Source: Longimicrobiales bacterium | GTDB lineage: Bacteria; Gemmatimonadota; Gemmatimonadetes; Longimicrobiales; Gaopeijiaceae | Assembly (NCBI GenBank): GCA_028823235.1 | Contig: JAPKBW010000006.1 | Location: 62,001 to 126,000 of the forward strand | Length of the DNA stretch: 64,000 nt | Direction of reading: 5' to 3' | Part shown: one piece after another, positions 1 through 64,000 of the stretch | Layout: the number at the start of each line of letters is the position of its first letter | How positions within the stretch are numbered: the stretch's first letter is position 1 | Program-made: the position numbers and the translations under genes | Notes under the pieces: generated by a model | Database searches by the model: none | Seen by the model: only the letters and a program-made list of their open reading frames with translations | What the model was told of the DNA's origin: nothing

Positions 1-927
1 GAAGAGATCGAGCTGATTTCCGTTGCGGGAACACCCGCCGATCTCGACGCCGTCGCTCGAGGTGAGGCGAGTCCGGTCTGTTTCGGGAGCGCGCTCACAA
101 ATTTCGGGGTCGATGTTTTCTTGGAGCGATTCCTCCAGCTGGCACCGCCACCTGCGGCCCGCGAGGGATCCGAGGGCACGATCGACCCCGTCTCTCATCC
201 GTTCTCCGGGTTCGTCTTCAAGGTCCAGGCGAACATGGACCCACGACACCGCGACCGCGTCGCATTCCTCCGTGTGTGCTCCGGCCAGTTTGCCGAGGGC
301 ACCGAGGCCGTCGTCTCTCGAAGTGGGAAAACGATCCGCCTGGCCCAGCCTCAGGAGTTCATGGCTCGAGAGAGAACGCATAGCGACGCCTTCGCGGTGG
401 CAGGGGATGTCGTGGGGCTCCTCGACCGTGGATCACTCCGGGTGGGCGATACCGTCGCCGTAGGGGGCCAGATCGAGTACGCAGGTGTCCCCCGCTTCAG
501 CCCCGAGCACTTCGCCCAGATCCACATCGAGGACGCACTCAAGCGGAAGCACCTCGACCGTGGGCTTCGCCACCTCGCGGAAGAGGGCACGATTCTTCTT
601 CTGTTCGCGCCCTCGCTGACTGGACCGGTGCCGATCGTGGGCGCAGTCGGCGTGCTGCAGTTCGACGTCCTCCTGGACCGGCTGCAACGAGAATACAGCG
701 TCACGGCACGCCTCGAACGGCTCCCCTTCCATTGCGCTCGATGGGTGACCGGACCGGATGCCTCCATCGACAAGGTGGCAAATGCCTATGGTCGGCGTCG
801 GGTCGAGGACGCTGACGGGGCTGAACTGATTCTTTTCGACAACGAGTGGACGCTCCAGCGCAGTGTCGAACAGGAGAAGGAACTGACGTTTTACGACGTC
901 CAGCCGCGGAGGCCGGCGGGCGCCTAG
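1..927 (+). CDS. prfC: Peptide chain release factor 3, 3' part (partial)
   Basis: RF3 is the GTPase that removes RF1/RF2 from the ribosome after peptide release. The reading frame is open from base 1, so the GTPase G domain lies upstream of the window; 308 residues are visible. They begin in the end of the G domain (the stretch reading PVCFGSALTNFGV is typical of RF3/EF-G) and continue into domain II, with the RF3-specific FVFKVQANMDPRHRDR and RVCSG motifs, and domain III ending in EKELTFYDVQPRR. It converges on the next gene with two bases between the stop codons and no visible terminator. The family assignment is firm. Confidence 0.95.
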   Translation, partial: EEIELISVAGTPADLDAVARGEASPVCFGSALTNFGVDVFLERFLQLAPPPAAREGSEGTIDPVSHPFSGFVFKVQANMDPRHRDRVAFLRVCSGQFAEGTEAVVSRSGKTIRLAQPQEFMARERTHSDAFAVAGDVVGLLDRGSLRVGDTVAVGGQIEYAGVPRFSPEHFAQIHIEDALKRKHLDRGLRHLAEEGTILLLFAPSLTGPVPIVGAVGVLQFDVLLDRLQREYSVTARLERLPFHCARWVTGPDASIDKVANAYGRRRVEDADGAELILFDNEWTLQRSVEQEKELTFYDVQPRRPAGA

Positions 928-929
928 TA

Positions 930-2249
930 TTAGCCCCGCTGCCGCCGACGCTTCAGGAATCCGATAGCCGCCGGGACGGCGACGAGCCATAGTAGCCAGG
1001 ACAGGCGCTCTCCCCAGCTGAGCATCCTGAAATACTCCCACGTCAGCCACGGCAGCGTGGCCACCATTCGTATCGGCGATCCGTTGTGGTAAGGCATGCG
1101 CCGCTCAACGACGAGAACCGCGCTCCGCCGATTGGCGTGGAGCACTTCATCGATGACCTCGCCCAGTTCCACGGGTGCCATATCCGGCCACCCTGGAATG
1201 CTCATCACACTCCAGGACGCCACGGTACGCCCCCACCCGTGAAGGTTGGCCCCGCCTATCAGTGCCAGATCGAATGAATCGGCAGCCGCAATGATCTCGG
1301 CCCGCTCGGCTCGGACCTGCTCCAATCCTCGGGGCGAGCCGTCGTTGATCTCGATGCCGATCATCCCAGAGGGAGTCTCCTCCGTTAACGGGATCAGATA
1401 CTTCAATGGCCCCGGCATCGTGTAGAAGAGTGTTGGCGGTCGCTCACCTCGCGCGTGGGCAACCTCGAGTGAGTCGGCCTCCATGTATACACTGTCCGCA
1501 TCGAGTGCGAAGAGATAACGATCCCGGGCGCCGAGGGCATTCGTTGGCCTCAGGTGAATCCTGATTTCCGCGCCCTCGAGAATGACGGTCCGCTCACCCG
1601 CTGTCGCCGGATTGTTCGCCGCCGACTCGTCGAACCCCTTCCACGTGTAATGATCCGTCACGTAGGCCGCGTCAAAGCCACCGGCCTCATGCCACCCCCG
1701 ATTACCATCGGCAGCGAAGAGGCTCCAGCCGTCGTGAGAGTGGAGAGTGTGGGAATGGAAATCGATGGATAGCAGGTCTGCGTCGGCCAAACGCATTCCG
1801 GTCATCGGGCGAGGCAGGACCATGGCCGCCAGGTAGAATCCGAAGAGCAGAACGAGGGCTATTCCGGCGCGCGTGACCTCTTTTCCAATCCGGATAGGAA
1901 GCGCTGGCGGACGTGAGAGGGGCTGTATCCGGGCACGGCTGAGGACTCGCCAGCGCAGCGAGACATACAGAAGGACAAGGGTTAGCAGCACGGCGTAGTG
2001 CTGGGTCAGCGTCAGCAGAGAGAGCGTGTCCCAGGCCCCGAAGAGCGGGGCGCCGAGGAGGTACGCAATGGGTCGCGTCTGGTGCGCGAAAGACACCGCG
2101 GACCCGGTGACTGCGTCCTGCAGCGGGGACACGGACAGGGCGGCCGACACGACGAGCACAACAGCCAAGGCCAGACCGCCCCAGCCAGGGTGGGCTCGCA
2201 CCCAACCTGATTCAACACCTCGTGAAATCTGCGACCTGTGACGCGTCAC
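930..2249 (-). CDS. Membrane protein with PHP-type metal phosphoesterase domain
   Basis: 439 residues. The GTG start follows a strong GGAGGAAGG ribosome site. The N-terminal 140 residues hold about three to four hydrophobic segments, then a PHP-like domain starts near residue 160 with the metal motif DFHSHTLHSHDGW, followed by AYVTDHYTW, a glutamate in LEGAEIRIH and IGGANLHGWGR, and the protein ends with one more membrane helix (WLLWLVAVPAAIGFL) and a basic tail. PHP domains are di- or trinuclear metal hydrolases acting on phosphoesters; the substrate here is unknown. The layout suggests the catalytic domain sits between membrane anchors. It stands alone, convergent with prfC. Confidence 0.8.
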   Translation of the reverse strand: MTRHRSQISRGVESGWVRAHPGWGGLALAVVLVVSAALSVSPLQDAVTGSAVSFAHQTRPIAYLLGAPLFGAWDTLSLLTLTQHYAVLLTLVLLYVSLRWRVLSRARIQPLSRPPALPIRIGKEVTRAGIALVLLFGFYLAAMVLPRPMTGMRLADADLLSIDFHSHTLHSHDGWSLFAADGNRGWHEAGGFDAAYVTDHYTWKGFDESAANNPATAGERTVILEGAEIRIHLRPTNALGARDRYLFALDADSVYMEADSLEVAHARGERPPTLFYTMPGPLKYLIPLTEETPSGMIGIEINDGSPRGLEQVRAERAEIIAAADSFDLALIGGANLHGWGRTVASWSVMSIPGWPDMAPVELGEVIDEVLHANRRSAVLVVERRMPYHNGSPIRMVATLPWLTWEYFRMLSWGERLSWLLWLVAVPAAIGFLKRRRQRG

Positions 2250-2259
2250 GTACCTTCCT

Positions 2260-2591
2260 CCAACGCCTGTTGTGGCATACCGTTTCGTCGCTTGTTCATC
2301 GACCCTTTTGAAGCAGCTGATTCCGACTCCGTCCGGGCCACGCGGCCTCGCTGAGCTAGCGGTCCTCGCGCTACCCGGCGCGGATACACTCGCGGTATCC
2401 GGGCAGGAGCCCCTCGGGCTTCAAGGCGCCAAGCTCGTGGGTGCCCGGTCCGGCCGGCACAAGCCGCCCAGCACAGAGAAGCTCGATGAGGCAGTCGAGG
2501 GCTGCGTGCGGACCGCCCGAGGACAACCCGCTAAACGCCTGACCTGTTAATTCAGCAAGGCGGGGCGCATGGTGCACCCGTCTGTCGTGAG
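2260..2591. other. Gap without a recognisable gene
   Basis: About 330 bases between the PHP gene start and the caspase relic. Short frames exist on both strands but none has a recognisable motif or good ribosome site. A small inverted repeat, GGATAC at 2382-2387 with GTATCC at 2395-2400, is visible without a following T run. The gap probably holds the PHP promoter and decayed sequence. Confidence 0.4.
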
Positions 2592-2826
2592 TCAGGGCCT
2601 TCCGCCAGACACAACGGCCAGTGGAATATCTCCAAAACCCCTGCGCTGTGGATTCTGACGGCCACGGGTCTCAGCTCGCACATTCTCGCTCGCGTGCTCA
2701 AAGAGTTCGGGAAAGGTCACAATGCCGTTCCTATTGAGGTCGGCTTCGCCCCGAAGCCCCTCGAGAAGTAAGTGCGTGAAGACTCCGTGCCCGTCCCACC
2801 TCTCACCTTCATGTGGGGGGCATTCT
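2592..2826 (-). pseudogene. Relic of a caspase-family (C14) protein, C-terminal end
   Basis: About 75 residues read in one frame as the end of a metacaspase-like p20/p10 domain: GHGVFTHLLLEGLRGEADLN, then VTFPELFEHASENVR and RQNPQRRGFGDIPLAVV. This is the segment where bacterial caspase-like proteins have HGVFT-LLEGL and the QNP motif. The catalytic His-Gly and Cys parts are absent; immediately upstream lies the end of the CsgG-like gene in another frame. Proteins with an intact caspase domain are usually over 250 residues, so this is a 3' remnant left by a deletion. It may still be read as an extension of a neighbouring transcript. Confidence 0.6.
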
Positions 2827-3507
2827 CTAGGTGCCTTCACGCAAGCGCTCCAGCGCAAGCTGTGCATCACGATGAGTCGAGTGGATTTCCAGTGTGGCCT
2901 CATAGTGCTCGATGGCCTGCCCGAAGTCCTGTTCGTCTTCGTAAGTAACGGCTCGGCTGAATTCGATGGTCGCCCGAATTGGAATCTCTTCCACTTCGGG
3001 TCGTTGCGACGGAGCCGTGAGGTTCAGCGCCTTTCCGAAGTCGTCCGCGAGATCGACGACGACCGAGAAGAGCTCATTAGTGGTGGCGGACTTCTTCATG
3101 GCCGTAAGGACCTCAGAGGTTTCCACATCCACCGCACGAATGTCCATACGGAGGTTGTCGACGATGCTAGTGACGGCACCGAGCAGTACATACTGCATGC
3201 CCAGCAGCTTCCCGATCTCGACCGCTTCTTCGACTCGGCCCGAGTAACTCAGGTCCATCTCGCGAATCAGATCATTAATTCGCTGACGCTCGACAATACG
3301 AATCCCCTCACGCGAGCTGAACTCCGTAGCGAGCATTGCAGTCACGGCCTTGCCCAGCTGCACCGATGCGCCGCCCTCACCCATCATGAAGCTCTCAAGG
3401 TCCATGACACCCACGGTCGGGATATCCTGGGCTGCGACGGGTGCAATGGCCACGATGAGTAGCGAGGCCGCGAACGCCGCCGGCAGCACTATGGGGGGAA
3501 TACGCAT
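2827..3507 (-). CDS. CsgG-like secreted protein with TPR-like C-terminus
   Basis: 226 residues from the ATG at 3507, which has GGAG six bases upstream; an in-frame TTG at 3519 is possible but overlaps that ribosome site. A signal peptide (cut near VAAQ) precedes a CsgG/FlgO-like domain: VGVMDLESF, a middle helix region with EGIRIVERQRINDLIREMDL, and GKLLGMQYVLLGAVTSI, which matches the curli-assembly CsgG fold used by many stand-alone periplasmic proteins. The last 50 residues (FGQAIEHYEATLEIHSTHRD) resemble one TPR unit. No lipobox cysteine is seen. In related genomes such proteins are often linked to caspase-domain genes, which agrees with the relic directly downstream. Confidence 0.75.
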   Translation of the reverse strand: MRIPPIVLPAAFAASLLIVAIAPVAAQDIPTVGVMDLESFMMGEGGASVQLGKAVTAMLATEFSSREGIRIVERQRINDLIREMDLSYSGRVEEAVEIGKLLGMQYVLLGAVTSIVDNLRMDIRAVDVETSEVLTAMKKSATTNELFSVVVDLADDFGKALNLTAPSQRPEVEEIPIRATIEFSRAVTYEDEQDFGQAIEHYEATLEIHSTHRDAQLALERLREGT

Positions 3508-3575
3508 CCGGTTCTCCAAAGCAGGGACGAAGCCCTGTGAACATCACTCGGAATGGCAAGAAAGGCGGGCAATAT

Positions 3576-3692
3576 GGACATTTGTCCTTTGTCCACCGTT
3601 TCAGGTCCTCCTACACCTTAGGGTAGTACCAAAGGGGGCGCGACAAGATTCACCATGGTTCACTGCCTCCCGTTTTATCTTGACAAATGTCC
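3576..3692. promoter_or_regulatory. Two copies of operator-like palindrome GGACAWWTGTCC
   Basis: GGACATTTGTCC at 3576-3587 and TGACAAATGTCC at 3681-3692 are near-perfect palindromes of the same consensus, 105 bases (about ten helical turns) apart. The second overlaps the -35 box of the promoter at 3680. Such placement is what a repressor site would show. The regulator is unknown; nothing in the window is an obvious candidate. Confidence 0.4.
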
Positions 3693-3707
3693 GCCGCCCC
3701 CTATTAG
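3680..3707 (+). promoter_or_regulatory. Sigma-70-like promoter TTGACA-16-TATTAG
   Basis: TTGACA at 3680-3685 and TATTAG at 3702-3707 with a 16-base spacer. The start would be near 3714. The only downstream gene in this direction is pfk at 4124, so transcription would have a leader of about 400 bases, interrupted by the hairpin at 3730. Confidence 0.4.
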
Positions 3708-3729
3708 CTTGGCCATGATTCACCCCCCC

Positions 3730-3754
3730 AGAGAGCTTTTTCGCTCTCTATTTT
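3730..3754 (+). terminator. Short hairpin with T-rich tail (possible attenuator)
   Basis: AGAGAGC (3730-3736) pairs with GCTCTCT (3743-3749) around a TTTTTC loop and is followed by ATTTTC. It lies only about 20 bases after the predicted start of the promoter at 3680, so it could abort transcription or cap a very short RNA. The stem is only seven pairs. Confidence 0.3.
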
Positions 3755-4123
3755 CTGTTCACTGTCGGACTGGGCTTCACCGCACGGGCGGGATTCCGAA
3801 GGTCGCATAGGTCGACATTTCCCAGCTGGAGCGATAGATCGCGGCAGCGCACGAGGCCGGAAATAAGACAGCGCGCAGCTATCCCCTTCGGATCCCTGGA
3901 GGGAACGAGCACTTCCCGAAGGCGCGCGCCTACTTTGGTTCGAGTAGACACTCCCGTCGGCGCGGACGGCAGTGTCCTCAGCATGGACTTCAGGGGCACC
4001 ATGCGTTGGGGGGGGGCAGGAAAGAGTTCCCCTCATGCCCTGATCGCTTCAGGCGCTTAGAATGGGCGTCCAGCCCTTGGGTCGGCTGCCCTTTTTTGTC
4101 CCATTGCCCAGCCGAAGCACGCT

Positions 4124-5209
4124 ATGTCCGAGATTCGCCGTATCGCCGTCAACACAGGTGGCGGAGACGCCCCCGGTCTGAACGCCGTCATTCGTGCGAT
4201 CGTCCTGACGGCCGAGCAGTACGGGTGGGAAGTGCACGGAGTTCGCAATAGCTACGACGGCCTGTTCGAAGAGGACGGGGTCGTGCGACTCGACCGACGT
4301 GCCGTAGCCGGAATCACGCACCTGGGTGGCACCATCCTGGGCACGACAAACAAAGGAAATCCATCCCGATGGCCGGTGAGGGCAGACGACGGATCTGTCA
4401 CGTATGAGGATCGGACCCAGCAGGTCGTAGACGAGTTTGCCCGACGAGAGATCGACGCGGTGATCGCCATCGGGGGAGACGGGTCACTCGGTATCGCTCA
4501 GCAGCTCGCGGAGAAGGGTTTGAAGATCGTTGGCGTGCCGAAAACCATCGACAATGACTTGGCCGCCACGAACCTCACGTTTGGCTTCACGACCGCGGTC
4601 GAGACTGCAACGGATGCCATCGGGAAGCTACACTCCACCGCGGAAGCCCATGAGCGGGTCATGGTGGTTGAGCTGATGGGGCGTACTACCGGTTGGATCT
4701 CACTCTATGCAGGCGTCGCGGGCACCGCCGACGTGATTCTGATTCCGGAGATTCCATATGACATGGAGTCCGTCTGTCGGAAAATCGAAGCGCGGTACAC
4801 CAACGGACCCAAATTCGCCATTGTGGTGGTCGCCGAGGGCGCCTACGCCAAAGGGAGCGAGCCCCTCTTCAAGCAGACCGCCGGGGGCCAGAAACGACTC
4901 GGGGGCATGGCAAGGCTCGTATCAGACGAGATCCACGAGCGCACCGGTCGCGAGACCCGTGAGCTAGTTCTTGGGCACCTGCAGAGGGGTGGTGGGCCCA
5001 ACGCATACGACCGGCTGCTCGCGCTTCGTTTCGGAGCGGCAGCAGCTCGGCTTGTCGCAGCAGGGCAGTTTGGAACGATGGTCGCCCTGGACCTGTCCCA
5101 AGTCCTCGCGGTCCCCCTCGAAGACGCGGTGGCGAAGATCAAGGTGGTTCCCCTCGACTCCGACGTCGTGGAGACCGCGCAATCGCTTGGGATCTGCCTC
5201 GGCGATTAG
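4124..5209 (+). CDS. pfkA: 6-phosphofructokinase
   Basis: 361 residues, the usual length. It phosphorylates fructose 6-phosphate in glycolysis. Motifs: GGDAPG at 13-18, GGDGS at 107-111, PKTIDND at 129-135 with the general base Asp, MGR at 185-187, and GHLQRGGGP near 295. Glycine at the fourth position of GGDGS is the ATP-type residue (PPi enzymes have GGDDS), whereas the lysine of PKTIDND is typical of PPi enzymes and of the ATP-using actinobacterial-type group. The combination predicts an ATP-dependent enzyme of the group III clade. The start is ATG at 4124 with a weak ribosome site. It is followed after 66 bases by a peptidase with its own ribosome site. Confidence 0.92.
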   Translation: MSEIRRIAVNTGGGDAPGLNAVIRAIVLTAEQYGWEVHGVRNSYDGLFEEDGVVRLDRRAVAGITHLGGTILGTTNKGNPSRWPVRADDGSVTYEDRTQQVVDEFARREIDAVIAIGGDGSLGIAQQLAEKGLKIVGVPKTIDNDLAATNLTFGFTTAVETATDAIGKLHSTAEAHERVMVVELMGRTTGWISLYAGVAGTADVILIPEIPYDMESVCRKIEARYTNGPKFAIVVVAEGAYAKGSEPLFKQTAGGQKRLGGMARLVSDEIHERTGRETRELVLGHLQRGGGPNAYDRLLALRFGAAAARLVAAGQFGTMVALDLSQVLAVPLEDAVAKIKVVPLDSDVVETAQSLGICLGD

Positions 5210-5275
5210 CACAATCCACACTGGCTGCGGGCACAAAAACTAGATGAGTTCAGGTACACGCAAGGAGAGGTAAGC

Positions 5276-7726
5276 ATGATGAGCTTGTTCAAAAGGATCA
5301 TCGGGACGTCGGTCGCGACATTGTGCTTCGGCGCGGCACTGGTCGCGGCCCCTTCAGCCGTGGGTGCTCAGTCCGTCGCGGACTATGTACCCCTGTCCGT
5401 TACGGCCCAGTCATTCCCTCTTTCGATCCGCAGCATCATGCGGGCGGAGTCGAACGTAGGGCAGGCACCGTCTCAGGTCCGATGGACCGACGACTCACGC
5501 TGGGTCTACTTCCAGTGGCAGCCGGGTGGCCTTGAATGGAACGAGGGTCGATCACTCTACCGCGTAGGCGCGGAGGGAGGCGCGCCTGAGAGAGTCGACG
5601 ACGCAGAAGCGCGCTCCCTCGCTCCTCTCCTGGCCGGCGGAGACCTGTCACCCGACCGCTCGAGGCGTGTCGCTTCCGTGTCCGGAGATCTTTACCTGAT
5701 CGACCGCAGTTCACTCGATGTGCGAAGGCTCACTCACACGGAAGACGGAGAGGGCCAGCCGCTCTTCACAGCGGACGGAGAAGGTGTGCTCTTCCGTCGA
5801 GCAAACAACGTGTACCGGATGACGCTGGACAGTGGCGAGCTGACGCAGATCACATGGATCGCATCAGGCCCTGCCCCGGACGAAGACGAAGAGGCCGAAG
5901 GGCAGAGGGGATTCCTCGCAGCGCAGCAGACCCAGTTGTTTGAGCACATTCGACGTGGGAATGCCGCAGAGCAACGCACGGACTCGATCAGTGAGTTGGT
6001 TGCCTCCACAGAGCCCGAGACCGCATACCTGAAACGCAACGAGCGGGTCCAAGGGCTCACACCTACCCGCTCTGGTGACTATGTGCTCGTTCTAGCCGCG
6101 ACAGAGGCACAGGACGCAGTCCAGACAATCGTACCGGACTGGGTCACGGAGGACGGCTACACTCGCGATCTGAACGTTCGGACGAAGGTGGGCGACAACC
6201 AAGGTGCCTCACGGGCTGGCGTCCTCAACGCCGCCACCGGCGTGATCTCCTGGGTCAACGTGTCTCCCGAGGGCTACGAGGCCGAGCATGACGTGCGTGT
6301 GTTCAACGCGGGCTGGAACGACGCAGGCACGAAAGGCTTCGTGTTCGCGGTTTCCTTCGACGACCAGGATCGTTGGCTGTGGGCCGTCGACGCGGCTTCC
6401 GGAGAGCGGACGCTCGTGGATCATCTGCACGATGACGCCTGGGTAGCGGGGCCATGCTTCTCGCAGTGCGTGGGCTTCGTGCCTGGTACGGACCGCATCT
6501 ATTTCGTCAGCGAGGAGACGGGCTACGCACAGATGTACGCGGTGAACTCCGATGGATCGGACAAGCGAGCTCTGACCACGGGTCAGTGGGAAGTGCTCAG
6601 CATCACCATGCCGGAAGATCGGAGCACTTTCATCCTGCGTACCAACGAAGGATCTCCGTTCAACGAGCACATGTGGACCATGGAGTTCGACGGGTCCGAT
6701 CGTGAACAGCGCACGGAGGGCGACGGGCGCTTCAACGCGACGCTCTCACCCAACGGGCGCAGAGTCGCGCTGGTGCACGATGTCGCGAACCATCCGCCAG
6801 AGCTTTACCTCGCGGACGCCGGAGACCTATCCGATATGGGCGCCGTGACAATGACGCCCACCGACGAATGGATGTCCTTCCCTTGGATTCAGCCGGATAT
6901 CATTCAGTTCGAGGCCGAGGACGGCACGATGGTGCCCGCGAGGATCTACCGACCCGAAGACATGGGGGCAGAGTCACACGGTGGCGCAGTCATCTTCGTA
7001 CACGGTGCGGGTTACCTGCACAATGTCCACAACTATTGGTCGTCCTATTACCGCGAGTACCAGTTCAACCAGTTCCTCGCGGCGAGCGGCTACACTGTCC
7101 TCGACATCGACTACCGTGGCTCCGCAGGTTACGGTGCTGAGTGGAGAACCGGGATCTACCGGTGGATGGGCGGGAAGGACATGTCGGACCAGGTAGATGG
7201 CGCGCGCTACCTCGCGGCCAACGAAGGTGTCGACCCGGCACGCGTGGGCCTGTACGGAGGGTCGTACGGCGGCTTTATCACACTGATGGGGCTATTCACG
7301 TCTGGTGACACGTTCAAGTCCGGTGCAGCGCTTCGCTCCGTCACGGACTGGGCACACTACAACCACGGCTATACAAGCCGGATTCTGAACCTGCCCACAG
7401 ACGACGTCGAGGCGTACGAGCAGTCGTCGCCGATCTATTTCGCCGAGAACTTCCAGGCGGACCAGCACCTCGTCATGCTCCACGGCATGGTCGACACGAA
7501 CGTGCACTTCTCGGACGTGGTTCGTCTCTCCCAACGGCTCATCGAGCTAGGGAAAGAGAACTGGGAGATGGCGGTATATCCGGTCGAGAATCATGGCTTT
7601 GTAGAGCCTACATCCTGGACCGATGAGTATCGCCGGATCTACGAGCTGTTCGAGCGAACCCTTAGGGGCCCCGACTGCACGAGCGCCGGTGGCTTCTGCA
7701 CGGTTCGCGGCGGGGTAGGTCGCTAA
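5276..7726 (+). CDS. Secreted S9 family peptidase (prolyl oligopeptidase / DPP-IV type)
   Basis: 816 residues with a signal peptide ending near VGAQ; AAGGAGAGG lies just before the ATG. The N-terminal 550 residues form a beta-propeller with WD40-like repeats (DSRWVYFQW, GDLSPDRSRRVA, TDRIYFVSEE). The C-terminal alpha/beta-hydrolase domain carries the triad Ser663 in GGSYGG, Asp740 in GMVDTNVH and His773 in ENHGF, with YRGSAGYG before the nucleophile. Enzymes of this class release dipeptides or cut after proline in the periplasm or outside. The tail CTSAGGFC has two cysteines that could form a disulfide. The gene is separate from pfk and probably has its own promoter. Confidence 0.92.
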   Translation: MMSLFKRIIGTSVATLCFGAALVAAPSAVGAQSVADYVPLSVTAQSFPLSIRSIMRAESNVGQAPSQVRWTDDSRWVYFQWQPGGLEWNEGRSLYRVGAEGGAPERVDDAEARSLAPLLAGGDLSPDRSRRVASVSGDLYLIDRSSLDVRRLTHTEDGEGQPLFTADGEGVLFRRANNVYRMTLDSGELTQITWIASGPAPDEDEEAEGQRGFLAAQQTQLFEHIRRGNAAEQRTDSISELVASTEPETAYLKRNERVQGLTPTRSGDYVLVLAATEAQDAVQTIVPDWVTEDGYTRDLNVRTKVGDNQGASRAGVLNAATGVISWVNVSPEGYEAEHDVRVFNAGWNDAGTKGFVFAVSFDDQDRWLWAVDAASGERTLVDHLHDDAWVAGPCFSQCVGFVPGTDRIYFVSEETGYAQMYAVNSDGSDKRALTTGQWEVLSITMPEDRSTFILRTNEGSPFNEHMWTMEFDGSDREQRTEGDGRFNATLSPNGRRVALVHDVANHPPELYLADAGDLSDMGAVTMTPTDEWMSFPWIQPDIIQFEAEDGTMVPARIYRPEDMGAESHGGAVIFVHGAGYLHNVHNYWSSYYREYQFNQFLAASGYTVLDIDYRGSAGYGAEWRTGIYRWMGGKDMSDQVDGARYLAANEGVDPARVGLYGGSYGGFITLMGLFTSGDTFKSGAALRSVTDWAHYNHGYTSRILNLPTDDVEAYEQSSPIYFAENFQADQHLVMLHGMVDTNVHFSDVVRLSQRLIELGKENWEMAVYPVENHGFVEPTSWTDEYRRIYELFERTLRGPDCTSAGGFCTVRGGVGR

Positions 7727-7982
7727 CCCATGACGCACATTAGGAAACAGGTTGGCTGGCTCGCTGCGGAACTGGTCAACTCCGTGGCCGAGCGCCGAAG
7801 AGTATTCGGGGAGCAACTACAGGCCGCAATCGCGCCGCTCGACGAAGAGTGGGCGACCGGATGATTCGCCCTGGATCGATCGCCAACACCTTCACCGTTT
7901 CTTCCACAACGCTTGCGCCCCCACTTCGACTCGGGGATTCTTGCCATGCTCCCCCCCCTCAATCCGGTCCGCGCCCTCACGC

Positions 7983-8111
7983 ATGAACGAAACCGAAGCC
8001 ACTCCTGAGGCCACCCCGTCGCGCTTCCAGCGCACGCTCATTCAGGTGCTGGTCGTTCAGGTCGTCGCCCTCACGCTCCTTGGCCTGCTTCAGGTCTTCT
8101 ATACGCGCTGA
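7983..8111 (+). CDS. Small single-helix membrane protein, partner of the symporter
   Basis: 42 residues: a short acidic N-terminus (NETEATPEATPSRFQR) and one hydrophobic helix (TLIQVLVVQVVALTLLGLLQ) ending FYTR. It stops 11 bases before the SSS symporter. Small helical proteins often precede SSS transporters (as DUF485 or DUF4212 proteins precede ActP-type permeases), so a stabilising partner is the likely role. The reading frame is open further upstream to 7752 but that part looks non-coding. The ribosome site is weak. Confidence 0.6.
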   Translation: MNETEATPEATPSRFQRTLIQVLVVQVVALTLLGLLQVFYTR

Positions 8112-8122
8112 GGTCGATCACA

Positions 8123-9802
8123 ATGCATTGGATCAACTGGGCCATCGTCGTCGTCTACCTGGCGTACGTCGTCATCGATGGCATCAAGAAGTCGAAGGAC
8201 ACCGACACGATCGCAGGCTACTTCGCCGCCAATAAGAGTCTTCCCTGGTGGGTCGTCGGACTGTCGGTCATGGCCACGCAGCTATCGGCGGTGACCATGA
8301 TCGGCTCGACCGGTCAGGGAGCGACCGACGGCCTGCGTTTCGTACAGACCTATTTCGGGCTTCCGCTGGCGATGGTGATCCTGGGGGTCACGATCGTTCC
8401 GATGCTCCACCGGTCGGGTGTATTCACGGCATACGAGTTTCTCGAGCGGCGCTTTGATTCGAGGACCCGGTCACTCACTGCATTGCTCTTCCTGCTGTCG
8501 CGCGGGATGTCCGTGGGCGGGATCATGGCGGCCCCGGGAATCGTCTTCAGTGCAATCTTCGGGATCCCACTCATCTGGAGTGTCGCATTAATCGGCGTAC
8601 CGACGGTCCTGTACACGATGGTCGGTGGTGTACAGGCGGTCGCCTGGGCTGACGTGAAGCAGATGGTGCTGATCGTAGTCGCGCTCGTTTCCATGATGAT
8701 CGTGATTCTCATTCAGATGCCGATCAATCCGCACGATGCTCTCCAGATTGCGGGGGCGACGGGACGACTCGAGACGTTCGACTTCTCCCTCGATTTCAGC
8801 GAGACATACACGTTCTGGACTGGTGTCCTTGGTGGCACCTTCCTGATGCTGTCGTATTTCGGAACGGATCAGAGTCAGGTGCAGCGCTACCTCACGGCGC
8901 GCTCCGTTGACGAGGCCCGCAGCTCGCTTCTCATGAGCGCATACTGGAAGATTCCTCTTCAGGCGCTCGTGCTGCTCGTGGGTGTCGGCGTCTTCGTTTA
9001 CTACCAATTCGTGCGACCGCCCCTGCTCTTCAACCCGGCACACGAAGCCGCCGTGAGCGCTGAGCGTGGCAGTGCATACGAGGCTCTCGACGCGCAGTAC
9101 GACGCCGCGTTTACATTGCGGGAGTCCGCGGCGCTGACCGTCGCAGATGCGGCCGACGAACCATCCGCCGAGGCTGCCATGGAGACCTTCTTGGCTCGGG
9201 AAGCGGATATGCAGGCGATTCGTGGTGAGGCACTCGCTCTGGCCGAAGAGGTCACGGGTGAGTCTTCCCGTGATGTGAACTACATCATCCCACGTTTCGT
9301 GCTTTCGGAACTACCGATCGGCCTGGCCGGGCTCTTCATCGCTGGTGTAATCGCGGCTGCGATGTCGAGTATTGCCGCCGAACTCAACTCGCTGGCAACG
9401 ACGTCGGTCATCGACTTCTATCGAAGGTGGCTGAAGCCTGAGGCTGAGGACGCGCACTACCTCAAGGTGTCTCGCGGGGCGACGGCGTTATGGGGCATAT
9501 TCGCGTGCGTCGTAGCAACGTACGCGGCAACTCTGGGATCACTGATCGAAGTGGTGAATCGCTTCGGGTCATTCTTCTACGGATCGATCCTCGGGGTCTT
9601 CCTGCTCGCGATGATCCCCCGGGCCGGCTCGAACGGAGCGTTCTTTGGACTGATCATCGGGATGGGTGTCGTTGGGTATTTCAACTTCATGACCGACGTG
9701 GCCTACCTGTGGCAGAACGTCATCGGCGCAGTCGTTGTGGTCGCCGTCGGGATGGCGTTCAGCGCAGTCGGAGTGGACCCAGTGGACCCACAGGAAGCCT
9801 GA
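8123..9802 (+). CDS. Sodium:solute symporter (SSS family)
   Basis: 559 residues with about 13 membrane helices. Typical SSS features: the N-terminal WAIVVVYLAYVVIDG, GYFAANKSLPWWVVGLSVMAT, the conserved QLSAVTMIGSTGQGATDG, and GGVQAVAWADVKQ. It couples Na+ entry to uptake of an organic solute across the inner membrane; the substrate cannot be told. An acidic, alanine-rich insertion at about 300-385 (ALDAQYDAAFTLRESAALTV onward) lies between two helices and would form an extra loop. It shares a transcript with the small protein before it. The next gene on the other strand is broken. Confidence 0.9.
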   Translation: MHWINWAIVVVYLAYVVIDGIKKSKDTDTIAGYFAANKSLPWWVVGLSVMATQLSAVTMIGSTGQGATDGLRFVQTYFGLPLAMVILGVTIVPMLHRSGVFTAYEFLERRFDSRTRSLTALLFLLSRGMSVGGIMAAPGIVFSAIFGIPLIWSVALIGVPTVLYTMVGGVQAVAWADVKQMVLIVVALVSMMIVILIQMPINPHDALQIAGATGRLETFDFSLDFSETYTFWTGVLGGTFLMLSYFGTDQSQVQRYLTARSVDEARSSLLMSAYWKIPLQALVLLVGVGVFVYYQFVRPPLLFNPAHEAAVSAERGSAYEALDAQYDAAFTLRESAALTVADAADEPSAEAAMETFLAREADMQAIRGEALALAEEVTGESSRDVNYIIPRFVLSELPIGLAGLFIAGVIAAAMSSIAAELNSLATTSVIDFYRRWLKPEAEDAHYLKVSRGATALWGIFACVVATYAATLGSLIEVVNRFGSFFYGSILGVFLLAMIPRAGSNGAFFGLIIGMGVVGYFNFMTDVAYLWQNVIGAVVVVAVGMAFSAVGVDPVDPQEA

Positions 9803-10270
9803 TTACGACCCTTCCGGAACGGCAGTGGCGTCGACAGAGCCGACATCTCTCTCCACAAGGATCGCCTCGAGCCATTCAGCTACTTGGCCATGGAGGTCGT
9901 TCAGAATCGCCAAGTGACCGGAGATGTCTTCGGTAGCTTCTGGGTCCGGTCCCCGCCGCGATGATTCGATTCATCGCGGAGATCAGGTCATGGCTGACGT
10001 TGGCGTAGGACTCATACGCTCGTGCGACCTGAATGACCCCGTCATAGTAAAGGTAGGGGCCAGCCTCGCTGGACTGCGCGGCGGCCAGGCAGATGATGAA
10101 GTCTCAGGCAGCTCGAAGCTGCCATCGTTCACCAAAACACCGAGGTCGCCGGTCGCAACGACCTGTTCGGTGCGTCACTCCTCCACACTGAGCGCGACCA
10201 TGACGGCGAAGACGATCATGCCTGCCTCAACGAGGAGTCCCGCCACTTTCTGAACCGGGGAACGCCGCTC
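9803..10270 (-). pseudogene. Decayed gene for a one-helix membrane-anchored protein of unknown function
   Basis: Translation on the minus strand gives a coherent protein only when frames are joined. Frame one has a membrane segment (GMIVFAVMVALSVEE) and then TGA at 10177-10175 where a tryptophan codon would fit (EEW is expected). Reading through gives QVVATGDLGVLVNDGSFELP. A shift near 10100 gives SSEAGPYLYYDGVIQVARAY and YANVSHDLISAMNRII. A second shift near 9945 returns to frame one: EDISGHLAILNDLHGQVAEW and AILVERDVG, ending at 9803. I recall similar short anchored proteins in related genomes but no function. One stop and two compensating shifts mark it as broken. Confidence 0.6.
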
Positions 10271-10272
10271 TA

Positions 10273-11337
10273 CTATTTGCCCCTGCCCCTGACCTCGAGA
10301 TTCCATCGAGTCACCCAGCGCTGCAAGTTCCCGGTGATCGTATCCAGCGCGAGTGGAAACGCTGAACCCCGCTGGTCGATTTCAAAGCCCCCGGGAATTC
10401 GCGTCATATCAACGTTTCCGTGCGCAGGCTGCCATCGGGTCTCGAGCTTCGCCTCAGTCCCAACCTCCAGACTGCCGACATGCTCGATGAATCGTGCTGC
10501 GGCAGCGGCGGCACCCGTCCCGCGCACCATCGCCACACCAAGGGTCAGCATGGGTGTTCCCGTCTCGGGGATACGGTAGTGGAGCCAGTCGTCTCCAGCC
10601 GCACGGGCCTTCTCGACCTCCACTCTCGGCAGAATCGTCAGCAGCGCTTCCTGTCTTTTCAGTGCACGGATGGCGTCAGCCGGCTCGGACACGTAACGCC
10701 CGACCTGACTGTCGAGCCTGCCGAGCCACTCGAATCCAATATACTCGTCGCCTTCATCACGAATGGCCTCGGTCACCATCGTGCCAAGGAAGTAGGCTCC
10801 GTCATCACTCCGGCTGGGGTCGAGGACATAGATCTGGTCGACCCAGCGATGGTGAAACAGGTCGAGCCAGTCCGTTGGGGCCCGCACCAAGGTCATCGCC
10901 TCGCGATTGAATGCCACCACGAATGGGGTCACGAGCGTCACCTGCCATAGACCTTCCGCGTTGGGTTCGCCAACCCCAGCTTGGCGGACCCATCGAGGCC
11001 GATGCGGCGCGAGCAGACCGGCGTCAGCGGCCCGTTCAAGCGCGACCCCAGGCGCACCCCACCACACGTCGAAGGGGGGAGGGTCAGCCGCCAATTGAAG
11101 CTCATGAAGCGAGCCAGCCACCTCACCCTCGGTGAAGCGCACATCGATATACGGATAGATCTCCTCGAAAGACGATTCGACGAAGTCGCGCAGATCGTCA
11201 GGGAGCGTCGTGCGCACCACGAGCTGCGTGCGGTCGTCCGGCCCACAGCTCATGGCCATCAACAAACCGACGCCCATACCCACCAGCGCGATCCGAGACC
11301 TCATCTCCTGGGCCAGGAGCCCCTCGAACAGCCTCAC
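10273..11337 (-). CDS. Solute-binding lipoprotein (bacterial extracellular binding protein, iron/polyamine-like fold)
   Basis: 354 residues from GTG at 11337, which overlaps the stop of the preceding PIG-L gene as GTGA; an alternative ATG at 11304 would begin MRSRIALVGMG. Either way a lipoprotein signal with lipobox MAMSC follows. The mature part looks like an ABC substrate-binding protein: DLRDFVESSFEEIYPYIDVRF, PPFDVWWGAPG, TPFVVAFNREA, LYVLDP-like strand, and GTGAAAAAARFIEHV. No permease or ATPase gene accompanies it, so the transporter is encoded elsewhere or the protein acts alone. Overlap implies translational coupling with the deacetylase. Confidence 0.78.
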   Translation of the reverse strand: MRLFEGLLAQEMRSRIALVGMGVGLLMAMSCGPDDRTQLVVRTTLPDDLRDFVESSFEEIYPYIDVRFTEGEVAGSLHELQLAADPPPFDVWWGAPGVALERAADAGLLAPHRPRWVRQAGVGEPNAEGLWQVTLVTPFVVAFNREAMTLVRAPTDWLDLFHHRWVDQIYVLDPSRSDDGAYFLGTMVTEAIRDEGDEYIGFEWLGRLDSQVGRYVSEPADAIRALKRQEALLTILPRVEVEKARAAGDDWLHYRIPETGTPMLTLGVAMVRGTGAAAAAARFIEHVGSLEVGTEAKLETRWQPAHGNVDMTRIPGGFEIDQRGSAFPLALDTITGNLQRWVTRWNLEVRGRGK

Positions 11338-14015
11338 CGCCCCCCCTGGAACGCGCTCCATTCGGCGGCGTCTAGCGAGATCAGATTCGCAAAGAGTCGA
11401 TAGGCGCCCGGTACCTGTCCGGCCCACTGTCGGAAAAAGGAAAGAGCGGCGTATGCAAAAACTCCATCGCCAACAGAAGTCACAAGGACGGATCCGTATC
11501 GTGGCTCCTCTCCCGCGTCGTTCAGGTCGAGCAGCGGTACGTACCGATCATCCCACACCGACGCGAAGTAAAGCCCCCGCTCCTGCACCCAGCCCTCGAA
11601 GTCGGCCGGTGTGATCCGGTTCGGAGAGGTAAAGAGCGGCGCGTCCGCATCGATCATCCGAACCGGCGCGGTCTCGTCGGCAACCCTCGGTGAGCCCCGA
11701 CCCACCTGCAGATCATAGGGAGCCAGGCTCCCGAGGGAGCCACGGTTGTACTGGACGACGACCGTGCCGCCCTCGCGTGCGAACTCGAGCAACTCACCCG
11801 CGGCAGCCTGAAGGTCAGGCCTCGTCTCATACGCCCGGACACCGAGCACGATGGTCGTGAACTCAGCGAACGCTCCATCACGAACGCTTGTCTCGTCAAG
11901 CAGCTCAACCGGCGCGCCCATCTGCCGGATCGCCTCCGGTCCGTCATCACCCGAACCCATGATGTACCCGACGCGAAGGCCCCCTGCGACCGCCACAGGA
12001 ACGACGGATATGGTCGCTACCGCAGGAGTGAAGAGGGCCGCACGCTCGATGTGGTCGTAGTCGACCAGCGAGTAGCCCTCATCGAAGGTGTTGCCCCCGG
12101 TCGTGGTCGCCGTGACCTGGAAGGCGTGCTTCCCGGGAGCCAGCGTTCTCGGTGGCGTAACCTCGAAGGTCATGGGCCGCTCGGCCCCAGCCTCGCCAAG
12201 GTCGAAAGGCAGTGACGCGGGCGACACCGTCCATCCGGCGGGCGCCGCCATCGTGACAGCCCCCGTACTTCCCTGATCCGACTCTGACCGCACGACGACT
12301 GAAACCGACCTGGAGCCAGTGCGGCTCTGAGGCCAGGTAACTCCGGCCGGAGAGACGTTCACCGACACCTCTGGAACGACCAGAACCGGCTTCTCGAATT
12401 CGCCAAAAGCAGGATCAACTCCCACGAAACGCCAGTCCGCCTCCATGCTAGTCCGGCCCGAAGGCGCGGTCACGCCGGCCAGAGCCCCATAGTCGAAGGT
12501 CGCATGAGCATGAACGAGCGCCGGATCGCGCGGCAGACCCCAGAGATCTGGTTCGTCCGGCCACAGGTAGCGTGCTCCGTCGCGTGCTTCCCGCAGATAG
12601 TAGAGTCGAGAGAGGTTGGCCTCGGCTGGCACCTGCACCTGATAGACCCAGGTCGCGATGCCACCTGGTTCCAAGGTACCCACCGCAGAGAGGCCCTCAT
12701 TCTCTACGACCTCGGCGGTCCACCCCTCGGGCATCTCTAGCTCCAGCTCTGGCGCCGCGAGTGTGTACCCACCGCCGTTCCATAGCTGCGCACGTACACC
12801 CACGGTCTGTCCCGGCACCAAGAGGTCATCCTGGGACCGCAGTTCGAACGACACTCCCGTGGCGGCCGTGATCGCTCGCTGGACGACGGCGCCCTTGGCT
12901 GCGGTCGCCTGTTCGAATTCGACGTCAGCATCAGGCCCTGCTGCTGCACGCGCCATTCCGAGGTGAGTCATAGCCTCCATCAAGTGCGGCGCGATCGCCT
13001 CTGGGTCGAGGCCGAACCCGTCCTTCGCGGCCTGGACCGAGGTGCGGTACATCTCTAGATGCCGACGCGCTTCTTCGCGGGCATCCCCGGTCAAGCCGGC
13101 GGTGAGACCCACCAAGGTGGTGTCCACGCCCGAGAAGATCTCTTGGCCCTCATCCTCGACGCGACTCTCGACGAGGATCACGCCAGTCAGGCGAGGTCCA
13201 GCGGGCTGAGCAGCTCCCATGTCTTGTGACCGATGCTGACTCCGGCTCTCCATCGACAGCTGCAAGAGCGAACGACCAAGCAGCGGATCGAGGACACCGG
13301 TCTGGACGTCGATGGAGCCGTCGTCGGTGTCGGCAGCACCGGGGAAGAACCTTCTGCGAGACGTCTGATAGAGCTTCTGCGGCTTCCACGCTTCGACACC
13401 GAGCGAGAGTTGCTCGGGGAAACGGGAGGGATCTCCCGCGGCAGCGAACGCCTCGCGGGCCATGATGCCTGCAGCCTGATGCTGCCCATGTCCATCGGCT
13501 GGGGTTCCGCTGAAGACGGAAACGATGACCTGAGGGCGGTACTGACGAACCACCCAGACGACCTCCTTGAGCAGTTCTTCACGCGGCCACATCGAGAACG
13601 CCTCGTCCGCGCTCTTCGAATAGCCGTAGTCGAAGGCACGGGTGAAGAACTGTCGGCTACCGTCGCGCTCACGCGCCGCCATAAGCTCCCCCGTACGCAC
13701 GATGCCGAGACCCTCCCAAAGTTCGGGGCCGATCAGATTCTGTCCACCATCTCCCCGGGTGAGGGCCAGGTACGCGGTCTCGGAGCCCCAACCACGTGCG
13801 AGCGTCGTGAGAAGGCTCGTGTCTTCGTCGTCCGGATGCGCTCCGACCATGAGAACGCGCTTCACACCATCCATCTGACGAAGCAGCAGTCCTGTTGCGA
13901 CCGTTCCCGTCCCCTCCAGGCGCTGCCCACGCACAGGCGACGGGGCCAGGATGACCGCGACCACAACTCCAAAGGTGGCCGTACGAAGACGACATCTATC
14001 GATCCACTGCATCAT
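11334..14015 (-). CDS. Secreted PIG-L/LmbE-type deacetylase with NEW3-like C-terminal domains
   Basis: 893 residues with a signal peptide (cut near VRGQ). The catalytic PIG-L domain spans about 50-290: metal motif GAHPDDED, LTRGDGGQN, GIVRTGELMAARERDG and later a His in DGHGQHQAAG. This family removes N-acetyl groups from amino sugars and related amides with zinc. Residues 390-650 form Ig-like domains of the alpha-galactosidase NEW3 type (VGVRAQLWNGGGYTLAAPEL; GAVTMAAPAGWTVSPASLPF). The last 200 residues resemble a glutamine amidotransferase-like/ThuA-type fold without clear catalytic residues. Start ATG-ATG at 14015/14012. It overlaps the downstream binding protein by four bases. Confidence 0.85.
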   Translation of the reverse strand: MMQWIDRCRLRTATFGVVVAVILAPSPVRGQRLEGTGTVATGLLLRQMDGVKRVLMVGAHPDDEDTSLLTTLARGWGSETAYLALTRGDGGQNLIGPELWEGLGIVRTGELMAARERDGSRQFFTRAFDYGYSKSADEAFSMWPREELLKEVVWVVRQYRPQVIVSVFSGTPADGHGQHQAAGIMAREAFAAAGDPSRFPEQLSLGVEAWKPQKLYQTSRRRFFPGAADTDDGSIDVQTGVLDPLLGRSLLQLSMESRSQHRSQDMGAAQPAGPRLTGVILVESRVEDEGQEIFSGVDTTLVGLTAGLTGDAREEARRHLEMYRTSVQAAKDGFGLDPEAIAPHLMEAMTHLGMARAAAGPDADVEFEQATAAKGAVVQRAITAATGVSFELRSQDDLLVPGQTVGVRAQLWNGGGYTLAAPELELEMPEGWTAEVVENEGLSAVGTLEPGGIATWVYQVQVPAEANLSRLYYLREARDGARYLWPDEPDLWGLPRDPALVHAHATFDYGALAGVTAPSGRTSMEADWRFVGVDPAFGEFEKPVLVVPEVSVNVSPAGVTWPQSRTGSRSVSVVVRSESDQGSTGAVTMAAPAGWTVSPASLPFDLGEAGAERPMTFEVTPPRTLAPGKHAFQVTATTTGGNTFDEGYSLVDYDHIERAALFTPAVATISVVPVAVAGGLRVGYIMGSGDDGPEAIRQMGAPVELLDETSVRDGAFAEFTTIVLGVRAYETRPDLQAAAGELLEFAREGGTVVVQYNRGSLGSLAPYDLQVGRGSPRVADETAPVRMIDADAPLFTSPNRITPADFEGWVQERGLYFASVWDDRYVPLLDLNDAGEEPRYGSVLVTSVGDGVFAYAALSFFRQWAGQVPGAYRLFANLISLDAAEWSAFQGGR

Positions 14016-14142
14016 GCACTCCCCACAAACGACTCAGTCCAACCGGGATCACCAGCAGACAGCCGGCGATCAGGCAGAAAGATAGGACGGCATTCCTGAT
14101 TATGGAGACACCCAGTGGAGAGCAACTGCTCGGGCAGCCGCC

Positions 14143-15066
14143 CTATTTTCGCTCCCACGGCAGGGCGAGCGAAGCCGGCGCACGAGAGCTTCCCATCCAC
14201 CCGGCGAGGGCCGCAAGGGTCAAGACATAAGGAAATGCGAGGAACAGCTGGTACGGCACGTCGAGGCCCAGAGCCTGAAGAAAGAACTGCAACGCCGAGG
14301 TGCCTCCAAAAAAGAGAGCCGCAAAGAGCACCAGCGCTGGATTCCAACGGCCAAGAGCCACCACCGCGATCGCGATGAACCCCTTCCCGGCGCTCATCCC
14401 CTCCGCAAACGTGCCCGCATGCGCGAGGGACAGGTGAGCTCCTGCGATCCCGGCCAACGCCCCACCGAAGAGCGTGGCCAGGAATCGAACACGCAAAACC
14501 CGCACCCCCGCAGCCTGTGCGGCGTCGGGCGCCTCTCCCACCGCTCTCAACTCCAAGCCTGGAGCAGTGCGGTAAAGGAAATACCAGAGCGCCGGCGCAA
14601 GCAGGTACGCCAGATATGCCGTCGGCGCTTGCCCGAACAGCGGCGAGCCAATCACCGGAATCTGAGAGAGCAACGGGATATCGAGCGGGGCAAGTGTCGG
14701 CAGAGACAGTGCGGTGCCCGTTACGCCGAAGCTTGCCTGATAGATCGCGCCCGTGAGGCCGAGACCTCCGATCGTCACTGCGGTCCCGGTGATGATCTGA
14801 TCTACTCCAAGGCCTACTGCGAAGGCCGCGAAGACTAACGCGACCGCGAGACCAGCTAGTGCGCCCGCGACAACGCCCACGCCTGCGCTCTCGAACGCCA
14901 GGGCGCCCATCGCGCCACCGAGGGCGCCCGCGATGATGGAGCCCTCCAGCCCGATGTTGATCACACCACTGCGTTGAGTAATGGTCTCGCCGAGTGCGGC
15001 CAGAGCGAGCGGGATCCCCAGGCGAACCGATGCCTCGAGAAAGAAGACCATTTCGATCTGGCTCAC
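14143..15066 (-). CDS. ABC transporter permease, BMP/nucleoside-type, second subunit
   Basis: 307 residues, counted from a GTG at 15066 that overlaps the stop of the first permease as GTGA; the frame stays open further upstream but that part overlaps the other permease. An internal ATG at 15051 is an alternative. Eight or so membrane helices with BPD_transp_2 motifs: GLEGSIIAGALGGAMGA, GVDQIITGTAVTIGGLGLTG, and GEAPDAAQAAGV (the EAA-like cytoplasmic loop). Homologous to Bacillus YufQ/NupQ, which with its partner forms the channel for purine or pyrimidine nucleosides. It is the last gene of the operon. Confidence 0.88.
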   Translation of the reverse strand: MSQIEMVFFLEASVRLGIPLALAALGETITQRSGVINIGLEGSIIAGALGGAMGALAFESAGVGVVAGALAGLAVALVFAAFAVGLGVDQIITGTAVTIGGLGLTGAIYQASFGVTGTALSLPTLAPLDIPLLSQIPVIGSPLFGQAPTAYLAYLLAPALWYFLYRTAPGLELRAVGEAPDAAQAAGVRVLRVRFLATLFGGALAGIAGAHLSLAHAGTFAEGMSAGKGFIAIAVVALGRWNPALVLFAALFFGGTSALQFFLQALGLDVPYQLFLAFPYVLTLAALAGWMGSSRAPASLALPWERK

Positions 15067-16121
15067 GGAGCGCGCTCCGTCAGGCGGGCGCGCCGGACCC
15101 GATCGAGACCCAGCACTGCGAGGATCACCAGCGCCTCGACGACACCTACCCAGACCTGTGGGATACCAGCATCGCGCTGCATAGCGCCGGCGCCCGCCTG
15201 CATGGCGCCGAACAGCACTCCTGTGACGATCACGCCGATCGGGTCGAGTCCTGCCAATAGCGCAACGGCAATGGCGGTATAGCCCCAGCCCGGAGAGAAG
15301 CTCTCGAGCAGCGTGTATGTGACCCCGGAGACCTGCACACCACCCGCGAGTCCGGCGATCGCGCCGGAAGCGAGAAAAGTGATCGCGAGGACGCGCGTCG
15401 TGCGAATGCGGCCTGACACCCTGGCGACCTCCGGAGATGCCCCGAGAGCTCGGATCTGAAAGCCGAGACGGGACCTGCGCATCAGGATCGCCATCGCGAT
15501 CGCGAGGATCACCGCCACAGCGAAGCCGAGGTGGAGTCGTGTACCGGGCAGAAGCGAGGGAAGGCGCGCAGCGGCGGGGATCGCCTCGGACTGAGGGAAC
15601 ACTCCCCGCGCCTCCTGCAATGGGCCGTGCACCATATACCCAGCAAGGTGGATGCCGACGTAGTTCATCAGAAGAGTGGTAATGACCTCGCCTACTCCGA
15701 ATCGTACTCGCATGACGGTCGGCACTGCTGCCCAGACCGCGCCGCCGAAGGCCGACGCACCCAGTACGATGGGCACCAACACAAGGCCCGGCATCCATGC
15801 CAACGACAATCCTGCGGCCACCGCACAGATCGCGCCCGCGTACAACTGGCCTTCCGCTCCGATGTTCCAGACCCCTGCGCGGAACGCGAGCGCCACGGCG
15901 AGGCCGGTGAACGTGAGAGGCACTGCTCTCACCAGAGTGATGGAGACAAACGTCCTCCAGCTCCCAACCGAGCCGTTCACCAAGGCTGCTGCTGCCTCGA
16001 CTGGGCTATGCCCCCCTGCTAGGAGGAGGATCGACCCAACTACTGCGGTAAGTGCAACCGCACCTGCCGCAATAAGAACAGGCTCCCATGCCCTCGACCG
16101 CGAGCCGGCCTCGTCACTCAT
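15063..16121 (-). CDS. ABC transporter permease, BMP/nucleoside-type, first subunit
   Basis: 352 residues. N-terminal cytoplasmic tail, then about eight to ten helices. BPD_transp_2 signatures: TGLAVALAFRAGVWNIGAEG, GVGEVITTLLMNYVGI, GASPEVARVSGR (EAA-like loop) and GWGYTAIAVALLAGLDPIGV. It is the YufP/NupP-type subunit of a nucleoside importer. The ATG overlaps the ATPase stop by eight bases and its own stop overlaps the next permease start, so the subunits are translationally coupled. Confidence 0.9.
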   Translation of the reverse strand: MSDEAGSRSRAWEPVLIAAGAVALTAVVGSILLLAGGHSPVEAAAALVNGSVGSWRTFVSITLVRAVPLTFTGLAVALAFRAGVWNIGAEGQLYAGAICAVAAGLSLAWMPGLVLVPIVLGASAFGGAVWAAVPTVMRVRFGVGEVITTLLMNYVGIHLAGYMVHGPLQEARGVFPQSEAIPAAARLPSLLPGTRLHLGFAVAVILAIAMAILMRRSRLGFQIRALGASPEVARVSGRIRTTRVLAITFLASGAIAGLAGGVQVSGVTYTLLESFSPGWGYTAIAVALLAGLDPIGVIVTGVLFGAMQAGAGAMQRDAGIPQVWVGVVEALVILAVLGLDRVRRARLTERAP

Positions 16122-17586
16122 CTGCTGGACCGGAGAGCATCAACGCACCCACGCCCGTTCGGGTTCGCTGATTGCCGGGCACTTCGCGTAGCACACCCCG
16201 AGACATCGCGTAGACGCTCGTCGACACATCGAGCACCTCGTCCAGGTCCGTACTGATCAGGACGATCGAGACGCCGACTGAGGCGAGGCGCCTGAGTTCG
16301 GCGTGCACGAAAGTCGCAGACACGATATCCAGTCCCCGTGTGGGGTTCTCTGCCACGAGGAGGTCGGTTGCCATAGCCACCTCCCGCCCCACCACGACAC
16401 GTTGCTGGTTCCCGCCGGACAACGCCCCAGCAAGGGTTCGTGTAGACGTCGTCACGACTCCGTGGAGTTGAACGATGCGGTCAGCTTCGCCGCGAATTTC
16501 GTCCCAACGCATCCACGGGCCGTCCAGGTACTCATCCGACTGATGAAGGGCCAGTGCGACATTCTCTACGAGATCAAACGATGGGATAAGACCCTCTCTC
16601 GAACGGTCCTGCGGCACGAATCCAATGCCGGAAGGAAGTCGAGCACTACCGCCGTCGGGGCCCTGCCGGCCTGCCAGCACGAGTGCGAGCTCACGCTGTC
16701 CGTTCCCTTCGATCCCGGCGACCCCGAGGATCTCGCCGCGGCGCATCGTCATCGAGACGCTGTCGAGACGTGTGACGCCATCGATCAAGACCCGGACGTC
16801 CGTCAAAGATCCGACAATCGTCCGCTCTTCCTTTGGGAGATGTTCGCCACTTGCACCGTTCGGCTGAGGTGCCGGCACCTCGACCTCGCCGCCAACCATC
16901 GCCCGGACCAGGCTCGGCTCGTCGAAAGCGTCCGCTCGATCCGTGGCGACCGTCCGCCCATCTCGAAGCACGGTAATCCGATCAGCAACACCAAGCACTT
17001 CGCGCAGCTTGTGCGCTACCAGAACGACCGCACACCCCTCAGCAGCCATCGTTCGAAGGAGCGCAAACAGTCCTTGGACCTCGGCTGGCGACAGCACCGC
17101 CGTGGGTTCATCGAGCACAAGGATGGTCGGCTCACGAAGGAGCGCCTTGAGGATCTCCAGGCGCTGTCGATCTCCGATTCCGAGGCTGCTCACTGGCTCA
17201 TCCAGTGGCACCCGCAGACCGGTACGTTCCATGATCTCGGCAACCGCATTGCCGACTGTGACCGGCGTCCCAGAACCTAGCGCTAGGTTCTCCAGACCGC
17301 TCAGCGCAGGAACGAGCGTGAAATGCTGATGGACGAGCGCGATGCCGTGCCCCCAAGCATCTCGCGGGGTGCGAAGCATGACCGACTGGCCCTGAATCTC
17401 TATCTCACCCGCGTCAGGCTGAATCATCCCGCCGAGGATGTGCAAGAGCGTCGACTTCCCCGCACCGTTCGCGCCCAACACCCCGTGGATCTCAGCGGGT
17501 GCGATCTCCAGACTCGCGCCGGCCAGGGCTGCAACCGACCCGAACCGCCGCTCGATACCGCTGAGCCGGGCCAGCGTGTCCGTCAC
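16114..17586 (-). CDS. ABC transporter ATP-binding protein with two nucleotide-binding domains, nucleoside-type
   Basis: 490 residues from a GTG at 17586 overlapping the lipoprotein stop as GTGA. Domain one has Walker A GANGAGKST, a degenerate signature region (GIGDRQRLEILKAL) and Walker B ILVLDEPTAVL. Domain two starts near 250, lacks a classical Walker A (GIEGNGQRELALVLAG) but has a good signature LSGGNQQRVVVGRE followed by LLVAENPTRGLD. This duplicated, asymmetric design is the rule in RbsA/YufO-type ATPases, which power sugar and nucleoside import. It sits between the binding lipoprotein and both permeases. Confidence 0.92.
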   Translation of the reverse strand: MTDTLARLSGIERRFGSVAALAGASLEIAPAEIHGVLGANGAGKSTLLHILGGMIQPDAGEIEIQGQSVMLRTPRDAWGHGIALVHQHFTLVPALSGLENLALGSGTPVTVGNAVAEIMERTGLRVPLDEPVSSLGIGDRQRLEILKALLREPTILVLDEPTAVLSPAEVQGLFALLRTMAAEGCAVVLVAHKLREVLGVADRITVLRDGRTVATDRADAFDEPSLVRAMVGGEVEVPAPQPNGASGEHLPKEERTIVGSLTDVRVLIDGVTRLDSVSMTMRRGEILGVAGIEGNGQRELALVLAGRQGPDGGSARLPSGIGFVPQDRSREGLIPSFDLVENVALALHQSDEYLDGPWMRWDEIRGEADRIVQLHGVVTTSTRTLAGALSGGNQQRVVVGREVAMATDLLVAENPTRGLDIVSATFVHAELRRLASVGVSIVLISTDLDEVLDVSTSVYAMSRGVLREVPGNQRTRTGVGALMLSGPADE

Positions 17587-18605
17587 CGCACTCCGGCCTC
17601 GCCCTCGACGAACGCGATTCGCGGCACTTCCAGATCGCCTGACTCTATGCGGTTGCGCGCATCGGCGATTCGCTCGAGTACGCCCGGGCCGAAACGATCG
17701 GCCAGCTCCGGGTTCACGACAAAGTCGATGACCCGATTGTTTGCTCCCGCATAGATGGCAACGCCCCGGACCTCGCCGGCCTGCCATAGCCGGGCGGTTT
17801 CCAGAAACGCCTGGGGAATACGAATGACCGCACTCCCGAGAATCACGTCAGGCGCAACAGCGTTCTGGTCACTGTTCATGCCGAGTGCCCAGACAGTGCG
17901 GCCCTCGGCTACCGCTTCGCGCACTGCCTGGAAAATCGCGAACGAACCCGCGTCGAGGTTGTGGATGAGGACATCCGCCCCGCGACTCAGCTGTGCAACG
18001 GCAGCTTCCTTGGCGGCGGCCACGTCGTCCCAGTCTCCGGTGAACGATTCGAGAATTTCAACGTCGGGCCTCACAGATCGAGCGCCGGCCTCGAAAGCCC
18101 GGAACGTTCCCTGAACAGGCGGAATCGCGAGCGCGCCGACCATCCCTATGATGCCGCTCTCCGTCGTCGAAGCTGCCGCCATGCCAGCGAGGTACGTCCC
18201 CTCCTCCAGTCGGAAGATGAGGGGCACGACGTTCGACGAGATCTGCCCGCCACCCGATACGATGAAGGTCGTGTTCGGATAGAGTTCACCGGCACGCATC
18301 GCTGCATCCTGGTACTCAAAGCCGTGAGCGAAAATCAGATCGTATCCTGACTCCGCATACGCTATAAATGCCTCGTCGAACTCCGCAGGGGTCGCCGTCT
18401 GCTGATGACTGACTTGCGCCCCTAGCATTTCCTCGATGAGCAGCAGCCCGTCATAGGCCCCTGCGTACCACCCGGCATCACTTACCGGACCGGACGTGAG
18501 GAGCGCGGCGCGAAGGGGCCATTGGCCGTCAGGGGTGTTCTCGCCACCACACGCGACGGTCGCGAGTAACAGCCCAACAGCTATGGAGGCAGGGAACTGG
18601 GGCAT
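17583..18605 (-). CDS. BMP family nucleoside-binding lipoprotein
   Basis: 340 residues with lipobox TVAC at about 16-19. The BMP/PnrA fold is evident: LLTSGPVSDAGWYAGAYDG at the N-terminus, AYAESGYDLIFAHGFEYQDA, PNTTFIVSGG, GTYLAGMAAA, GMVGALAIPPV, and GADVLIHNLDAG. PnrA of Treponema and BmpA relatives bind purine nucleosides; that substrate is likely but not proven here. First gene of a four-gene operon with the ATPase and two permeases. Divergent from the SNF symporter across 115 bases, which must hold both promoters. Confidence 0.9.
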   Translation of the reverse strand: MPQFPASIAVGLLLATVACGGENTPDGQWPLRAALLTSGPVSDAGWYAGAYDGLLLIEEMLGAQVSHQQTATPAEFDEAFIAYAESGYDLIFAHGFEYQDAAMRAGELYPNTTFIVSGGGQISSNVVPLIFRLEEGTYLAGMAAASTTESGIIGMVGALAIPPVQGTFRAFEAGARSVRPDVEILESFTGDWDDVAAAKEAAVAQLSRGADVLIHNLDAGSFAIFQAVREAVAEGRTVWALGMNSDQNAVAPDVILGSAVIRIPQAFLETARLWQAGEVRGVAIYAGANNRVIDFVVNPELADRFGPGVLERIADARNRIESGDLEVPRIAFVEGEAGVR

Positions 18606-18720
18606 GGTTGAAGTAACTCTCTTCTTGTCGGACGTTCAAAGCGCTTGGTATGTTCGGGCCGAATCCCCGCCAAGGCGAGCCCACTCCAAGGTCGTCGCCT
18701 AACCCCACTTCGGAGACAGC

Positions 18721-20139
18721 ATGTCAGAGCAGCGCGGCAACTGGACCTCAAACGCCGGCTTCATTCTCGCAGCAACGGGAAGCGCCATTGGCCTCGGCAA
18801 CCTGTGGAAGTTCCCATTCATTACTTGGGAGAACAACGGCGGGGCCTTTGTACTAGTCTATCTGCTCTGCATTGCCGCGGTAGGCCTGCCGATCATGATG
18901 GCCGAGCTACTCATCGGCCGGAGCGCCCAGAAAAGTGCGGTGGGCGCTCTCAAGGAGGCCGTCGGACCGGCCTGGGGATTCGTCGGCCTGTGGGGCGTGC
19001 TTTGCGGGTTCACGCTCCTCAGCTACTACACGGTCATTGCCGGTTGGTCACTGTTCTTTTTCTTCAAGACCGCCGGATGGATGGTTGGCGGATTCCCCGA
19101 GAGCACGTCACTCGGGCAGGTATTCACTGAGCAGTCTGCGAATGGTGGGCTCCAGCTGGGCCTGTCGCTGGCCTTCAGCATCGCTACGGTTTCAGTCGTC
19201 TATTTCGGAGTTCAGAAGGGCATCGAGAAGATCGCGCGGCTCTTCCTGCCAGTTCTGTTCGCAATCCTGCTGCTCCTCCTCTTCACGTCCTTCGCAATGG
19301 AGGGATCCGGTGAGGCAATGGCGTTCATCTTCCGCCCGAGCTTCGGTGAGCTTGATCGCGGGAGTATCCTCGAAGCTCTCGGCCACGCGTTCTTCACGCT
19401 GTCACTCGGCATGGGGGCGATGATCACCTACGGGTCTTACATGGCCAAGCACCAGTCGATCGTGAAGGCATCCGCCATCATCGTCTTGCTCGACACGGTG
19501 ATCGCACTGGTCGCCACGATCATCATGTTCACGGTGATCTTCACCGCGGGCCTACAGGATCAAGTGAGTGAGACCGGTACTGTGGGAATGCTCTTCATCT
19601 CGCTGCCACAGCTCTTCTTCGCGGAAGGTGTCGTTCCCTTCGGGCACATCCTCGCGCCGCTCTTCTACGTACTCGTGGCCCTCGCCGCGCTGACGTCGAC
19701 GATGTCGCTCCTGGAGGTGGTCACATCGTACGTCATTGATGAGCACGGCATCCCTCGGCAGAAAGCCACACTCATGTGTGGTGCCACGGTGTTTATGTTC
19801 ACCATCCTCGCGGCCCTTTCGTTCGGCGGCGCGTCGTTCGCGACAAACCTTTCGATGCCCGGGCCAATCGGCGACCTGTTCTTCGCTGGTAAGACGAGCT
19901 GGTTCGGCATGGCTGACCACTTCGTTTCCAACTGGATGCTGCCGACAGGCGGTCTCGCGATCACGATCGCCGCTGGCTGGGTGCTGACGCGCGAGGTATC
20001 GGAGTCGGAGCTCGTGGACGAGACGACACCGAGCTGGTTCAACTACTCCGCATGGCGGTTCTTCATCCGCTACGTGGCTCCCGTGGCAATCTCCGTCATC
20101 GTCGTCGCGGTCATCTTCTTCGGAGTGGACTTCAGCTAA
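18721..20139 (+). CDS. Neurotransmitter:sodium symporter family transporter (SNF)
   Basis: 472 residues, about 12 helices. The opening NWTSNAGFILAATGSAIGLG and NLWKFPFITWENNGGAFVLV are the hallmark of LeuT/MhsT-like bacterial SNF proteins, covering the Na1/Na2 and substrate sites in helix 1; SLGMGAMITYGSYM is helix 6. These proteins import amino acids with Na+. CGGAGA upstream supports the ATG at 18721. A bidirectional terminator follows 45 bases after the stop. The substrate is probably a hydrophobic or aromatic amino acid, by family habit only. Confidence 0.92.
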   Translation: MSEQRGNWTSNAGFILAATGSAIGLGNLWKFPFITWENNGGAFVLVYLLCIAAVGLPIMMAELLIGRSAQKSAVGALKEAVGPAWGFVGLWGVLCGFTLLSYYTVIAGWSLFFFFKTAGWMVGGFPESTSLGQVFTEQSANGGLQLGLSLAFSIATVSVVYFGVQKGIEKIARLFLPVLFAILLLLLFTSFAMEGSGEAMAFIFRPSFGELDRGSILEALGHAFFTLSLGMGAMITYGSYMAKHQSIVKASAIIVLLDTVIALVATIIMFTVIFTAGLQDQVSETGTVGMLFISLPQLFFAEGVVPFGHILAPLFYVLVALAALTSTMSLLEVVTSYVIDEHGIPRQKATLMCGATVFMFTILAALSFGGASFATNLSMPGPIGDLFFAGKTSWFGMADHFVSNWMLPTGGLAITIAAGWVLTREVSESELVDETTPSWFNYSAWRFFIRYVAPVAISVIVVAVIFFGVDFS

Positions 20140-20184
20140 GCGTCGACGCCGGGGCCTGGCATAGGGCTCGACCGCAAACGAAAG

Positions 20185-20216
20185 AGCCCCCGTCCGGACG
20201 TATCCGGGCGGGGGCT
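20185..20216. terminator. Bidirectional hairpin terminator
   Basis: 14-base arms at 20185-20198 and 20203-20216 (AGCCCCCGTCCGGA and its near-complement, with one G-T pair) around a CGTA loop. It lies between the convergent SNF gene and the propeller-like gene. The T tract is short on both sides. An almost identical stem occurs at 40600-40629. Confidence 0.75.
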
Positions 20217-20290
20217 TCGTGCGAACCGGGCACCCCGGGCGCCGTCACCAACAGCAACCAGCGACTCCCGTCCATTGGGCGTGCAGCTGT

Positions 20291-20821
20291 CTAGTTCACG
20301 ACCGGAGGTAGTCGTCGCACCACGCCGACCGGCACCTCGAAGTCATCTGTCTCGACGTATGCAGCCAGTCCATCCGGACCGAACGCGGCCGGGATCTCGG
20401 TCGCACCCATCGGGAAGGTGCCGACGTACTGTCCGGCGGGTGTCAGGATATCGATCGGACCCTCCTCCGTCGGCTCCTTGCCCCTGCGCTGAACCCAGAT
20501 CTTCCCGCTCCAGCTCGCGTCGACAGCCATAAGCACCGGCAGTTCGGGATAGAACGTCATCTGCTTGATCCCGTCCTGGCTCACTTGCTGCCTACCGCCG
20601 CCCGGACCGGCAGTAATCATTTGCACACGCGGCCGCTCACCGAAGGTCTCCCACGTTTCCCCGTCGAACGAGCCGATCCGGAAGACCTCTTCGAAGTCCG
20701 CCGACATCGCACCGTCCTGTTCTGGCAGATCGATCATCTCCTGAGCGCCAACCGACGACGACACCATCCCACACGCGATCGCGATCGCGCCCAGCCCCAC
20801 CACACAATAATTCCTCGCCAC
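20291..20821 (-). CDS. Secreted protein, probably a shortened 6-bladed beta-propeller
   Basis: 176 residues with a signal peptide ending SVGAQ. The N-terminal part (EEVFRIGSFDGETWETFGE) and the C-terminal part (DASWSGKIWVQRRG; VPVGVVRRLPP) match, from memory, the two ends of longer secreted propeller proteins (about 350-400 residues) of related bacteria, while the central blades are missing. The reading frame is intact, so it may be an in-frame deletion product or a genuinely small protein. No catalytic residues are evident. It converges on the SNF gene across the shared terminator. Confidence 0.55.
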   Translation of the reverse strand: MARNYCVVGLGAIAIACGMVSSSVGAQEMIDLPEQDGAMSADFEEVFRIGSFDGETWETFGERPRVQMITAGPGGGRQQVSQDGIKQMTFYPELPVLMAVDASWSGKIWVQRRGKEPTEEGPIDILTPAGQYVGTFPMGATEIPAAFGPDGLAAYVETDDFEVPVGVVRRLPPVVN

Positions 20822-20965
20822 GACTTCACTCTGTTTTCGAGGTTACCGCTGTATCTAAGACAAGTGTAGAGGATCGAGGTCCGGAGAACGGTTGCCAGGG
20901 GACTTGCTTCGACTTCGACGGTGGGCACCTTTCATATCCCATCAGATCCAAATCACGGAACACGC

Positions 20966-23059
20966 ATGATCAAGGACCTGCTCGACAGAGTCATCGAAAA
21001 GCGCTCGACGACACTGAAATTCGACGGACGCATCCTCTACCTCCTCGACGACGCCGAGTTGGTGAAGGCGCAGTTGTACGAGCGCCAGGACATCGACCTC
21101 ACGTCAGAGTTGAAGAGCCGCCTGCGTGACCAGATCTCCACCGACGAGATCACCCCGGCCTACATCTGCTTCTTCTACGATGAGACACTGGGTGATTTTC
21201 CGTATCTCGGTCTGCGCACGACGAACCAGACCACGGGTGACCCCGAGTACCTCGTGGAGCGAAATGCCGTTCGCAATGGGGGCTTCGTCTGCTCCGTGGC
21301 CGGGAAGCGGCGCGGCAAGGGCAGCAGCCGTGAAGCAAGCCCGTACGCAGAGCTGCACGCGGGTATCCAGGTCGTGATAGCGGAGAGCATCGAGCGCATC
21401 TACAACGAGAACTGTCAGAACCTCGGCGTGCTCGCGACCAGCGACTTCAGCATGATCGATCGGATCAAAGCAGGAGATGAGATCCAGCTGTCGGAGTTCA
21501 CCGAGGGCAAGGATGAGATCACTCGCCAGATCATCGAGTATGGGGGTCTGTTCGAGTTCAACGTGGCGCGCCTTCAAGGGAAGGTCACAATTCCGGTCAC
21601 GGCCTCGATGCAGGAAGACGCAGCTACGACGCGGCCAATGACGCTCGCGGAAAAGATCTTCGCCAAGCACCTCGTTACAGACGCTACCAGTGGCGACACC
21701 GGGGTGCCGTGGGTGCAGCCTGGCGACGCAGGATTCTTCCAAACCGATATCCGATTCAGCCATGAGTACGTGACACCGATGGCTTCGATCTTCTTCGAGG
21801 ACAAGGTCGGTATCGACGCGAAGGTTGTGGACAAGGACTCGATTCTGTTCTTCCGCGACCACCTGACCTATCTGGACAAGGTGATGAGTCAGGAGCGGAT
21901 CGAGCAGGGACTCCTGGAGGTCGCGAACGAGCTTGAGGTGAAGCAGCGCGAGTTCTCCGTGAAGCAGGGCGTGAAGCTGTACGGCGAGCAGATGGGCAAG
22001 CAGCTCGGATCGCAGGCAATATGCCATTCGAAGATTCTCGAGTCGTACGCGGAGCCCGGCATGCTCATCATCGGGACTGACTCTCACACGCCACACGCGG
22101 GGGCGATTGGAGCAGTCGCGTTCGGTGTTGGAACGACGGCGATCTTCAATTCATGGATCACCAAGGACGTCCGCGTGAAGATTCCGGAATCGTTCAAGGT
22201 GGTCATCAGCGGTGAGCCGGCCGAGAACGTGACGGCCAAAGACTTCATGCTCGAGATCCTCCGCCATCCGTACATCAAAGATGGAGAGGCGATTGGACAG
22301 ATCATCGAGTACGCGGGTCCCGCCGTCGAAGCACTCAGTGTTGACGAGCGCGCGACAATGGCGAACATGGCGGCTGAGGTTGGGGCGTTCACCGGAATCA
22401 TCGCTGCCGACGAGAAGTCGGTGGACTTCATGGTCAATGAGCGGGGGATGGACCGCAGGAGGGCCATGGAGCTGATCGAAGGAATGCAGTCCGATCCGGG
22501 CGCCGAATATGTGAAGATCATCGAGATCGACGCATCGTTGATTCGTCCGATGGCAGCGCTTCCGAACGACCCGGGCAACGGTGTCTTCATCGACGAACTG
22601 GGTGACGAGCCCATTCGCATCGACATCGCGTACGCCGGTTCGTGCACCGCGGGAAAGAAGGAGGACATGGACATGTACGCTCGAGTCTTCGCTGAGGCAG
22701 ATACCCAAGGGCTGTGCGTGCACGCCGACGTCGACGTCTTCATCCAGTGTGGGTCGATCGAGGTTCGCGAGTACTGCCGCGAGCAGGGCTACATGGCGCT
22801 GTTCGAGAAGATGGGGGCCGAGTTCATCGAGCCCGGGTGCGGCGCATGCATCGCTGCCGGCCCCGGCGTCACGACCTCCCCCGATGAGGTCTCGATTTCG
22901 TCGCAGAACCGGAATTTCCCGGGACGATCGGGTCCCGGAAACCTCTACCTGGGTTCGCCCTACTCCGTGGCCGCCAGCGCGGTCGCAGGATACGTGACGA
23001 GCTGGACGCCGGGCCAGACCATCGAGCCGGTCTCAGCTAGGAAGCTCGCAACCGTCTGA
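20966..23059 (+). CDS. Aconitase-family hydro-lyase with N-terminal swivel domain
   Basis: 697 residues from ATG at 20966 (GGAA nearby); an in-frame GTG at 20921 is possible. Residues 1-210 form the small swivel domain (GKGSSREASPYAELHAGIQ and IYNENCQNLGVL match LeuD-like substrate-binding loops). Residues 225-690 form the large [4Fe-4S] part: GTDSHTPHAG, the cluster ligands Cys560 (GSCTAG), Cys625 and Cys628 (PGCGACIAAGPG). Swivel-first order is that of AcnB, but the AcnB HEAT domain is absent, and separate LeuCD genes have the domains on two chains. The reaction (aconitate, isopropylmalate or methylcitrate-type) cannot be fixed from sequence alone. No leucine or TCA genes are adjacent. Confidence 0.85.
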   Translation: MIKDLLDRVIEKRSTTLKFDGRILYLLDDAELVKAQLYERQDIDLTSELKSRLRDQISTDEITPAYICFFYDETLGDFPYLGLRTTNQTTGDPEYLVERNAVRNGGFVCSVAGKRRGKGSSREASPYAELHAGIQVVIAESIERIYNENCQNLGVLATSDFSMIDRIKAGDEIQLSEFTEGKDEITRQIIEYGGLFEFNVARLQGKVTIPVTASMQEDAATTRPMTLAEKIFAKHLVTDATSGDTGVPWVQPGDAGFFQTDIRFSHEYVTPMASIFFEDKVGIDAKVVDKDSILFFRDHLTYLDKVMSQERIEQGLLEVANELEVKQREFSVKQGVKLYGEQMGKQLGSQAICHSKILESYAEPGMLIIGTDSHTPHAGAIGAVAFGVGTTAIFNSWITKDVRVKIPESFKVVISGEPAENVTAKDFMLEILRHPYIKDGEAIGQIIEYAGPAVEALSVDERATMANMAAEVGAFTGIIAADEKSVDFMVNERGMDRRRAMELIEGMQSDPGAEYVKIIEIDASLIRPMAALPNDPGNGVFIDELGDEPIRIDIAYAGSCTAGKKEDMDMYARVFAEADTQGLCVHADVDVFIQCGSIEVREYCREQGYMALFEKMGAEFIEPGCGACIAAGPGVTTSPDEVSISSQNRNFPGRSGPGNLYLGSPYSVAASAVAGYVTSWTPGQTIEPVSARKLATV

Positions 23060-23103
23060 TGGTCCACTCGTCTCGCGCAATTTCGGACTGAGTAGATCCG
23101 GGG

Positions 23104-23445
23104 GTGGAGGGCACCGACGCTGGGTCACTGGATGAGATTCGCGCTGTTCAAGCCGGCGGGATTGAAAAGTTTGAACGTGAGGAAGCAACGGCTCCGCAGA
23201 GTCTCCTTCGAGAGCGTGGTGATGCGATCGACAAGAAGGCGTGGGCCGAGGGCTGGCTCCTGCTCTTTGGCTTCGGTCCGGCAGCAGCGGCAGCGATTGC
23301 TCGCGCGCTCGTAGCGGGCGGACCCGATCTGATCTAGCCGTTCGTTGGCCTGGGATCGGCCGTTCAGATCTTCCGCATCTGGCAAGAGCGCAAACGCATC
23401 AAGAAGATAGAGGTCGAGCTGCTCGATCCGATTGATGGGTCCTGA
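23104..23445 (+). pseudogene. Small membrane-protein gene with an in-frame amber codon
   Basis: A GTG-started frame codes 77 residues, including a hydrophobic stretch GWLLLFGFGPAAAAAIARAL, then TAG at 23335-23337. The same frame continues for 35 codons with protein-like sequence: VGLGSAVQIFRIWQERKRIK then KIEVELLDPIDGS and TGA at 23443-23445. The continuous amphipathic basic helix after the TAG suggests one original protein of about 112 residues broken by a point mutation. Function is unknown. It could also be chance; no homolog is known to me. Confidence 0.35.
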
Positions 23446-23603
23446 CAAGATCGACATCACGGACGACCGGCTCGAACGTCTCTGTGAGCAATACGAGTCC
23501 TCTGCCATGTAGTTAGCCGCCAACCGCTTGCCGGTCTCGTGAGCCCGTTCTAGGATCTGCCCCCGCTACTGGGCGGACTGAACCGGGATTGAGGAGCACG
23601 AGA

Positions 23604-24596
23604 ATGAAGCGAGTACACGCATTGGGCGCGCTGGCCCTGGCCTTCCTGTGGACCGGCTGCGCAGCGAGCGACGACGAGGCGGGCGAAGGTGGAGCGATGG
23701 CCGCAATGTCGAGCGCCGATCGACTCAACCCTGTGATAGCGCTACATGAGGCTGACCAGCCAGTGTTCGGACTCTACGCACCCAGTCCGGGCGGCGGACG
23801 CGGACGGGGCGGGGCACCACCACCAGTCAAAGAGCCGGGCGTGCGAGCCGCAGAGACACTCGCTTATGGAATGAGCGACTATGTCTTCGACGGTAGTATG
23901 GAGCGCGGAGTTGAAGAGGCCCTGCCCGCCTTTACGGCATTCGCGGATGCACTGCACGAGGCCGGGGCGAATGCTCGTACGAATCCCTTAATCGTGAAAA
24001 TGGCCAAGATCTCAGATCAGGCTCAGGCCACGCGAGACGTAGCCCTCGAGCTCGATGCCGGCGTCAGTGGCGTGATGTTCGTCGAGGTCGAAAGTGCAGG
24101 AGAAGCCCGGATGGGCCTGGACGCCATGCGCTACGAATCCCAAGGCGGCACACGTCCCAACCGGGTAGGAAAGGCGCCTGGATATTGGGGTGTGACCGAG
24201 GACGAATACCGAGCCAAGGCAGACCTCTGGCCGTTGAACCCCGAGGGTGAGCTCATCAGCTGGGTCATCGTCGAAAGCCACGAGGGACTCGCAAACGTAC
24301 GGGAGATTGCGGCCGTTCCCGGCATCGGCGTGCTCTGGCCAGGTGCCGGAACACTGCGTGGGCTGTTCTCGACCACCGACGCAGAGGGCACCCGAACCCT
24401 CGATGAGGAAGGCTGGGAGAACGCGATTCAGCAGGTTCTATCCGCCTGCAAGGAATTCGACATCCCCTGTGGCTTCCCGTCCAACGCCAGCGACATCGAA
24501 ATGCGCATGGATCAGGGCTTCAGTGTCTTCGTAATGGGCTGGGGTGACAGCGGCTTCGCGACCGTCGAAATAGGCCGCTCGCTCGCGGGACGTTAG
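23604..24596 (+). CDS. HpcH/HpaI aldolase-like lipoprotein
   Basis: 330 residues from ATG at 23604 with GAGGAG upstream. The start is a lipoprotein signal (lipobox LWTGC) followed by a Gly/Ala/Arg-rich linker (GGGRGRGGAPPPV). The rest has the HpcH/HpaI (2-oxo-acid aldolase, citrate-lyase-like) barrel order: VFGLYAPSPG, GVMFVEVESAGEARMGLDAM, WVIVESHEGLANVREIAAVP, GVLWPGAGTLRG and FSVFVMGWGDSGF. The glutamate of the usual IETPEG motif is kept, but the second metal ligand, Asp of GP-D-L, has no counterpart (GAGTLRG). Family members are normally cytoplasmic. Either the chemistry has changed or the protein only binds a ligand outside the inner membrane. Confidence 0.75.
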   Translation: MKRVHALGALALAFLWTGCAASDDEAGEGGAMAAMSSADRLNPVIALHEADQPVFGLYAPSPGGGRGRGGAPPPVKEPGVRAAETLAYGMSDYVFDGSMERGVEEALPAFTAFADALHEAGANARTNPLIVKMAKISDQAQATRDVALELDAGVSGVMFVEVESAGEARMGLDAMRYESQGGTRPNRVGKAPGYWGVTEDEYRAKADLWPLNPEGELISWVIVESHEGLANVREIAAVPGIGVLWPGAGTLRGLFSTTDAEGTRTLDEEGWENAIQQVLSACKEFDIPCGFPSNASDIEMRMDQGFSVFVMGWGDSGFATVEIGRSLAGR

Positions 24597-24621
24597 CTGA
24601 AGGGGGCCGTCTGGCTCAGTT

Positions 24622-24664
24622 GAAAAAGAGGTCGGACGCCGGTCAGGTGTCCGACCTCTTTTTC
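24622..24664. terminator. Bidirectional terminator overlapping the end of the doxX gene
   Basis: Perfect 16-base arms at 24622-24637 and 24649-24664 (GAAAAAGAGGTCGGAC and complement) with an 11-base loop, giving a T5 run on both strands. The right arm codes for the last residues (KKRSDT) of the DoxX protein, so its stop codon lies inside the hairpin loop. It ends transcription of both convergent genes. Confidence 0.85.
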
Positions 24665-25041
24665 ATGACTCCGTCGAGGCTGAAGTCACCTCCACCAACG
24701 ACCGACATGACCAGGAAGGTCATGCAGTAGACGGCTGCAAGCTCGCCACCGTTCTCCCAGTGCCAGAGTCCGCCGCCGCCGACATGCTGATACCAGTAGG
24801 CCACGGCCATCTGGCCAGACAGAACGAACGCCACGTACTGGGTACGAAGTCCGAGCACGATCGCGATACCACCAAAGCACTCGAGGCCCCCCGCCACGCC
24901 CCTCAGGCTGAAGTAGTCGACAGCAGTCCCGCCAAACCAACTGAACAGCTTCTGGCCGCCGTGTGTGAAGAAAGTGAACCCGACGACGATCCTCCACGTG
25001 TTCTGGGCAACAGGACGCAGCTTCTCGAGGAGAGCGTTCAT
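24643..25041 (-). CDS. DoxX family membrane protein
   Basis: 132 residues with four helices. The DoxX pattern is clear: WRIVVGFTFFTHGGQKLF, GVAGGLECFGGIAIVLGL, AFVLSGQMAVAYWYQH and LAAVYCMTFLVMSVVGGG. DoxX proteins are inner-membrane quinone-linked or redox-support proteins of uncertain exact role. ATG at 25041. The 3' end lies inside the shared terminator hairpin. Confidence 0.88.
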   Translation of the reverse strand: MNALLEKLRPVAQNTWRIVVGFTFFTHGGQKLFSWFGGTAVDYFSLRGVAGGLECFGGIAIVLGLRTQYVAFVLSGQMAVAYWYQHVGGGGLWHWENGGELAAVYCMTFLVMSVVGGGDFSLDGVMKKRSDT

Positions 25042-25148
25042 AGTCTACTCTTGGCGGGTTGAGTTAAGCAGAAGGGAATACCCGTTGAAGACACAGGCTC
25101 CCGTGCTATCGTTGGACGCTCACCCCCCGTTGCTGGAGAGGCAAGAAC

Positions 25149-25673
25149 GTGAAGATGCGCAAATGCACCCGATCGGAAGGACTACTCCTCGCCGTGGGAC
25201 TACTGTCAACCGCCTCCTGTGCCTCTGGCCCACTCATCGTCGAGTGGCATCAGACAGGTCCAGTCGAGTACGGCATGGATGTTCCGTCGCTAGAGCGAGC
25301 GATCGGATATCCCATCATGGCACCCGGATCCCGCGCCGAGGATTTCTGCGCCATGGTGCCACTCACCATCGGCGTCCAGGAAGTGTATGTCATGATCGGG
25401 GGCGAACAGGTCGTTCGTGTCGACATTGAGGAACCGGGCCTCCTCACCCGTGAAGGCGTGGGCGTCGGAGACCCGATCGAGACGGTCATGGCCGCCTACC
25501 CGGACGCGATCCAGACCGAGCACGAGTACGTGGAAGGGTTTTACCTCACGGTCTCAGCCCCTCCTGAAGACGGCCCTGAGATTCGCCTTGTCTTCGAGAC
25601 GGACCAGACCCAGGTGACAGGATACCGTGCCGGCCTTCTGCCCTCCGTGGGGTGGATCGAGGGCTGCTCCTAG
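25149..25673 (+). CDS. Hypothetical lipoprotein
   Basis: 174 residues from GTG at 25149 (GAGAGG upstream; ATG at 25155 is an alternative). A lipoprotein signal with lipobox STASC is followed by a mixed alpha/beta domain. GLLTREGVGVGDPIETVMAAYP is the pattern of small domains where a threshold loop (G-x-GD) precedes a helix, seen in many periplasmic proteins of unknown role. Three further cysteines lie in the mature part. I do not recognise the family. Confidence 0.7.
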   Translation: MKMRKCTRSEGLLLAVGLLSTASCASGPLIVEWHQTGPVEYGMDVPSLERAIGYPIMAPGSRAEDFCAMVPLTIGVQEVYVMIGGEQVVRVDIEEPGLLTREGVGVGDPIETVMAAYPDAIQTEHEYVEGFYLTVSAPPEDGPEIRLVFETDQTQVTGYRAGLLPSVGWIEGCS

Positions 25674-25680
25674 CGCAGCT

Positions 25681-25972
25681 CTAATTCGCGAACGGGTTCG
25701 AGAAACGCGGATCTGGCAGTAGCGCCTCGGCGGCGAGAGCGGGCATGAGGGACCCCCGGGCGGCGTAGCCATAGCCTCGCTTGAAGAACGCCTCACTCTG
25801 ATACACGAGAGCCTGCTCTCGTCGCTGAACATCGAACGCGGCGTCAAAGAGCGCTTCGATGTTTGCAACTGTGACCTCACGGGCGGGACCACCATCGATC
25901 GATCGGCTCTGGCCATCCGGATGCCGCGACCGACCGAAGCGTGAGGCGAACCATCACATTTCTTGGCTTCAT
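25681..25972 (-). pseudogene. Frameshifted gene fragment, unknown family
   Basis: ATG at 25972 opens MKPRNVMVRLTLRSVAASGW and PEPIDRWWSR, then hits TGA. Removing one C from the CCC run near 25885 restores a frame reading REVTVANIEALFDAAFDVQR, then EQALVYQSEAFFKRGYGYAA and PALAAEALLPDPRFSNPFAN, ending TAG at 25683-25681. The joined protein would have about 97 residues. The family is not recognised. A single-base sequencing error would explain it equally well as true decay, but the next gene is also broken. Confidence 0.4.
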
Positions 25973-26089
25973 GCCCCGCGGCCATCACATCTGTTGCCGC
26001 GCTCGGTCCAGGACCATCGTTCTTCAGTGCTACTCCACACGCCTCCATCCTGACGACGGACAGGGCTCGTTCATTTCGTCCAGTCCCCA

Positions 26090-27159
26090 ATGAATCCACA
26101 CGAAACCCTCGGCGCGCGCTATGCGATCGTCCTCGCACTCTGTGCGACTCTGGTTGCGGCGTTACGGCCGACCAGACCGCGTACGGTGACACTGACGCCC
26201 CCGAGGTGATTTGGCGCAAGGGGCCTCGGCTCCCCCAGCCGATCACCAACAACACGGTGGCCGCCATCGAGATTGATGGGAAGATTTCGGTCTTCTCCTT
26301 CCTCGGGCTGGACTCGACAAAGGTCTGGAGCGGCGTAACCAACGCAGCGTATCGGTGGGACGTCGGAGTCGATCAGTGGGCCGCCATTGATCCGGTCCCC
26401 GGCCCCGGTCGTCTGGCCGCCACGGCCCAAGTCGTGGACGGCCGGATCTACGTCATCGGCGGCTACACGGTGGCCGAAGACGGGGGAGAGCGATCTCTCT
26501 CGGACGTGGCGATCTACGACCCGTCGAGCGATGCGTGGAGCCGTGGAGCGGATATCCCCGTCCCCACCGACGATGCCGCGTCGGGTGTATGGCAAGGAGA
26601 AGAGATCGCCCTGGTCTCCGGATGGCACGACACGGATAACATCACCGACGTTCAGTTTTACAACCCGGCATCGGACTCATGGCAGGCCGGCTCACCGATA
26701 CCAGGACGTCCGGTATTCGGCCATACGGGAGCGATCGTGGAGACCCGTCCCTGATTCGTCATCGACACGGCCTCCTGGGTGGGGAGACTCCCCGCCGACG
26801 ATCTCACCGATGTGTCCTGGGCCCTGATCTCTCCTCATCCGGGGCCACCACTCTACCGCGCAGCGTCCGGCGCCATCGGTGACTACGCCACCTTCGTCGG
26901 AGGGACGGACAATCCCTACAACTACAGCGGAATCGGATACGACGGGGTGCCCTCCGAGCCGATCCGTCAGATTCTCACCTACGCCCCGGACCTCGATCTG
27001 TGGGGCGAGCTACCGCCGCTGCCGGTCGCAACCATGGATCATCGCAACGTGGGCCTGGCCGGCGGACAGGTGTTCGTCGCAGGTGGAATGCTCAAAGGCT
27101 AGATCGTGAGTGATCACGTCTGGGTCGCCGAGGTGTCCCGACTGATTGGGTCTCGATAA
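26090..27159 (+). pseudogene. Broken Kelch-repeat (galactose-oxidase-like propeller) secreted protein
   Basis: Signal peptide in one frame (ARYAIVLALCATLVAA), then a shift near 26155 into the main frame, which reads Kelch blades: GRLAATAQVVDGRIYVIGGY, DVAIYDPSSDAWSRGADIPV, FYNPASDSWQAGSPIPGRPV. TGA at 26752-26754 interrupts it; the same frame resumes FVIDTASWVGRLPADDLTDV, PPLYRAASGAIGDYATFVGG and GELPPLPVATMDHRNVGLAG. A TAG at 27100-27102 follows, and the frame still codes IVSDHVWVAEVSRLIGSR before TAA. Kelch motifs (GG, Y...W) are well kept, so decay is recent. Confidence 0.75.
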
Positions 27160-27296
27160 CCCACGCACCAATCACGTTGCCATTGCTAGTCTCTCGAGAT
27201 TGGCACTCTTCCTGCATCTAGTCTTCTTCGTCATCGGGGGGAGATAGACTCTCACCATTATTTCGCAGCAACGCACCAACTAAGGGAGCTCACCAA

Positions 27297-27974
27297 ATGA
27301 GTACGCTCAGACTCACCTCGAAACTCGGCCTCGTCGCCGCGCTCGCCTTCGCAGGCGCCGCTGGTGCGTGCAAAACGGTCAGCCCGGACGACTTGGATGC
27401 GAGTCTCTCTGCGCTTCGTGCGGATATGCAGCAAGCGATGGCCAGTGGCGATGAGGCCGTGGCCAGTGACGCCGCCAACAAGTTCGCCGACATGGAGCGC
27501 CGATTCGCCGCGCTCGAGCGTGATCTTCAGCAGATGGAACGAGACTTCGAGGTCACGATTTCTCGTCTCGAAGACGAACTCCGGTTCAACGTTCCCATCT
27601 ACTTCGGCTTCGACGACGCGACTGTCGAGTCGGACGATCAGGACGTCCTGGCCCGCTTCAGCAGCGTTGCTCAGAAGTACTATCCCGACGCGCTCGTGAC
27701 GGTCGAAGGCTTCACGGATCCGTCCGGTGACAAGAACTACAATCTCTGGCTTGGCGAAGAGCGTGCGAAAACCGTCGCTGAGTACCTTATCGGCAGCACC
27801 GCGATGACTGAAGATGGAGTGAAGGTCGTCAGCTACGGTGAGGACACCCGTCGCCTCGTCTCTGAAGGATGGGGCCCGGGCACGGAAGGCTGGGAGAACC
27901 GCCGCGTAGTGCTGGTCATCGACCACGATGGTGACCCGCCGGAAATGGCATCCGACATCGAGTCGGGCAGCTGA
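27297..27974 (+). CDS. OmpA-domain lipoprotein (Pal-like)
   Basis: 225 residues; GGGAG lies before the ATG. Lipobox AAGAC near residues 21-25, then a heptad-rich helix (about 35-100, with DMERRFAALERDLQQMERDF) that probably forms a coiled coil, then an OmpA C-terminal domain: IYFGFDDATVESDDQDVLAR, VTVEGFTDPSGDKNYN, LGEERAKTVAEYL and ENRRVVLVID. This domain binds peptidoglycan diaminopimelate, so the protein links the outer membrane to the wall. Unlike pal genes it is not next to tol genes. A TTCG-loop terminator follows. Confidence 0.9.
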   Translation: MSTLRLTSKLGLVAALAFAGAAGACKTVSPDDLDASLSALRADMQQAMASGDEAVASDAANKFADMERRFAALERDLQQMERDFEVTISRLEDELRFNVPIYFGFDDATVESDDQDVLARFSSVAQKYYPDALVTVEGFTDPSGDKNYNLWLGEERAKTVAEYLIGSTAMTEDGVKVVSYGEDTRRLVSEGWGPGTEGWENRRVVLVIDHDGDPPEMASDIESGS

Positions 27975-28021
27975 TCGTCGAGAGCTCCATGAAATAGACG
28001 ACTCATGTCGATCCTCCTGAA

Positions 28022-28053
28022 GGGGTCGTCGGGTTCGCCCGGCGGCCCTTTTT
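28022..28053 (+). terminator. Rho-independent terminator after the OmpA gene
   Basis: A 12-pair stem (left arm 28022-28033, right arm 28038-28049, with some G-T pairs) capped by a TTCG tetraloop and followed by TTTT. It lies 48 bases after the OmpA stop. Confidence 0.85.
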
Positions 28054-28075
28054 GTATGTGTGGATGCGAGAGCCT

Positions 28076-28200
28076 CTAGTACAAGTAGCCGAGTCCGACC
28101 CGGAGTGCTGCGACCTCACGCGTCTGAGCCGAAACTGATCTCCAACGATGCATCCCTGGGTAAGCGCGGCAGCCACGATGGGTACGATTGTCCTGAGCAT
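28076..28200 (-). pseudogene. Possible relic of an outer-membrane protein gene
   Basis: ATG at 28200 opens MLRTIVPIVAAALTQGCIVG, which looks like a signal peptide. About 20 residues later, in another frame, the sequence REVAALRVGLGYLY ends in TAG at 28076; a final beta strand with C-terminal aromatic residue is typical of outer-membrane barrels. Everything between would have been lost. The evidence is only these two short ends. Confidence 0.3.
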
Positions 28201-28359
28201 CCTGCCTCCACATGGGGATAGGTTCCGGGACTCTACATGCCGTATCGAACCACGCAGCATGAGAGGGCCGCGATACGTCAGACAACTCAGGCCACCTTCC
28301 CGCACACGGGTGCATCGGCCATTCTTGGTCAGCCACAGCACCCTATCCAAGAGAAAAGC

Positions 28360-29241
28360 TTGGTACACAAATCTCCTTTCAAGCCCGACCACCGACTGTT
28401 CCCGTTCGAGTCGAAATGGTTCGACAGCCGTGTCGGGAAGGTCCACTACGTGGACGAAGGGGCCGGCGATCCGATCCTGCTTCTGCACGGAAACCCGACA
28501 TGGAGTTTCCTCTATCGCGGAATCATCATCCGCCTGAAGAAACACTTCAGGTGTATCGCCGTCGACTATCCGGGATTCGGTCTTTCGACCCGCCCCGATA
28601 CGTATGGGTACACTCCAGCCGAACAGGCCAACGTCGTGCGGGATCTGGTGCGACACCTCGATCTTAAAAACCTGACAATTATGGGGCAGGACTGGGGTGG
28701 CCCCATCGGGCTCAGGGTCGCCGTCGATGAACTGCCTCGAGTCCGGGCCTTGGTCATGGGTAACACGTGGTTCTGGCCGGTGGATTCATGGCAGGGAAAG
28801 TCATTCGCATACGTGATGTCGATGGCCCCGGTGCAGAGCCAGATTATCAATAACAATTTCTTCGTCGAGAAAGTCATGCCGTGGGCAGTGAAGCACCCGC
28901 TTTCCGACGAAGTCATGGACCACTATCGAGAAGCGCTCCCGACACCCACCAGCCGCATGGGTGTAGCGGAGTTCCCTGTCCAGTTGATGGCAGCGACACA
29001 CTGGCTCAGGGATCTGGAGGAAGATGTGCAGACCTCCCTCCCACACGTGCCGATGCTCCTGACCTGGGGCATGCACGATCTGATGTTCACACGGCCGTTC
29101 ATGGAGCGTTTCCGGGAGACGTTTACCAACTGCCGGGTGCAGCGCCTCGACGCCAAGCACTACATCCAGGAAGACGCCCCGAAGGAGATTTCTGCAGCGA
29201 TCCAGTCGTTCCTCGAGTCTCCGGGCAAGGAGGGCGCATGA
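28360..29241 (+). CDS. Haloalkane dehalogenase-like alpha/beta hydrolase
   Basis: 293 residues from TTG at 28360 (AAGAGAA upstream); the frame is open to an ATG at 28237, but the extra 41 residues look unrelated. Motifs: oxyanion loop HGNPTWSFLYR, nucleophile elbow GQDWGGPIGLR with Asp as nucleophile followed by a Trp, an Asp in LTWGMHDLMF, and His in DAKHYIQED. Asp nucleophile, Trp next to it and Asn in HGNP are the haloalkane dehalogenase signature (covalent Asp ester, halide held by Trp and Asn). It cleaves carbon-halogen bonds or related esters. Its stop overlaps the start of crcB (ATGA), which hints that halide, possibly fluoride, is released. Confidence 0.8.
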   Translation: MVHKSPFKPDHRLFPFESKWFDSRVGKVHYVDEGAGDPILLLHGNPTWSFLYRGIIIRLKKHFRCIAVDYPGFGLSTRPDTYGYTPAEQANVVRDLVRHLDLKNLTIMGQDWGGPIGLRVAVDELPRVRALVMGNTWFWPVDSWQGKSFAYVMSMAPVQSQIINNNFFVEKVMPWAVKHPLSDEVMDHYREALPTPTSRMGVAEFPVQLMAATHWLRDLEEDVQTSLPHVPMLLTWGMHDLMFTRPFMERFRETFTNCRVQRLDAKHYIQEDAPKEISAAIQSFLESPGKEGA

Positions 29242-29621
29242 CACCGATCGTTGTAGGTCTGGGCGGGGCGCTGGGTGCGCTCACCCGCTACTACGGCACC
29301 GAATTTGTCCGGCGACTAGTCGGTGATTCACTGCCATGGGGCACCTTCGCGGTCAACATCATCGGGGCCTTCGCCCTGGGCTTCCTCATGGTATGGCTTC
29401 AGTCGCGCGCGCCATCGACTCAGGTTCGACAGTTCATCGGAATCGGGTTCCTCGGATCGTTCACGACGTTCAGCACCTTCAGCTACGAAACCGTGGCCAT
29501 GGCCCGCGAGGGCCATTTCTGGCAGGCCGGCGGATACGCGGCTTCATCCATGGCCTTCGGGATCGTCGCAGTAGTCGCGGGCGCGGTCATCGCCTCTACG
29601 CTCAGTCCGACGGGAAATTGA
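29238..29621 (+). CDS. crcB: Fluoride ion channel CrcB/Fluc
   Basis: 127 residues with four helices. The ATG at 29238 overlaps the hydrolase stop, and AAGGAGGG lies just upstream. Fluc signatures are all present: GGALGALTRYY in helix 1, WGTFAVNIIGAFALGF with the pore Asn in helix 2, and GFLGSFTTFSTFSYE with the phenylalanine box in helix 3. Dual-topology dimers of this protein export fluoride. No fluoride riboswitch is visible upstream of the hydrolase; control is presumably shared with the hydrolase. Confidence 0.93.
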   Translation: MTPIVVGLGGALGALTRYYGTEFVRRLVGDSLPWGTFAVNIIGAFALGFLMVWLQSRAPSTQVRQFIGIGFLGSFTTFSTFSYETVAMAREGHFWQAGGYAASSMAFGIVAVVAGAVIASTLSPTGN

Positions 29622-29712
29622 CCGGCATTCTTCGTTGCCGTACCAGAGACCCCGACCCTATCGTCGATGAACCGGGACCACCCGAACCTTCGTCAGCGTC
29701 AAAAGAGTCCCC

Positions 29713-30189
29713 ATGACAGCACGCCAACTCATTACTGTGGGAATCCTCGCCGCCGCGGTCGGAATCGGCCTCACAAAGGCGGCGACGCGCGGAGACGACG
29801 AGTTCATCGCCGAGTCGGAAACCCTCAGTGCCTTCGAGGTACGGGTCGGCGACTGCTTCGACGACGGCGCATTTATGGGCAACGAGGTGCAGGACATTCC
29901 GGCAGTCCCCTGTGCAGAGCCTCACGACAATGAGGTCTACGCCACGTTTGACATGCCCGGAGATAAGTGGCCGGGCGATGCCGCGGCAGATCAGGCGGCA
30001 ATGGCGGTGTGCTATGATCGCTTCAGGGCGGCGATCGGGAAGCCGTATAAAGATTCCGTCATCGACTTCACAACGATGTACCCGAGTGAGCGATCGTGGA
30101 ATCAGGGCGGCGACAGAGAAGTCGTCTGCATCGCCTTCCGCATGGATCTCGAGAAGCTCACTGAAACGGTCCGCGACTCAGGCATCTAG
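29713..30189 (+). CDS. Septum-formation-family secreted protein
   Basis: 158 residues. An N-terminal anchor (LITVGILAAAVGIGLTKA) is followed by a domain matching the septum formation family (PF13845 type): VGDCFDD, VPCAEPHDNEVYATFDMPG, a Cys in MAVCYDRF and SERSWNQGGDREVVCIAF. Two disulfides between the four cysteines are likely. The family is mostly described in actinobacteria; its biochemical role is unknown. It converges on the two tRNA genes. Confidence 0.75.
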   Translation: MTARQLITVGILAAAVGIGLTKAATRGDDEFIAESETLSAFEVRVGDCFDDGAFMGNEVQDIPAVPCAEPHDNEVYATFDMPGDKWPGDAAADQAAMAVCYDRFRAAIGKPYKDSVIDFTTMYPSERSWNQGGDREVVCIAFRMDLEKLTETVRDSGI

Positions 30190-30205
30190 GGAACTCTCAG
30201 GGCAG

Positions 30206-30245
30206 AAAAAGACTCCGCCGGCCTGGAATCCGGCCCCGCGGAGTC
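30206..30245 (-). terminator. Terminator of the tRNA operon
   Basis: On the minus strand, GACTCCGC (30245-30238) pairs with GCGGAGTC (30218-30211) enclosing an inner CCGG hairpin, and a T5 tract follows (30210-30206). It starts two bases past the end of tRNA-Val. Confidence 0.8.
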
Positions 30246-30246
30246 A

Positions 30247-30319
30247 TGGTCGCAGCAGGACTCGAACCTGCGACATCTACGATGTGAACGTAGCGCTCTA
30301 CCAGCTGAGCTATGCGACC
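30247..30319 (-). tRNA. tRNA-Val (anticodon CAC)
   Basis: The 73-base gene folds as a cloverleaf: acceptor GGTCGCA/TGCGACC, D arm with TAGCTCAGCTGGTAGAG, anticodon stem CTACG/CGTAG with loop TTCACAT, and T arm GCAGG-TTCGAGT-CCTGC. The discriminator is A; CCA is not encoded. It reads GTG codons. Confidence 0.93.
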
Positions 30320-30367
30320 CTGAAATCACTGGAGGCCCGGGCTCGCACCCGGACCTCTTGTCATCCA

Positions 30368-30440
30368 TACCCCTACGGGGACTCGAACCCCGGTCTCCGC
30401 CGTGAGAGGGCGATATCCTAGGCCACTAGACGATAGGGGC
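30368..30440 (-). tRNA. tRNA-Glu (anticodon CTC)
   Basis: 73 bases: acceptor GCCCCTA pairing with TAGGGGT (first pair G-T), anticodon loop CTCTCAC in stem CGCC/GGCG, T arm CGGGG-TTCGAGT-CCCCG. CCA is not encoded. It lies 48 bases upstream of tRNA-Val in the same transcript and reads GAG codons. Confidence 0.93.
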
Positions 30441-30495
30441 ATCTAATTCCCTCATTTTTCAGAGGGCACAAATTGTACCCAAGCGATCCGGCAAG

Positions 30496-30525
30496 CTCAA
30501 CCCCTCAACCCCTCAACCCCTCAAC
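30496..30525. repeat. Tandem 8-base repeat, CTCAACCC x 3.75
   Basis: Four adjacent copies of CTCAACCC, the last incomplete, lie between the tRNA-Glu gene and the next gene. Copy number is likely to vary by slippage. No role is apparent. Confidence 0.9.
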
Positions 30526-30630
30526 GCTTTCGCTGCGGTACGCGTCTTTAGTATCACACGAGTGGTTGTGTCCGCAGTCCCACGACGAAAACGGGCGCTC
30601 GCAACCGATTTCCAGGTACGGAGTTGTAGG

Positions 30631-30948
30631 ATGCCAGCAGTGCAGACAGAAACGAAACTGACCCCAGATTCAGTGCGGGGGTGGATGAACACCCGACGGG
30701 GTTGGAAGAGGCGGTCGAACAAACTCACTAAAGAGTTCCAGTTCAAGCGCTTTCGTGACTCCATCGTGTTTGTGAACCGTGTCGCGACGCTCGCGGACAC
30801 GCACAAGCACTACCCAGACATCGATATACGGACTGGGAACGTGACGTTGACGCTTTCGACCCAAAAAGTCGGTGGTATTTCTGAGAAGGATCTCAATCTC
30901 GCGGAACAGATTGACTTCGCGACGTCCTTCGGGGAGAACCGACAGTAG
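30631..30948 (+). CDS. Pterin-4a-carbinolamine dehydratase-like protein with altered active site
   Basis: 105 residues from ATG at 30631 (GGAG at the right distance); the frame is open upstream but looks non-coding. The PCD/DCoH fold is clear: GWKRRSNKLTKEFQFKRFRD, FVNRVATLADTHKHYPDI, VTLTLSTQKVGGISEKDLNL. Standard enzymes have a His-His pair (HHP) and a third His in T-H-D. Here they read HKHYP and STQK, so two of the three catalytic histidines are replaced. Activity in tetrahydropterin recycling is therefore doubtful, and the window has no aromatic hydroxylase. Confidence 0.85.
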   Translation: MPAVQTETKLTPDSVRGWMNTRRGWKRRSNKLTKEFQFKRFRDSIVFVNRVATLADTHKHYPDIDIRTGNVTLTLSTQKVGGISEKDLNLAEQIDFATSFGENRQ

Positions 30949-30964
30949 GACTTCCTGTCCCAGG

Positions 30965-31591
30965 TTATGCGGCGAGCAGCCCCCCAGAGAGGGGTGAGAC
31001 CGAGTAGGTCCTCCCATCTTGGTCCAGAAAGTAGTCGGGTGATTCAGCCCGCAGTACGCGGTGGTCGATAGGTCCCCACCCAACGGCCGCCGTTTTCGTT
31101 CCTGCTGATTCCCCCGCGCGAAGGGCATTCGGCAAATCACCGACGAACAGCACCCGCGTCGGGTCGAGATGAATATTGAGAGCCCAGCACCGGCTCTGGG
31201 TGAGGCTTCTCACGCACAACCTGATCGCCGCACACCACGAACTCGAACAGGTCGCCCAGCCCACACACATCCATGGTCTGTCAGGCAATCCGATGACCCT
31301 TACTCGTGACGACGCCCACGCGGGTGCCACGACCCTTCAGCTGATTGACCACATCGATGGCACCCGGAAAGGGTTGAACCATCTCATCGTGGACGCTCCG
31401 CTGATACACGACATACGTCTCCAGCATGGCGAGGCGCTCGTCCTCACTCCGCGCTAAGTCGGCCAATTGAATCGGCAGGGTCTGGCCTATGGTCTCGAGG
31501 AACCGTGTGTCAGGCGGAGCTTCTTCAGGATGAGATCTACCGTGTCTACGAGAGTGCCGTCGATGTCGAAAAGGACGCCGGTCCAGCTCAG
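30965..31591 (-). pseudogene. Broken HAD-IA phosphatase (phosphoglycolate phosphatase-like)
   Basis: The gene follows the aminotransferase with overlapping ends but is split over several frames. WTGVLFDIDGTLVDTVDLI (motif I, DxDGT) ends at a TAG after LTHGSSRP. Another frame holds PPDTRFLETIGQTLPIQLAD and PFPGAIDVVNQLKGRGTRVG with motif II (VVTSKGH), stopping at 31281. A third gives QTMDVCGLGDLFEFVVCGDQ and VVREKPHPEPVLG (motif III Lys), and a fourth HLDPTRVLFVGDLPNALRAG (motif IV) to the TAA at 30965. All HAD motifs survive, so breakage is recent or reflects sequence errors. Confidence 0.75.
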
Positions 31592-32964
31592 AGGACTTCT
31601 CTCGCAGCCCGCCCAATCGTCCCGACCGCGAAGGTCACCTGCTCGTCGGTCAGGACCACCGGTGGACTGAACTCCACCACCTCGCCCACCTCACCGGCGG
31701 GAAGAACGATCAGTCCATCCCGAAGAACTCTCTCCGCGATGCGAACCCCGGCACCCGCGTCCGGTCCACCACGGGCATCTTCGAATTCGACACCGATCAG
31801 GAGCCCGAGGCCACGCACTTCGCGCACTCCCTCGACGGATCTGAGCTCGGCCTTCAGAGCCTCCAGTAGTTGGATTCCACGCCGCTCCGACTGGTCGGAA
31901 ATGGCTTCGGACTCAAAGACCTCAAGCGCACCAATCGCTGCTGAACACGCGAGTGGGTGTCCAAGAAAGGTGCTGGTGTGCACCGCTTCACCGCCGCTAT
32001 CAGGCCAGGCATCCATGATTTCCGCAGGGGCCATGCAGGCCGAAATCGGAAGCCCTGCTCCAAGCGACTTTCCCACGCAAACGATGTCAGGCCGTAATCC
32101 GACCCGGGAAGAGGCGAGCGTGGCTCCGCACCTGCCAAGGCCCGTGAATATCTCATCTGCGATCACAATAGCCGAAAATGCGGCTGCCAGATCGGAGAGC
32201 TCCGACATAAAGCCGTCCGGAGCGAGACGGGCACCACCACGTGCCTGCATCGGCTCAACGATGATGGCGCCGATCTCATCACCGTTGGGTGCCCCATCGC
32301 TGAGGAAGACCCTGATCCGCTCTAGGGCATCCTCGGCAGAGCAGCGGTTGGTCTCGGCATCCGTGCCACGCCGGGCTCTTGCTCCTTCCGGCCAGGGGGC
32401 GAACGCGACACCACCGTAGAGCCGGCGTTCGAAGCCACTCCGGAAGTGCGGACGCTCCGTTACCGCAAGTGACCCCAGTGTGAGGCCATGATAGCTCCCT
32501 TCGAATGCTAGAACGCCCGGGCGGCCGGAAGCGAGCGCCGCGGTCTTGAGCGCGACCTCGACCGCTTCCGACCCGGTGCTTCCCAGAACGATGCGGGTTT
32601 CGTCCCACGGAGACAGTTCGGCCAACCGCTCAAGGAGCTCCAGCTTCCGAACAGGCGGGTGAATGTCGCCCATCCCATGGATCAGCCGCTCTTCCCGGAG
32701 GGCCTTCTCCAGGGGCGCACTCCGGTGTCCGAGCAAGGCTACACCGAACGCTGAGGTCAGGTCGATGAACACATTGCCGTCGGCATCGCGCACATTCGCA
32801 CCCTCAGCCTCCGACCAGAACACAGGCCAGTCCGGACTACTCCAAGTGATGTTTCGTGACTCGACCTTCGAGAGCCGAGCCGCCATCTCGCGCGAGCGGG
32901 GGCCGGGCGGTGTGCTGACGATTCTGGGCAGCTGTTTACCAAACGGCCGGTCGCCCTGGTTCAC
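31588..32964 (-). CDS. Class III PLP-dependent aminotransferase
   Basis: 458 residues from GTG at 32964, which overlaps the last base of the fabI stop (TAGTG). Motifs of the GabT/ArgD/BioA family: VFIDLTSAFGVALLGH, GSTGSEAVEVALKTA (phosphate cup), FEGSYHGLTLGSLA, IIVEPMQARGG, VIADEIFTGLGR with the Asp that contacts the PLP nitrogen, and the Schiff-base lysine in CVGKSLGAGLP. Substrate is not predictable; the enzyme could use omega-amino or ornithine-like donors. Placement next to fabI is probably by operon, not by pathway. Confidence 0.88.
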   Translation of the reverse strand: MNQGDRPFGKQLPRIVSTPPGPRSREMAARLSKVESRNITWSSPDWPVFWSEAEGANVRDADGNVFIDLTSAFGVALLGHRSAPLEKALREERLIHGMGDIHPPVRKLELLERLAELSPWDETRIVLGSTGSEAVEVALKTAALASGRPGVLAFEGSYHGLTLGSLAVTERPHFRSGFERRLYGGVAFAPWPEGARARRGTDAETNRCSAEDALERIRVFLSDGAPNGDEIGAIIVEPMQARGGARLAPDGFMSELSDLAAAFSAIVIADEIFTGLGRCGATLASSRVGLRPDIVCVGKSLGAGLPISACMAPAEIMDAWPDSGGEAVHTSTFLGHPLACSAAIGALEVFESEAISDQSERRGIQLLEALKAELRSVEGVREVRGLGLLIGVEFEDARGGPDAGAGVRIAERVLRDGLIVLPAGEVGEVVEFSPPVVLTDEQVTFAVGTIGRAAREVL

Positions 32965-33863
32965 TACTCCGCCGAAAGCTGGGGCTCCGCCTGCATCCCC
33001 ATCGCATGGTAGCCCTTATCTACATGCAGCGTCTCGCCGGTAATTCCAGATCCGAGGGGTGAGCACAGGAAGGCCGCCGCCCAGCCAACCTCATCGGCGG
33101 TGTTCGCCTCTGGGAGAGCGGCGTTCTCTTCGTAGTATTCGACCATGCGTTCGATCGTCCCAATCGCCCTTGCTGCCCGGCTCGCGAGTGGGCCCGCACT
33201 GATGGTGTTCACGCGAATACCCCAGCGACGACCCGCCTCGAAAGCGAGAGTGCGTGTGTCGCTCTCGAGCGCGGCCTTCGCTGAGCTCATGCCACCGCCA
33301 TATCCGGGAATCACTCGCTCAGCCGCCAGATAGGACAGCGATACCACGGATCCACCCGGTCGCATAAGCGGTCCGAAACGCTGCACCATGCTCACCATGG
33401 AGAATGCGCTCGCAGAAACGGCCGCCAGATAACCGGGGCGACTTGTATCGAGGAGGTCGTTCTGCACCTCAGGCCCATTGGCGAGAGAGTGGACGAGGAT
33501 ATCCACGGATCCATCCCCGAAGTCCGCCTTCATGCTGTCGGCAACTCCTTGGATCGAGTAGCCGCTTAATTTCACGTATCGCTTGTCGTTCGCGACGTCC
33601 GCCGGAACCACGTCGTCCGTGTCGTAAACGGCGTCAAACGGATAAACCCGCTCAAACTCAATCTCGCCGCCGCCGGGCAGCGACACGTCCAGCTTCCCAC
33701 GTTCCAAGCTCTTCGTGAAGATCCGCATCGTGGGCGGCCATGTCCCCACGCAGATCGACGCACCCGCCTCTGCAAGGGCCTTAGCAATCGCCCAGCCGTA
33801 TCCCTTGTCGTCGGCGATGCCCGCCACGAAGGCTCGTTTGCCGGTGAGATCAATCGACAGCAT
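32964..33863 (-). CDS. fabI: Enoyl-[acyl-carrier-protein] reductase, plant/Chlamydia type
   Basis: 299 residues; GAGGAG lies before the ATG. It reduces trans-2-enoyl-ACP with NADH at the end of each fatty-acid elongation round. Rossmann start [20 protein letters not shown], catalytic Tyr pair in [12 protein letters not shown] and lysine in YGGGMSSAK. The spacing [17 protein letters not shown], the insertion after GTWPP (about 40 residues) and [14 protein letters not shown] resemble plastid and chlamydial FabI more than the 260-residue E. coli enzyme. It heads an operon with the aminotransferase. Confidence 0.93.
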
Positions 33864-33936
33864 GTGCTTTGGCTCCTCGTGGGAGGGGTTGAGTCAGGGC
33901 AGGAAAGCTATCCTTCGGGTGTGTGCGAAGGGAGTG

Positions 33937-34890
33937 CTAAAGGAGGTAGACCCCGGCCGCGGCATACGCCGACAACAGAATCGCTCCCTCCCATCTCCGG
34001 ATACGCCAACCGCTCCTGAGCAGTGGAAAAAGCAGCAGGGAGATTGCGATCACCACTGGGAGTTCCCGAGAGAGAATCGAGGCCGGAACCCTGATCGGCT
34101 CCAGGAGCGCAGCCGTTCCCAAGATCGCCGTCACATTGAAGATGTTCGAGCCGATAACGTTGCCGACCGCGATATCCGTCTCACTCCGGGCAGCCGCGAC
34201 AACTGCCGTCGCGAGCTCCGGGAGTGACGTGCCCACCGCGACGACGGTCAGACCAATTACGACCTGAGAGATTCCGAGTGAAGACGCCACCTGAACCGCG
34301 CCCTCGACGATGCAGTAGCCACCGAGCACCAAGCATGCCGATCCCGCCAGAATCCAGAGAATGTCCGGTGCGTGAACCCTCGGCCGATCTTCGGCCGAGG
34401 TCTTTACGAGGTTTTTGTACTCACCGAGAACCTCCGGTGCCTGGTCCTCGACCGACCGAAAGGCGGATACGAGGTAGGCAGTCAGCGCCATCAGCAGAAG
34501 CACGCCATCACCGCGAGTGAGCTCGAGATCCCACAGTAGCGGAAAGAGTGCGGCGGTCACGAGCAGCATGATCGGCATCTCACGCCACACGATGCGGGAC
34601 TTAACCTCCAGCGGTCTGACAATCGCGGTCAGACCAAGAATGAGCCCGATGTTCGCTAGGTTGGAGCCCATGACGTTTCCGATGGCCAGATCGGGGTTGC
34701 CACCCAGCGCGGCCACGATGCAAACGACGAGTTCGGGCGCGGACGTGCCGAACGAAACGACGGTGAGCCCCACCACGATCGGCGACACACCAAGCGTAGC
34801 CGCCAGGCGCGCTGAGCCGCGGACGAGCCACTCTGCACCGAAGTAGAGAACGCCAACCCCCAGCGTGAGCAGGGCGACATCGAAGACCAT
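33937..34890 (-). CDS. Calcium/sodium antiporter, CaCA family (YrbG-like)
   Basis: 317 residues from ATG at 34890, one base after the polX stop; GTG at 34899 is an overlapping alternative. Two homologous halves of five helices each carry the alpha repeats: VVGLTVVSFGTSAPELVVCI with GNVMGSNLANIGLILG, and VIGLTVVAVGTSLPELATAV with GNVIGSNIFNVTAILG. The paired Glu and Asn residues bind Ca2+/Na+. It exchanges cations across the inner membrane. It follows polX closely and is probably co-transcribed. Confidence 0.92.
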   Translation of the reverse strand: MVFDVALLTLGVGVLYFGAEWLVRGSARLAATLGVSPIVVGLTVVSFGTSAPELVVCIVAALGGNPDLAIGNVMGSNLANIGLILGLTAIVRPLEVKSRIVWREMPIMLLVTAALFPLLWDLELTRGDGVLLLMALTAYLVSAFRSVEDQAPEVLGEYKNLVKTSAEDRPRVHAPDILWILAGSACLVLGGYCIVEGAVQVASSLGISQVVIGLTVVAVGTSLPELATAVVAAARSETDIAVGNVIGSNIFNVTAILGTAALLEPIRVPASILSRELPVVIAISLLLFPLLRSGWRIRRWEGAILLSAYAAAGVYLL

Positions 34891-34891
34891 G

Positions 34892-36652
34892 TCAGGCACG
34901 TCGCCTGACCCAGGCCATGAACTCGTCTCTGGTCTTCGTGTTCAGCACGTCACCGACCTCCAGCCACCCCCGTCGAGCCTGATCCACCCCGAATCTCATA
35001 TCGAGGAGGCCTCGGGGCGAATGTGCGTCCGTGCTGATCACCACCGGGACACCCAGTTCGCGAGCACGATGCACGTGCACATCACTGAGATCCAGTCGGT
35101 TCGGATTCGCGTTCAGCTCAACGGCGACGCTGAGTTCCGCAGCTGCTTCGAGCACTGTGTCAACATCCATCTCAAACGGCTCACGACGATTGATAATACG
35201 CCCGGTCGGATGGGCAAGGATATCAACAGTCGGGTGCATTATCGCCTTCAGCACTCTCTCGGTCATAGTCTTCTTGTCTTGATCCATGAACGAGTGGACC
35301 GAGACCACGACAAGATCGAGCTCCTCAAGAATGTCGTCCGGCATGTCCAGCTCGCCCTCCCTCAGAATGTCGATCTCGCAAGAGCGCAGAAGTTCAATTC
35401 CTTTCACGCGCTCCCGAACCTCATCGAGCTCCACCCACTGCTCACGCGCACGCTCAGGCGTGAGGCCTTGAACCATCGCCATTACCTGGCTGTGGTCGGT
35501 CACTGCCATGTACTCGTAGCCGAGGTTCCTACAGGCGATCGCCATGTCTTCGACAGACACCTTCCCGTCGCTCCATGTGGAGTGCATCTGGAGGTCGCCC
35601 TTGATATCCTCAAGGGTCACAAGGTTCGGGAGTGTCCCACCGAGAGCAGCCTCGACTTCGCCTCGGTTTTCTCGGAGCTCAGGTGGCACCCAAGGAAGGC
35701 CTAGCACATCGTAGACTCCCTCTTCGCTGTCCCCGGCCAGGCGCTCTCCCTCTTCCTTGCCTAGTGTCCTTGGATCTGCGCCGTCAGGCACACGGAAAAC
35801 CCCCCACTCATTCATTCGGAGGCCCTGCCTTACAGCTCGAGTGCGAAGCGCGACGTTGTGCGCCTTCGAACCCGAGAAGTACTGAAGGGCTGCACCGTAC
35901 GACTGTCCTGGGATCACACGGAGGTCCACCTGAAGCCCGGAGTGCAGCACCACGCTTCCTTTGGTGGACCCCTGCCCTGAGATACGATCTACCCCCGAAT
36001 ACGCAACAAAATGATCTACGACTGACGATCCGTCGCCCTCGCAGCACGCCAGAATGTCGACGTCGCCAATCGTCTCCTTTCTTCGGCGCAGGCTACCTGC
36101 GACCTGGGCGTCCTCCACCCCAGGCGTCTGCTTCACATGCTCGAGGATTCCAGCAATCAGCTTTTCCACTTCGTGGATCTGGAAGCGGCCCGTGTGCTTT
36201 CGATGATCCTCGATGGAGCGTCGAATCTTCTCGACGCTCTTCAGACCGAATCCATCCAGATTCTCGACCGTCCCCGCGTCCAGTTGCGCTTCGAGATCGT
36301 CCACAGTCCGCACGCTCAGCTCTTCGAATAGTTTCCTGACCTTCTTCGGCCCCACGCCGTCGAGTCGTACGAGCTCAACAAGGGTGATGGGAATCTCCGC
36401 CGAGACCTCTTCGAGCCGCGTGATGCGGCCCGTCGAGATCAGCTCTCCAATATGCGTCGCGACACTCTTCCCGACGCCGGACAGCTCCGTCAGGTCCTCT
36501 CCCGCTTCGAGCATCGACACGAGTGAGCGACTCAGGCTGTTGATCGTGTTGACTGCGTTGCGGTAGGCCCGAATCCTGAACGGGCTCGCCCCCTGAATCT
36601 CCAGGAGGTCGGCAAGCGTTGTGAGCGTTCGAGAGACGTCGAGGTTCTCCAT
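34892..36652 (-). CDS. polX: DNA polymerase X family (Pol beta-like) with PHP exonuclease
   Basis: 586 residues from ATG at 36652, overlapping the ligA stop (TGATG). Order: helix-hairpin-helix lyase domain (LTELSGVGKSVATHI; LVRLDGVGPKKVRKLF), nucleotidyltransferase core with GSLRRRKETIGDVDI and a metal Asp in GLQVDLRVIP, then from about 335 the PHP domain: LQMHSTWSDGKVS, YMAVTDHSQ, CEIDILREG, HPTGRI and STDAHSPRG. Bacterial PolX fills gaps in base-excision repair and its PHP part is a 3'-5' exonuclease. Overlap with ligA fits a gap-filling and sealing unit. Confidence 0.95.
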   Translation of the reverse strand: MENLDVSRTLTTLADLLEIQGASPFRIRAYRNAVNTINSLSRSLVSMLEAGEDLTELSGVGKSVATHIGELISTGRITRLEEVSAEIPITLVELVRLDGVGPKKVRKLFEELSVRTVDDLEAQLDAGTVENLDGFGLKSVEKIRRSIEDHRKHTGRFQIHEVEKLIAGILEHVKQTPGVEDAQVAGSLRRRKETIGDVDILACCEGDGSSVVDHFVAYSGVDRISGQGSTKGSVVLHSGLQVDLRVIPGQSYGAALQYFSGSKAHNVALRTRAVRQGLRMNEWGVFRVPDGADPRTLGKEEGERLAGDSEEGVYDVLGLPWVPPELRENRGEVEAALGGTLPNLVTLEDIKGDLQMHSTWSDGKVSVEDMAIACRNLGYEYMAVTDHSQVMAMVQGLTPERAREQWVELDEVRERVKGIELLRSCEIDILREGELDMPDDILEELDLVVVSVHSFMDQDKKTMTERVLKAIMHPTVDILAHPTGRIINRREPFEMDVDTVLEAAAELSVAVELNANPNRLDLSDVHVHRARELGVPVVISTDAHSPRGLLDMRFGVDQARRGWLEVGDVLNTKTRDEFMAWVRRRA

Positions 36653-38724
36653 CAACCGTCTCCCCCGTCGATGTCGCCACCGTGTTCACGAAGGCGGACC
36701 CGATAGGCGTCGAAATCGATAACCTCCACGCCGAGGCGCTCTGCCTTCTCGAGCTTGGATCCAGCACTCTCGCCCGCAACGACAAAGGTCGTCTTCTTCG
36801 ACACCGAACCCGACGTACTACCTCCCACAGACCTCCATGCCGTTTCAGCGACCACGCGCGCGACAGGAATCGCACCCGTGAAGACCGCGGTGCCCAGGTC
36901 CGGCAGCTCCACATCGACAACGTCGACCATTTGTGGAACCACACCGCGAGCCAGAATCGCATCTACTGCGGTAGCGTTTCGCTCATCGGCAAAGAACTCG
37001 ATGATGGCTTCGCTCATGCGAGGCCCGATACCGTCGATCGCCACGAGCGCCTCCGCGTCCGCGCCACGAATCGCATCGAATGAACCGAACGTCCGCGCGA
37101 GGGTGCGCGCGACGGTTACGCCTACCTCGGGAATGCCCAGGGCGATCAGGAAGCGAGTGAGCTCCGGCGCGCGCTTCGAGCGTATCGCCTCGACGAGCGA
37201 GGTCGCGGACTTCTGCGCAAAGCCGTCGAGGCCTATCAGCTGCGCGGGCTCCAGGTCGAACAGTTCGGCGAGGTTCGTGACGAGGCCAAGGTCTACCAGG
37301 AGATTCGCAGTCTCCTCGCCGAGTCCCTCTACGTCCAGCGCTGACCGTCCTCCGAAGTGGATGATCCTCCCTTTCAGCTGAGCCTCACACCCAAAACGGT
37401 TTGGGCATAGGGTTCTGGGGCCATCTTCGTAAGTGTCCGTTCCACACACCGGGCACGACACCGGCATCTCATACGGTGCCGCGCGATTCGGCCCGGGCTC
37501 GACCACTTCGACGACCTGCGGAATCACGTCACCAGCCCGCTGGATCCGGACGGTGTCCCCCTCCCGTAGGTCCTTCCTCTTGAGCTCCTCTCGATTGTGC
37601 AGCGAAGCTCGGGACACCGTCACCCCACCGACCGACACCGGACGAAGCCAGGCGACGGGCGTGAGGACACCGGTACGGCCGACCTGAATGTCGATCTTCT
37701 CGATGACCGTTACTTCCTGACGGGGCGCGAACTTCAAGGCTATCGCCCAGCGCGGGTGGTGTGAGGTCGATCCCATCGCTCGGCGCGCCTGGTGATCATC
37801 GAGCTTGATGACTACCCCGTCGATCTCATAGTCGAGGGCATCTCGATCGCTGTCGTACCCCGCGTGGTACGCGAGAATCTCGTCAGCTGACCGGACCGTC
37901 TCGATCCGGTCGGGCACGCTGAAACCCCAGCTCCGGATCGCCTCGACGCCCTCCGTGTCGGTCGTGAACGACGTGCCTTCGACGTGAAGAACGTCGTATA
38001 CGAGCAGGTCCAACTTCCGGGTGGCGGTCACACGAGAGTCCAGCTGCCGTACGGCTCCGGCCGCCGAGTTCCTAGGCGAGGCATACGGCTCTTGGCCGGA
38101 TGCCTTGAGCCCCGCGTTAAAGTCGGCAAAGTCTGACACATACATGAGGACCTCACCCCTTACAGCGAGCAGGCTTGGCGCAGGGCGGACATCGGTACGG
38201 AGTTTCAGTGGCACCGTGCCGATCGTCCGGATGTTCTCAGTGACACCCTCACCTGCACGCCCGTCCCCCCGTGTCACGGCACGGACCAGAACACCATCCT
38301 CGTAAACGAGCTCGATCGATGCGCCGTCCAGCTTGGGCTCCAGGATATAGACCGGGTCGACCCCCTCTCCCAGAGCTTTTCGCACGCGTTCGTCAAACCG
38401 AACAATGTCCGCCGCCTTCTCAGACGAGTCGAGAGACAGCAACGGCGCAACGTGGTCGACGGTCTGAAATCGGTCCTGGGGCGGTGCGCCGACGCGGTGT
38501 GTCGGGGAGTCGGGAGTGGCGAGCCCGGGGAACTGCGCCTCGAGCGCCTGGAGTCGACGAAAGAGCTCGTCATACTCGGCGTCGCCGATTTCGGGGCGCG
38601 CCTCGTGATAGTAGAGGTCCGAGTGCCGCGTGAGTTCGGCTCGCAACTCTCCCACCTCCCGAACGACATCGTCGGGAATCGGTTGCGCCTGTTCGCGCGG
38701 ATCGGGGGCGTTGGTGGTGTTCAA
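36652..38724 (-). CDS. ligA: NAD-dependent DNA ligase
   Basis: 690 residues from TTG at 38724 (GGAG four bases upstream); a GTG at 38799 would add 25 residues without family similarity. Domains in order: Ia (DLYYHEARPEIGDAEYDELF), adenylation with nucleophile in EPKLDGASIELVYEDG, OB fold (FAPRQEVTVIEKIDIQVGRT), Cys4 zinc finger (SCPVCG...LCPNRFGC), HhH (DVEGLGEETANLLVD) and BRCT (GSVSKKTTFVVAGESAGSKL). The start of the BRCT is unusual (VFTGAIPVARVV) but its core is kept. It seals nicks in replication and repair and heads the polX transcript. Confidence 0.95.
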   Translation of the reverse strand: MNTTNAPDPREQAQPIPDDVVREVGELRAELTRHSDLYYHEARPEIGDAEYDELFRRLQALEAQFPGLATPDSPTHRVGAPPQDRFQTVDHVAPLLSLDSSEKAADIVRFDERVRKALGEGVDPVYILEPKLDGASIELVYEDGVLVRAVTRGDGRAGEGVTENIRTIGTVPLKLRTDVRPAPSLLAVRGEVLMYVSDFADFNAGLKASGQEPYASPRNSAAGAVRQLDSRVTATRKLDLLVYDVLHVEGTSFTTDTEGVEAIRSWGFSVPDRIETVRSADEILAYHAGYDSDRDALDYEIDGVVIKLDDHQARRAMGSTSHHPRWAIALKFAPRQEVTVIEKIDIQVGRTGVLTPVAWLRPVSVGGVTVSRASLHNREELKRKDLREGDTVRIQRAGDVIPQVVEVVEPGPNRAAPYEMPVSCPVCGTDTYEDGPRTLCPNRFGCEAQLKGRIIHFGGRSALDVEGLGEETANLLVDLGLVTNLAELFDLEPAQLIGLDGFAQKSATSLVEAIRSKRAPELTRFLIALGIPEVGVTVARTLARTFGSFDAIRGADAEALVAIDGIGPRMSEAIIEFFADERNATAVDAILARGVVPQMVDVVDVELPDLGTAVFTGAIPVARVVAETAWRSVGGSTSGSVSKKTTFVVAGESAGSKLEKAERLGVEVIDFDAYRVRLREHGGDIDGGDG

Positions 38725-38908
38725 TGCACTCCGCAGAGAAACCGAATACTTCGTGGAAAAACCGACCTCTAATATCGCCTGATTGTGTCCCGATGGCACC
38801 GGCCGTGGCCTGACGTAGCGCGAAAGCCATTAGCCACAGATCTTTACGGCCCTTCGCCGTGGGGATTCCCGGCGTCGAAATCGTTTTGTGGATTTTGGGG
38901 GAGGCAAC

Positions 38909-40543
38909 ATGAAGCTGCATCACTTGATTTTACGGACGGCTGGCGCCGCCGTGGCGACACTCGTTTTGACAAGCGGAATCGCCGCTCAGCAGGGCGGCAT
39001 GGAAGAAACGACTCGTCGTGGAGCAGATGAAGGCGACGGACCACATGAGCGCCTGATCCTTCGAGGCGGCATATACATCGACGGCGCGGGAAGCCCGCCG
39101 CTCGGGCCGGTCGACATCGTCGTGGAGGATGACCGTATCGTCGAGATCCGGGCGGTCGGGTTCCCGATGGCCCCTATCAATGAGGCGCGCCGTCCGGATG
39201 GCGCTACGCGCGAGATTGATGTGAGTGGCATGTACATCATGCCGGGCTTCGTCGACATGCACGCCCACACCGGCGGCGCCGGGAAGGCGCCGCAAGCCGA
39301 GTACGTCCATAAGCTCTGGATGGGGAACGGGATTACGACGTCTCGCGGTGTCGGTCACGGGTCGATGATGTGGGGACTCGAGCAGAAGGCGCTATCGGAG
39401 CGCAACGAGATCGTTGCTCCGCGGATGTACACATACGCCCGACCCGGCGAAGCTTGGGACGAGGGTCCTGTCGATTCGCCAGAAAAGGCTCGTGAGTGGG
39501 TCCGATGGGCGGTACAGGTAGACGTCGACGGCGCGAAGATCGATGGACTGAAGCTGACGTCATATCCGCCCGACATCATGGAAGCTCTGATCGACGAGGC
39601 GCACCAACATGGCCTAGGTACAGTGGCCCACCTGGCGCAAACGGGTGTGGCCCGAATGAACGCACTCGACGCGGCCGAACTCGGTCTCGACATGATGACC
39701 CACTACTACGGTCTCTTCGAGGCGCTCTTCGACAACCGCACGATCCAAGACTACCCAGCTGACTACAACTACCAGAACGAGCAGCACCGTTTCGGTCAGG
39801 TCGGGCGGCTCTGGCAGCAGTCCGCAGAGCCCGGATCAGAGGCGTGGAATGCGCTGATCGATCGCTTCCTTGAGTTGGATTTCGGTATCGATCCGACCAT
39901 GACGATCTACGAAGCGAGCCGTGACGTCATGCGCGCGCGTCAGGCTGAGTGGCACGAGGAGTACACGCTGCCCAGCCAGTGGGACTACTACCAGCCAAGC
40001 CGTCAGGCACACGGTTCCTACTGGTTCGACTGGACCACCGAAGACGAGTACCACTGGGGTCGTTTCTACGACAAGTGGATGCTCTTCCTGAACGACTACA
40101 AGAACGCAGGCGGCATCGTCACGACCGGCTCGGACTCAGGCTTCATCTACAAGCTCTACGGCTTCGACTACCTCCGTGAACTCGAGTTGCTCCGCGAAGC
40201 AGGCTTCAACCCACTCGAGGTCATTCGCGCCGCGACCTACCACGGTGCACTTCAGCTGCATAAGCCAAGTGGGCAGGAGAACAACCTTCAGTTCGGCGTT
40301 CTCGAAGTCGGCGCCAAGGCGGATATGGTCATCGTCGACGAAAACCCACTCGCAAATCTCAAGGTGCTCTACGGAACCGGAACCCCGCGATTGAACGACG
40401 AAACGGGAGAAGTCGAGCGAGTTGGCGGCATCAAGTACACTATCAAGGACGGCATCGTGTACGATGCGCAGCAGCTGCTCGAAGATGTGCGTGAGATGGT
40501 CCGCGAGGCCAAAGCGCGCTCGGTCACCGAGCAAGGCTCGTAA
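38909..40543 (+). CDS. Secreted amidohydrolase (metal-dependent)
   Basis: 544 residues from ATG at 38909, preceded by GGGGGAGG; TTG at 38888 is an unlikely earlier start. A signal peptide ends near IAAQ. The barrel carries the metal motif PGFVDMHAHTGG, a His in GLGTVAHLAQTG, MMTHYYGLFEALF and the final Asp in TTGSDSGF, with the usual end GAKADMVIVDENPL. An insertion with many Tyr/Trp residues (about 330-385: QWDYYQPSRQAHGSYWFDW) is distinctive. These secreted enzymes cut amides, imides or dipeptides (as prolidase-like and imidazolonepropionase-like members). It is divergent from ligA and ends at a clear terminator. Confidence 0.9.
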   Translation: MKLHHLILRTAGAAVATLVLTSGIAAQQGGMEETTRRGADEGDGPHERLILRGGIYIDGAGSPPLGPVDIVVEDDRIVEIRAVGFPMAPINEARRPDGATREIDVSGMYIMPGFVDMHAHTGGAGKAPQAEYVHKLWMGNGITTSRGVGHGSMMWGLEQKALSERNEIVAPRMYTYARPGEAWDEGPVDSPEKAREWVRWAVQVDVDGAKIDGLKLTSYPPDIMEALIDEAHQHGLGTVAHLAQTGVARMNALDAAELGLDMMTHYYGLFEALFDNRTIQDYPADYNYQNEQHRFGQVGRLWQQSAEPGSEAWNALIDRFLELDFGIDPTMTIYEASRDVMRARQAEWHEEYTLPSQWDYYQPSRQAHGSYWFDWTTEDEYHWGRFYDKWMLFLNDYKNAGGIVTTGSDSGFIYKLYGFDYLRELELLREAGFNPLEVIRAATYHGALQLHKPSGQENNLQFGVLEVGAKADMVIVDENPLANLKVLYGTGTPRLNDETGEVERVGGIKYTIKDGIVYDAQQLLEDVREMVREAKARSVTEQGS

Positions 40544-40599
40544 CGTCCGAGGACCTTTAGCTGTGGTCTGCTGAAGGCCCCGGCAGTAGTAATTTGACG

Positions 40600-40629
40600 A
40601 GCCCTCGTCCGGTTTTCCGGGCGGGGGCT
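40600..40629 (+). terminator. Rho-independent-type hairpin after the amidohydrolase
   Basis: 13-pair stem, arms 40600-40612 and 40617-40629, with TTTT loop and a short T tail. The arm sequence AGCCCTCGTCCGG is nearly the same as that of the terminator at 20185. Confidence 0.75.
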
Positions 40630-40706
40630 TCGCCTTCTGCGTATTTTGCGCCCCCTCCAAGATACAGGGTCTCGGGGGACAAGTATGAGCTTTCCGGAGA
40701 GAGCCA

Positions 40707-40838
40707 ATGAGCACGAGGGGACGTATCGGGCACAGTGATCGCGAGCGGAGCGGCAACAACGGAATGCGATTTCGGGTGGCCGCGGCTTGCGCATTGCTCG
40801 CAGCAGGCGTGGCGGGTCCGTTGTTGGGGGGAGGTTGA
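40707..40838 (+). CDS. Possible 43-residue small membrane protein
   Basis: ATG at 40707 has GGAGAG at the right distance. The product has a basic N-terminal half (STRGRIGHSDRERSGNNG) and a hydrophobic end (FRVAAACALLAAGVAGPLLG). It ends 23 bases before the class V aminotransferase start, so it may be a leader peptide or a decayed lipoprotein start. No homolog is recognised. Confidence 0.35.
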   Translation: MSTRGRIGHSDRERSGNNGMRFRVAAACALLAAGVAGPLLGGG

Positions 40839-40861
40839 GCGACTCCATGAAGGACTCAGGA

Positions 40862-42055
40862 ATGACCCTCGACGTTGCAGCGCTCCGGGCAGACACACCC
40901 GGCCTGGCTCATCGTGTACACCTCAACAATGCCGGGGCAGCGCTGATGCCTCAGCCCGTCATCGAAGCGATCCAAGGGCAACTCGACCTCGAGGTCTGGC
41001 ACGGTGGGTATGAGGCCGAGGCCGAGGCCAAGGCGAGCGGAATCGTCGACCAGGCGTATGAGGCGGTCGCCACGCTACTCGGAACCTCGGCCGACCGGAT
41101 CGCGATGACCGAGCATGCGACCGCGTCTTTTTCAGCGGCACTGTCGTCGATCCCCTTCGAGAAAGGCGATGCAATCGTAACGACGCGCCACGACTACGTG
41201 TCGAACCAGATTCAGTACCTGTCGCTCGCGCACCGACTCGGGATCGAGATCGTTCGAGTTCCCGACGCCCCTGAGGGCGGCGTCGACCTGGCCGCGATGG
41301 AGGAAACCATTCACCGGCGGCGTCCTCGGCTCGTCGCAGTCACCCAAATTCCGACGAACTCCGGCCTGGTTCAGGACGTTGCTGCCATCGGCACCATGTG
41401 TCGCGCTCGAGACATCGTGTATCTGGTAGATGGGTGCCAGTCGGTGGGTCAGATGCCAGTCGACGTCGAGGCCATGGGATGCGATTTCTTCTCGGCTACC
41501 TCACGGAAGTATCTGCGTGGACCGCGTGGCGCCGGCTTTCTCTATGTGTCCGATCGAGTGCTCGATCGAGGCTTTGAGCCGCTGTTTCCTGACATGCGGG
41601 GAGCCGACTGGATCGATGGCGATCTTTACCAGCCAGCGCCGGACGCGCGACGCTTCGAGAGTTGGGAGTTCTTCTGGGGGCTTGTCCTTGGAACGGGCGC
41701 AGCGGCAGCCTACGCGAACGCGCTGGACATGGAACTGATCCGTGATCGAGCACGCGGGCTCGCCGACACACTGCGCACCCGGATCACCGGGTTGCCTGGC
41801 GCCCGTGTTCTTGATCACGGTGCGGAACTTGGGGCAACTGTGACGGCATCCTTCGAAGGTCAGGTGCCTTCGGAACTTGTCACCCAGCTAAAGGCACGTG
41901 GAATCAACACGTCATCACAGACCAGGATCGATGCCGTTCTCGACTACGACGAGAAAGGCGTCGACGGGGCCCTCCGGATGTCACCTCACTACTACAACGA
42001 CCACTCGGATCTCGATGCCCTGATGGCTGGGCTCGAGGAAATCCTGTCTTCATGA
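40862..42055 (+). CDS. Class V PLP-dependent aminotransferase / cysteine-desulfurase-like
   Basis: 397 residues from ATG at 40862 (AAGGA upstream); ATG at 40847 is an alternative. Motifs: HLNNAGAALMPQPVIEA, MTEHATASFSAALSSIPFEK, TTRHDYVSNQI, IVYLVDGCQSVGQMPVDVEA with the PLP-nitrogen Asp, and lysine in SATSRKYLRGPRGAGFLYV. Arg-Gly-Pro-Arg-Gly after the lysine is typical of isopenicillin-epimerase-like and ergothioneine EgtE-like members. No Cys loop of IscS/SufS is seen, so a desulfurase role is less likely than a lyase or transaminase. Confidence 0.85.
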   Translation: MTLDVAALRADTPGLAHRVHLNNAGAALMPQPVIEAIQGQLDLEVWHGGYEAEAEAKASGIVDQAYEAVATLLGTSADRIAMTEHATASFSAALSSIPFEKGDAIVTTRHDYVSNQIQYLSLAHRLGIEIVRVPDAPEGGVDLAAMEETIHRRRPRLVAVTQIPTNSGLVQDVAAIGTMCRARDIVYLVDGCQSVGQMPVDVEAMGCDFFSATSRKYLRGPRGAGFLYVSDRVLDRGFEPLFPDMRGADWIDGDLYQPAPDARRFESWEFFWGLVLGTGAAAAYANALDMELIRDRARGLADTLRTRITGLPGARVLDHGAELGATVTASFEGQVPSELVTQLKARGINTSSQTRIDAVLDYDEKGVDGALRMSPHYYNDHSDLDALMAGLEEILSS

Positions 42056-42087
42056 CACGCTACCTGACAGAGTCCGTGAAGATTTCT

Positions 42088-42107
42088 AGAAGTGCTTCCG
42101 TACTTCT
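42088..42107. promoter_or_regulatory. Inverted repeat upstream of the sigma-DacB gene
   Basis: AGAAGT (42088-42093) and ACTTCT (42102-42107) flank eight bases, about 35 bases before the GTG at 42142. It could be an operator or a small hairpin in the leader. There is no T run. Confidence 0.35.
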
Positions 42108-42141
42108 GAACACGGGTATGAGGCCCGTAAGGGAGTAAGGA

Positions 42142-42531
42142 GTGCAGAGATCGTTGGAACTCGAATTGATCAGAAAGTGCAAGGCCGGACGGTCCCGGTT
42201 CTACGAACCTTTGGTGCGTGCCTATGAGCCAGCCGGCTTGCGCCTCGCTGTTGCCATGATGGGCAATACGGAGGACGCCAAGGACGCACTGCAACTGGCG
42301 TTCATTAAGACGTACGGCACGTTCCCGTGCTTCGATTTGCGCAAGCCATTCGGCCCCTGTTTTTTCCAGATCCTCCGCAATCAGTGCAGGGACATACTTC
42401 GGTCACGGAAGGCCAAGTCCAACATGGAGGCGATCGATGAGCGGCTCGAACAGCGATCCGCGAGTTCGGAGCGGGGGGCCGGACGAATACGTAAGCGGTC
42501 GGCTGCAAAAGCGCGTCTGTGGGCTACGCCA
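42142..42531 (+). pseudogene. Truncated ECF-like sigma factor (region 2 only), in frame with dacB
   Basis: GTG at 42142 with GGGAG upstream opens a clear sigma-70 region 2: FYEPLVRAYEPAGLRLAVAM, GNTEDAKDALQLAFIKTYGT and GPCFFQILRNQCRDILRSRK. After RKAKSNMEAIDERLEQR the sequence keeps remnants of the linker (RKRSAAKARLWATP), and region 4, which would bind the -35 box, is missing. Instead the frame runs without stop into the DacB lipoprotein signal. Region 2 alone can bind core polymerase weakly but not select promoters normally. A deletion that joined two genes is the simplest explanation. Confidence 0.75.
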
Positions 42532-44010
42532 ATGGCTCGACTCGCTACGCTACTCGCGGCCCTGCTGATGGTTGGATGCGCCAGCACGGGACTCCGGGGC
42601 TCCGGCGTGGACCGGGACTCGATCGAGGAAACGCTAAACACGGCGCCAATGGACCAACTCCACTTTGGAGTGCTGGCGGTTGATGCAGCCTCCGGTCGCG
42701 CCCTCTACAGCTACAACGCGCACAGAAAATTCATCCCTGCCTCGAATCAGAAGATTCTGGTCACGGCTGTGGCCCTGTCCCTGTTCGGACCGGACTATCG
42801 CTTTCGGACCGAGGTCCGGACACGCGGGTCGATCGACGGATCATTCCTCAACGGCGACTTGGTCTTCGTTGCATCGGGAGATCCATCGCTATCGGACCGG
42901 TACTGGTCCTCAGGCACGGCAGCGCTGGAGGCCCTGGCCGACAGCGTGAGGCGTGTCGGAATCACTCACGTGGCGGGCTCCGCCTGGGTGGATGTCTCGT
43001 CATGGGACTCGACCACCGTAGGTCCGACATGGGAGGTCGAGGACCTCAGGTACGGCTACGGATCGACCGGTGGAGCCTTCGCGATCGACGAAGGGGAGAT
43101 CCAGGTCATCGTGGAAGGAGGTCCCTCCCCTGGGGAAACCGTAAAAGTGGAATGGACCCCGCTCGGGACGTCAGACTTCGTTCAATCCGAGCTCGTGACC
43201 TCCGCCCCGGGCAGTTCGACACGGGTGCGTCCTCACTATCTACCTGAAAGCCGCCGACTTGTGCTCAAGGGCAGGGTCGAGTCCGGTCGAACCGACACGC
43301 TTTCGTTCGCTCTTCGAGATCCTGTCCGGCAAGCGGCGACTGTCCTGTCCAACGCTGTGGACCGTGCCGGCATCGAAATTGAAGGTGGATTGAGCGTTCG
43401 ATGGCCCGCTGACAACCCGACCGGAGCCCTCTGTTCAAGGACCCGGCCACACTCCTGCTCGAATAGCCAGGTCATTGCAATACTTGAGTCACCCCCGCTC
43501 TCGAAGCTTGCCTCAGGAATCCTCGGACCGAGTCAGAACTGGATGACGGAACAGCTGGTTCGCACCCTGGGTGCCCGGTACGGAGATGAGGGGAGTTGGG
43601 ACGAAGGCATGAGTATCATTCGTGCATACCTCATCAATGAGATGGGAGTCGATCCGCTCGACGTCTCTGCACGAGATGGGTCAGGTCTGTCCTTCTACAA
43701 CCTTGTCACCCCGCGCGCGCTGGTTCGCATCCTCCGGGAAATGCAGCAGGGCGGGTCTGCCGCCGAGTACCGGACGGCGATGGCGGAGCCCGGGGAGAAA
43801 GACTCGACACTCGAAAATCGCCTTCCGGAACTTGAGGGCCGGCTCTTCGCCAAAACCGGGACGATCTCTAATGTGAACTCCCTGTCCGGATATCTCGTAC
43901 GGGATGACGGGCAGGAAGTAGTGTTCTCGATTCTGGCCAATGCCTCGGGAATGCCCGCTAGTCAAGTCCGTGTAGCGATCGACGAGATCGTTCGAGGGCT
44001 CGCCCGCTAA
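42532..44010 (+). CDS. dacB: D-alanyl-D-alanine carboxypeptidase/endopeptidase (PBP4/DacB type), lipoprotein
   Basis: 492 residues if started at ATG 42532, which begins a lipoprotein signal with lipobox LLMVGC; no good ribosome site precedes it, and the frame is open from 42142. PBP4 motifs: SNQK (S-x-x-K active serine, in FIPASNQKILVTAVALSLFG), an insertion domain with ASGDPSLSD, DGSGLSFYNLVTP (SxN region) and AKTGTISNVNSLSGYL (KTG). It trims or cuts peptidoglycan cross-links. If translated only from 42142 the signal peptide would be internal, which may or may not permit export. Confidence 0.88.
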   Translation: MARLATLLAALLMVGCASTGLRGSGVDRDSIEETLNTAPMDQLHFGVLAVDAASGRALYSYNAHRKFIPASNQKILVTAVALSLFGPDYRFRTEVRTRGSIDGSFLNGDLVFVASGDPSLSDRYWSSGTAALEALADSVRRVGITHVAGSAWVDVSSWDSTTVGPTWEVEDLRYGYGSTGGAFAIDEGEIQVIVEGGPSPGETVKVEWTPLGTSDFVQSELVTSAPGSSTRVRPHYLPESRRLVLKGRVESGRTDTLSFALRDPVRQAATVLSNAVDRAGIEIEGGLSVRWPADNPTGALCSRTRPHSCSNSQVIAILESPPLSKLASGILGPSQNWMTEQLVRTLGARYGDEGSWDEGMSIIRAYLINEMGVDPLDVSARDGSGLSFYNLVTPRALVRILREMQQGGSAAEYRTAMAEPGEKDSTLENRLPELEGRLFAKTGTISNVNSLSGYLVRDDGQEVVFSILANASGMPASQVRVAIDEIVRGLAR

Positions 44011-44043
44011 TCAGCCGCAATCAGACAACGACGCCGTGACCAC

Positions 44044-46665
44044 ATGAGCGACTACGACTTCTCAGAACTCCCGTCCGATGACGAGCTCGGCGTCACGGAC
44101 GAGGACCAAGAACAATATGCGCAGGAAGGCCCTCCTGCTCCTTCACTGGACGAACCGGCCCTCTACCCGGAGTCCCGCGCGGAGCGAAAGCATGCCAAGG
44201 ATTCGGCCAAGGCGGGCATGAAAGCTTCCGCCGCCGTGGGTGCAGAAGGTCCTCGCCGCCGATGGCGCGGCCCAGCCACGCTGGTTGTGCTCCTAGCCTT
44301 GGGCTGGGTGTCGAGCTCGCGCACCGGGATCCCAAGCCCGGCACCGGCAAACGCCCCGGCCACCCAGTTCTCCTCAGCTCGCGCGATGGCGACGCTCGTC
44401 GAGCTCGCACGAGAGCCACACGCACCAGGGTCGCCAGAACACGTCCGGGTGCGTGGATTCATTGTCGAGCGCCTCCTAGAGCTGGGCTTGGCTCCGGAGA
44501 TCCAGACGACGACCAGTGTCGCTCAACGCGGTGGGTACGCCCGCGCCGCGACCGTCCGAAACATCATCGCTCGCATACCGGGAACCGACCCGAGCGGAAC
44601 CGTGCTGATCACTGCTCACTACGACAGCCGCGAGATCGCAGTTGGAGCCGCAGACGATGGATCCGGGGTCGTGACGATTCTCGAATCCGTGCGGGCCCTG
44701 CTCAAGGACGGCCCGCTCGAGAACGACATCGTCGTCCTTATCACTGACGCTGAAGAGCTGGGGCTTCTCGGGGCACGAGCCTTCGTCGCCGAGCACCCGC
44801 TCATGGCAGACGTCGACCTCGTCCTCTCGTTCGAGATGCGGGGTTCAGGCGGCCCGTCCATCATGTTTGAGACGAACGATGAGAACGGTTGGGTGGTCCG
44901 AGCGCTCAAGGAATTTGATCCAAGTCCAGCGACAAACTCGCTGTCGTACGAGGTCTACCGGCGAATGCCGAACGGCACGGACTACACGGCGTTCAAGAAC
45001 GTCGGCGTCCAAGGCCTCAATTTCGCTGCAATCGACAACGCCCACGTGTACCACCAGGCCTACGACACTCCGGACAACCTGTCGGAGTCGACGCTGCAAC
45101 ATCACGGCCTTCATGCGCTCTCCGCTCTACAGTATTTCGGTCAGGCCGACCTGTCTGAGGTGAACGCTCCAAACGTGGTGTACTTCACCTTACCGGGCGC
45201 AGGACTGGTCATCTATCCGTCCGTTTGGGTGAATGGCATCTCGTTACTGTTGCTCATTCTCTTCGCGGCGTTCTTCTGGATGGCACGACGAAACGGCGCT
45301 CGGCTTCTCGGAGCCGCCGCAGGCCTTGGCATCGCAGTCACGGCCGCAACGGCAAGCTGGGTCGCTGCGACCGCGCTTCTCGACTGGCTGCCGACGATAC
45401 ACGACGAAATCGGTTCTCTCCCCGGATCGATCTACCACAGTGAAGGCTTGTATATCTTAGTGATAGCCTTCGCCGCATTCGCAGTCGTGACCGCGCTGAC
45501 GGCAGCCACCCGTCGGTGGGTATCCCTAGTCGAACTCATGCTCGGCGCTTTCCTGGTACCGCTCGGCGCGGCGATCGCTCTGGGTGTGGTCGCGCCACTG
45601 GGCGCGATGAACGTCCAACTCCCCCTCGCGGCCGCCCTGTTGGCAGGCATCGCCATGACATCGCTGGGTTCACGGGCGGACAGCACGGTCGGATGGGTCG
45701 CCGGCCTGCTCCTCGCGGCTCCCGTGTTCTTCATCCTGCAGTGGGTTGTCGAAATCCTCTGGCTTGCGTTGACGCTCTCGCTGGGAGGAGTGATCGCGGT
45801 CGTGATCACGTTCGGAGTCCTGCTCTGCCTGCCGGCGCTCGAAGGTCTGCGCTACCCGAACAGCTGGTGGGCACCACTGTCCGCCGCGGCCCTTGCCGGA
45901 ACCTGCCTTGGTATGGGGTGGCTGGGCGCCCGACCAAACGCAGAGCGTCCTTCACCGAGCACGCTCGTCTACGCGTACGAGCACGGAAGTGGCGCGGCGC
46001 TCTGGGCGACATCACCCACCGAGGAAGGGCGCGATCTGGCGGCGACTGCCTGGGCCGAATCGAGTGCCTCAGGGCCGTTCGATGAGAGTCGTGACTTGGA
46101 AGGATTCGGGTACCGATCCGGTGTCGTGCCGGTACGAACGGCGTCAGTCGTTTCGGCCGCACCACCGTCGGTCATGCTCGTCGGGGACTCAGTCATAGAC
46201 GGCACGAGGCACGTCACGATGCGTGTGCGCTCCGAGATCGGCGCCGAGATGTTGGCTTTTCAGTTCAATGGCGGAACACGCGTGCACAGCATCAACGGCA
46301 AGCCACTGGATAACCCTGAGACCATCGTTGGAATGGATCACTGGGGTGAACCCGACGGCAGCGTCGCACTCGAGCTAACCCTGCCTCCGCTGGAGGCCAT
46401 AGACGTCACGGTGATCGAGCACCTTCTCCGCCCGGAGGAATTACTGGGCGCGGAGCCATTCAAGCGACCAGACGGGCTGGCCCCGGACATCGTGTGGATG
46501 AGTGATCGAGCCATGTTTCGGTATTCCGTCGCAGCGTTTGTCGACCCCCGTCACGCCATCGTGCAGCCGGTGCAGATCGACTTGCCCGGGCCGGGCGATG
46601 GAGCTGCGGAACTCAAGGTGGACGAAGGCGACACGACCGACCGGGCTCGGAAAGGCTCCAGCTAA
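44044..46665 (+). CDS. M28 family zinc aminopeptidase with a membrane C-terminal half
   Basis: 873 residues. Acidic cytoplasmic N-terminus, one helix near 75-95, then an M28 domain at about 110-380. Metal ligands: His in TAHYDS, Asp in GAADDGSG, Glu-Glu in TDAEELGLLGA and His in VYHQAYDT. Then about eight to nine helices (400-640) and a beta-rich soluble tail. The plan matches the eukaryotic ER protease Fxna/ERMP1 and its bacterial relatives. It releases N-terminal residues from peptides at the outer face of the membrane. It follows dacB after 33 bases and may be co-transcribed. Confidence 0.88.
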   Translation: MSDYDFSELPSDDELGVTDEDQEQYAQEGPPAPSLDEPALYPESRAERKHAKDSAKAGMKASAAVGAEGPRRRWRGPATLVVLLALGWVSSSRTGIPSPAPANAPATQFSSARAMATLVELAREPHAPGSPEHVRVRGFIVERLLELGLAPEIQTTTSVAQRGGYARAATVRNIIARIPGTDPSGTVLITAHYDSREIAVGAADDGSGVVTILESVRALLKDGPLENDIVVLITDAEELGLLGARAFVAEHPLMADVDLVLSFEMRGSGGPSIMFETNDENGWVVRALKEFDPSPATNSLSYEVYRRMPNGTDYTAFKNVGVQGLNFAAIDNAHVYHQAYDTPDNLSESTLQHHGLHALSALQYFGQADLSEVNAPNVVYFTLPGAGLVIYPSVWVNGISLLLLILFAAFFWMARRNGARLLGAAAGLGIAVTAATASWVAATALLDWLPTIHDEIGSLPGSIYHSEGLYILVIAFAAFAVVTALTAATRRWVSLVELMLGAFLVPLGAAIALGVVAPLGAMNVQLPLAAALLAGIAMTSLGSRADSTVGWVAGLLLAAPVFFILQWVVEILWLALTLSLGGVIAVVITFGVLLCLPALEGLRYPNSWWAPLSAAALAGTCLGMGWLGARPNAERPSPSTLVYAYEHGSGAALWATSPTEEGRDLAATAWAESSASGPFDESRDLEGFGYRSGVVPVRTASVVSAAPPSVMLVGDSVIDGTRHVTMRVRSEIGAEMLAFQFNGGTRVHSINGKPLDNPETIVGMDHWGEPDGSVALELTLPPLEAIDVTVIEHLLRPEELLGAEPFKRPDGLAPDIVWMSDRAMFRYSVAAFVDPRHAIVQPVQIDLPGPGDGAAELKVDEGDTTDRARKGSS

Positions 46666-46934
46666 CCCAACGCTACGCGATCTCGTTAGCCTCATTCCCT
46701 TCTGTGATCGCTCCGTTGAGGACCAGGAAAGGCAACGCTTTAGATGCGGCGAGCACGTGGCTGGTTCGCGTGAGGGCCCGACGTGGTCAGGCCCGCCGGT
46801 TAGGTTCACAGCAGGCCGACGCACCCACCACAATCAGGGCGTTCCGCCCTTGCCTCGTGGAGGCAGATTTAACGCCCGTTGCTCTTGGGGCGTCTAGTGC
46901 TTCAGTTAAGTTGAGTTCTACAAGTTAGCCAAGG

Positions 46935-47750
46935 ATGAAAACGATGAAGGGCACCAATCCCCTCCTGCGCACCGTTGGCGTGGCTTCATTAGCCATCACT
47001 ATAGTCGCATGTGACGATTCGACTGGAGTCGAAGGTCCCAACGAAGAAATGGTTCTCGACGCAGCAATCATTGCCGCCGACGCTACGGTCGAAGTGGTCA
47101 GAATGTGGAGCCAATCTCTCGGCTTCGGCCTCATGCCCACCTCGCCCGAGTATGACACCACGCCCGGTAACTTCGCCGCGGCAGGTCGCCCTGGCGGCCA
47201 CGGGAGCTGGGCCGGTAAGTCTTCGGGGACCAGGGAGAAGACCTGCTTTGATGAGCTCAGAAAAGAACAGACGGAATGCGACCCCCTCACGACGGCCTCC
47301 ATGCACATCGTTAGGGCCATAGCTGGAACTATTGATCGCGACAAATTCACTGCCGAGATCGCGCGTGAGCGGGACATGACCGTCACGGGCATGCTCGGTG
47401 AAGAGACGCACCGGACATGGGACGGGGTCGGCACGAGCCACACCTCCCGTGCGGGCGTGCTCGCGGACGGGTCCGAACGCTCACACGAATCAAGAGGAGC
47501 ATTCACCTTCACGGAGGTCGTGACGCCGATCCCGGGCTCTGAGCCACGCTGGCCGGTTTCAGGGACGGTTACCCGCAATATGACGATGACTCGCACTAAC
47601 GCCGACCGCACGAAAACCCGTGAAGTCGAAATCGTCATCACTTTCGATGGTACCTCGATCGCCTCGGCTGTTGTGAACGGGGAAGTCATGGAAATCGACT
47701 TGGCCGCTAAAAAAGGCCGGAGTCCATTGAAAAAACGTCACCAAGGCTAA
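46935..47750 (+). CDS. Hypothetical lipoprotein
   Basis: 271 residues with a lipoprotein signal, lipobox TIVAC. A middle Gly-rich stretch precedes CFDELRKEQTECDP, whose two cysteines may pair. The C-terminal half is beta-rich with Thr-rich strands: VSGTVTRNMTMTRTNADRTK, EVEIVITFDGTSIASAVVNG. I recall similar lipoproteins in related genomes but no function. CCAAGG precedes the ATG at 46935. Nothing else is visible in the 270 bases before it. Confidence 0.7.
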   Translation: MKTMKGTNPLLRTVGVASLAITIVACDDSTGVEGPNEEMVLDAAIIAADATVEVVRMWSQSLGFGLMPTSPEYDTTPGNFAAAGRPGGHGSWAGKSSGTREKTCFDELRKEQTECDPLTTASMHIVRAIAGTIDRDKFTAEIARERDMTVTGMLGEETHRTWDGVGTSHTSRAGVLADGSERSHESRGAFTFTEVVTPIPGSEPRWPVSGTVTRNMTMTRTNADRTKTREVEIVITFDGTSIASAVVNGEVMEIDLAAKKGRSPLKKRHQG

Positions 47751-47819
47751 TAACGGCATTTAGTGAAAGAGCTGCACCGTCCCTTGGGCCTTATAGAAAA
47801 GACTGAGGTGTGGCTGGCT

Positions 47820-48339
47820 TAGGGCCTACCACTTCTCGGTCATCCCCCTAGATAAGCGACGCGACCTGCTGAGGGTGACGAATCTCCTCGGGTCCAAACT
47901 AGCGATGTCCCTGCAGTGTTTGGTCACCCGGGCAGTGGCACGAGGCGCAACCAGCGCCTTCCTGTCACCTCGAGGCCTGATCGATGCGCACGCGAAGGCC
48001 TTCGCGTGCGCTGCTGGGACGAGATCTCGCCACATGATCGACGCGTTCATCGATGTCGGAGTGGACGTGAACACCGTTTCGGTCTGGGTGCATGGGCCGT
48101 GCGCCGCGTTTCATCGTCTGGTGGACCGCGCGATCCCGGAAAGTGCGGAGCGGATAGCTCGCTCAGGTGGACTCACGAGAACGATCAGACCGAGATCCTG
48201 GAGGTGATCCTTCGTCGACGGCCTAGAGGAGGGTTGCGTCTCACCGCTTCGCAGAGCTTCTAGGTCCGGGAAAACAGCACTCAACTTCGCACTGGAGCAG
48301 AGGTTCGAGGAGATCGCTCAACTCTTGTCGTCAGCTTAG
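47820..48339 (+). pseudogene. Decayed ankyrin-repeat protein
   Basis: One frame (open from about 47820) reads DKRRDLLRVTNLLGSKLAMS and MIDAFIDVGVDVNTVSVWVH, then FHRLVDRAIPESAERIARSG. A second frame continues NDQTEILEVILRRRPRGG. A third gives SGKTALNFALEQRFEEIAQL LSSA, ending TAG at 48337-48339. G-TAL-FAL----EEIAQLL is the ankyrin helix pair and GVDVN the loop between repeats. No single frame holds the whole, so it is broken in at least two places. Confidence 0.55.
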
Positions 48340-48427
48340 CGGACTTCTACCGTCATCCCTGTCTGCCGCTCGACCCGCGTCACGTCGAGCGATGCAGGCC
48401 CATCCATCTCACCTTCCGACTGATTCC

Positions 48428-50932
48428 ATGACCCGACTGTCCCGTATTTTTGTCAGCGTGCTGATCATCGCCGTTCCGCTGCAAGCCTGCTCTTCACCCG
48501 CATCGGCGACGCCCCCAGCCCCAGCGATGAACGCAGCACTCCAGGAACGTCCAGAAGGAAGAGGCGGACCCGATGGCGGAGGCAAAGATGGCCCTGACGG
48601 CCCCGGAGAGTACTCCGAGGTCATCACCGAGGACGCGGTCACGCAGCCGGGCATGTTCGACGTCCACCACGTCGACGAAGACATCTTTTTCGAGATTCCA
48701 GACAGCGAATTCGGAAACGAGATGCTCCTCATACAACGGCCTCTCGAGTCGACGCTTCAGCAGCCCGGCTCGTTCTTCGGGGGCGGACCTCGGCTCATCG
48801 TGCAGTGGGAGCGGGATGGAAACTATATCATCCTGAGACAGAAAGAGTACGACCTGATTGCGAACGAGAGCGAGGCGATCTGGGGGCAGGTCGCACCGTT
48901 CCGAAAGGGTCCGGTCCTGCAGCGGTTCGACATCGAGGCCTTCGGCTCAGACAGCTCGGCCGTCGTCGACGTCTCCGACCTGTTCATCTCAAACATCCCC
49001 GAGTTCGGACCGATCGAGGGCCTCAACGCTGGCCGTAGCTGGGTCGAGGAGACCTGGTCGTTCGACGACGCGGTGAACGTTCGAGTTACTCAGAGTGGTC
49101 AGGCCCGGCCACCTACCGGTGTGAGCGGTGGGCGTGGGCGTGGGGGGCCTCCTCGCGCTACCTCTCAGACTGTTCGCCTTTTATTCAGCATGGCACGCCT
49201 CCCCGAGGAAGCCATGATGCCGCGATGGCACGATGACCGGGTGGGCTTCAACTCCAGTCGTTCCTGGGACTTTAGTCGACCCAACAACCGACTCGAGCAG
49301 GTGCGGTTCATTCACCGCTTCAACCTGGAGAAGCAGAACCCGGGCACCGAGGTATCGGACCCGGTCGAGCCAATCGTCTACTGGATTGATCCTGCGACGC
49401 CTGAGTGGATGCAGCCCTACATCGTGAAGGGCGTCGACGCCTGGCAGTCAGCCTTCGAAAAAGCGGGCTTCAGTAATGCGATCTTCGGCCGGATGGCACC
49501 CACCGCAGAAGAAGATCCCGATTTCTCAATCTTCGACGCACGCAATTCCGCCATCTATTGGTGGCCGTCGACCGTCGCAAACGCGACCGGTGGGCAGATC
49601 GTCGATCCCCGTTCTGGACAGATCCTGAAGGGTGAGGTCAACATGTTTCACAACATCATGGACCTTCAGAAGTACTGGTACTTCATCCAGGTCGGCCCAC
49701 TTGATGAGCGCACACAGGAGTTGCCGCTACCGGACTCGCTGATGGGGCGTCTCGTTGAGTATGTAGTCACACATGAGATCGGCCACTCGATCGGGTTCCC
49801 TCACAACATGAAAGCCTCATCGCAGTATCCGGCAGACTCGATTCGTAGCGTGAGCTTCCTGGAGCGCATGGGAGGCAGCCACGTCGCGACCCTCATGGAT
49901 TACTCGCGATTTAACTACGTAGCGCAGCCCGAAGACAACATCCCGCTCGAGTACCTGATTCCAAAGGTCGGCCCCTACGACGATTTCGCCGTGAACTGGG
50001 GCTACGCCGAGATCCTGGGGGCGCAAACACCCGATGATGAGCTCGCGACGCTCGACGGGTGGGCCCGTCAGCAGGACGACTTCCCCTGGCTTCGTTTCTC
50101 GACCCCGGACGCGGCCGGGAGTGACGCCGGAAACCTGACCGAGGCCGTCGGTGATGCCGACGCGGTGAAGTCCACCACGTATGGCATGCTCAACCTCGGG
50201 CGAGTCATGGACATGATGCTCGACGTGACAGAGACACCGGGACAAAGCTATTCAGAGCTCGAAGCGATGTACGGGCAGGCCGTTAGTCAGTGGGGACGAT
50301 ACATGAACCACGTGGCCGCCATCATCGGCAGTGCCGAGACGCAGGAGAAGTACGGCACCGGGGCACGCTTTGAACCGACGTCGAAGGCACGGCAGGAGGA
50401 GGCGATGGCCTACCTCGCGTCCACGGCTTTCGAGGTCCCAGGCATGTTTCTGGACGCGGGCATCCTCAGAAGGATTGAGCCATCCGGCGTTGTCGCCCGT
50501 TTCCGCACACAGCAAAGCCGCGTGGTGAATACCCTACTCAGTCAGGCACGTCTCGAACGTCTGATCGAGTTCGAGTCCCTGGATGGCGCCGCGGCCTACA
50601 CCGTCGCCGACTTGATGGGCGACCTCCGACAAGGCGCATGGGGCGAACTGGATGACTCGTCGGTGCGGGTCAACACCTACCGCAGGAATGTGCAGCGCGC
50701 GTATCTCGAGGCGGTCGATAATCGCCTCAACCCGACTGAGGACGAACTGGGTCGAGCGAACAACCCGGCCCCCGCCCCGTGGTCTTCCGACATCCGGGCA
50801 GTGATGCGGGCCGAGCTGGCCGACCTCTCCGAAGCGGCAATGGACGCGCTGTCACGGGCGGCCAACGACATGACACGGATCCACCTGCGCGATGTGATCG
50901 CGGAGACCGAGAAGATTCTAGGCAGTGACTGA
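48428..50932 (+). CDS. Zinc-dependent metalloprotease (DUF5117/DUF4953 type), lipoprotein
   Basis: 834 residues from ATG at 48428; lipobox LQACSS. A Gly/Pro-rich linker follows. The N-terminal beta-rich part (DUF5117-like, FDVHHVDEDIFFEIP) leads to DPATPEWMQPYIVKGVDAWQ and the zinc motif HEIGHSIGFPHN near residue 449, with a Met-turn LMDYSRFNY, as in metzincins. The C-terminal half is helical (DUF4953-like). Such proteins are abundant in Bacteroidota and Gemmatimonadota and probably cut proteins outside the cell. The acylase follows after 18 bases. Confidence 0.9.
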   Translation: MTRLSRIFVSVLIIAVPLQACSSPASATPPAPAMNAALQERPEGRGGPDGGGKDGPDGPGEYSEVITEDAVTQPGMFDVHHVDEDIFFEIPDSEFGNEMLLIQRPLESTLQQPGSFFGGGPRLIVQWERDGNYIILRQKEYDLIANESEAIWGQVAPFRKGPVLQRFDIEAFGSDSSAVVDVSDLFISNIPEFGPIEGLNAGRSWVEETWSFDDAVNVRVTQSGQARPPTGVSGGRGRGGPPRATSQTVRLLFSMARLPEEAMMPRWHDDRVGFNSSRSWDFSRPNNRLEQVRFIHRFNLEKQNPGTEVSDPVEPIVYWIDPATPEWMQPYIVKGVDAWQSAFEKAGFSNAIFGRMAPTAEEDPDFSIFDARNSAIYWWPSTVANATGGQIVDPRSGQILKGEVNMFHNIMDLQKYWYFIQVGPLDERTQELPLPDSLMGRLVEYVVTHEIGHSIGFPHNMKASSQYPADSIRSVSFLERMGGSHVATLMDYSRFNYVAQPEDNIPLEYLIPKVGPYDDFAVNWGYAEILGAQTPDDELATLDGWARQQDDFPWLRFSTPDAAGSDAGNLTEAVGDADAVKSTTYGMLNLGRVMDMMLDVTETPGQSYSELEAMYGQAVSQWGRYMNHVAAIIGSAETQEKYGTGARFEPTSKARQEEAMAYLASTAFEVPGMFLDAGILRRIEPSGVVARFRTQQSRVVNTLLSQARLERLIEFESLDGAAAYTVADLMGDLRQGAWGELDDSSVRVNTYRRNVQRAYLEAVDNRLNPTEDELGRANNPAPAPWSSDIRAVMRAELADLSEAAMDALSRAANDMTRIHLRDVIAETEKILGSD

Positions 50933-50950
50933 TAGCCCCCGGAGACACCC

Positions 50951-53287
50951 ATGCGTGATTTGACCCACACGACAGGAGGGCGAGGGGCCACAGCACGACC
51001 CCTCGCCATCGTGGCGCTCATAGTCCTCGCCGCGGCGGTCGGATTCGGGCCGGTCACTCCGGCCTTGGGGCAAACAATCCTCGTGAATACGGACAAGAGC
51101 GACCCCACGGCGAGACCTCTTAGTCACCCGGACTCAGGGACCGCGATCGCGGATCGTGTCGAGATCGCACGCACGGATCACGGCGTCCCGCATATCATGG
51201 CGGACGACCTGAAGTCGATGGGCTTCGCGATGGCCTGGGTGCAATCCGAGGACTACGGCGATCAAGTCGCAGTCGGAATGGTCCAGCGTCGTGGAGAGTA
51301 TGCGTGGTTCGTCGGCCCCGACGCCGTGAGCGGAGACTTCACGGGCCGCATCATACATGCACGAGCCGAGGATACGTTCTCTCAACTCGACTCACGAGCG
51401 CAGGCAGTCTACGCGGGATTCGCGGAGGGGATCAACCACTTCGTCCGGCTGAACCCCGACCAGATGCCTTCATGGATGGTACCGAACTTCACCGCGGTCG
51501 ATGCCCACGCGGCCGACGTACAGACGTGGAGCCGCGCAGACGCGGCGGCATTCACTCGTGCCGAGCTGCGGAGAAGAAGCCTCATCGCTCGCGAGGATGA
51601 CGAGCCATCAGCCATTGAACTGCCGACCTCGTGGCGAAAGGCAGAGATCGACGCTGCAGCGGGCGCGGCAGTGGAATTCGAAATTGAAATGGATGGTTCG
51701 AATGCATGGGCACTCGATGGGAGTAGGATCGAATCGGGTCACGCGGTTCTTGTACGCAATCCGCACCTGTCCTGGGACGCCGGGTATTACGAAGCGCACG
51801 TTCGCGTGCCGGGGGTCATCGACTTCTACGGCGACTTCCGGATTGGAGGCGCCTTCGGAATCATCGGGGGCTTCAATGAGCACTTGGGGTGGGCGACGAC
51901 GAACAACTCGCCACAGTACTCGCAAGTCTACTCGCTCAAGAAGAGCGCAACCCGACCGGACTATGTTCTGGTCGACGGACGAGAGGTTCCGATCGAATCG
52001 CGCGAGGTCCGTGTGGCCTACCGAAACGAGGACAGGACGGAAGGCTCGGCGTCAGAGTCGATCCGCTGGACACCCTGGGGTCCGATCGTCCTCGAGTTTG
52101 ATGATGAAGTCTTCGTGTTAAAAGACCCGAGGGATGGGGAATTTCGAAGGGGCGAACAGTTCATGCGAATGATGCTCACGGAGAGCCTAGACGAGTGGCT
52201 GAACGTCATGACGACGCGCGCCCACCCGAGCTCGAACTTCACGTACGCAGACGCCGCCGGAAACATCGCGCTCTACTACAATGCCCGGATCCCCGCCCTG
52301 CCGCACGAGTCGACAGGCGACACCGCAGCAGTAGTCACATCAGAGGCAGACATGTGGAGTGAGCTGGCCCCGTGGGAGAGCCTTCCGCTCTACGTGAACC
52401 CGCCGGGCGGATACGTGCAGCAGGCCAATGACACGCCGGACTACATCAACCTGAACGTGCCGCTCGATCGAGATACCGTGGCTCCGAATTTGCCCGAGCC
52501 CCGATTGCGCCTTCGCAGTCAGCTGTCCTTGGACCTGATTCACAACGATCGGGTCATGACGCTGGAGGAAGTTGTCGAGCTGAAGCACTCTCCGCGGATG
52601 CTCGCCGCCGAGCGGATGCTCGACGATCTGCTCGACGCTCTCTCGGCTACTGAGCCCGACCCAGATCTGACAGAGGCCCGCCGTGTCCTCAGCGCATGGG
52701 ACCGGACGGCTGCTGTGGACAGTCGAGGAGGGGTGCTCTTCAAACGCTGGATGACACACTACCTCGAAGTCACCGACACCCTGGTCTACCGGGAAGCGTG
52801 GAGCCCGGAGGCCCCAGCCAGTACACCGAGCGGTGTCGGTTCTCCGGGCCGCGCCGTAGCGGCGCTCAAAATGTCGACCGAAGAGCTACGTTCTGAGAAC
52901 ATTCCGCTCGACGTGCCCTGGGGACAGCTGCACCGTGTTGTGAGAGGGACCGTCGATGAGCCGGTGTCGGGATGTGAGGGCGGGTTAGGGTGCTTCCGCA
53001 CCCTGTCCTTCGCGCCCACAGGAGATGGGCGCCTGGCGGCGAACCGCGGAGACGGATGGGTCTTTGCCGTCGAGTTCGGTGAGGTCCCTCGCGGGTACTC
53101 GGTGCTCGCCTACGGGCAGAGTCGCCTGGAGAACTCCCCGTACTTCGACGATCAGGCAGCCATGTTCGCACGAAGCGAAATGAAGCCGATACGCTGGACG
53201 GACGCGGACATCCGCACAGCTACGATTCGGCGTTATCGCCCTGGGCAGGAACGCACCGAGGGGACCACCGGAGGGAACCATGAGTGA
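50951..53287 (+). CDS. Penicillin-acylase-family N-terminal nucleophile hydrolase
   Basis: 778 residues with a signal peptide ending near ALGQ. The alpha chain starts at ADRVEIARTDHGVPHIMADD. The autoproteolysis site and catalytic Ser250 lie in MDGSNAWALDG (S-N-A-W), so the beta chain starts at Ser250; NPHLSWDAGYYEAHV and NNSPQYSQVYSL form the oxyanion and substrate region. Members include acyl-homoserine-lactone and aculeacin acylases, which cleave amide-linked acyl chains in the periplasm. It likely shares a transcript with the upstream protease. The window shows no quorum signal genes, so the substrate is open. Confidence 0.88.
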   Translation: MRDLTHTTGGRGATARPLAIVALIVLAAAVGFGPVTPALGQTILVNTDKSDPTARPLSHPDSGTAIADRVEIARTDHGVPHIMADDLKSMGFAMAWVQSEDYGDQVAVGMVQRRGEYAWFVGPDAVSGDFTGRIIHARAEDTFSQLDSRAQAVYAGFAEGINHFVRLNPDQMPSWMVPNFTAVDAHAADVQTWSRADAAAFTRAELRRRSLIAREDDEPSAIELPTSWRKAEIDAAAGAAVEFEIEMDGSNAWALDGSRIESGHAVLVRNPHLSWDAGYYEAHVRVPGVIDFYGDFRIGGAFGIIGGFNEHLGWATTNNSPQYSQVYSLKKSATRPDYVLVDGREVPIESREVRVAYRNEDRTEGSASESIRWTPWGPIVLEFDDEVFVLKDPRDGEFRRGEQFMRMMLTESLDEWLNVMTTRAHPSSNFTYADAAGNIALYYNARIPALPHESTGDTAAVVTSEADMWSELAPWESLPLYVNPPGGYVQQANDTPDYINLNVPLDRDTVAPNLPEPRLRLRSQLSLDLIHNDRVMTLEEVVELKHSPRMLAAERMLDDLLDALSATEPDPDLTEARRVLSAWDRTAAVDSRGGVLFKRWMTHYLEVTDTLVYREAWSPEAPASTPSGVGSPGRAVAALKMSTEELRSENIPLDVPWGQLHRVVRGTVDEPVSGCEGGLGCFRTLSFAPTGDGRLAANRGDGWVFAVEFGEVPRGYSVLAYGQSRLENSPYFDDQAAMFARSEMKPIRWTDADIRTATIRRYRPGQERTEGTTGGNHE

Positions 53288-53323
53288 ACAGTCGATGGAG
53301 GCCCTTCCGGAATTGGGACAGTG

Positions 53324-54034
53324 ATGTCATCGACTCGTGTCGCTCTCTTCGCGACCTGTCTTGCCGACCAGTTCTACGCTGAGGCCTGTGCGGACACGGT
53401 GCGGCTGCTTCGACAGCTTGGAGTCATAGTCGACTTCCCTGAAGGCCAGACGTGTTGTGGTCAGCCTTCGCACAATTCAGGGCATCGCTACGATGCCATA
53501 AGCATGGTACGGCACACCATCGACGTGTTCAAGGATGCCGAATATATAGTACTTCCATCAGGAAGTTGCACTGGGATGATCCGTAGACACTATGGTCAAC
53601 TGGCCGGAGACAAGGGCCAACAGCTGTCTGAACGGACGTACGAGCTCTCCCAGTTCCTGGTGGAAGTACTCGGAGTCGAGTCCCTCGGCTCAGGCCTGCA
53701 AGGCCAGACCCTGGCGTACCACCATGGCTGCCACGCACTCCGGGAACTCGGGGTCGAGAATGAGCCCTTGAACCTGCTTCGAGGGGCGGGGGCAGAGGTC
53801 GTGGATTGGGAGGCGGACCGCGAATGCTGTGGCTTCGGCGGTCTGTTCAGCGCCAAGATGCCAGAAGTCTCAGCGGCCATGGCGGACCACAAACTCGAGA
53901 CGCTCCCGGACGTCGACGCAGTTACCTCAGCCGACGGCGGCTGTCTCATGCAGATGAGCGGGCGAGCACAACACAAGCGCACCGGGCCACCGTTCGTACA
54001 TCTCGCTAGTCTTCTTTGGCGAGGTGTCCAGTGA
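53324..54034 (+). CDS. lutA: Lactate utilization protein A (Fe-S subunit)
   Basis: 236 residues from ATG at 53324 (GTG at 53321 also possible). Two cysteine-rich CCG domains typical of LutA/LldE: TCCGQPSHNSG with SGSCTGM, and YHHGCHALRELG with ECCGFGG. They bind an Fe-S cluster used in the LutABC complex, which oxidises L-lactate to pyruvate. The stop overlaps the lutB start (GTGA), so the three subunits are coupled. Confidence 0.92.
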   Translation: MSSTRVALFATCLADQFYAEACADTVRLLRQLGVIVDFPEGQTCCGQPSHNSGHRYDAISMVRHTIDVFKDAEYIVLPSGSCTGMIRRHYGQLAGDKGQQLSERTYELSQFLVEVLGVESLGSGLQGQTLAYHHGCHALRELGVENEPLNLLRGAGAEVVDWEADRECCGFGGLFSAKMPEVSAAMADHKLETLPDVDAVTSADGGCLMQMSGRAQHKRTGPPFVHLASLLWRGVQ

Positions 54035-55425
54035 CACAGTCAACTCCCAGCGACTATCGCGAGGCCTCTGCGCGTAGTCTGCGTGACACACCATCCGTAC
54101 GCACGTCCGTGGGGTCGGCCACCCGGGCCTTCGACGCTCACCGAGTGAGTGCGTTCTCTGAAGTCGAGTACGATCGATGGAAGGACTGGGCGCGTGATAC
54201 GAAGACACACGCGCTGACCCACCTCGATACCTACCTCGCACAGGCATCTGCACAACTCGAAGCCCGGGGCGTGCACGTCCACTGGGCAGAGACCGCGGAG
54301 GACGCCCTCTCGGTCCTGGACGAAGTCGTCGAACGTCACGGGATCAAGTCTGCGGTGAAGGGAAAGAGCATGCTCACAGAGGAGTTGGAGGTGAACGCAC
54401 ACCTCGAGACGCTTGGTGTACGGCCCATCGAAACCGACCTCGGCGAGTACATCATCCAACTGCTCGGCGAGCCCCCCAGTCATATCGTCGGACCTGCGAT
54501 CCATAAGAGCCTCGACGACTGCCGAGCACTTTTCCACGATCGGCTTGGTACACCCCTCGACGCCGATCCGGACACCCTCGCAGCCGCCGCCCGAGACGCG
54601 CTGCGGGCCGAGTTTCTCGCAGCCGGCCTCGGCATCTCAGGAGGAAACTTCCTCGCTGCCGACACCGGCACCATCGCGCTCATCGAGAACGAGGGAAATA
54701 TCCGACTGGCCACGTCCGTTCCAGACGTCCACGTGGCCTTCGTTGGTATCGAGAAGATCGTCCCGCGGTTCGAGGACCTAGCGGGATTCCTGCAGATCAC
54801 CGCCCGATCAGCGACAGGCCAGGCGATCGGGCTCTTTGTCTCACTGATTCAGGGACCCCGCACACCATCTGAAATCGACGGACCAAAGGAGGTCCACGTG
54901 GTCCTCGTCGATAACGGCCGTACCCGCCTCCTCGCGGACGACACCGCCTGGGAGGCTCTCCGATGTGTCCGTTGTGGCGCGTGTCTCAACATCTGTCCCG
55001 TGTACAGGCAGACAGGTGGTCACGCATACGGATGGACCTACTCAGGTCCGCTGGGTGCGATCATCTCTCCCGGAATGCTCGGCCTCGAGAAGGCGATGCC
55101 ACTCCCCCATGCGTCGAGCCTCTGTGGGGCGTGTGTCGACGTATGCCCCGTCCGAATCCCGATTCCCGACATCCTCCTTCACTGGCGGGAGAAGGCAGTC
55201 GACGCGGGGCTGGCACCTACCGGAGAGACGTTCGGTTCAAAGGCTTACGCCGGGCTGGCCGAGCGCCCCGCATCGTTTGCTGCGGCCAACGCTGCGTTGA
55301 GGTGGACTCCCTGGCGGGCAGCAGGACGGGCCCTGCCAATTCTCAAAGGATGGATGCAAGAGCGATCAGCGCCCACGCCCAGCAAGAAGAGCTTTCGGCA
55401 GATGTGGAAGGAGGGTATCGAGTGA
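54031..55425 (+). CDS. lutB: Lactate utilization protein B (4Fe-4S ferredoxin-type)
   Basis: 464 residues from GTG at 54031, overlapping lutA. N-terminal LUD domain (ERHGIKSAVKGKSMLTEELE, FLAADTGTIALIENEGNIRL), then two [4Fe-4S] motifs: CVRCGACLNICPVY and CGACVDVCPVRIPI, and the C-terminal DUF3390-like end. It passes electrons from lactate to the respiratory chain. Stop overlaps lutC (GTGA). Confidence 0.95.
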   Translation: MTQSTPSDYREASARSLRDTPSVRTSVGSATRAFDAHRVSAFSEVEYDRWKDWARDTKTHALTHLDTYLAQASAQLEARGVHVHWAETAEDALSVLDEVVERHGIKSAVKGKSMLTEELEVNAHLETLGVRPIETDLGEYIIQLLGEPPSHIVGPAIHKSLDDCRALFHDRLGTPLDADPDTLAAAARDALRAEFLAAGLGISGGNFLAADTGTIALIENEGNIRLATSVPDVHVAFVGIEKIVPRFEDLAGFLQITARSATGQAIGLFVSLIQGPRTPSEIDGPKEVHVVLVDNGRTRLLADDTAWEALRCVRCGACLNICPVYRQTGGHAYGWTYSGPLGAIISPGMLGLEKAMPLPHASSLCGACVDVCPVRIPIPDILLHWREKAVDAGLAPTGETFGSKAYAGLAERPASFAAANAALRWTPWRAAGRALPILKGWMQERSAPTPSKKSFRQMWKEGIE

Positions 55426-56024
55426 GCACCAAAAGAGATGCGATTCTCGCCCGGATCCGCGACGCAAACTCCGGACGTACGCCAACAGATCACCCTGGTG
55501 ACTTTGGCGGCTGGCGCGGCGACGCCGGTCCGGCCACCCCGCTCCAGGCCTTCGTCTCTGGTTTTGAGGGCGTCGGGGGCGAAGTCGTTTTCGTCGACAG
55601 CGAAGTGAAGGCCTCGCAGTGGTTGGCGGACTTCGCCAAGCCGTTCACATCCGTGACCATCGGTGAGGGCGTTTCCAGCGCACTTCGTCCGGATCTCCCG
55701 ATCGCGCTTCCCCGTAACGCACCTCTTGCGATTTCACAGGCCCGAGGTGCGATCGCTGAAACTGGCTCCCTTGTCATGGACGCGCGTGACGGCCGACGCA
55801 CTCAGCTTCTCACCCCCACGCACGTCGTAGTGCTGTCGCCAGAGAATATCTGGGAGACTGTGAGAGGAGCCCTCCTCACGCTCGCCGACGATCTGCCCGC
55901 GGCGATCGGACTCCACTCCGGACCCTCGAAGTCAGCAGACATCGGTCAGGTAATGGTCAAGGGGGTCCACGGACCGGGGCGCATCTTGGCACTCATTATC
56001 GGATGCGCGCCGGAGAAACCATGA
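55422..56024 (+). CDS. lutC: Lactate utilization protein C
   Basis: 200 residues from GTG at 55422 with AAGGAGGG upstream and four-base overlap with lutB. The LUD fold is seen in AISQARGAIAETGSLVMDAR and THVVVLSPENIWETV. It is the third subunit of the LutABC lactate oxidase. No lutR/lutP regulator or lactate permease lies near. Confidence 0.92.
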   Translation: MSTKRDAILARIRDANSGRTPTDHPGDFGGWRGDAGPATPLQAFVSGFEGVGGEVVFVDSEVKASQWLADFAKPFTSVTIGEGVSSALRPDLPIALPRNAPLAISQARGAIAETGSLVMDARDGRRTQLLTPTHVVVLSPENIWETVRGALLTLADDLPAAIGLHSGPSKSADIGQVMVKGVHGPGRILALIIGCAPEKP

Positions 56025-56103
56025 GCTGTCTTCATTGCTTGAGCATCGCAGTCAGCGATGTCTCCGAGCGGGTATCCCACGCCCAGAGCTTCGTCGTCGG
56101 ACC

Positions 56104-56784
56104 ATGATAAGTCTGCGTACCCTGCTGGTGGGGATAGCCGCGAGCGTACTAGTCGCCTGCTCTGGGGACGAAGCGCCTTCGGGCGAAGGCTTACAACAAG
56201 CGATCCTGCTCGACCCCACCCATTCCGAGTGGTCCGCGCCGGCGCCCGACACATTCCTTGCGACGTTCCAGACAAGTCGTGGCCCCTTTGTCATCGAAGT
56301 GATCCGCGCCTGGGCGCCGATCGGTGCTGATCGCTTCTACAATCTGATCCGGCACGGGTACTACGACGACGCGCGATTTCATCGAGCCATACTTGGCTTC
56401 ATCACGCAGTGGGGCGTGGCCGGTGATCCAGGCGTAACCGCTGTCTGGTACGATCGTGGTATGCCCGACGATCCTGGTATCGCTTCGAACGAGCGCGGTA
56501 CGATCGCGTTCGCATTTACCGAACCCGGAACTAGGTCTACCCAGGTATACATCTCGATGGCAGACAACTCGAGGCTTGATGTGCAGGGCTTTGCCCCGTT
56601 CGGCCACGTAGTCGAGGGCATGGCATCCGTTGTGGACTCCCTCTACTCGGGGTACGGTGAGACGTCCGGTGGCGGCGTACGACAGGGTGAGCAACACCAC
56701 TTGATCGCTGAAGGTAATGAGTATCTGGACAGCTCGTTTCCGCTACTAGACCGGCTTCTGCGCGTCGCTATCATCCACCGATGA
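56104..56784 (+). CDS. Cyclophilin-type peptidyl-prolyl isomerase, lipoprotein
   Basis: 226 residues from ATG at 56104 with lipobox LVACSG; the frame extends upstream to 56035 without signal-like sequence. Cyclophilin motifs: FVIEVIRAWAPIGADRFYNL, HGYYDDARFHRAILGFITQW, ERGTIAFAFTEPGTRSTQVY and DVQGFAPFGHVVEGM. The active-site Arg is in FHR. The tryptophan of the human enzyme is replaced. It catalyses proline isomerisation on the outer face of the inner membrane or in the periplasm, aiding folding of secreted proteins. Confidence 0.9.
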   Translation: MISLRTLLVGIAASVLVACSGDEAPSGEGLQQAILLDPTHSEWSAPAPDTFLATFQTSRGPFVIEVIRAWAPIGADRFYNLIRHGYYDDARFHRAILGFITQWGVAGDPGVTAVWYDRGMPDDPGIASNERGTIAFAFTEPGTRSTQVYISMADNSRLDVQGFAPFGHVVEGMASVVDSLYSGYGETSGGGVRQGEQHHLIAEGNEYLDSSFPLLDRLLRVAIIHR

Positions 56785-57106
56785 CCTTCGTCGAACGACG
56801 ATCGAGTCCGTAAACTCGGCGCGGATCTTCTTCCCCTCACGGGGGAGAGAACGAGGTCTCCGCTACGGGGATGACAACGACCGAGACGGTGCACGGGCTA
56901 CTTCTTTCGTCTAGTGATTCAGTGGCGGCGTGACGCTCCGTGCTGGTAACACGGAGAAGTATCCGTTCCCCGGAGCGTTCGAAGATATCGCGGGAGAAGA
57001 GGAGCTCTCTCTCAACCACCCGACAGAGCTCTTACTATGAGAATGGCAGTAGCGGAAGAGACGCTGCGGGGGCCCCGGACGTCCTGCCCCTGCCGAAGTC
57101 GGACGC
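56785..57106. other. Convergent gap without a recognisable gene
   Basis: About 320 bases. A perfect 7-base inverted repeat CTCCGTG (56936-56942) / CACGGAG (56950-56956) is visible, without a T run. Short frames on both strands show no motif. Confidence 0.4.
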
Positions 57107-58690
57107 CTAGTTCACTCGACGTTCGCGTCCCTCCCAGTACCGCTCCCTTAGTCGAAATTTTTGCAGCTTTCCGGTCGCGGTTCGAGGAAGCGCTTCGACA
57201 AATTCTATGTCGGTCGGGCACTTGAAGCCGGCGAGGTGTTCGCGGCAGAAGGCAATCAACTCAGTCGCATCCGACGTATCGCCCTCGCGACGTACTACCA
57301 AGGCAATCGGTGTCTCACCCCACTTCTCGCTGGGGACGCCGATGACCGCGCACTCGAGCACGCTCGGATGCCGGTAGAGGACGTCCTCGATCTCAGGAGA
57401 GCTGACGTTTTCGCCTCCGGAAATGATCACGTCCTTCTTTCGATCAACGATGTGCACACATCGGGTCTCGTCCCAGACACCGAGGTCTCCGGTATGAAAA
57501 TAGTCATCATAGACCGCGACCGCCGTCTGATCAGGCTGCTCGTAGTATCCGCTGAAGACCACATTCGATCGGGCGCAGATTTCGCCCACAGTCTCACCGT
57601 CCTGAGGCACAGGCTTCCCTACGTCATCGAGCACTAAAAGCTCCACGCCGATGCCGGGCACGCCCGCATGGGCGCGCCTCGCGTAGTCCGCGACAGGTGT
57701 GTTGTGGTCGGGGTGTGACACGGTGAGCAATGGTGCGGTTTCCGTGAGCCCGTAGATCTGGAGAAAGCTCCACCCAAGCTCCTCTTCGAGGCGCTCGATG
57801 AACGCGGCGGGTGGAGGGGCGCCGGCGAGCACAAAGCGTGGCTTGGTCGTGATCTGATGTCGTTCTTTGTCGGGGTACTCCAGAATCCTCTGGAGCACGG
57901 TGGGCGCCATGCACGCGAAGGTCACGCCTTCCTGCTCGATGAGTGAGTAGATCGTCTCGCCATCGACGGCTCGGAGAATAACGTGCGTCCCACCCATCCC
58001 CGTGACAGCATACACGCCACCCCAGCCATTGCAGTGGAACATCGGCAACGTCCACAGTTCGACATCATCATGATGAATGCCGAGGTGCGCGATCATGTTA
58101 TATGCGTTGAGGTAGCAATTCCGATGCGTGAGCATCACGCCCTTCGGCCGTGCGGTCGTCCCAGACGTGTAGTTGATGGAGACCACGTCGTTCTCATCGA
58201 CCGGTGGTGACGGCTCGGCGGGTCGCGTCTCCTCAGCGGACGCGATCAGCTCATTCCAGTCGGTCCACCCGGCCGGGGGCGCCGGCTCGTCGGACGCAGA
58301 GATGAAGTGTCGCACCTTACTGAGCCCGTCCCTTACTGCGTCCACAACAGCCGTGTACTCCTGATCGACCATCATGACCTTAACGCCGGCATGATCGAGG
58401 ATGTACTGATGTTCCGGACCAGTCAGGCGGTAGTTGAGCGGGACGAGAATCGCTCCGATCTGGCTTACCGCATAAAAGCTTTCGAGAAAAAAGTGCGAAT
58501 TCGGGGAGAGGATGCAGACGCGGTCCTCTCTCTCGACGCCAAGCCCCAGCAACGCGTTCGAGAGCCGATTCACCCGAAGTGTGAGTTCGGCGTACGTCAG
58601 GCGGACTTCACCGTCCACCACCGCACATTTCGTGGGGTATACCTGTGTGGCGCGCCGGAGGAAGTCGTCGATCAAGAGGGGTACATGCAT
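57107..58690 (-). CDS. AMP-dependent acyl-CoA synthetase/ligase
   Basis: 527 residues. ANL family signature: P-loop INYTSGTTARPKGVMLTHRN, A5-type motif QIYGLTETAPLL, YFHTGDLGVWDE, hinge RKKDVIISGGENVSSPEIED and the catalytic lysine in PRTATGKLQKFRLRERYWEG. It activates a carboxylic acid with ATP and CoA; medium or short/branched fatty acids are most usual for this length. Divergent from the APC permease with 150 bases between. The C-terminus is standard. Confidence 0.9.
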   Translation of the reverse strand: MHVPLLIDDFLRRATQVYPTKCAVVDGEVRLTYAELTLRVNRLSNALLGLGVEREDRVCILSPNSHFFLESFYAVSQIGAILVPLNYRLTGPEHQYILDHAGVKVMMVDQEYTAVVDAVRDGLSKVRHFISASDEPAPPAGWTDWNELIASAEETRPAEPSPPVDENDVVSINYTSGTTARPKGVMLTHRNCYLNAYNMIAHLGIHHDDVELWTLPMFHCNGWGGVYAVTGMGGTHVILRAVDGETIYSLIEQEGVTFACMAPTVLQRILEYPDKERHQITTKPRFVLAGAPPPAAFIERLEEELGWSFLQIYGLTETAPLLTVSHPDHNTPVADYARRAHAGVPGIGVELLVLDDVGKPVPQDGETVGEICARSNVVFSGYYEQPDQTAVAVYDDYFHTGDLGVWDETRCVHIVDRKKDVIISGGENVSSPEIEDVLYRHPSVLECAVIGVPSEKWGETPIALVVRREGDTSDATELIAFCREHLAGFKCPTDIEFVEALPRTATGKLQKFRLRERYWEGRERRVN

Positions 58691-58840
58691 GGTGCTCTCC
58701 GAGCGTCGTCAGAACCGCATCCGTCCGGACCACAGTCTAGGGGCGAATTATGCACGACAGCCAGTAGCGACTCGGATGAGCGGACCTCATGTTCACAATG
58801 CGCCGCATGCTTTCCACGCCCCCTACCCTGAGAACTGTAG

Positions 58841-60193
58841 ATGCCTGACCACAAACCCAGACAGTTAAAGCGGGTCCTCCGCGTCCGTGACGGCCTGGCA
58901 GTCACTGTGGGAATCGTCATCGGCGCGGGGATTCTGGGGACGCCCGGTCTCATCGCCGGTTATCTCGGGAACCCACTGATCATCCTTGGCATGTGGTTCT
59001 TCGGAGGTGTGGTCGCAGGCCTCAGCACGCTCGTACTCGCCGAGATGGCGGCGGCGCTCCCGGAGGCGGGGGGCAAGTACGTGTACGCGCGCCACGCCTG
59101 GGGAGACACGATGGGCTTCGTGGCCGGCTGGTCCGAGATCTTCGTGACGCGTGGTTTCAGCGGTGCGTCCAAAGCCGTCCTGATCGCGACGTACCTCTTT
59201 TTGCTCGCGCGCCCCGGATCGACGGAGGCGCCGGCCGGGCCCTGGGTCGGCCTGGTCGCTCTGGCCGTCGTGCTAGCCTACTTCTTGCTCCACACCCGCG
59301 GGCTCAAGGCGAGTACAACATTTCAGAACGTGATGACTGCACTCAAGGTGCTCATCGTTCTGGCCATCGCGGGCGTGGGCATCGCGGGTGGAGCGGCAGC
59401 CGAAACCACAGCACCGCTAATCAGCGGCGAAACGGGCGCAGGGCTACTCGGCTACGCGCTGGCCTACCAGTCGATCTCGTTCGCCTACTACGGCTGGGAA
59501 GATGCGGCGAAGATGTCCGAGGAGGTCATCGATCCAGGGACGGCGCTGCCAAAGATTCTTCTTGGTGGTGCGATGGCCGTCATGGTCATGTACCTGCTGA
59601 TGAACGTCTCCTTTCTCTCCGCACTCACCCCCGGACAGATGGCGGCTTCCGAGCTGGTGGCCCGTGACGCGACCGCAGCAGTCTTCGGCGACACCGCCGG
59701 CGTCGTCGTCCTGGTCGCGAGCCTCCTCATCCTCATCAGCAGCGCCAACGTCAACTTTCTCGGGCTACCCCGCGTTGCCTTCGGCCTCGCTCGCGAAGGC
59801 CTCGCTCCCCGTGCGCTCGGTGAGGTGGACGCTCGCGGTACACCGAGGAACGCGCTTTACATGATCGCCATCTGGATTGGTCTGCTCGCGGTGACAGGAG
59901 AATTTGAACGACTGATTCGCTTCATGATGACGACCGCCATCACCGTCGATACGATGGTCCTGCTCGGCTACTTCAAGCTCCGCGCTGACCGCCCGGATTT
60001 GGAACGACCGTTCCGTATGCCCGGGCACCCGATTCTACCGGCCATCACGGTCGCTCTCTACATCGCCATCCTTGGGATCCTCATCTACACCCAGCCGGAG
60101 CTCGCTCTCGGTGCAGGAGCTATGCTGGCGGCGATGTTCGTCGCCGGGGTAATTACGACGAGGCGGAACGCCGCGAAAGAACCGACTGGATGA
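58841..60193 (+). CDS. APC family amino acid permease
   Basis: 450 residues with 12 helices. Helix 1 has the substrate loop VGIVIGAGILGTPGLIAG, followed by YLGNPLIILGMWFFGGVVAG, and LPEAGGKYVYARHAWGDTMG; helix 6 has SISFAYYGWEDAAKMSEE. These are typical of the APC/LAT-like group that imports or exchanges amino acids. It stops 25 bases before a two-subunit ThDP enzyme, so they may form one transcript. Confidence 0.9.
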   Translation: MPDHKPRQLKRVLRVRDGLAVTVGIVIGAGILGTPGLIAGYLGNPLIILGMWFFGGVVAGLSTLVLAEMAAALPEAGGKYVYARHAWGDTMGFVAGWSEIFVTRGFSGASKAVLIATYLFLLARPGSTEAPAGPWVGLVALAVVLAYFLLHTRGLKASTTFQNVMTALKVLIVLAIAGVGIAGGAAAETTAPLISGETGAGLLGYALAYQSISFAYYGWEDAAKMSEEVIDPGTALPKILLGGAMAVMVMYLLMNVSFLSALTPGQMAASELVARDATAAVFGDTAGVVVLVASLLILISSANVNFLGLPRVAFGLAREGLAPRALGEVDARGTPRNALYMIAIWIGLLAVTGEFERLIRFMMTTAITVDTMVLLGYFKLRADRPDLERPFRMPGHPILPAITVALYIAILGILIYTQPELALGAGAMLAAMFVAGVITTRRNAAKEPTG

Positions 60194-60218
60194 TCCAGCC
60201 GCCAAACCCTTAGCCGAC

Positions 60219-60758
60219 GTGAACCGTCCCACGCAGACAATCCGGACGCTGGTCAACGCGGGAGTGACTCACGTGATCGGGATTCCTGACAACACATCAG
60301 GGCCTCTCTTTCCGGAGGTGCGACGTCACCCAACGCTGACGCTGATCACGGTGACTCGGGAGGGTGAGGCATTCGCGATCGCCGCTGGCCTCTGGCTTGG
60401 CGGGGCGTCGCCTCTCGTCGTCATTCAGAACACGGGGCTCCTGGAGTCAGGGGACAGTATCCGAGGGACAGCCGTCCGGATGGCGGCGCCTGTTCCGATT
60501 CTGATTACCGGGCGCGGCTACGCCAAGATGCTCACAGCTGGAGTCACGCCGGATGACCCCAAGACTAGTGAACTGCTCACACGAGCCGACGTCGACTCAA
60601 CCGCCCTCCTCACCGAACCTACGCTCGAGGCGTGGGGCATTCCGTTCGACCTCTGTGGCGGAGAGGACGATCCGACTATCGCGCTCGCTCGCACCGTAGA
60701 GCAGGCGCAAAGCGAGCAGCGCCCAGTCGCGCTCGTACTTACGCGGCCCCTGACATGA
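60219..60758 (+). CDS. ThDP-dependent decarboxylase, alpha subunit (sulfopyruvate/phosphonopyruvate decarboxylase-like)
   Basis: 179 residues from GTG at 60219 with a weak ribosome site. It is the pyrimidine-binding (N-terminal) ThDP domain: GVTHVIGIPDNTSGPLFPEV, catalytic glutamate in TREGEAFAIAAGLWLGG, and IQNTGLLESGDSIRGTA, as in ComD of methanogens and Ppd of phosphonate producers. The partner domain is the next gene. No phosphonate mutase or ComABC genes are near, so the substrate 2-oxo acid is unknown. Confidence 0.82.
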   Translation: MNRPTQTIRTLVNAGVTHVIGIPDNTSGPLFPEVRRHPTLTLITVTREGEAFAIAAGLWLGGASPLVVIQNTGLLESGDSIRGTAVRMAAPVPILITGRGYAKMLTAGVTPDDPKTSELLTRADVDSTALLTEPTLEAWGIPFDLCGGEDDPTIALARTVEQAQSEQRPVALVLTRPLT

Positions 60759-60780
60759 CGCGGTCGTTGATAAGTCACCA

Positions 60781-61371
60781 ATGTTGACCACAGCCCAACT
60801 CCTCCATCCACTGGCTTCACACCGAACAAACGAGGTCGTGGTCACGACCATGAGCGCGGTGCGCCCGTGGGGCCTCTTGTCAGATAGCGACCTGGACTTC
60901 GCGTCAGCTGACAGCGCGATGGGACACGCAGCGGACCTCGCGTTGGGAGTAGCGCTGGCGAGACCTGAGAGGAAAGTCATCTGTCTGAACGGCGACGGCA
61001 GTATGCTCATGTCTCTCGGCACGTTGGCCACAGCTGTGGAAGCCGGGGCACGCAACTACGTCCTGATAGTCTCGGACAACGGAGCGTATGAGATCACCGG
61101 CAATCAGGCCGTCGCGGCGGCCGGCCGGCTAGATCACGCAGCGCTCGCGGACGCTTCAGGGTTTCGCAGCGTATTCGCGTTTGACGACGCGCGCGCCTGG
61201 GCCGAGGCCGTGCCCGCCGTCCTTTCGGCGGAGGGACCGACGTTCGTACACGTAAGCCTAGAAGCGGGTACTGAAGGTCCGATTGGAAGGACATCAGTCG
61301 AGCCTGCACGGTATCTCCGGCATTCACTCGCGGACTGGTCCCGTATCCTGAGGGCCGCGCTGGTCAGCTGA
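60781..61371 (+). CDS. ThDP-dependent decarboxylase, beta subunit (sulfopyruvate/phosphonopyruvate decarboxylase-like)
   Basis: 196 residues from ATG at 60781. The pyrophosphate-binding domain carries the ThDP/Mg motif: ICLNGDGSMLMSLGTL and, 28 residues on, SDNGAYEITGNQ (GDG-N pair). ASADSAMGHAADLALGVALA precedes it. Together with the alpha subunit it makes one active site, like ComDE. The spacing of 22 bases supports an operon with the alpha gene. Confidence 0.85.
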   Translation: MLTTAQLLHPLASHRTNEVVVTTMSAVRPWGLLSDSDLDFASADSAMGHAADLALGVALARPERKVICLNGDGSMLMSLGTLATAVEAGARNYVLIVSDNGAYEITGNQAVAAAGRLDHAALADASGFRSVFAFDDARAWAEAVPAVLSAEGPTFVHVSLEAGTEGPIGRTSVEPARYLRHSLADWSRILRAALVS

Positions 61372-61478
61372 CCGCGCCGCGTGATCGATTTAACGAAACC
61401 CCCAGGTCCCGACTCAGACTTGCACGAAGGAGCAAGCATATCTCGTTCCGAGCACTCCGGTGCGCTGGGAGCTTCACG

Positions 61479-62069
61479 ATGAATCGAACCACAGCCTTAG
61501 CAATAGCCTTGAGCGCACTGACACTGATCAGTGCCACAGATATCTTGGCTCAGGGTGAGACCAAGTCCGAACGAGGGCGGCGCGGCATGCGCCTGTTCGC
61601 GAACACAGAAGCCGTCATGTCCATGCGTGAGCATCTCGAGCTCACCGAGGATCAGATAGCGCAGCTGGACGTCATCCGCGCGGATGACGTCACACGGCAG
61701 AACGCGACGAGGGCGGAGCTGGGAGAAATGCGCTCTCAGCTCCAGGCAGGTCAGATCCGGCGAAGTGAGATGATGGCTTTCATAGAGAACCGCCGTGACG
61801 CAGCGATGACCCCGGCCGGTGACCTCGGAGCCCGCATTCAGGGTGTCCTGACCGAAACGCAACTGAGATCACTCGAAGAAACCCGTGCGCGTAGACAGGC
61901 GGGGGGCCAGGGCCGCGCAGGTGTGAGAGGTGGTCGCAGCAGGGCCCGCGGAGCGCGGGGTGCCAGAGGTGGTCGCAGCGGAGCACGCGGGGGGCGTGGT
62001 GCTAGGGGCGGGCGGGGAGGCGACTTCGGCGCCGCTCGGAGCCAGCGCCGTGCACCGACTCCCAGATAG
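61479..62069 (+). CDS. Secreted Spy/CpxP-like protein with Arg-Gly-rich tail
   Basis: 196 residues; GGGAG upstream of ATG at 61479. A signal peptide ends near ILAQG. The helical middle (LTEDQIAQLDVIRADD and VLTETQLRSLEETRARRQ) has the LTxxQ repeat pattern of Spy/CpxP periplasmic chaperones. From about 145 to the end the chain is almost only Gly, Arg, Ala and Ser, with repeats such as GARGGRGARGGRGG. This strongly basic, disordered tail is rare in such proteins and could bind nucleic acid, anionic sugars or membrane lipid. Base composition is very G-rich there. Confidence 0.75.
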   Translation: MNRTTALAIALSALTLISATDILAQGETKSERGRRGMRLFANTEAVMSMREHLELTEDQIAQLDVIRADDVTRQNATRAELGEMRSQLQAGQIRRSEMMAFIENRRDAAMTPAGDLGARIQGVLTETQLRSLEETRARRQAGGQGRAGVRGGRSRARGARGARGGRSGARGGRGARGGRGGDFGAARSQRRAPTPR

Positions 62070-62195
62070 AGCCGAGATGCCCCGACACAGAACGCTCCAA
62101 ATCAGGGAGCACTCACGGAATCCCGCTGACGTCCGCGCACCTCGTCACGGGCCCGACGCCCCATCCGGCCAAGCTCGGGCGGAGCATTTTCCTGT

Positions 62196-64000
62196 TTAGT
62201 TGTTCTCCCTGAGCCACTTCCGTAGGTCGCCCAAGTCATACTGACCATTAGCGTTGCCCACTTCATCGAGATATGCGGCTTCACCTGGGGTGATACCCGC
62301 TCGATCCGACTGCAGGAACTGCTGGAACAGATCGGGGACCTTCACAGTCCATTCCCCGGTCACGCTCACCGAAATGGTGACCTCATTCGAGACGTTCCCT
62401 CCTGAGTCTCGAACCGCAAACGAATACTCGAACGACCCTGCCTCTCTAAGCGATCCGGCCAGGAAGAGCTCATCACCCTTGGCCACGAACACAAATCCAT
62501 CGGGCAGATCACCTACACCCTGATACGGACCCCTGCCACCGGCGATCCGAACGCCCGCGTAGAAGGTCTTGATCTCGGTGACTTCAAAATTATCAGTGGG
62601 CTCGATCAGTCGTGGGGTCTTGCCGGTCGAGATCACGAGTCGCGCCCGATCTCCCACGACGGCCACCTCGTGCACCTGGACCGTGGACCAGCTGTTGTTG
62701 GCCAGGCGCAGGGCGGGAGCCGTCTCGGCGTTCAGTGGATTGCTGACCCCACCGACGCCCCAGGCGTCGCCAATCTCGCCTCGGCTGCCACCCTCGGTGG
62801 CCATGAGCAACAGGCTTCCGTTGTTGTCCTGTTCAAGCATCGTGAGAAAGTACGGATCGCCCGTCGAAGGGTTGGGGCGTCTCTCCGCGTTCGTGTCGTT
62901 CTTATAGAGCAAGACGCCCGTGCCCGGGAGTTGGTAATCGAATCCGATCAGGTCCCGAAACTCCGCGATCAGGAACTCATCACCCGCATCGTCGAGCTGG
63001 AAGCGAAGCACCTCGCCCGACGTCTCGATCGGAAACAGCTCGATCTCCTCGTTCCAGACCTCGCCGACCTCGATGTAGTCCGTCCATCCAAGAAACTCTT
63101 TGGAGTAGCCGAGCATATGTGTCGGTCCGAATGGCTCCCGGTCATCCGTAACTGGACCGCAGCCCCACGAGCCCGCAGCCATCAATGCCCAGCACCCCAT
63201 CACCCAACGCCGCCCGTACGGTCCGGCACTGAAGTCGATCCAGTGGTACCAGTCAGGCAGCCCTAGGGCATGGCCGAACTCGTGGGTGATCACGCTGGCG
63301 TCTTGGACGCTCTCACCCTCGCAGTCCGACGCACTCTGGGTGATGTAGTCAAGCACCAGAATCAGCTCGCCGTTGATTCCCAAGTCATCTGTCTCGAATG
63401 GATCGCCGGACGACGTTCTAACACCGGACCGATGCGGCCAGATGGCCGGGCCTCCGCACGACGCGGCGATCTCGAGGAACTCGATCGTAATGACATCCAC
63501 AAAACCATCGTCGTCGCCACTGTTCGCTAGGCCATCGGGGCCATCATTGTCGTAGACGGCAAAGTCGATACTTGGGTCCAACTCGGTCAGTGCCTCGACG
63601 ATGTACTGACCAACCCGCGCGTCCGCCCCGAGGCTCTGCTCGGTTCCGACCACCTGAGCCATCGTGAGGGTGCTCCGGGCCCATCCATAGACATCGCCCG
63701 TCACGGTGAGCGCATCACCGGACATTTCCAGATATGACTCGGTAATCGTTCCGCGCTCCGAGGGCCCGTCGAAAAGAGACGCCTGCACCATCTCGCGTGT
63801 AATGTGCGGCTGAGCTGGCGAATCACTGAAGAGAGCAAGCACTACAGGCAGCCGGACTTCGCCGAACGATGACGTTCGGTCCGGAGTGACTCGATTGAAG
63901 AGAGCGCGCTCGAATTCATAGAGGTCAGGCGTCTGTTGAATCGACTGAAAATACGACTCTGGAAGTTGGATCCCCCTGCGTGCCGCGGCAGCCTCGATGT
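62196..64000 (-). CDS. M6 family metalloprotease (immune inhibitor A-like), partial at its 5' end
   Basis: The frame is open to the right edge (IEAAAARRGIQLPESYF...), so at least 601 residues, with the N-terminal signal lying outside the window. The M6 catalytic domain follows: TESYLEMSGDALTVTGDVYG, DDGFVDVITIEF and the zinc motif VITHEFGHALGLPDWYH, then MGCWALMAAGSWG. A beta-domain (about 350-500 from the visible start) precedes a final dockerin-like segment (GITPGEAAYLDEVGNANGQY, then DLGDLRKWLREN). It is a secreted protein-degrading enzyme. Ribosome and signal regions cannot be judged. Confidence 0.9.
   Translation of the reverse strand, partial: IEAAAARRGIQLPESYFQSIQQTPDLYEFERALFNRVTPDRTSSFGEVRLPVVLALFSDSPAQPHITREMVQASLFDGPSERGTITESYLEMSGDALTVTGDVYGWARSTLTMAQVVGTEQSLGADARVGQYIVEALTELDPSIDFAVYDNDGPDGLANSGDDDGFVDVITIEFLEIAASCGGPAIWPHRSGVRTSSGDPFETDDLGINGELILVLDYITQSASDCEGESVQDASVITHEFGHALGLPDWYHWIDFSAGPYGRRWVMGCWALMAAGSWGCGPVTDDREPFGPTHMLGYSKEFLGWTDYIEVGEVWNEEIELFPIETSGEVLRFQLDDAGDEFLIAEFRDLIGFDYQLPGTGVLLYKNDTNAERRPNPSTGDPYFLTMLEQDNNGSLLLMATEGGSRGEIGDAWGVGGVSNPLNAETAPALRLANNSWSTVQVHEVAVVGDRARLVISTGKTPRLIEPTDNFEVTEIKTFYAGVRIAGGRGPYQGVGDLPDGFVFVAKGDELFLAGSLREAGSFEYSFAVRDSGGNVSNEVTISVSVTGEWTVKVPDLFQQFLQSDRAGITPGEAAYLDEVGNANGQYDLGDLRKWLRENN

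Follow-up and report, generated by a model that had tools for sequence, protein, structure and literature searches.

Anatomy of the two-gene locus

The window analysed here, a stretch of 64,000 nucleotides from a Longimicrobiales bacterium, harbors a tightly packed pair of genes on its forward strand, in which the gene of an alpha/beta hydrolase is directly followed by crcB, the gene of a fluoride channel. The hydrolase frame starts with TTG at 28360 and ends with the TGA at 29239-29241, crcB runs from the ATG at 29238 to a TGA ending at 29621, and the two frames share the four bases ATGA, just as the preliminary description of this DNA had read them. The TTG start fits the orthologues, which carry TTG, GTG or ATG near the same spot. 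The features of the locus are as follows:

28031-28048 (+): terminator-like hairpin and T run downstream of the preceding OmpA-family gene (consensus match only)
28360-29241 (+): HLD-III-like (DmbC/DhmeA-type) alpha/beta hydrolase, 293 aa, with the pentad Asn45, Asp111, Trp112, Asp240 and His267
29227-29233 (+): AAGGAGG, Shine-Dalgarno-like, read from the sequence within the last hydrolase codons, 4 nt ahead of the crcB ATG
29238-29241 (+): ATGA overlap of the hydrolase stop and the crcB start
29238-29621 (+): crcB, encoding the Fluc fluoride channel (127 aa), present once in the genome
29713-30189 (+): Septum_form-domain gene, the downstream neighbour of crcB, found after crcB in six relatives, two of them without the hydrolase

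If the consensus match at 28031-28048 is a working terminator, hydrolase and crcB would form a transcription unit of their own. Two further genes of the window appear interrupted. A HAD-family (PF13419) gene at 30965-31616 on the reverse strand apparently lies in two frames, which could reflect a pseudogene, a frameshift or an assembly error, and a Kelch-repeat gene at 25963-27102 (+) has a stop at 26754 and an open frame again from 26779; the latter has no counterpart in those regions of relatives that were compared.

Identity of the hydrolase and of the channel

Profile search placed the hydrolase in Pfam Abhydrolase_1, and its best NCBIfam model was haloalkane dehalogenase PRK03204 (349.9 bits, under the equivalog cut-off of 466). 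The AlphaFold model of the protein (pLDDT 88, pTM 0.89) has a helical-cap fold that is nearest to structures of subfamily III haloalkane dehalogenases (HLD-III): the top PDB matches are the DhmeA entries 8ckp and 8ooh, and DhmeA, the closest fold, shares 34% identity with the hydrolase at a TM score of 0.88. Members of this subfamily are recognized by a pentad composed of Asp-His-Asp plus Asn-Trp (PMC6920932, PMC10503415). The complete pentad is present in the window hydrolase: Asn45 stands in HGNP, Asp111 and Trp112 in GQDWGG, and Asp240 and His267 follow. The Trp beside the nucleophile and the Asn of HGNP, both pointed out before, are thus found where they had been placed. Thereby the enzyme shares the pentad and the cap-domain alpha/beta-hydrolase fold with DhmeA of Haloferax mediterranei and DmbC of Mycobacterium bovis, and differs from them in its operon-like unit with crcB and in its PRK03204 score below the equivalog cut-off. 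Beyond Gemmatimonadota, its closest relatives are for the most part proteins of Mycobacterium, at 50-54% identity. All five pentad residues are present in 27 of the 28 orthologues of the family.

The exception is G002, in which the nucleophile Asp111 is replaced by Glu (codon GAG) while the rest is conserved and crcB still lies directly behind; judged from the sequence, the enzyme may be inactive or a base may be wrong.

Fluoroacetate dehalogenase is also an alpha/beta-hydrolase with an Asp nucleophile and a His base, and we compared the hydrolase with RPA1163 (PDB 3r3u), to which it is 26% identical. The Asp-Arg-x-x-Arg nucleophile elbow of that enzyme, which supplies the carboxylate-binding Arg111 and Arg114, is not present in the hydrolase, where Trp112 and Pro115 stand at these positions in 28 of 28 orthologues. 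Conversely, fluoroacetate dehalogenase lacks the Asn and the Trp of the HLD pentad, and the window hydrolase has both. The residues His155, Trp156 and Tyr219, which we take to be the fluoride pocket of fluoroacetate dehalogenase, correspond to a gap, a gap and Pro, in a cap region where the alignment is uncertain. Assignment of the hydrolase as a fluoroacetate dehalogenase was rejected on these residues.

The crcB product scores 104.8 bits against the CRCB domain of Pfam (curated cut-off 32.9) and 101.8 against TIGR00494 (cut-off 80.45). It has the motifs GGALGALTRYY, NIIGAF and GFLGSFTTFSTF in common with Fluc/CrcB channels and belongs to the single-gene (homodimer) type. By domain and motifs it is a genuine CrcB/Fluc protein and a predicted fluoride exporter, so the earlier reading of an HLD-type enzyme next to a genuine CrcB holds on both sides. 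The gene is present in one copy in the 3.14-Mb genome, and a tblastn search for crcB on plasmids gave no match. What distinguishes it from other Fluc/CrcB genes is the HLD-III gene as the upstream partner, the DUF190 gene behind it in some relatives and the lack of a fluoride riboswitch: RF01734 had no match in the window or in its own genome. Among 98 relatives, seven had RF01734 matches (eight loci); crcB was near at five of the eight, and none of the matches adjoined a hydrolase match.

Conservation and separation of the partners

The survey covered 121 genomes from one family of Longimicrobiales, Gemmatimonadota. An orthologue of the hydrolase (identity at least 58%) was found in 28 of them, and in 18 of these 28 species, which represent seven genera, crcB lies directly behind the hydrolase in the same orientation, the intergenic distance being -4 to +1 nt (nine pairs in the window's own genus g1, two each in g34, g13 and g39, one each in g20, g7 and g18). 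Among these pairs crcB is frameshifted in G148 (g20) and cut by a contig end in G010. No gene has been found between the co-directional partners, though the genes upstream come and go. Furthermore, crcB is present in 24 of the 28 family genomes with the hydrolase and in 26 of the 93 without it (Fisher 7e-8, a figure inflated by relatedness). The adjacency survey had been set beforehand as the test by which the proposed link could be refuted; it found the adjacency conserved in these 18 of 28 orthologues and above chance, within a block whose gene order is generally conserved. The adjacency of hydrolase and crcB is therefore real, inherited and more than chance.

The partners are nevertheless separable. 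In G003 and G012 of genus g1, crcB occupies the same site, after an aldolase gene and before the Septum_form gene, and the hydrolase is missing; since these crcB genes are nested in the paired g1 clade of the crcB tree, the hydrolase was lost there. The opposite loss is seen in genus g20, in which the hydrolase of G032 is intact and crcB is reduced to a stub of about 10 codons followed by a tRNA-like stretch, while the frameshift in G148, again behind an intact hydrolase, represents a second mode of crcB decay. Comparison of the hydrolases of G032 and G148 gave a dN of 0.068 and a dS of 0.48, that is, purifying selection. Elsewhere a convergent crcB lies behind the hydrolase: it is whole in G137 and, 2.7 kb distant, in G015, and a remnant in G018, G041 and G136. 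The convergent genes group elsewhere in the crcB tree, with weak support. In genus g5 the hydrolase is present and crcB is located elsewhere.

A DUF190-like gene directly follows crcB in five genomes of the family (G155, G156, G054, G147 and G019), which gives the order hydrolase-crcB-DUF190. The order crcB-DUF190 is also found in other families of Longimicrobiales, and therefore crcB-DUF190 looks the more general association.

Outside the family we surveyed 80 genome-contig loci of hydrolase relatives with flanks of up to 5 kb, some contigs ending sooner. At the 71 loci outside Gemmatimonadota no crcB was found within these flanks, and eight of the nine Gemmatimonadota loci had crcB or what remains of it, the exception being L065.

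Probable meaning of the gene pair

What, then, holds the two genes together? The reading we consider probable is that they form a vertically inherited, translationally coupled two-gene operon, in which the Fluc channel is expressed together with an HLD-III enzyme whose substrate carries no fluorine. By the mechanism of HLDs, Asp111 would attack the substrate carbon while the leaving group is bound by Asn45 and Trp112, and His267 together with Asp240 would activate the water that hydrolyses the covalent ester. The natural substrate would most likely be a non-fluorinated one, either a chloro or bromo compound or, as with OleB, a strained ester or lactone; to our knowledge there is no agreement on the natural substrate of HLD-III enzymes. 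Fluc, the only one of the cell, would let out fluoride that came in from the environment, and the ATGA overlap would couple translation of crcB to that of the hydrolase, which amounts to shared expression and not to a pathway that produces and exports fluoride. Because features of known defluorinases are lacking and each gene survives alone, the two genes probably share one transcription unit and do not make up a C-F pathway. Still, the observation that no gene was found between hydrolase and crcB in any co-directional pair, together with their co-occurrence, counts against a reading of mere shared expression.

The preliminary description had gone further and proposed that the hydrolase frees fluoride from a C-F compound and that CrcB exports the fluoride released in the cell, the pair being a unit of degradation and self-protection. 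One would argue for it from the tight coupling kept in seven genera, from the sole copy of crcB in the genome, from the co-occurrence of both genes across the family and from HLD chemistry, which frees halide in the cytoplasm. However, the literature describes HLDs as enzymes that do not defluorinate (PMC6100074), organofluorines and defluorinases are seldom met in nature (PMC11139923), and all five fluoroacetate dehalogenase residues considered above (Arg111, Arg114, His155, Trp156 and Tyr219) are replaced or missing. The unit is also seen in one family only and carries no riboswitch, its genes lie apart in several species, an intact hydrolase persists where the adjacent crcB was lost or broken, and unrelated pairs of the same block are equally conserved. 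Thus neither the release of fluoride nor the self-protection unit was borne out, and we consider this explanation very unlikely. Its strongest form, that the Gemmatimonadota HLD-III clade evolved natural C-F hydrolysis with the Asn-Trp halide site in place of the fluoroacetate dehalogenase pocket, translationally coupled to the Fluc which removes the fluoride, is likewise very unlikely.

Another alternative is that hydrolase and crcB are mere neighbours, independent genes fixed together by slow rearrangement, whose coupling has no selective value. The region of the window is syntenic in relatives (aconitase ... OmpA - hydrolase - crcB - tRNAs - PCD - aminotransferase - enoyl reductase), and tight pairs of this block without obvious shared function are as conserved as hydrolase-crcB: in the same sample aminotransferase-enoyl reductase was adjacent in 9 of 10 cases, Na/Ca exchanger-polX in 5 of 5 and polX-ligA in 4 of 4, compared to 13 of 15 for hydrolase-crcB. 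Mere neighbourhood would also suit G024, G051 and G159, which have no hydrolase orthologue and carry crcB near aconitase or PCD/aminotransferase, as well as G015 and G137, where a whole crcB is convergent with the hydrolase gene. Against it stands the gap of -4 to +1 nt, which is held in 18 species by differing stop/start arrangements and suggests selection for coupled translation; for this reason mere neighbourhood appears to us rather unlikely. The possibility that the hydrolase is an OleB-like beta-lactone decarboxylase of lipid or hydrocarbon metabolism draws on the fact that OleB, with the same pentad, is a putative member of the subfamily (PMC10503415). Dehalogenase activity is low in HLD-III members (PMC10503415). 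No oleA-, oleC- or oleD-like gene is present among the annotated neighbours of the hydrolase at this locus, though, and an AMP-ligase motif lies near only 3 of the 80 related loci (a motif scan, which is not decisive). We regard this identity as very unlikely. The pair is a genuine operon-like unit and is most likely co-expressed, and nothing that was found points to an enzyme making fluoride.

A precedent calls for caution over any fluorine reading of hydrolase and crcB. Haloacid dehalogenase genes near fluoride riboswitches, which resemble our case in having the name 'dehalogenase' beside fluoride genes, were initially interpreted as parts of fluorine metabolism, and the majority of enzymes with that fold have turned out to be phosphoesterases (PMC11139923). 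The literature joining fluoride, haloalkane dehalogenase and CrcB, judged by titles and the openings of abstracts, deals with PFAS degradation and metagenomes or consists of reviews, and this pair may be mentioned in those texts. An HLD-III gene coupled to a fluoride channel is a cheap and specific candidate for an assay, a modest lead and not a new system, for which the species that lost either partner are natural controls. If the C-F reading were true, the alpha/beta-hydrolases would include a second family of natural defluorinases of independent origin; if the enzyme proves inactive on C-F bonds, it will be another warning against inferring fluorine metabolism from a 'dehalogenase' beside crcB.

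Fluoride riboswitches of the relatives were also seen beside other genes. In G031 (L175) and G054 (L176), which belong to two genera, the riboswitch lies directly 5' of a frame for a dynamin-like GTPase, as judged from motifs by eye, and at another locus of G054 (L181) it lies near a small uncharacterised gene and a bactofilin-like gene.
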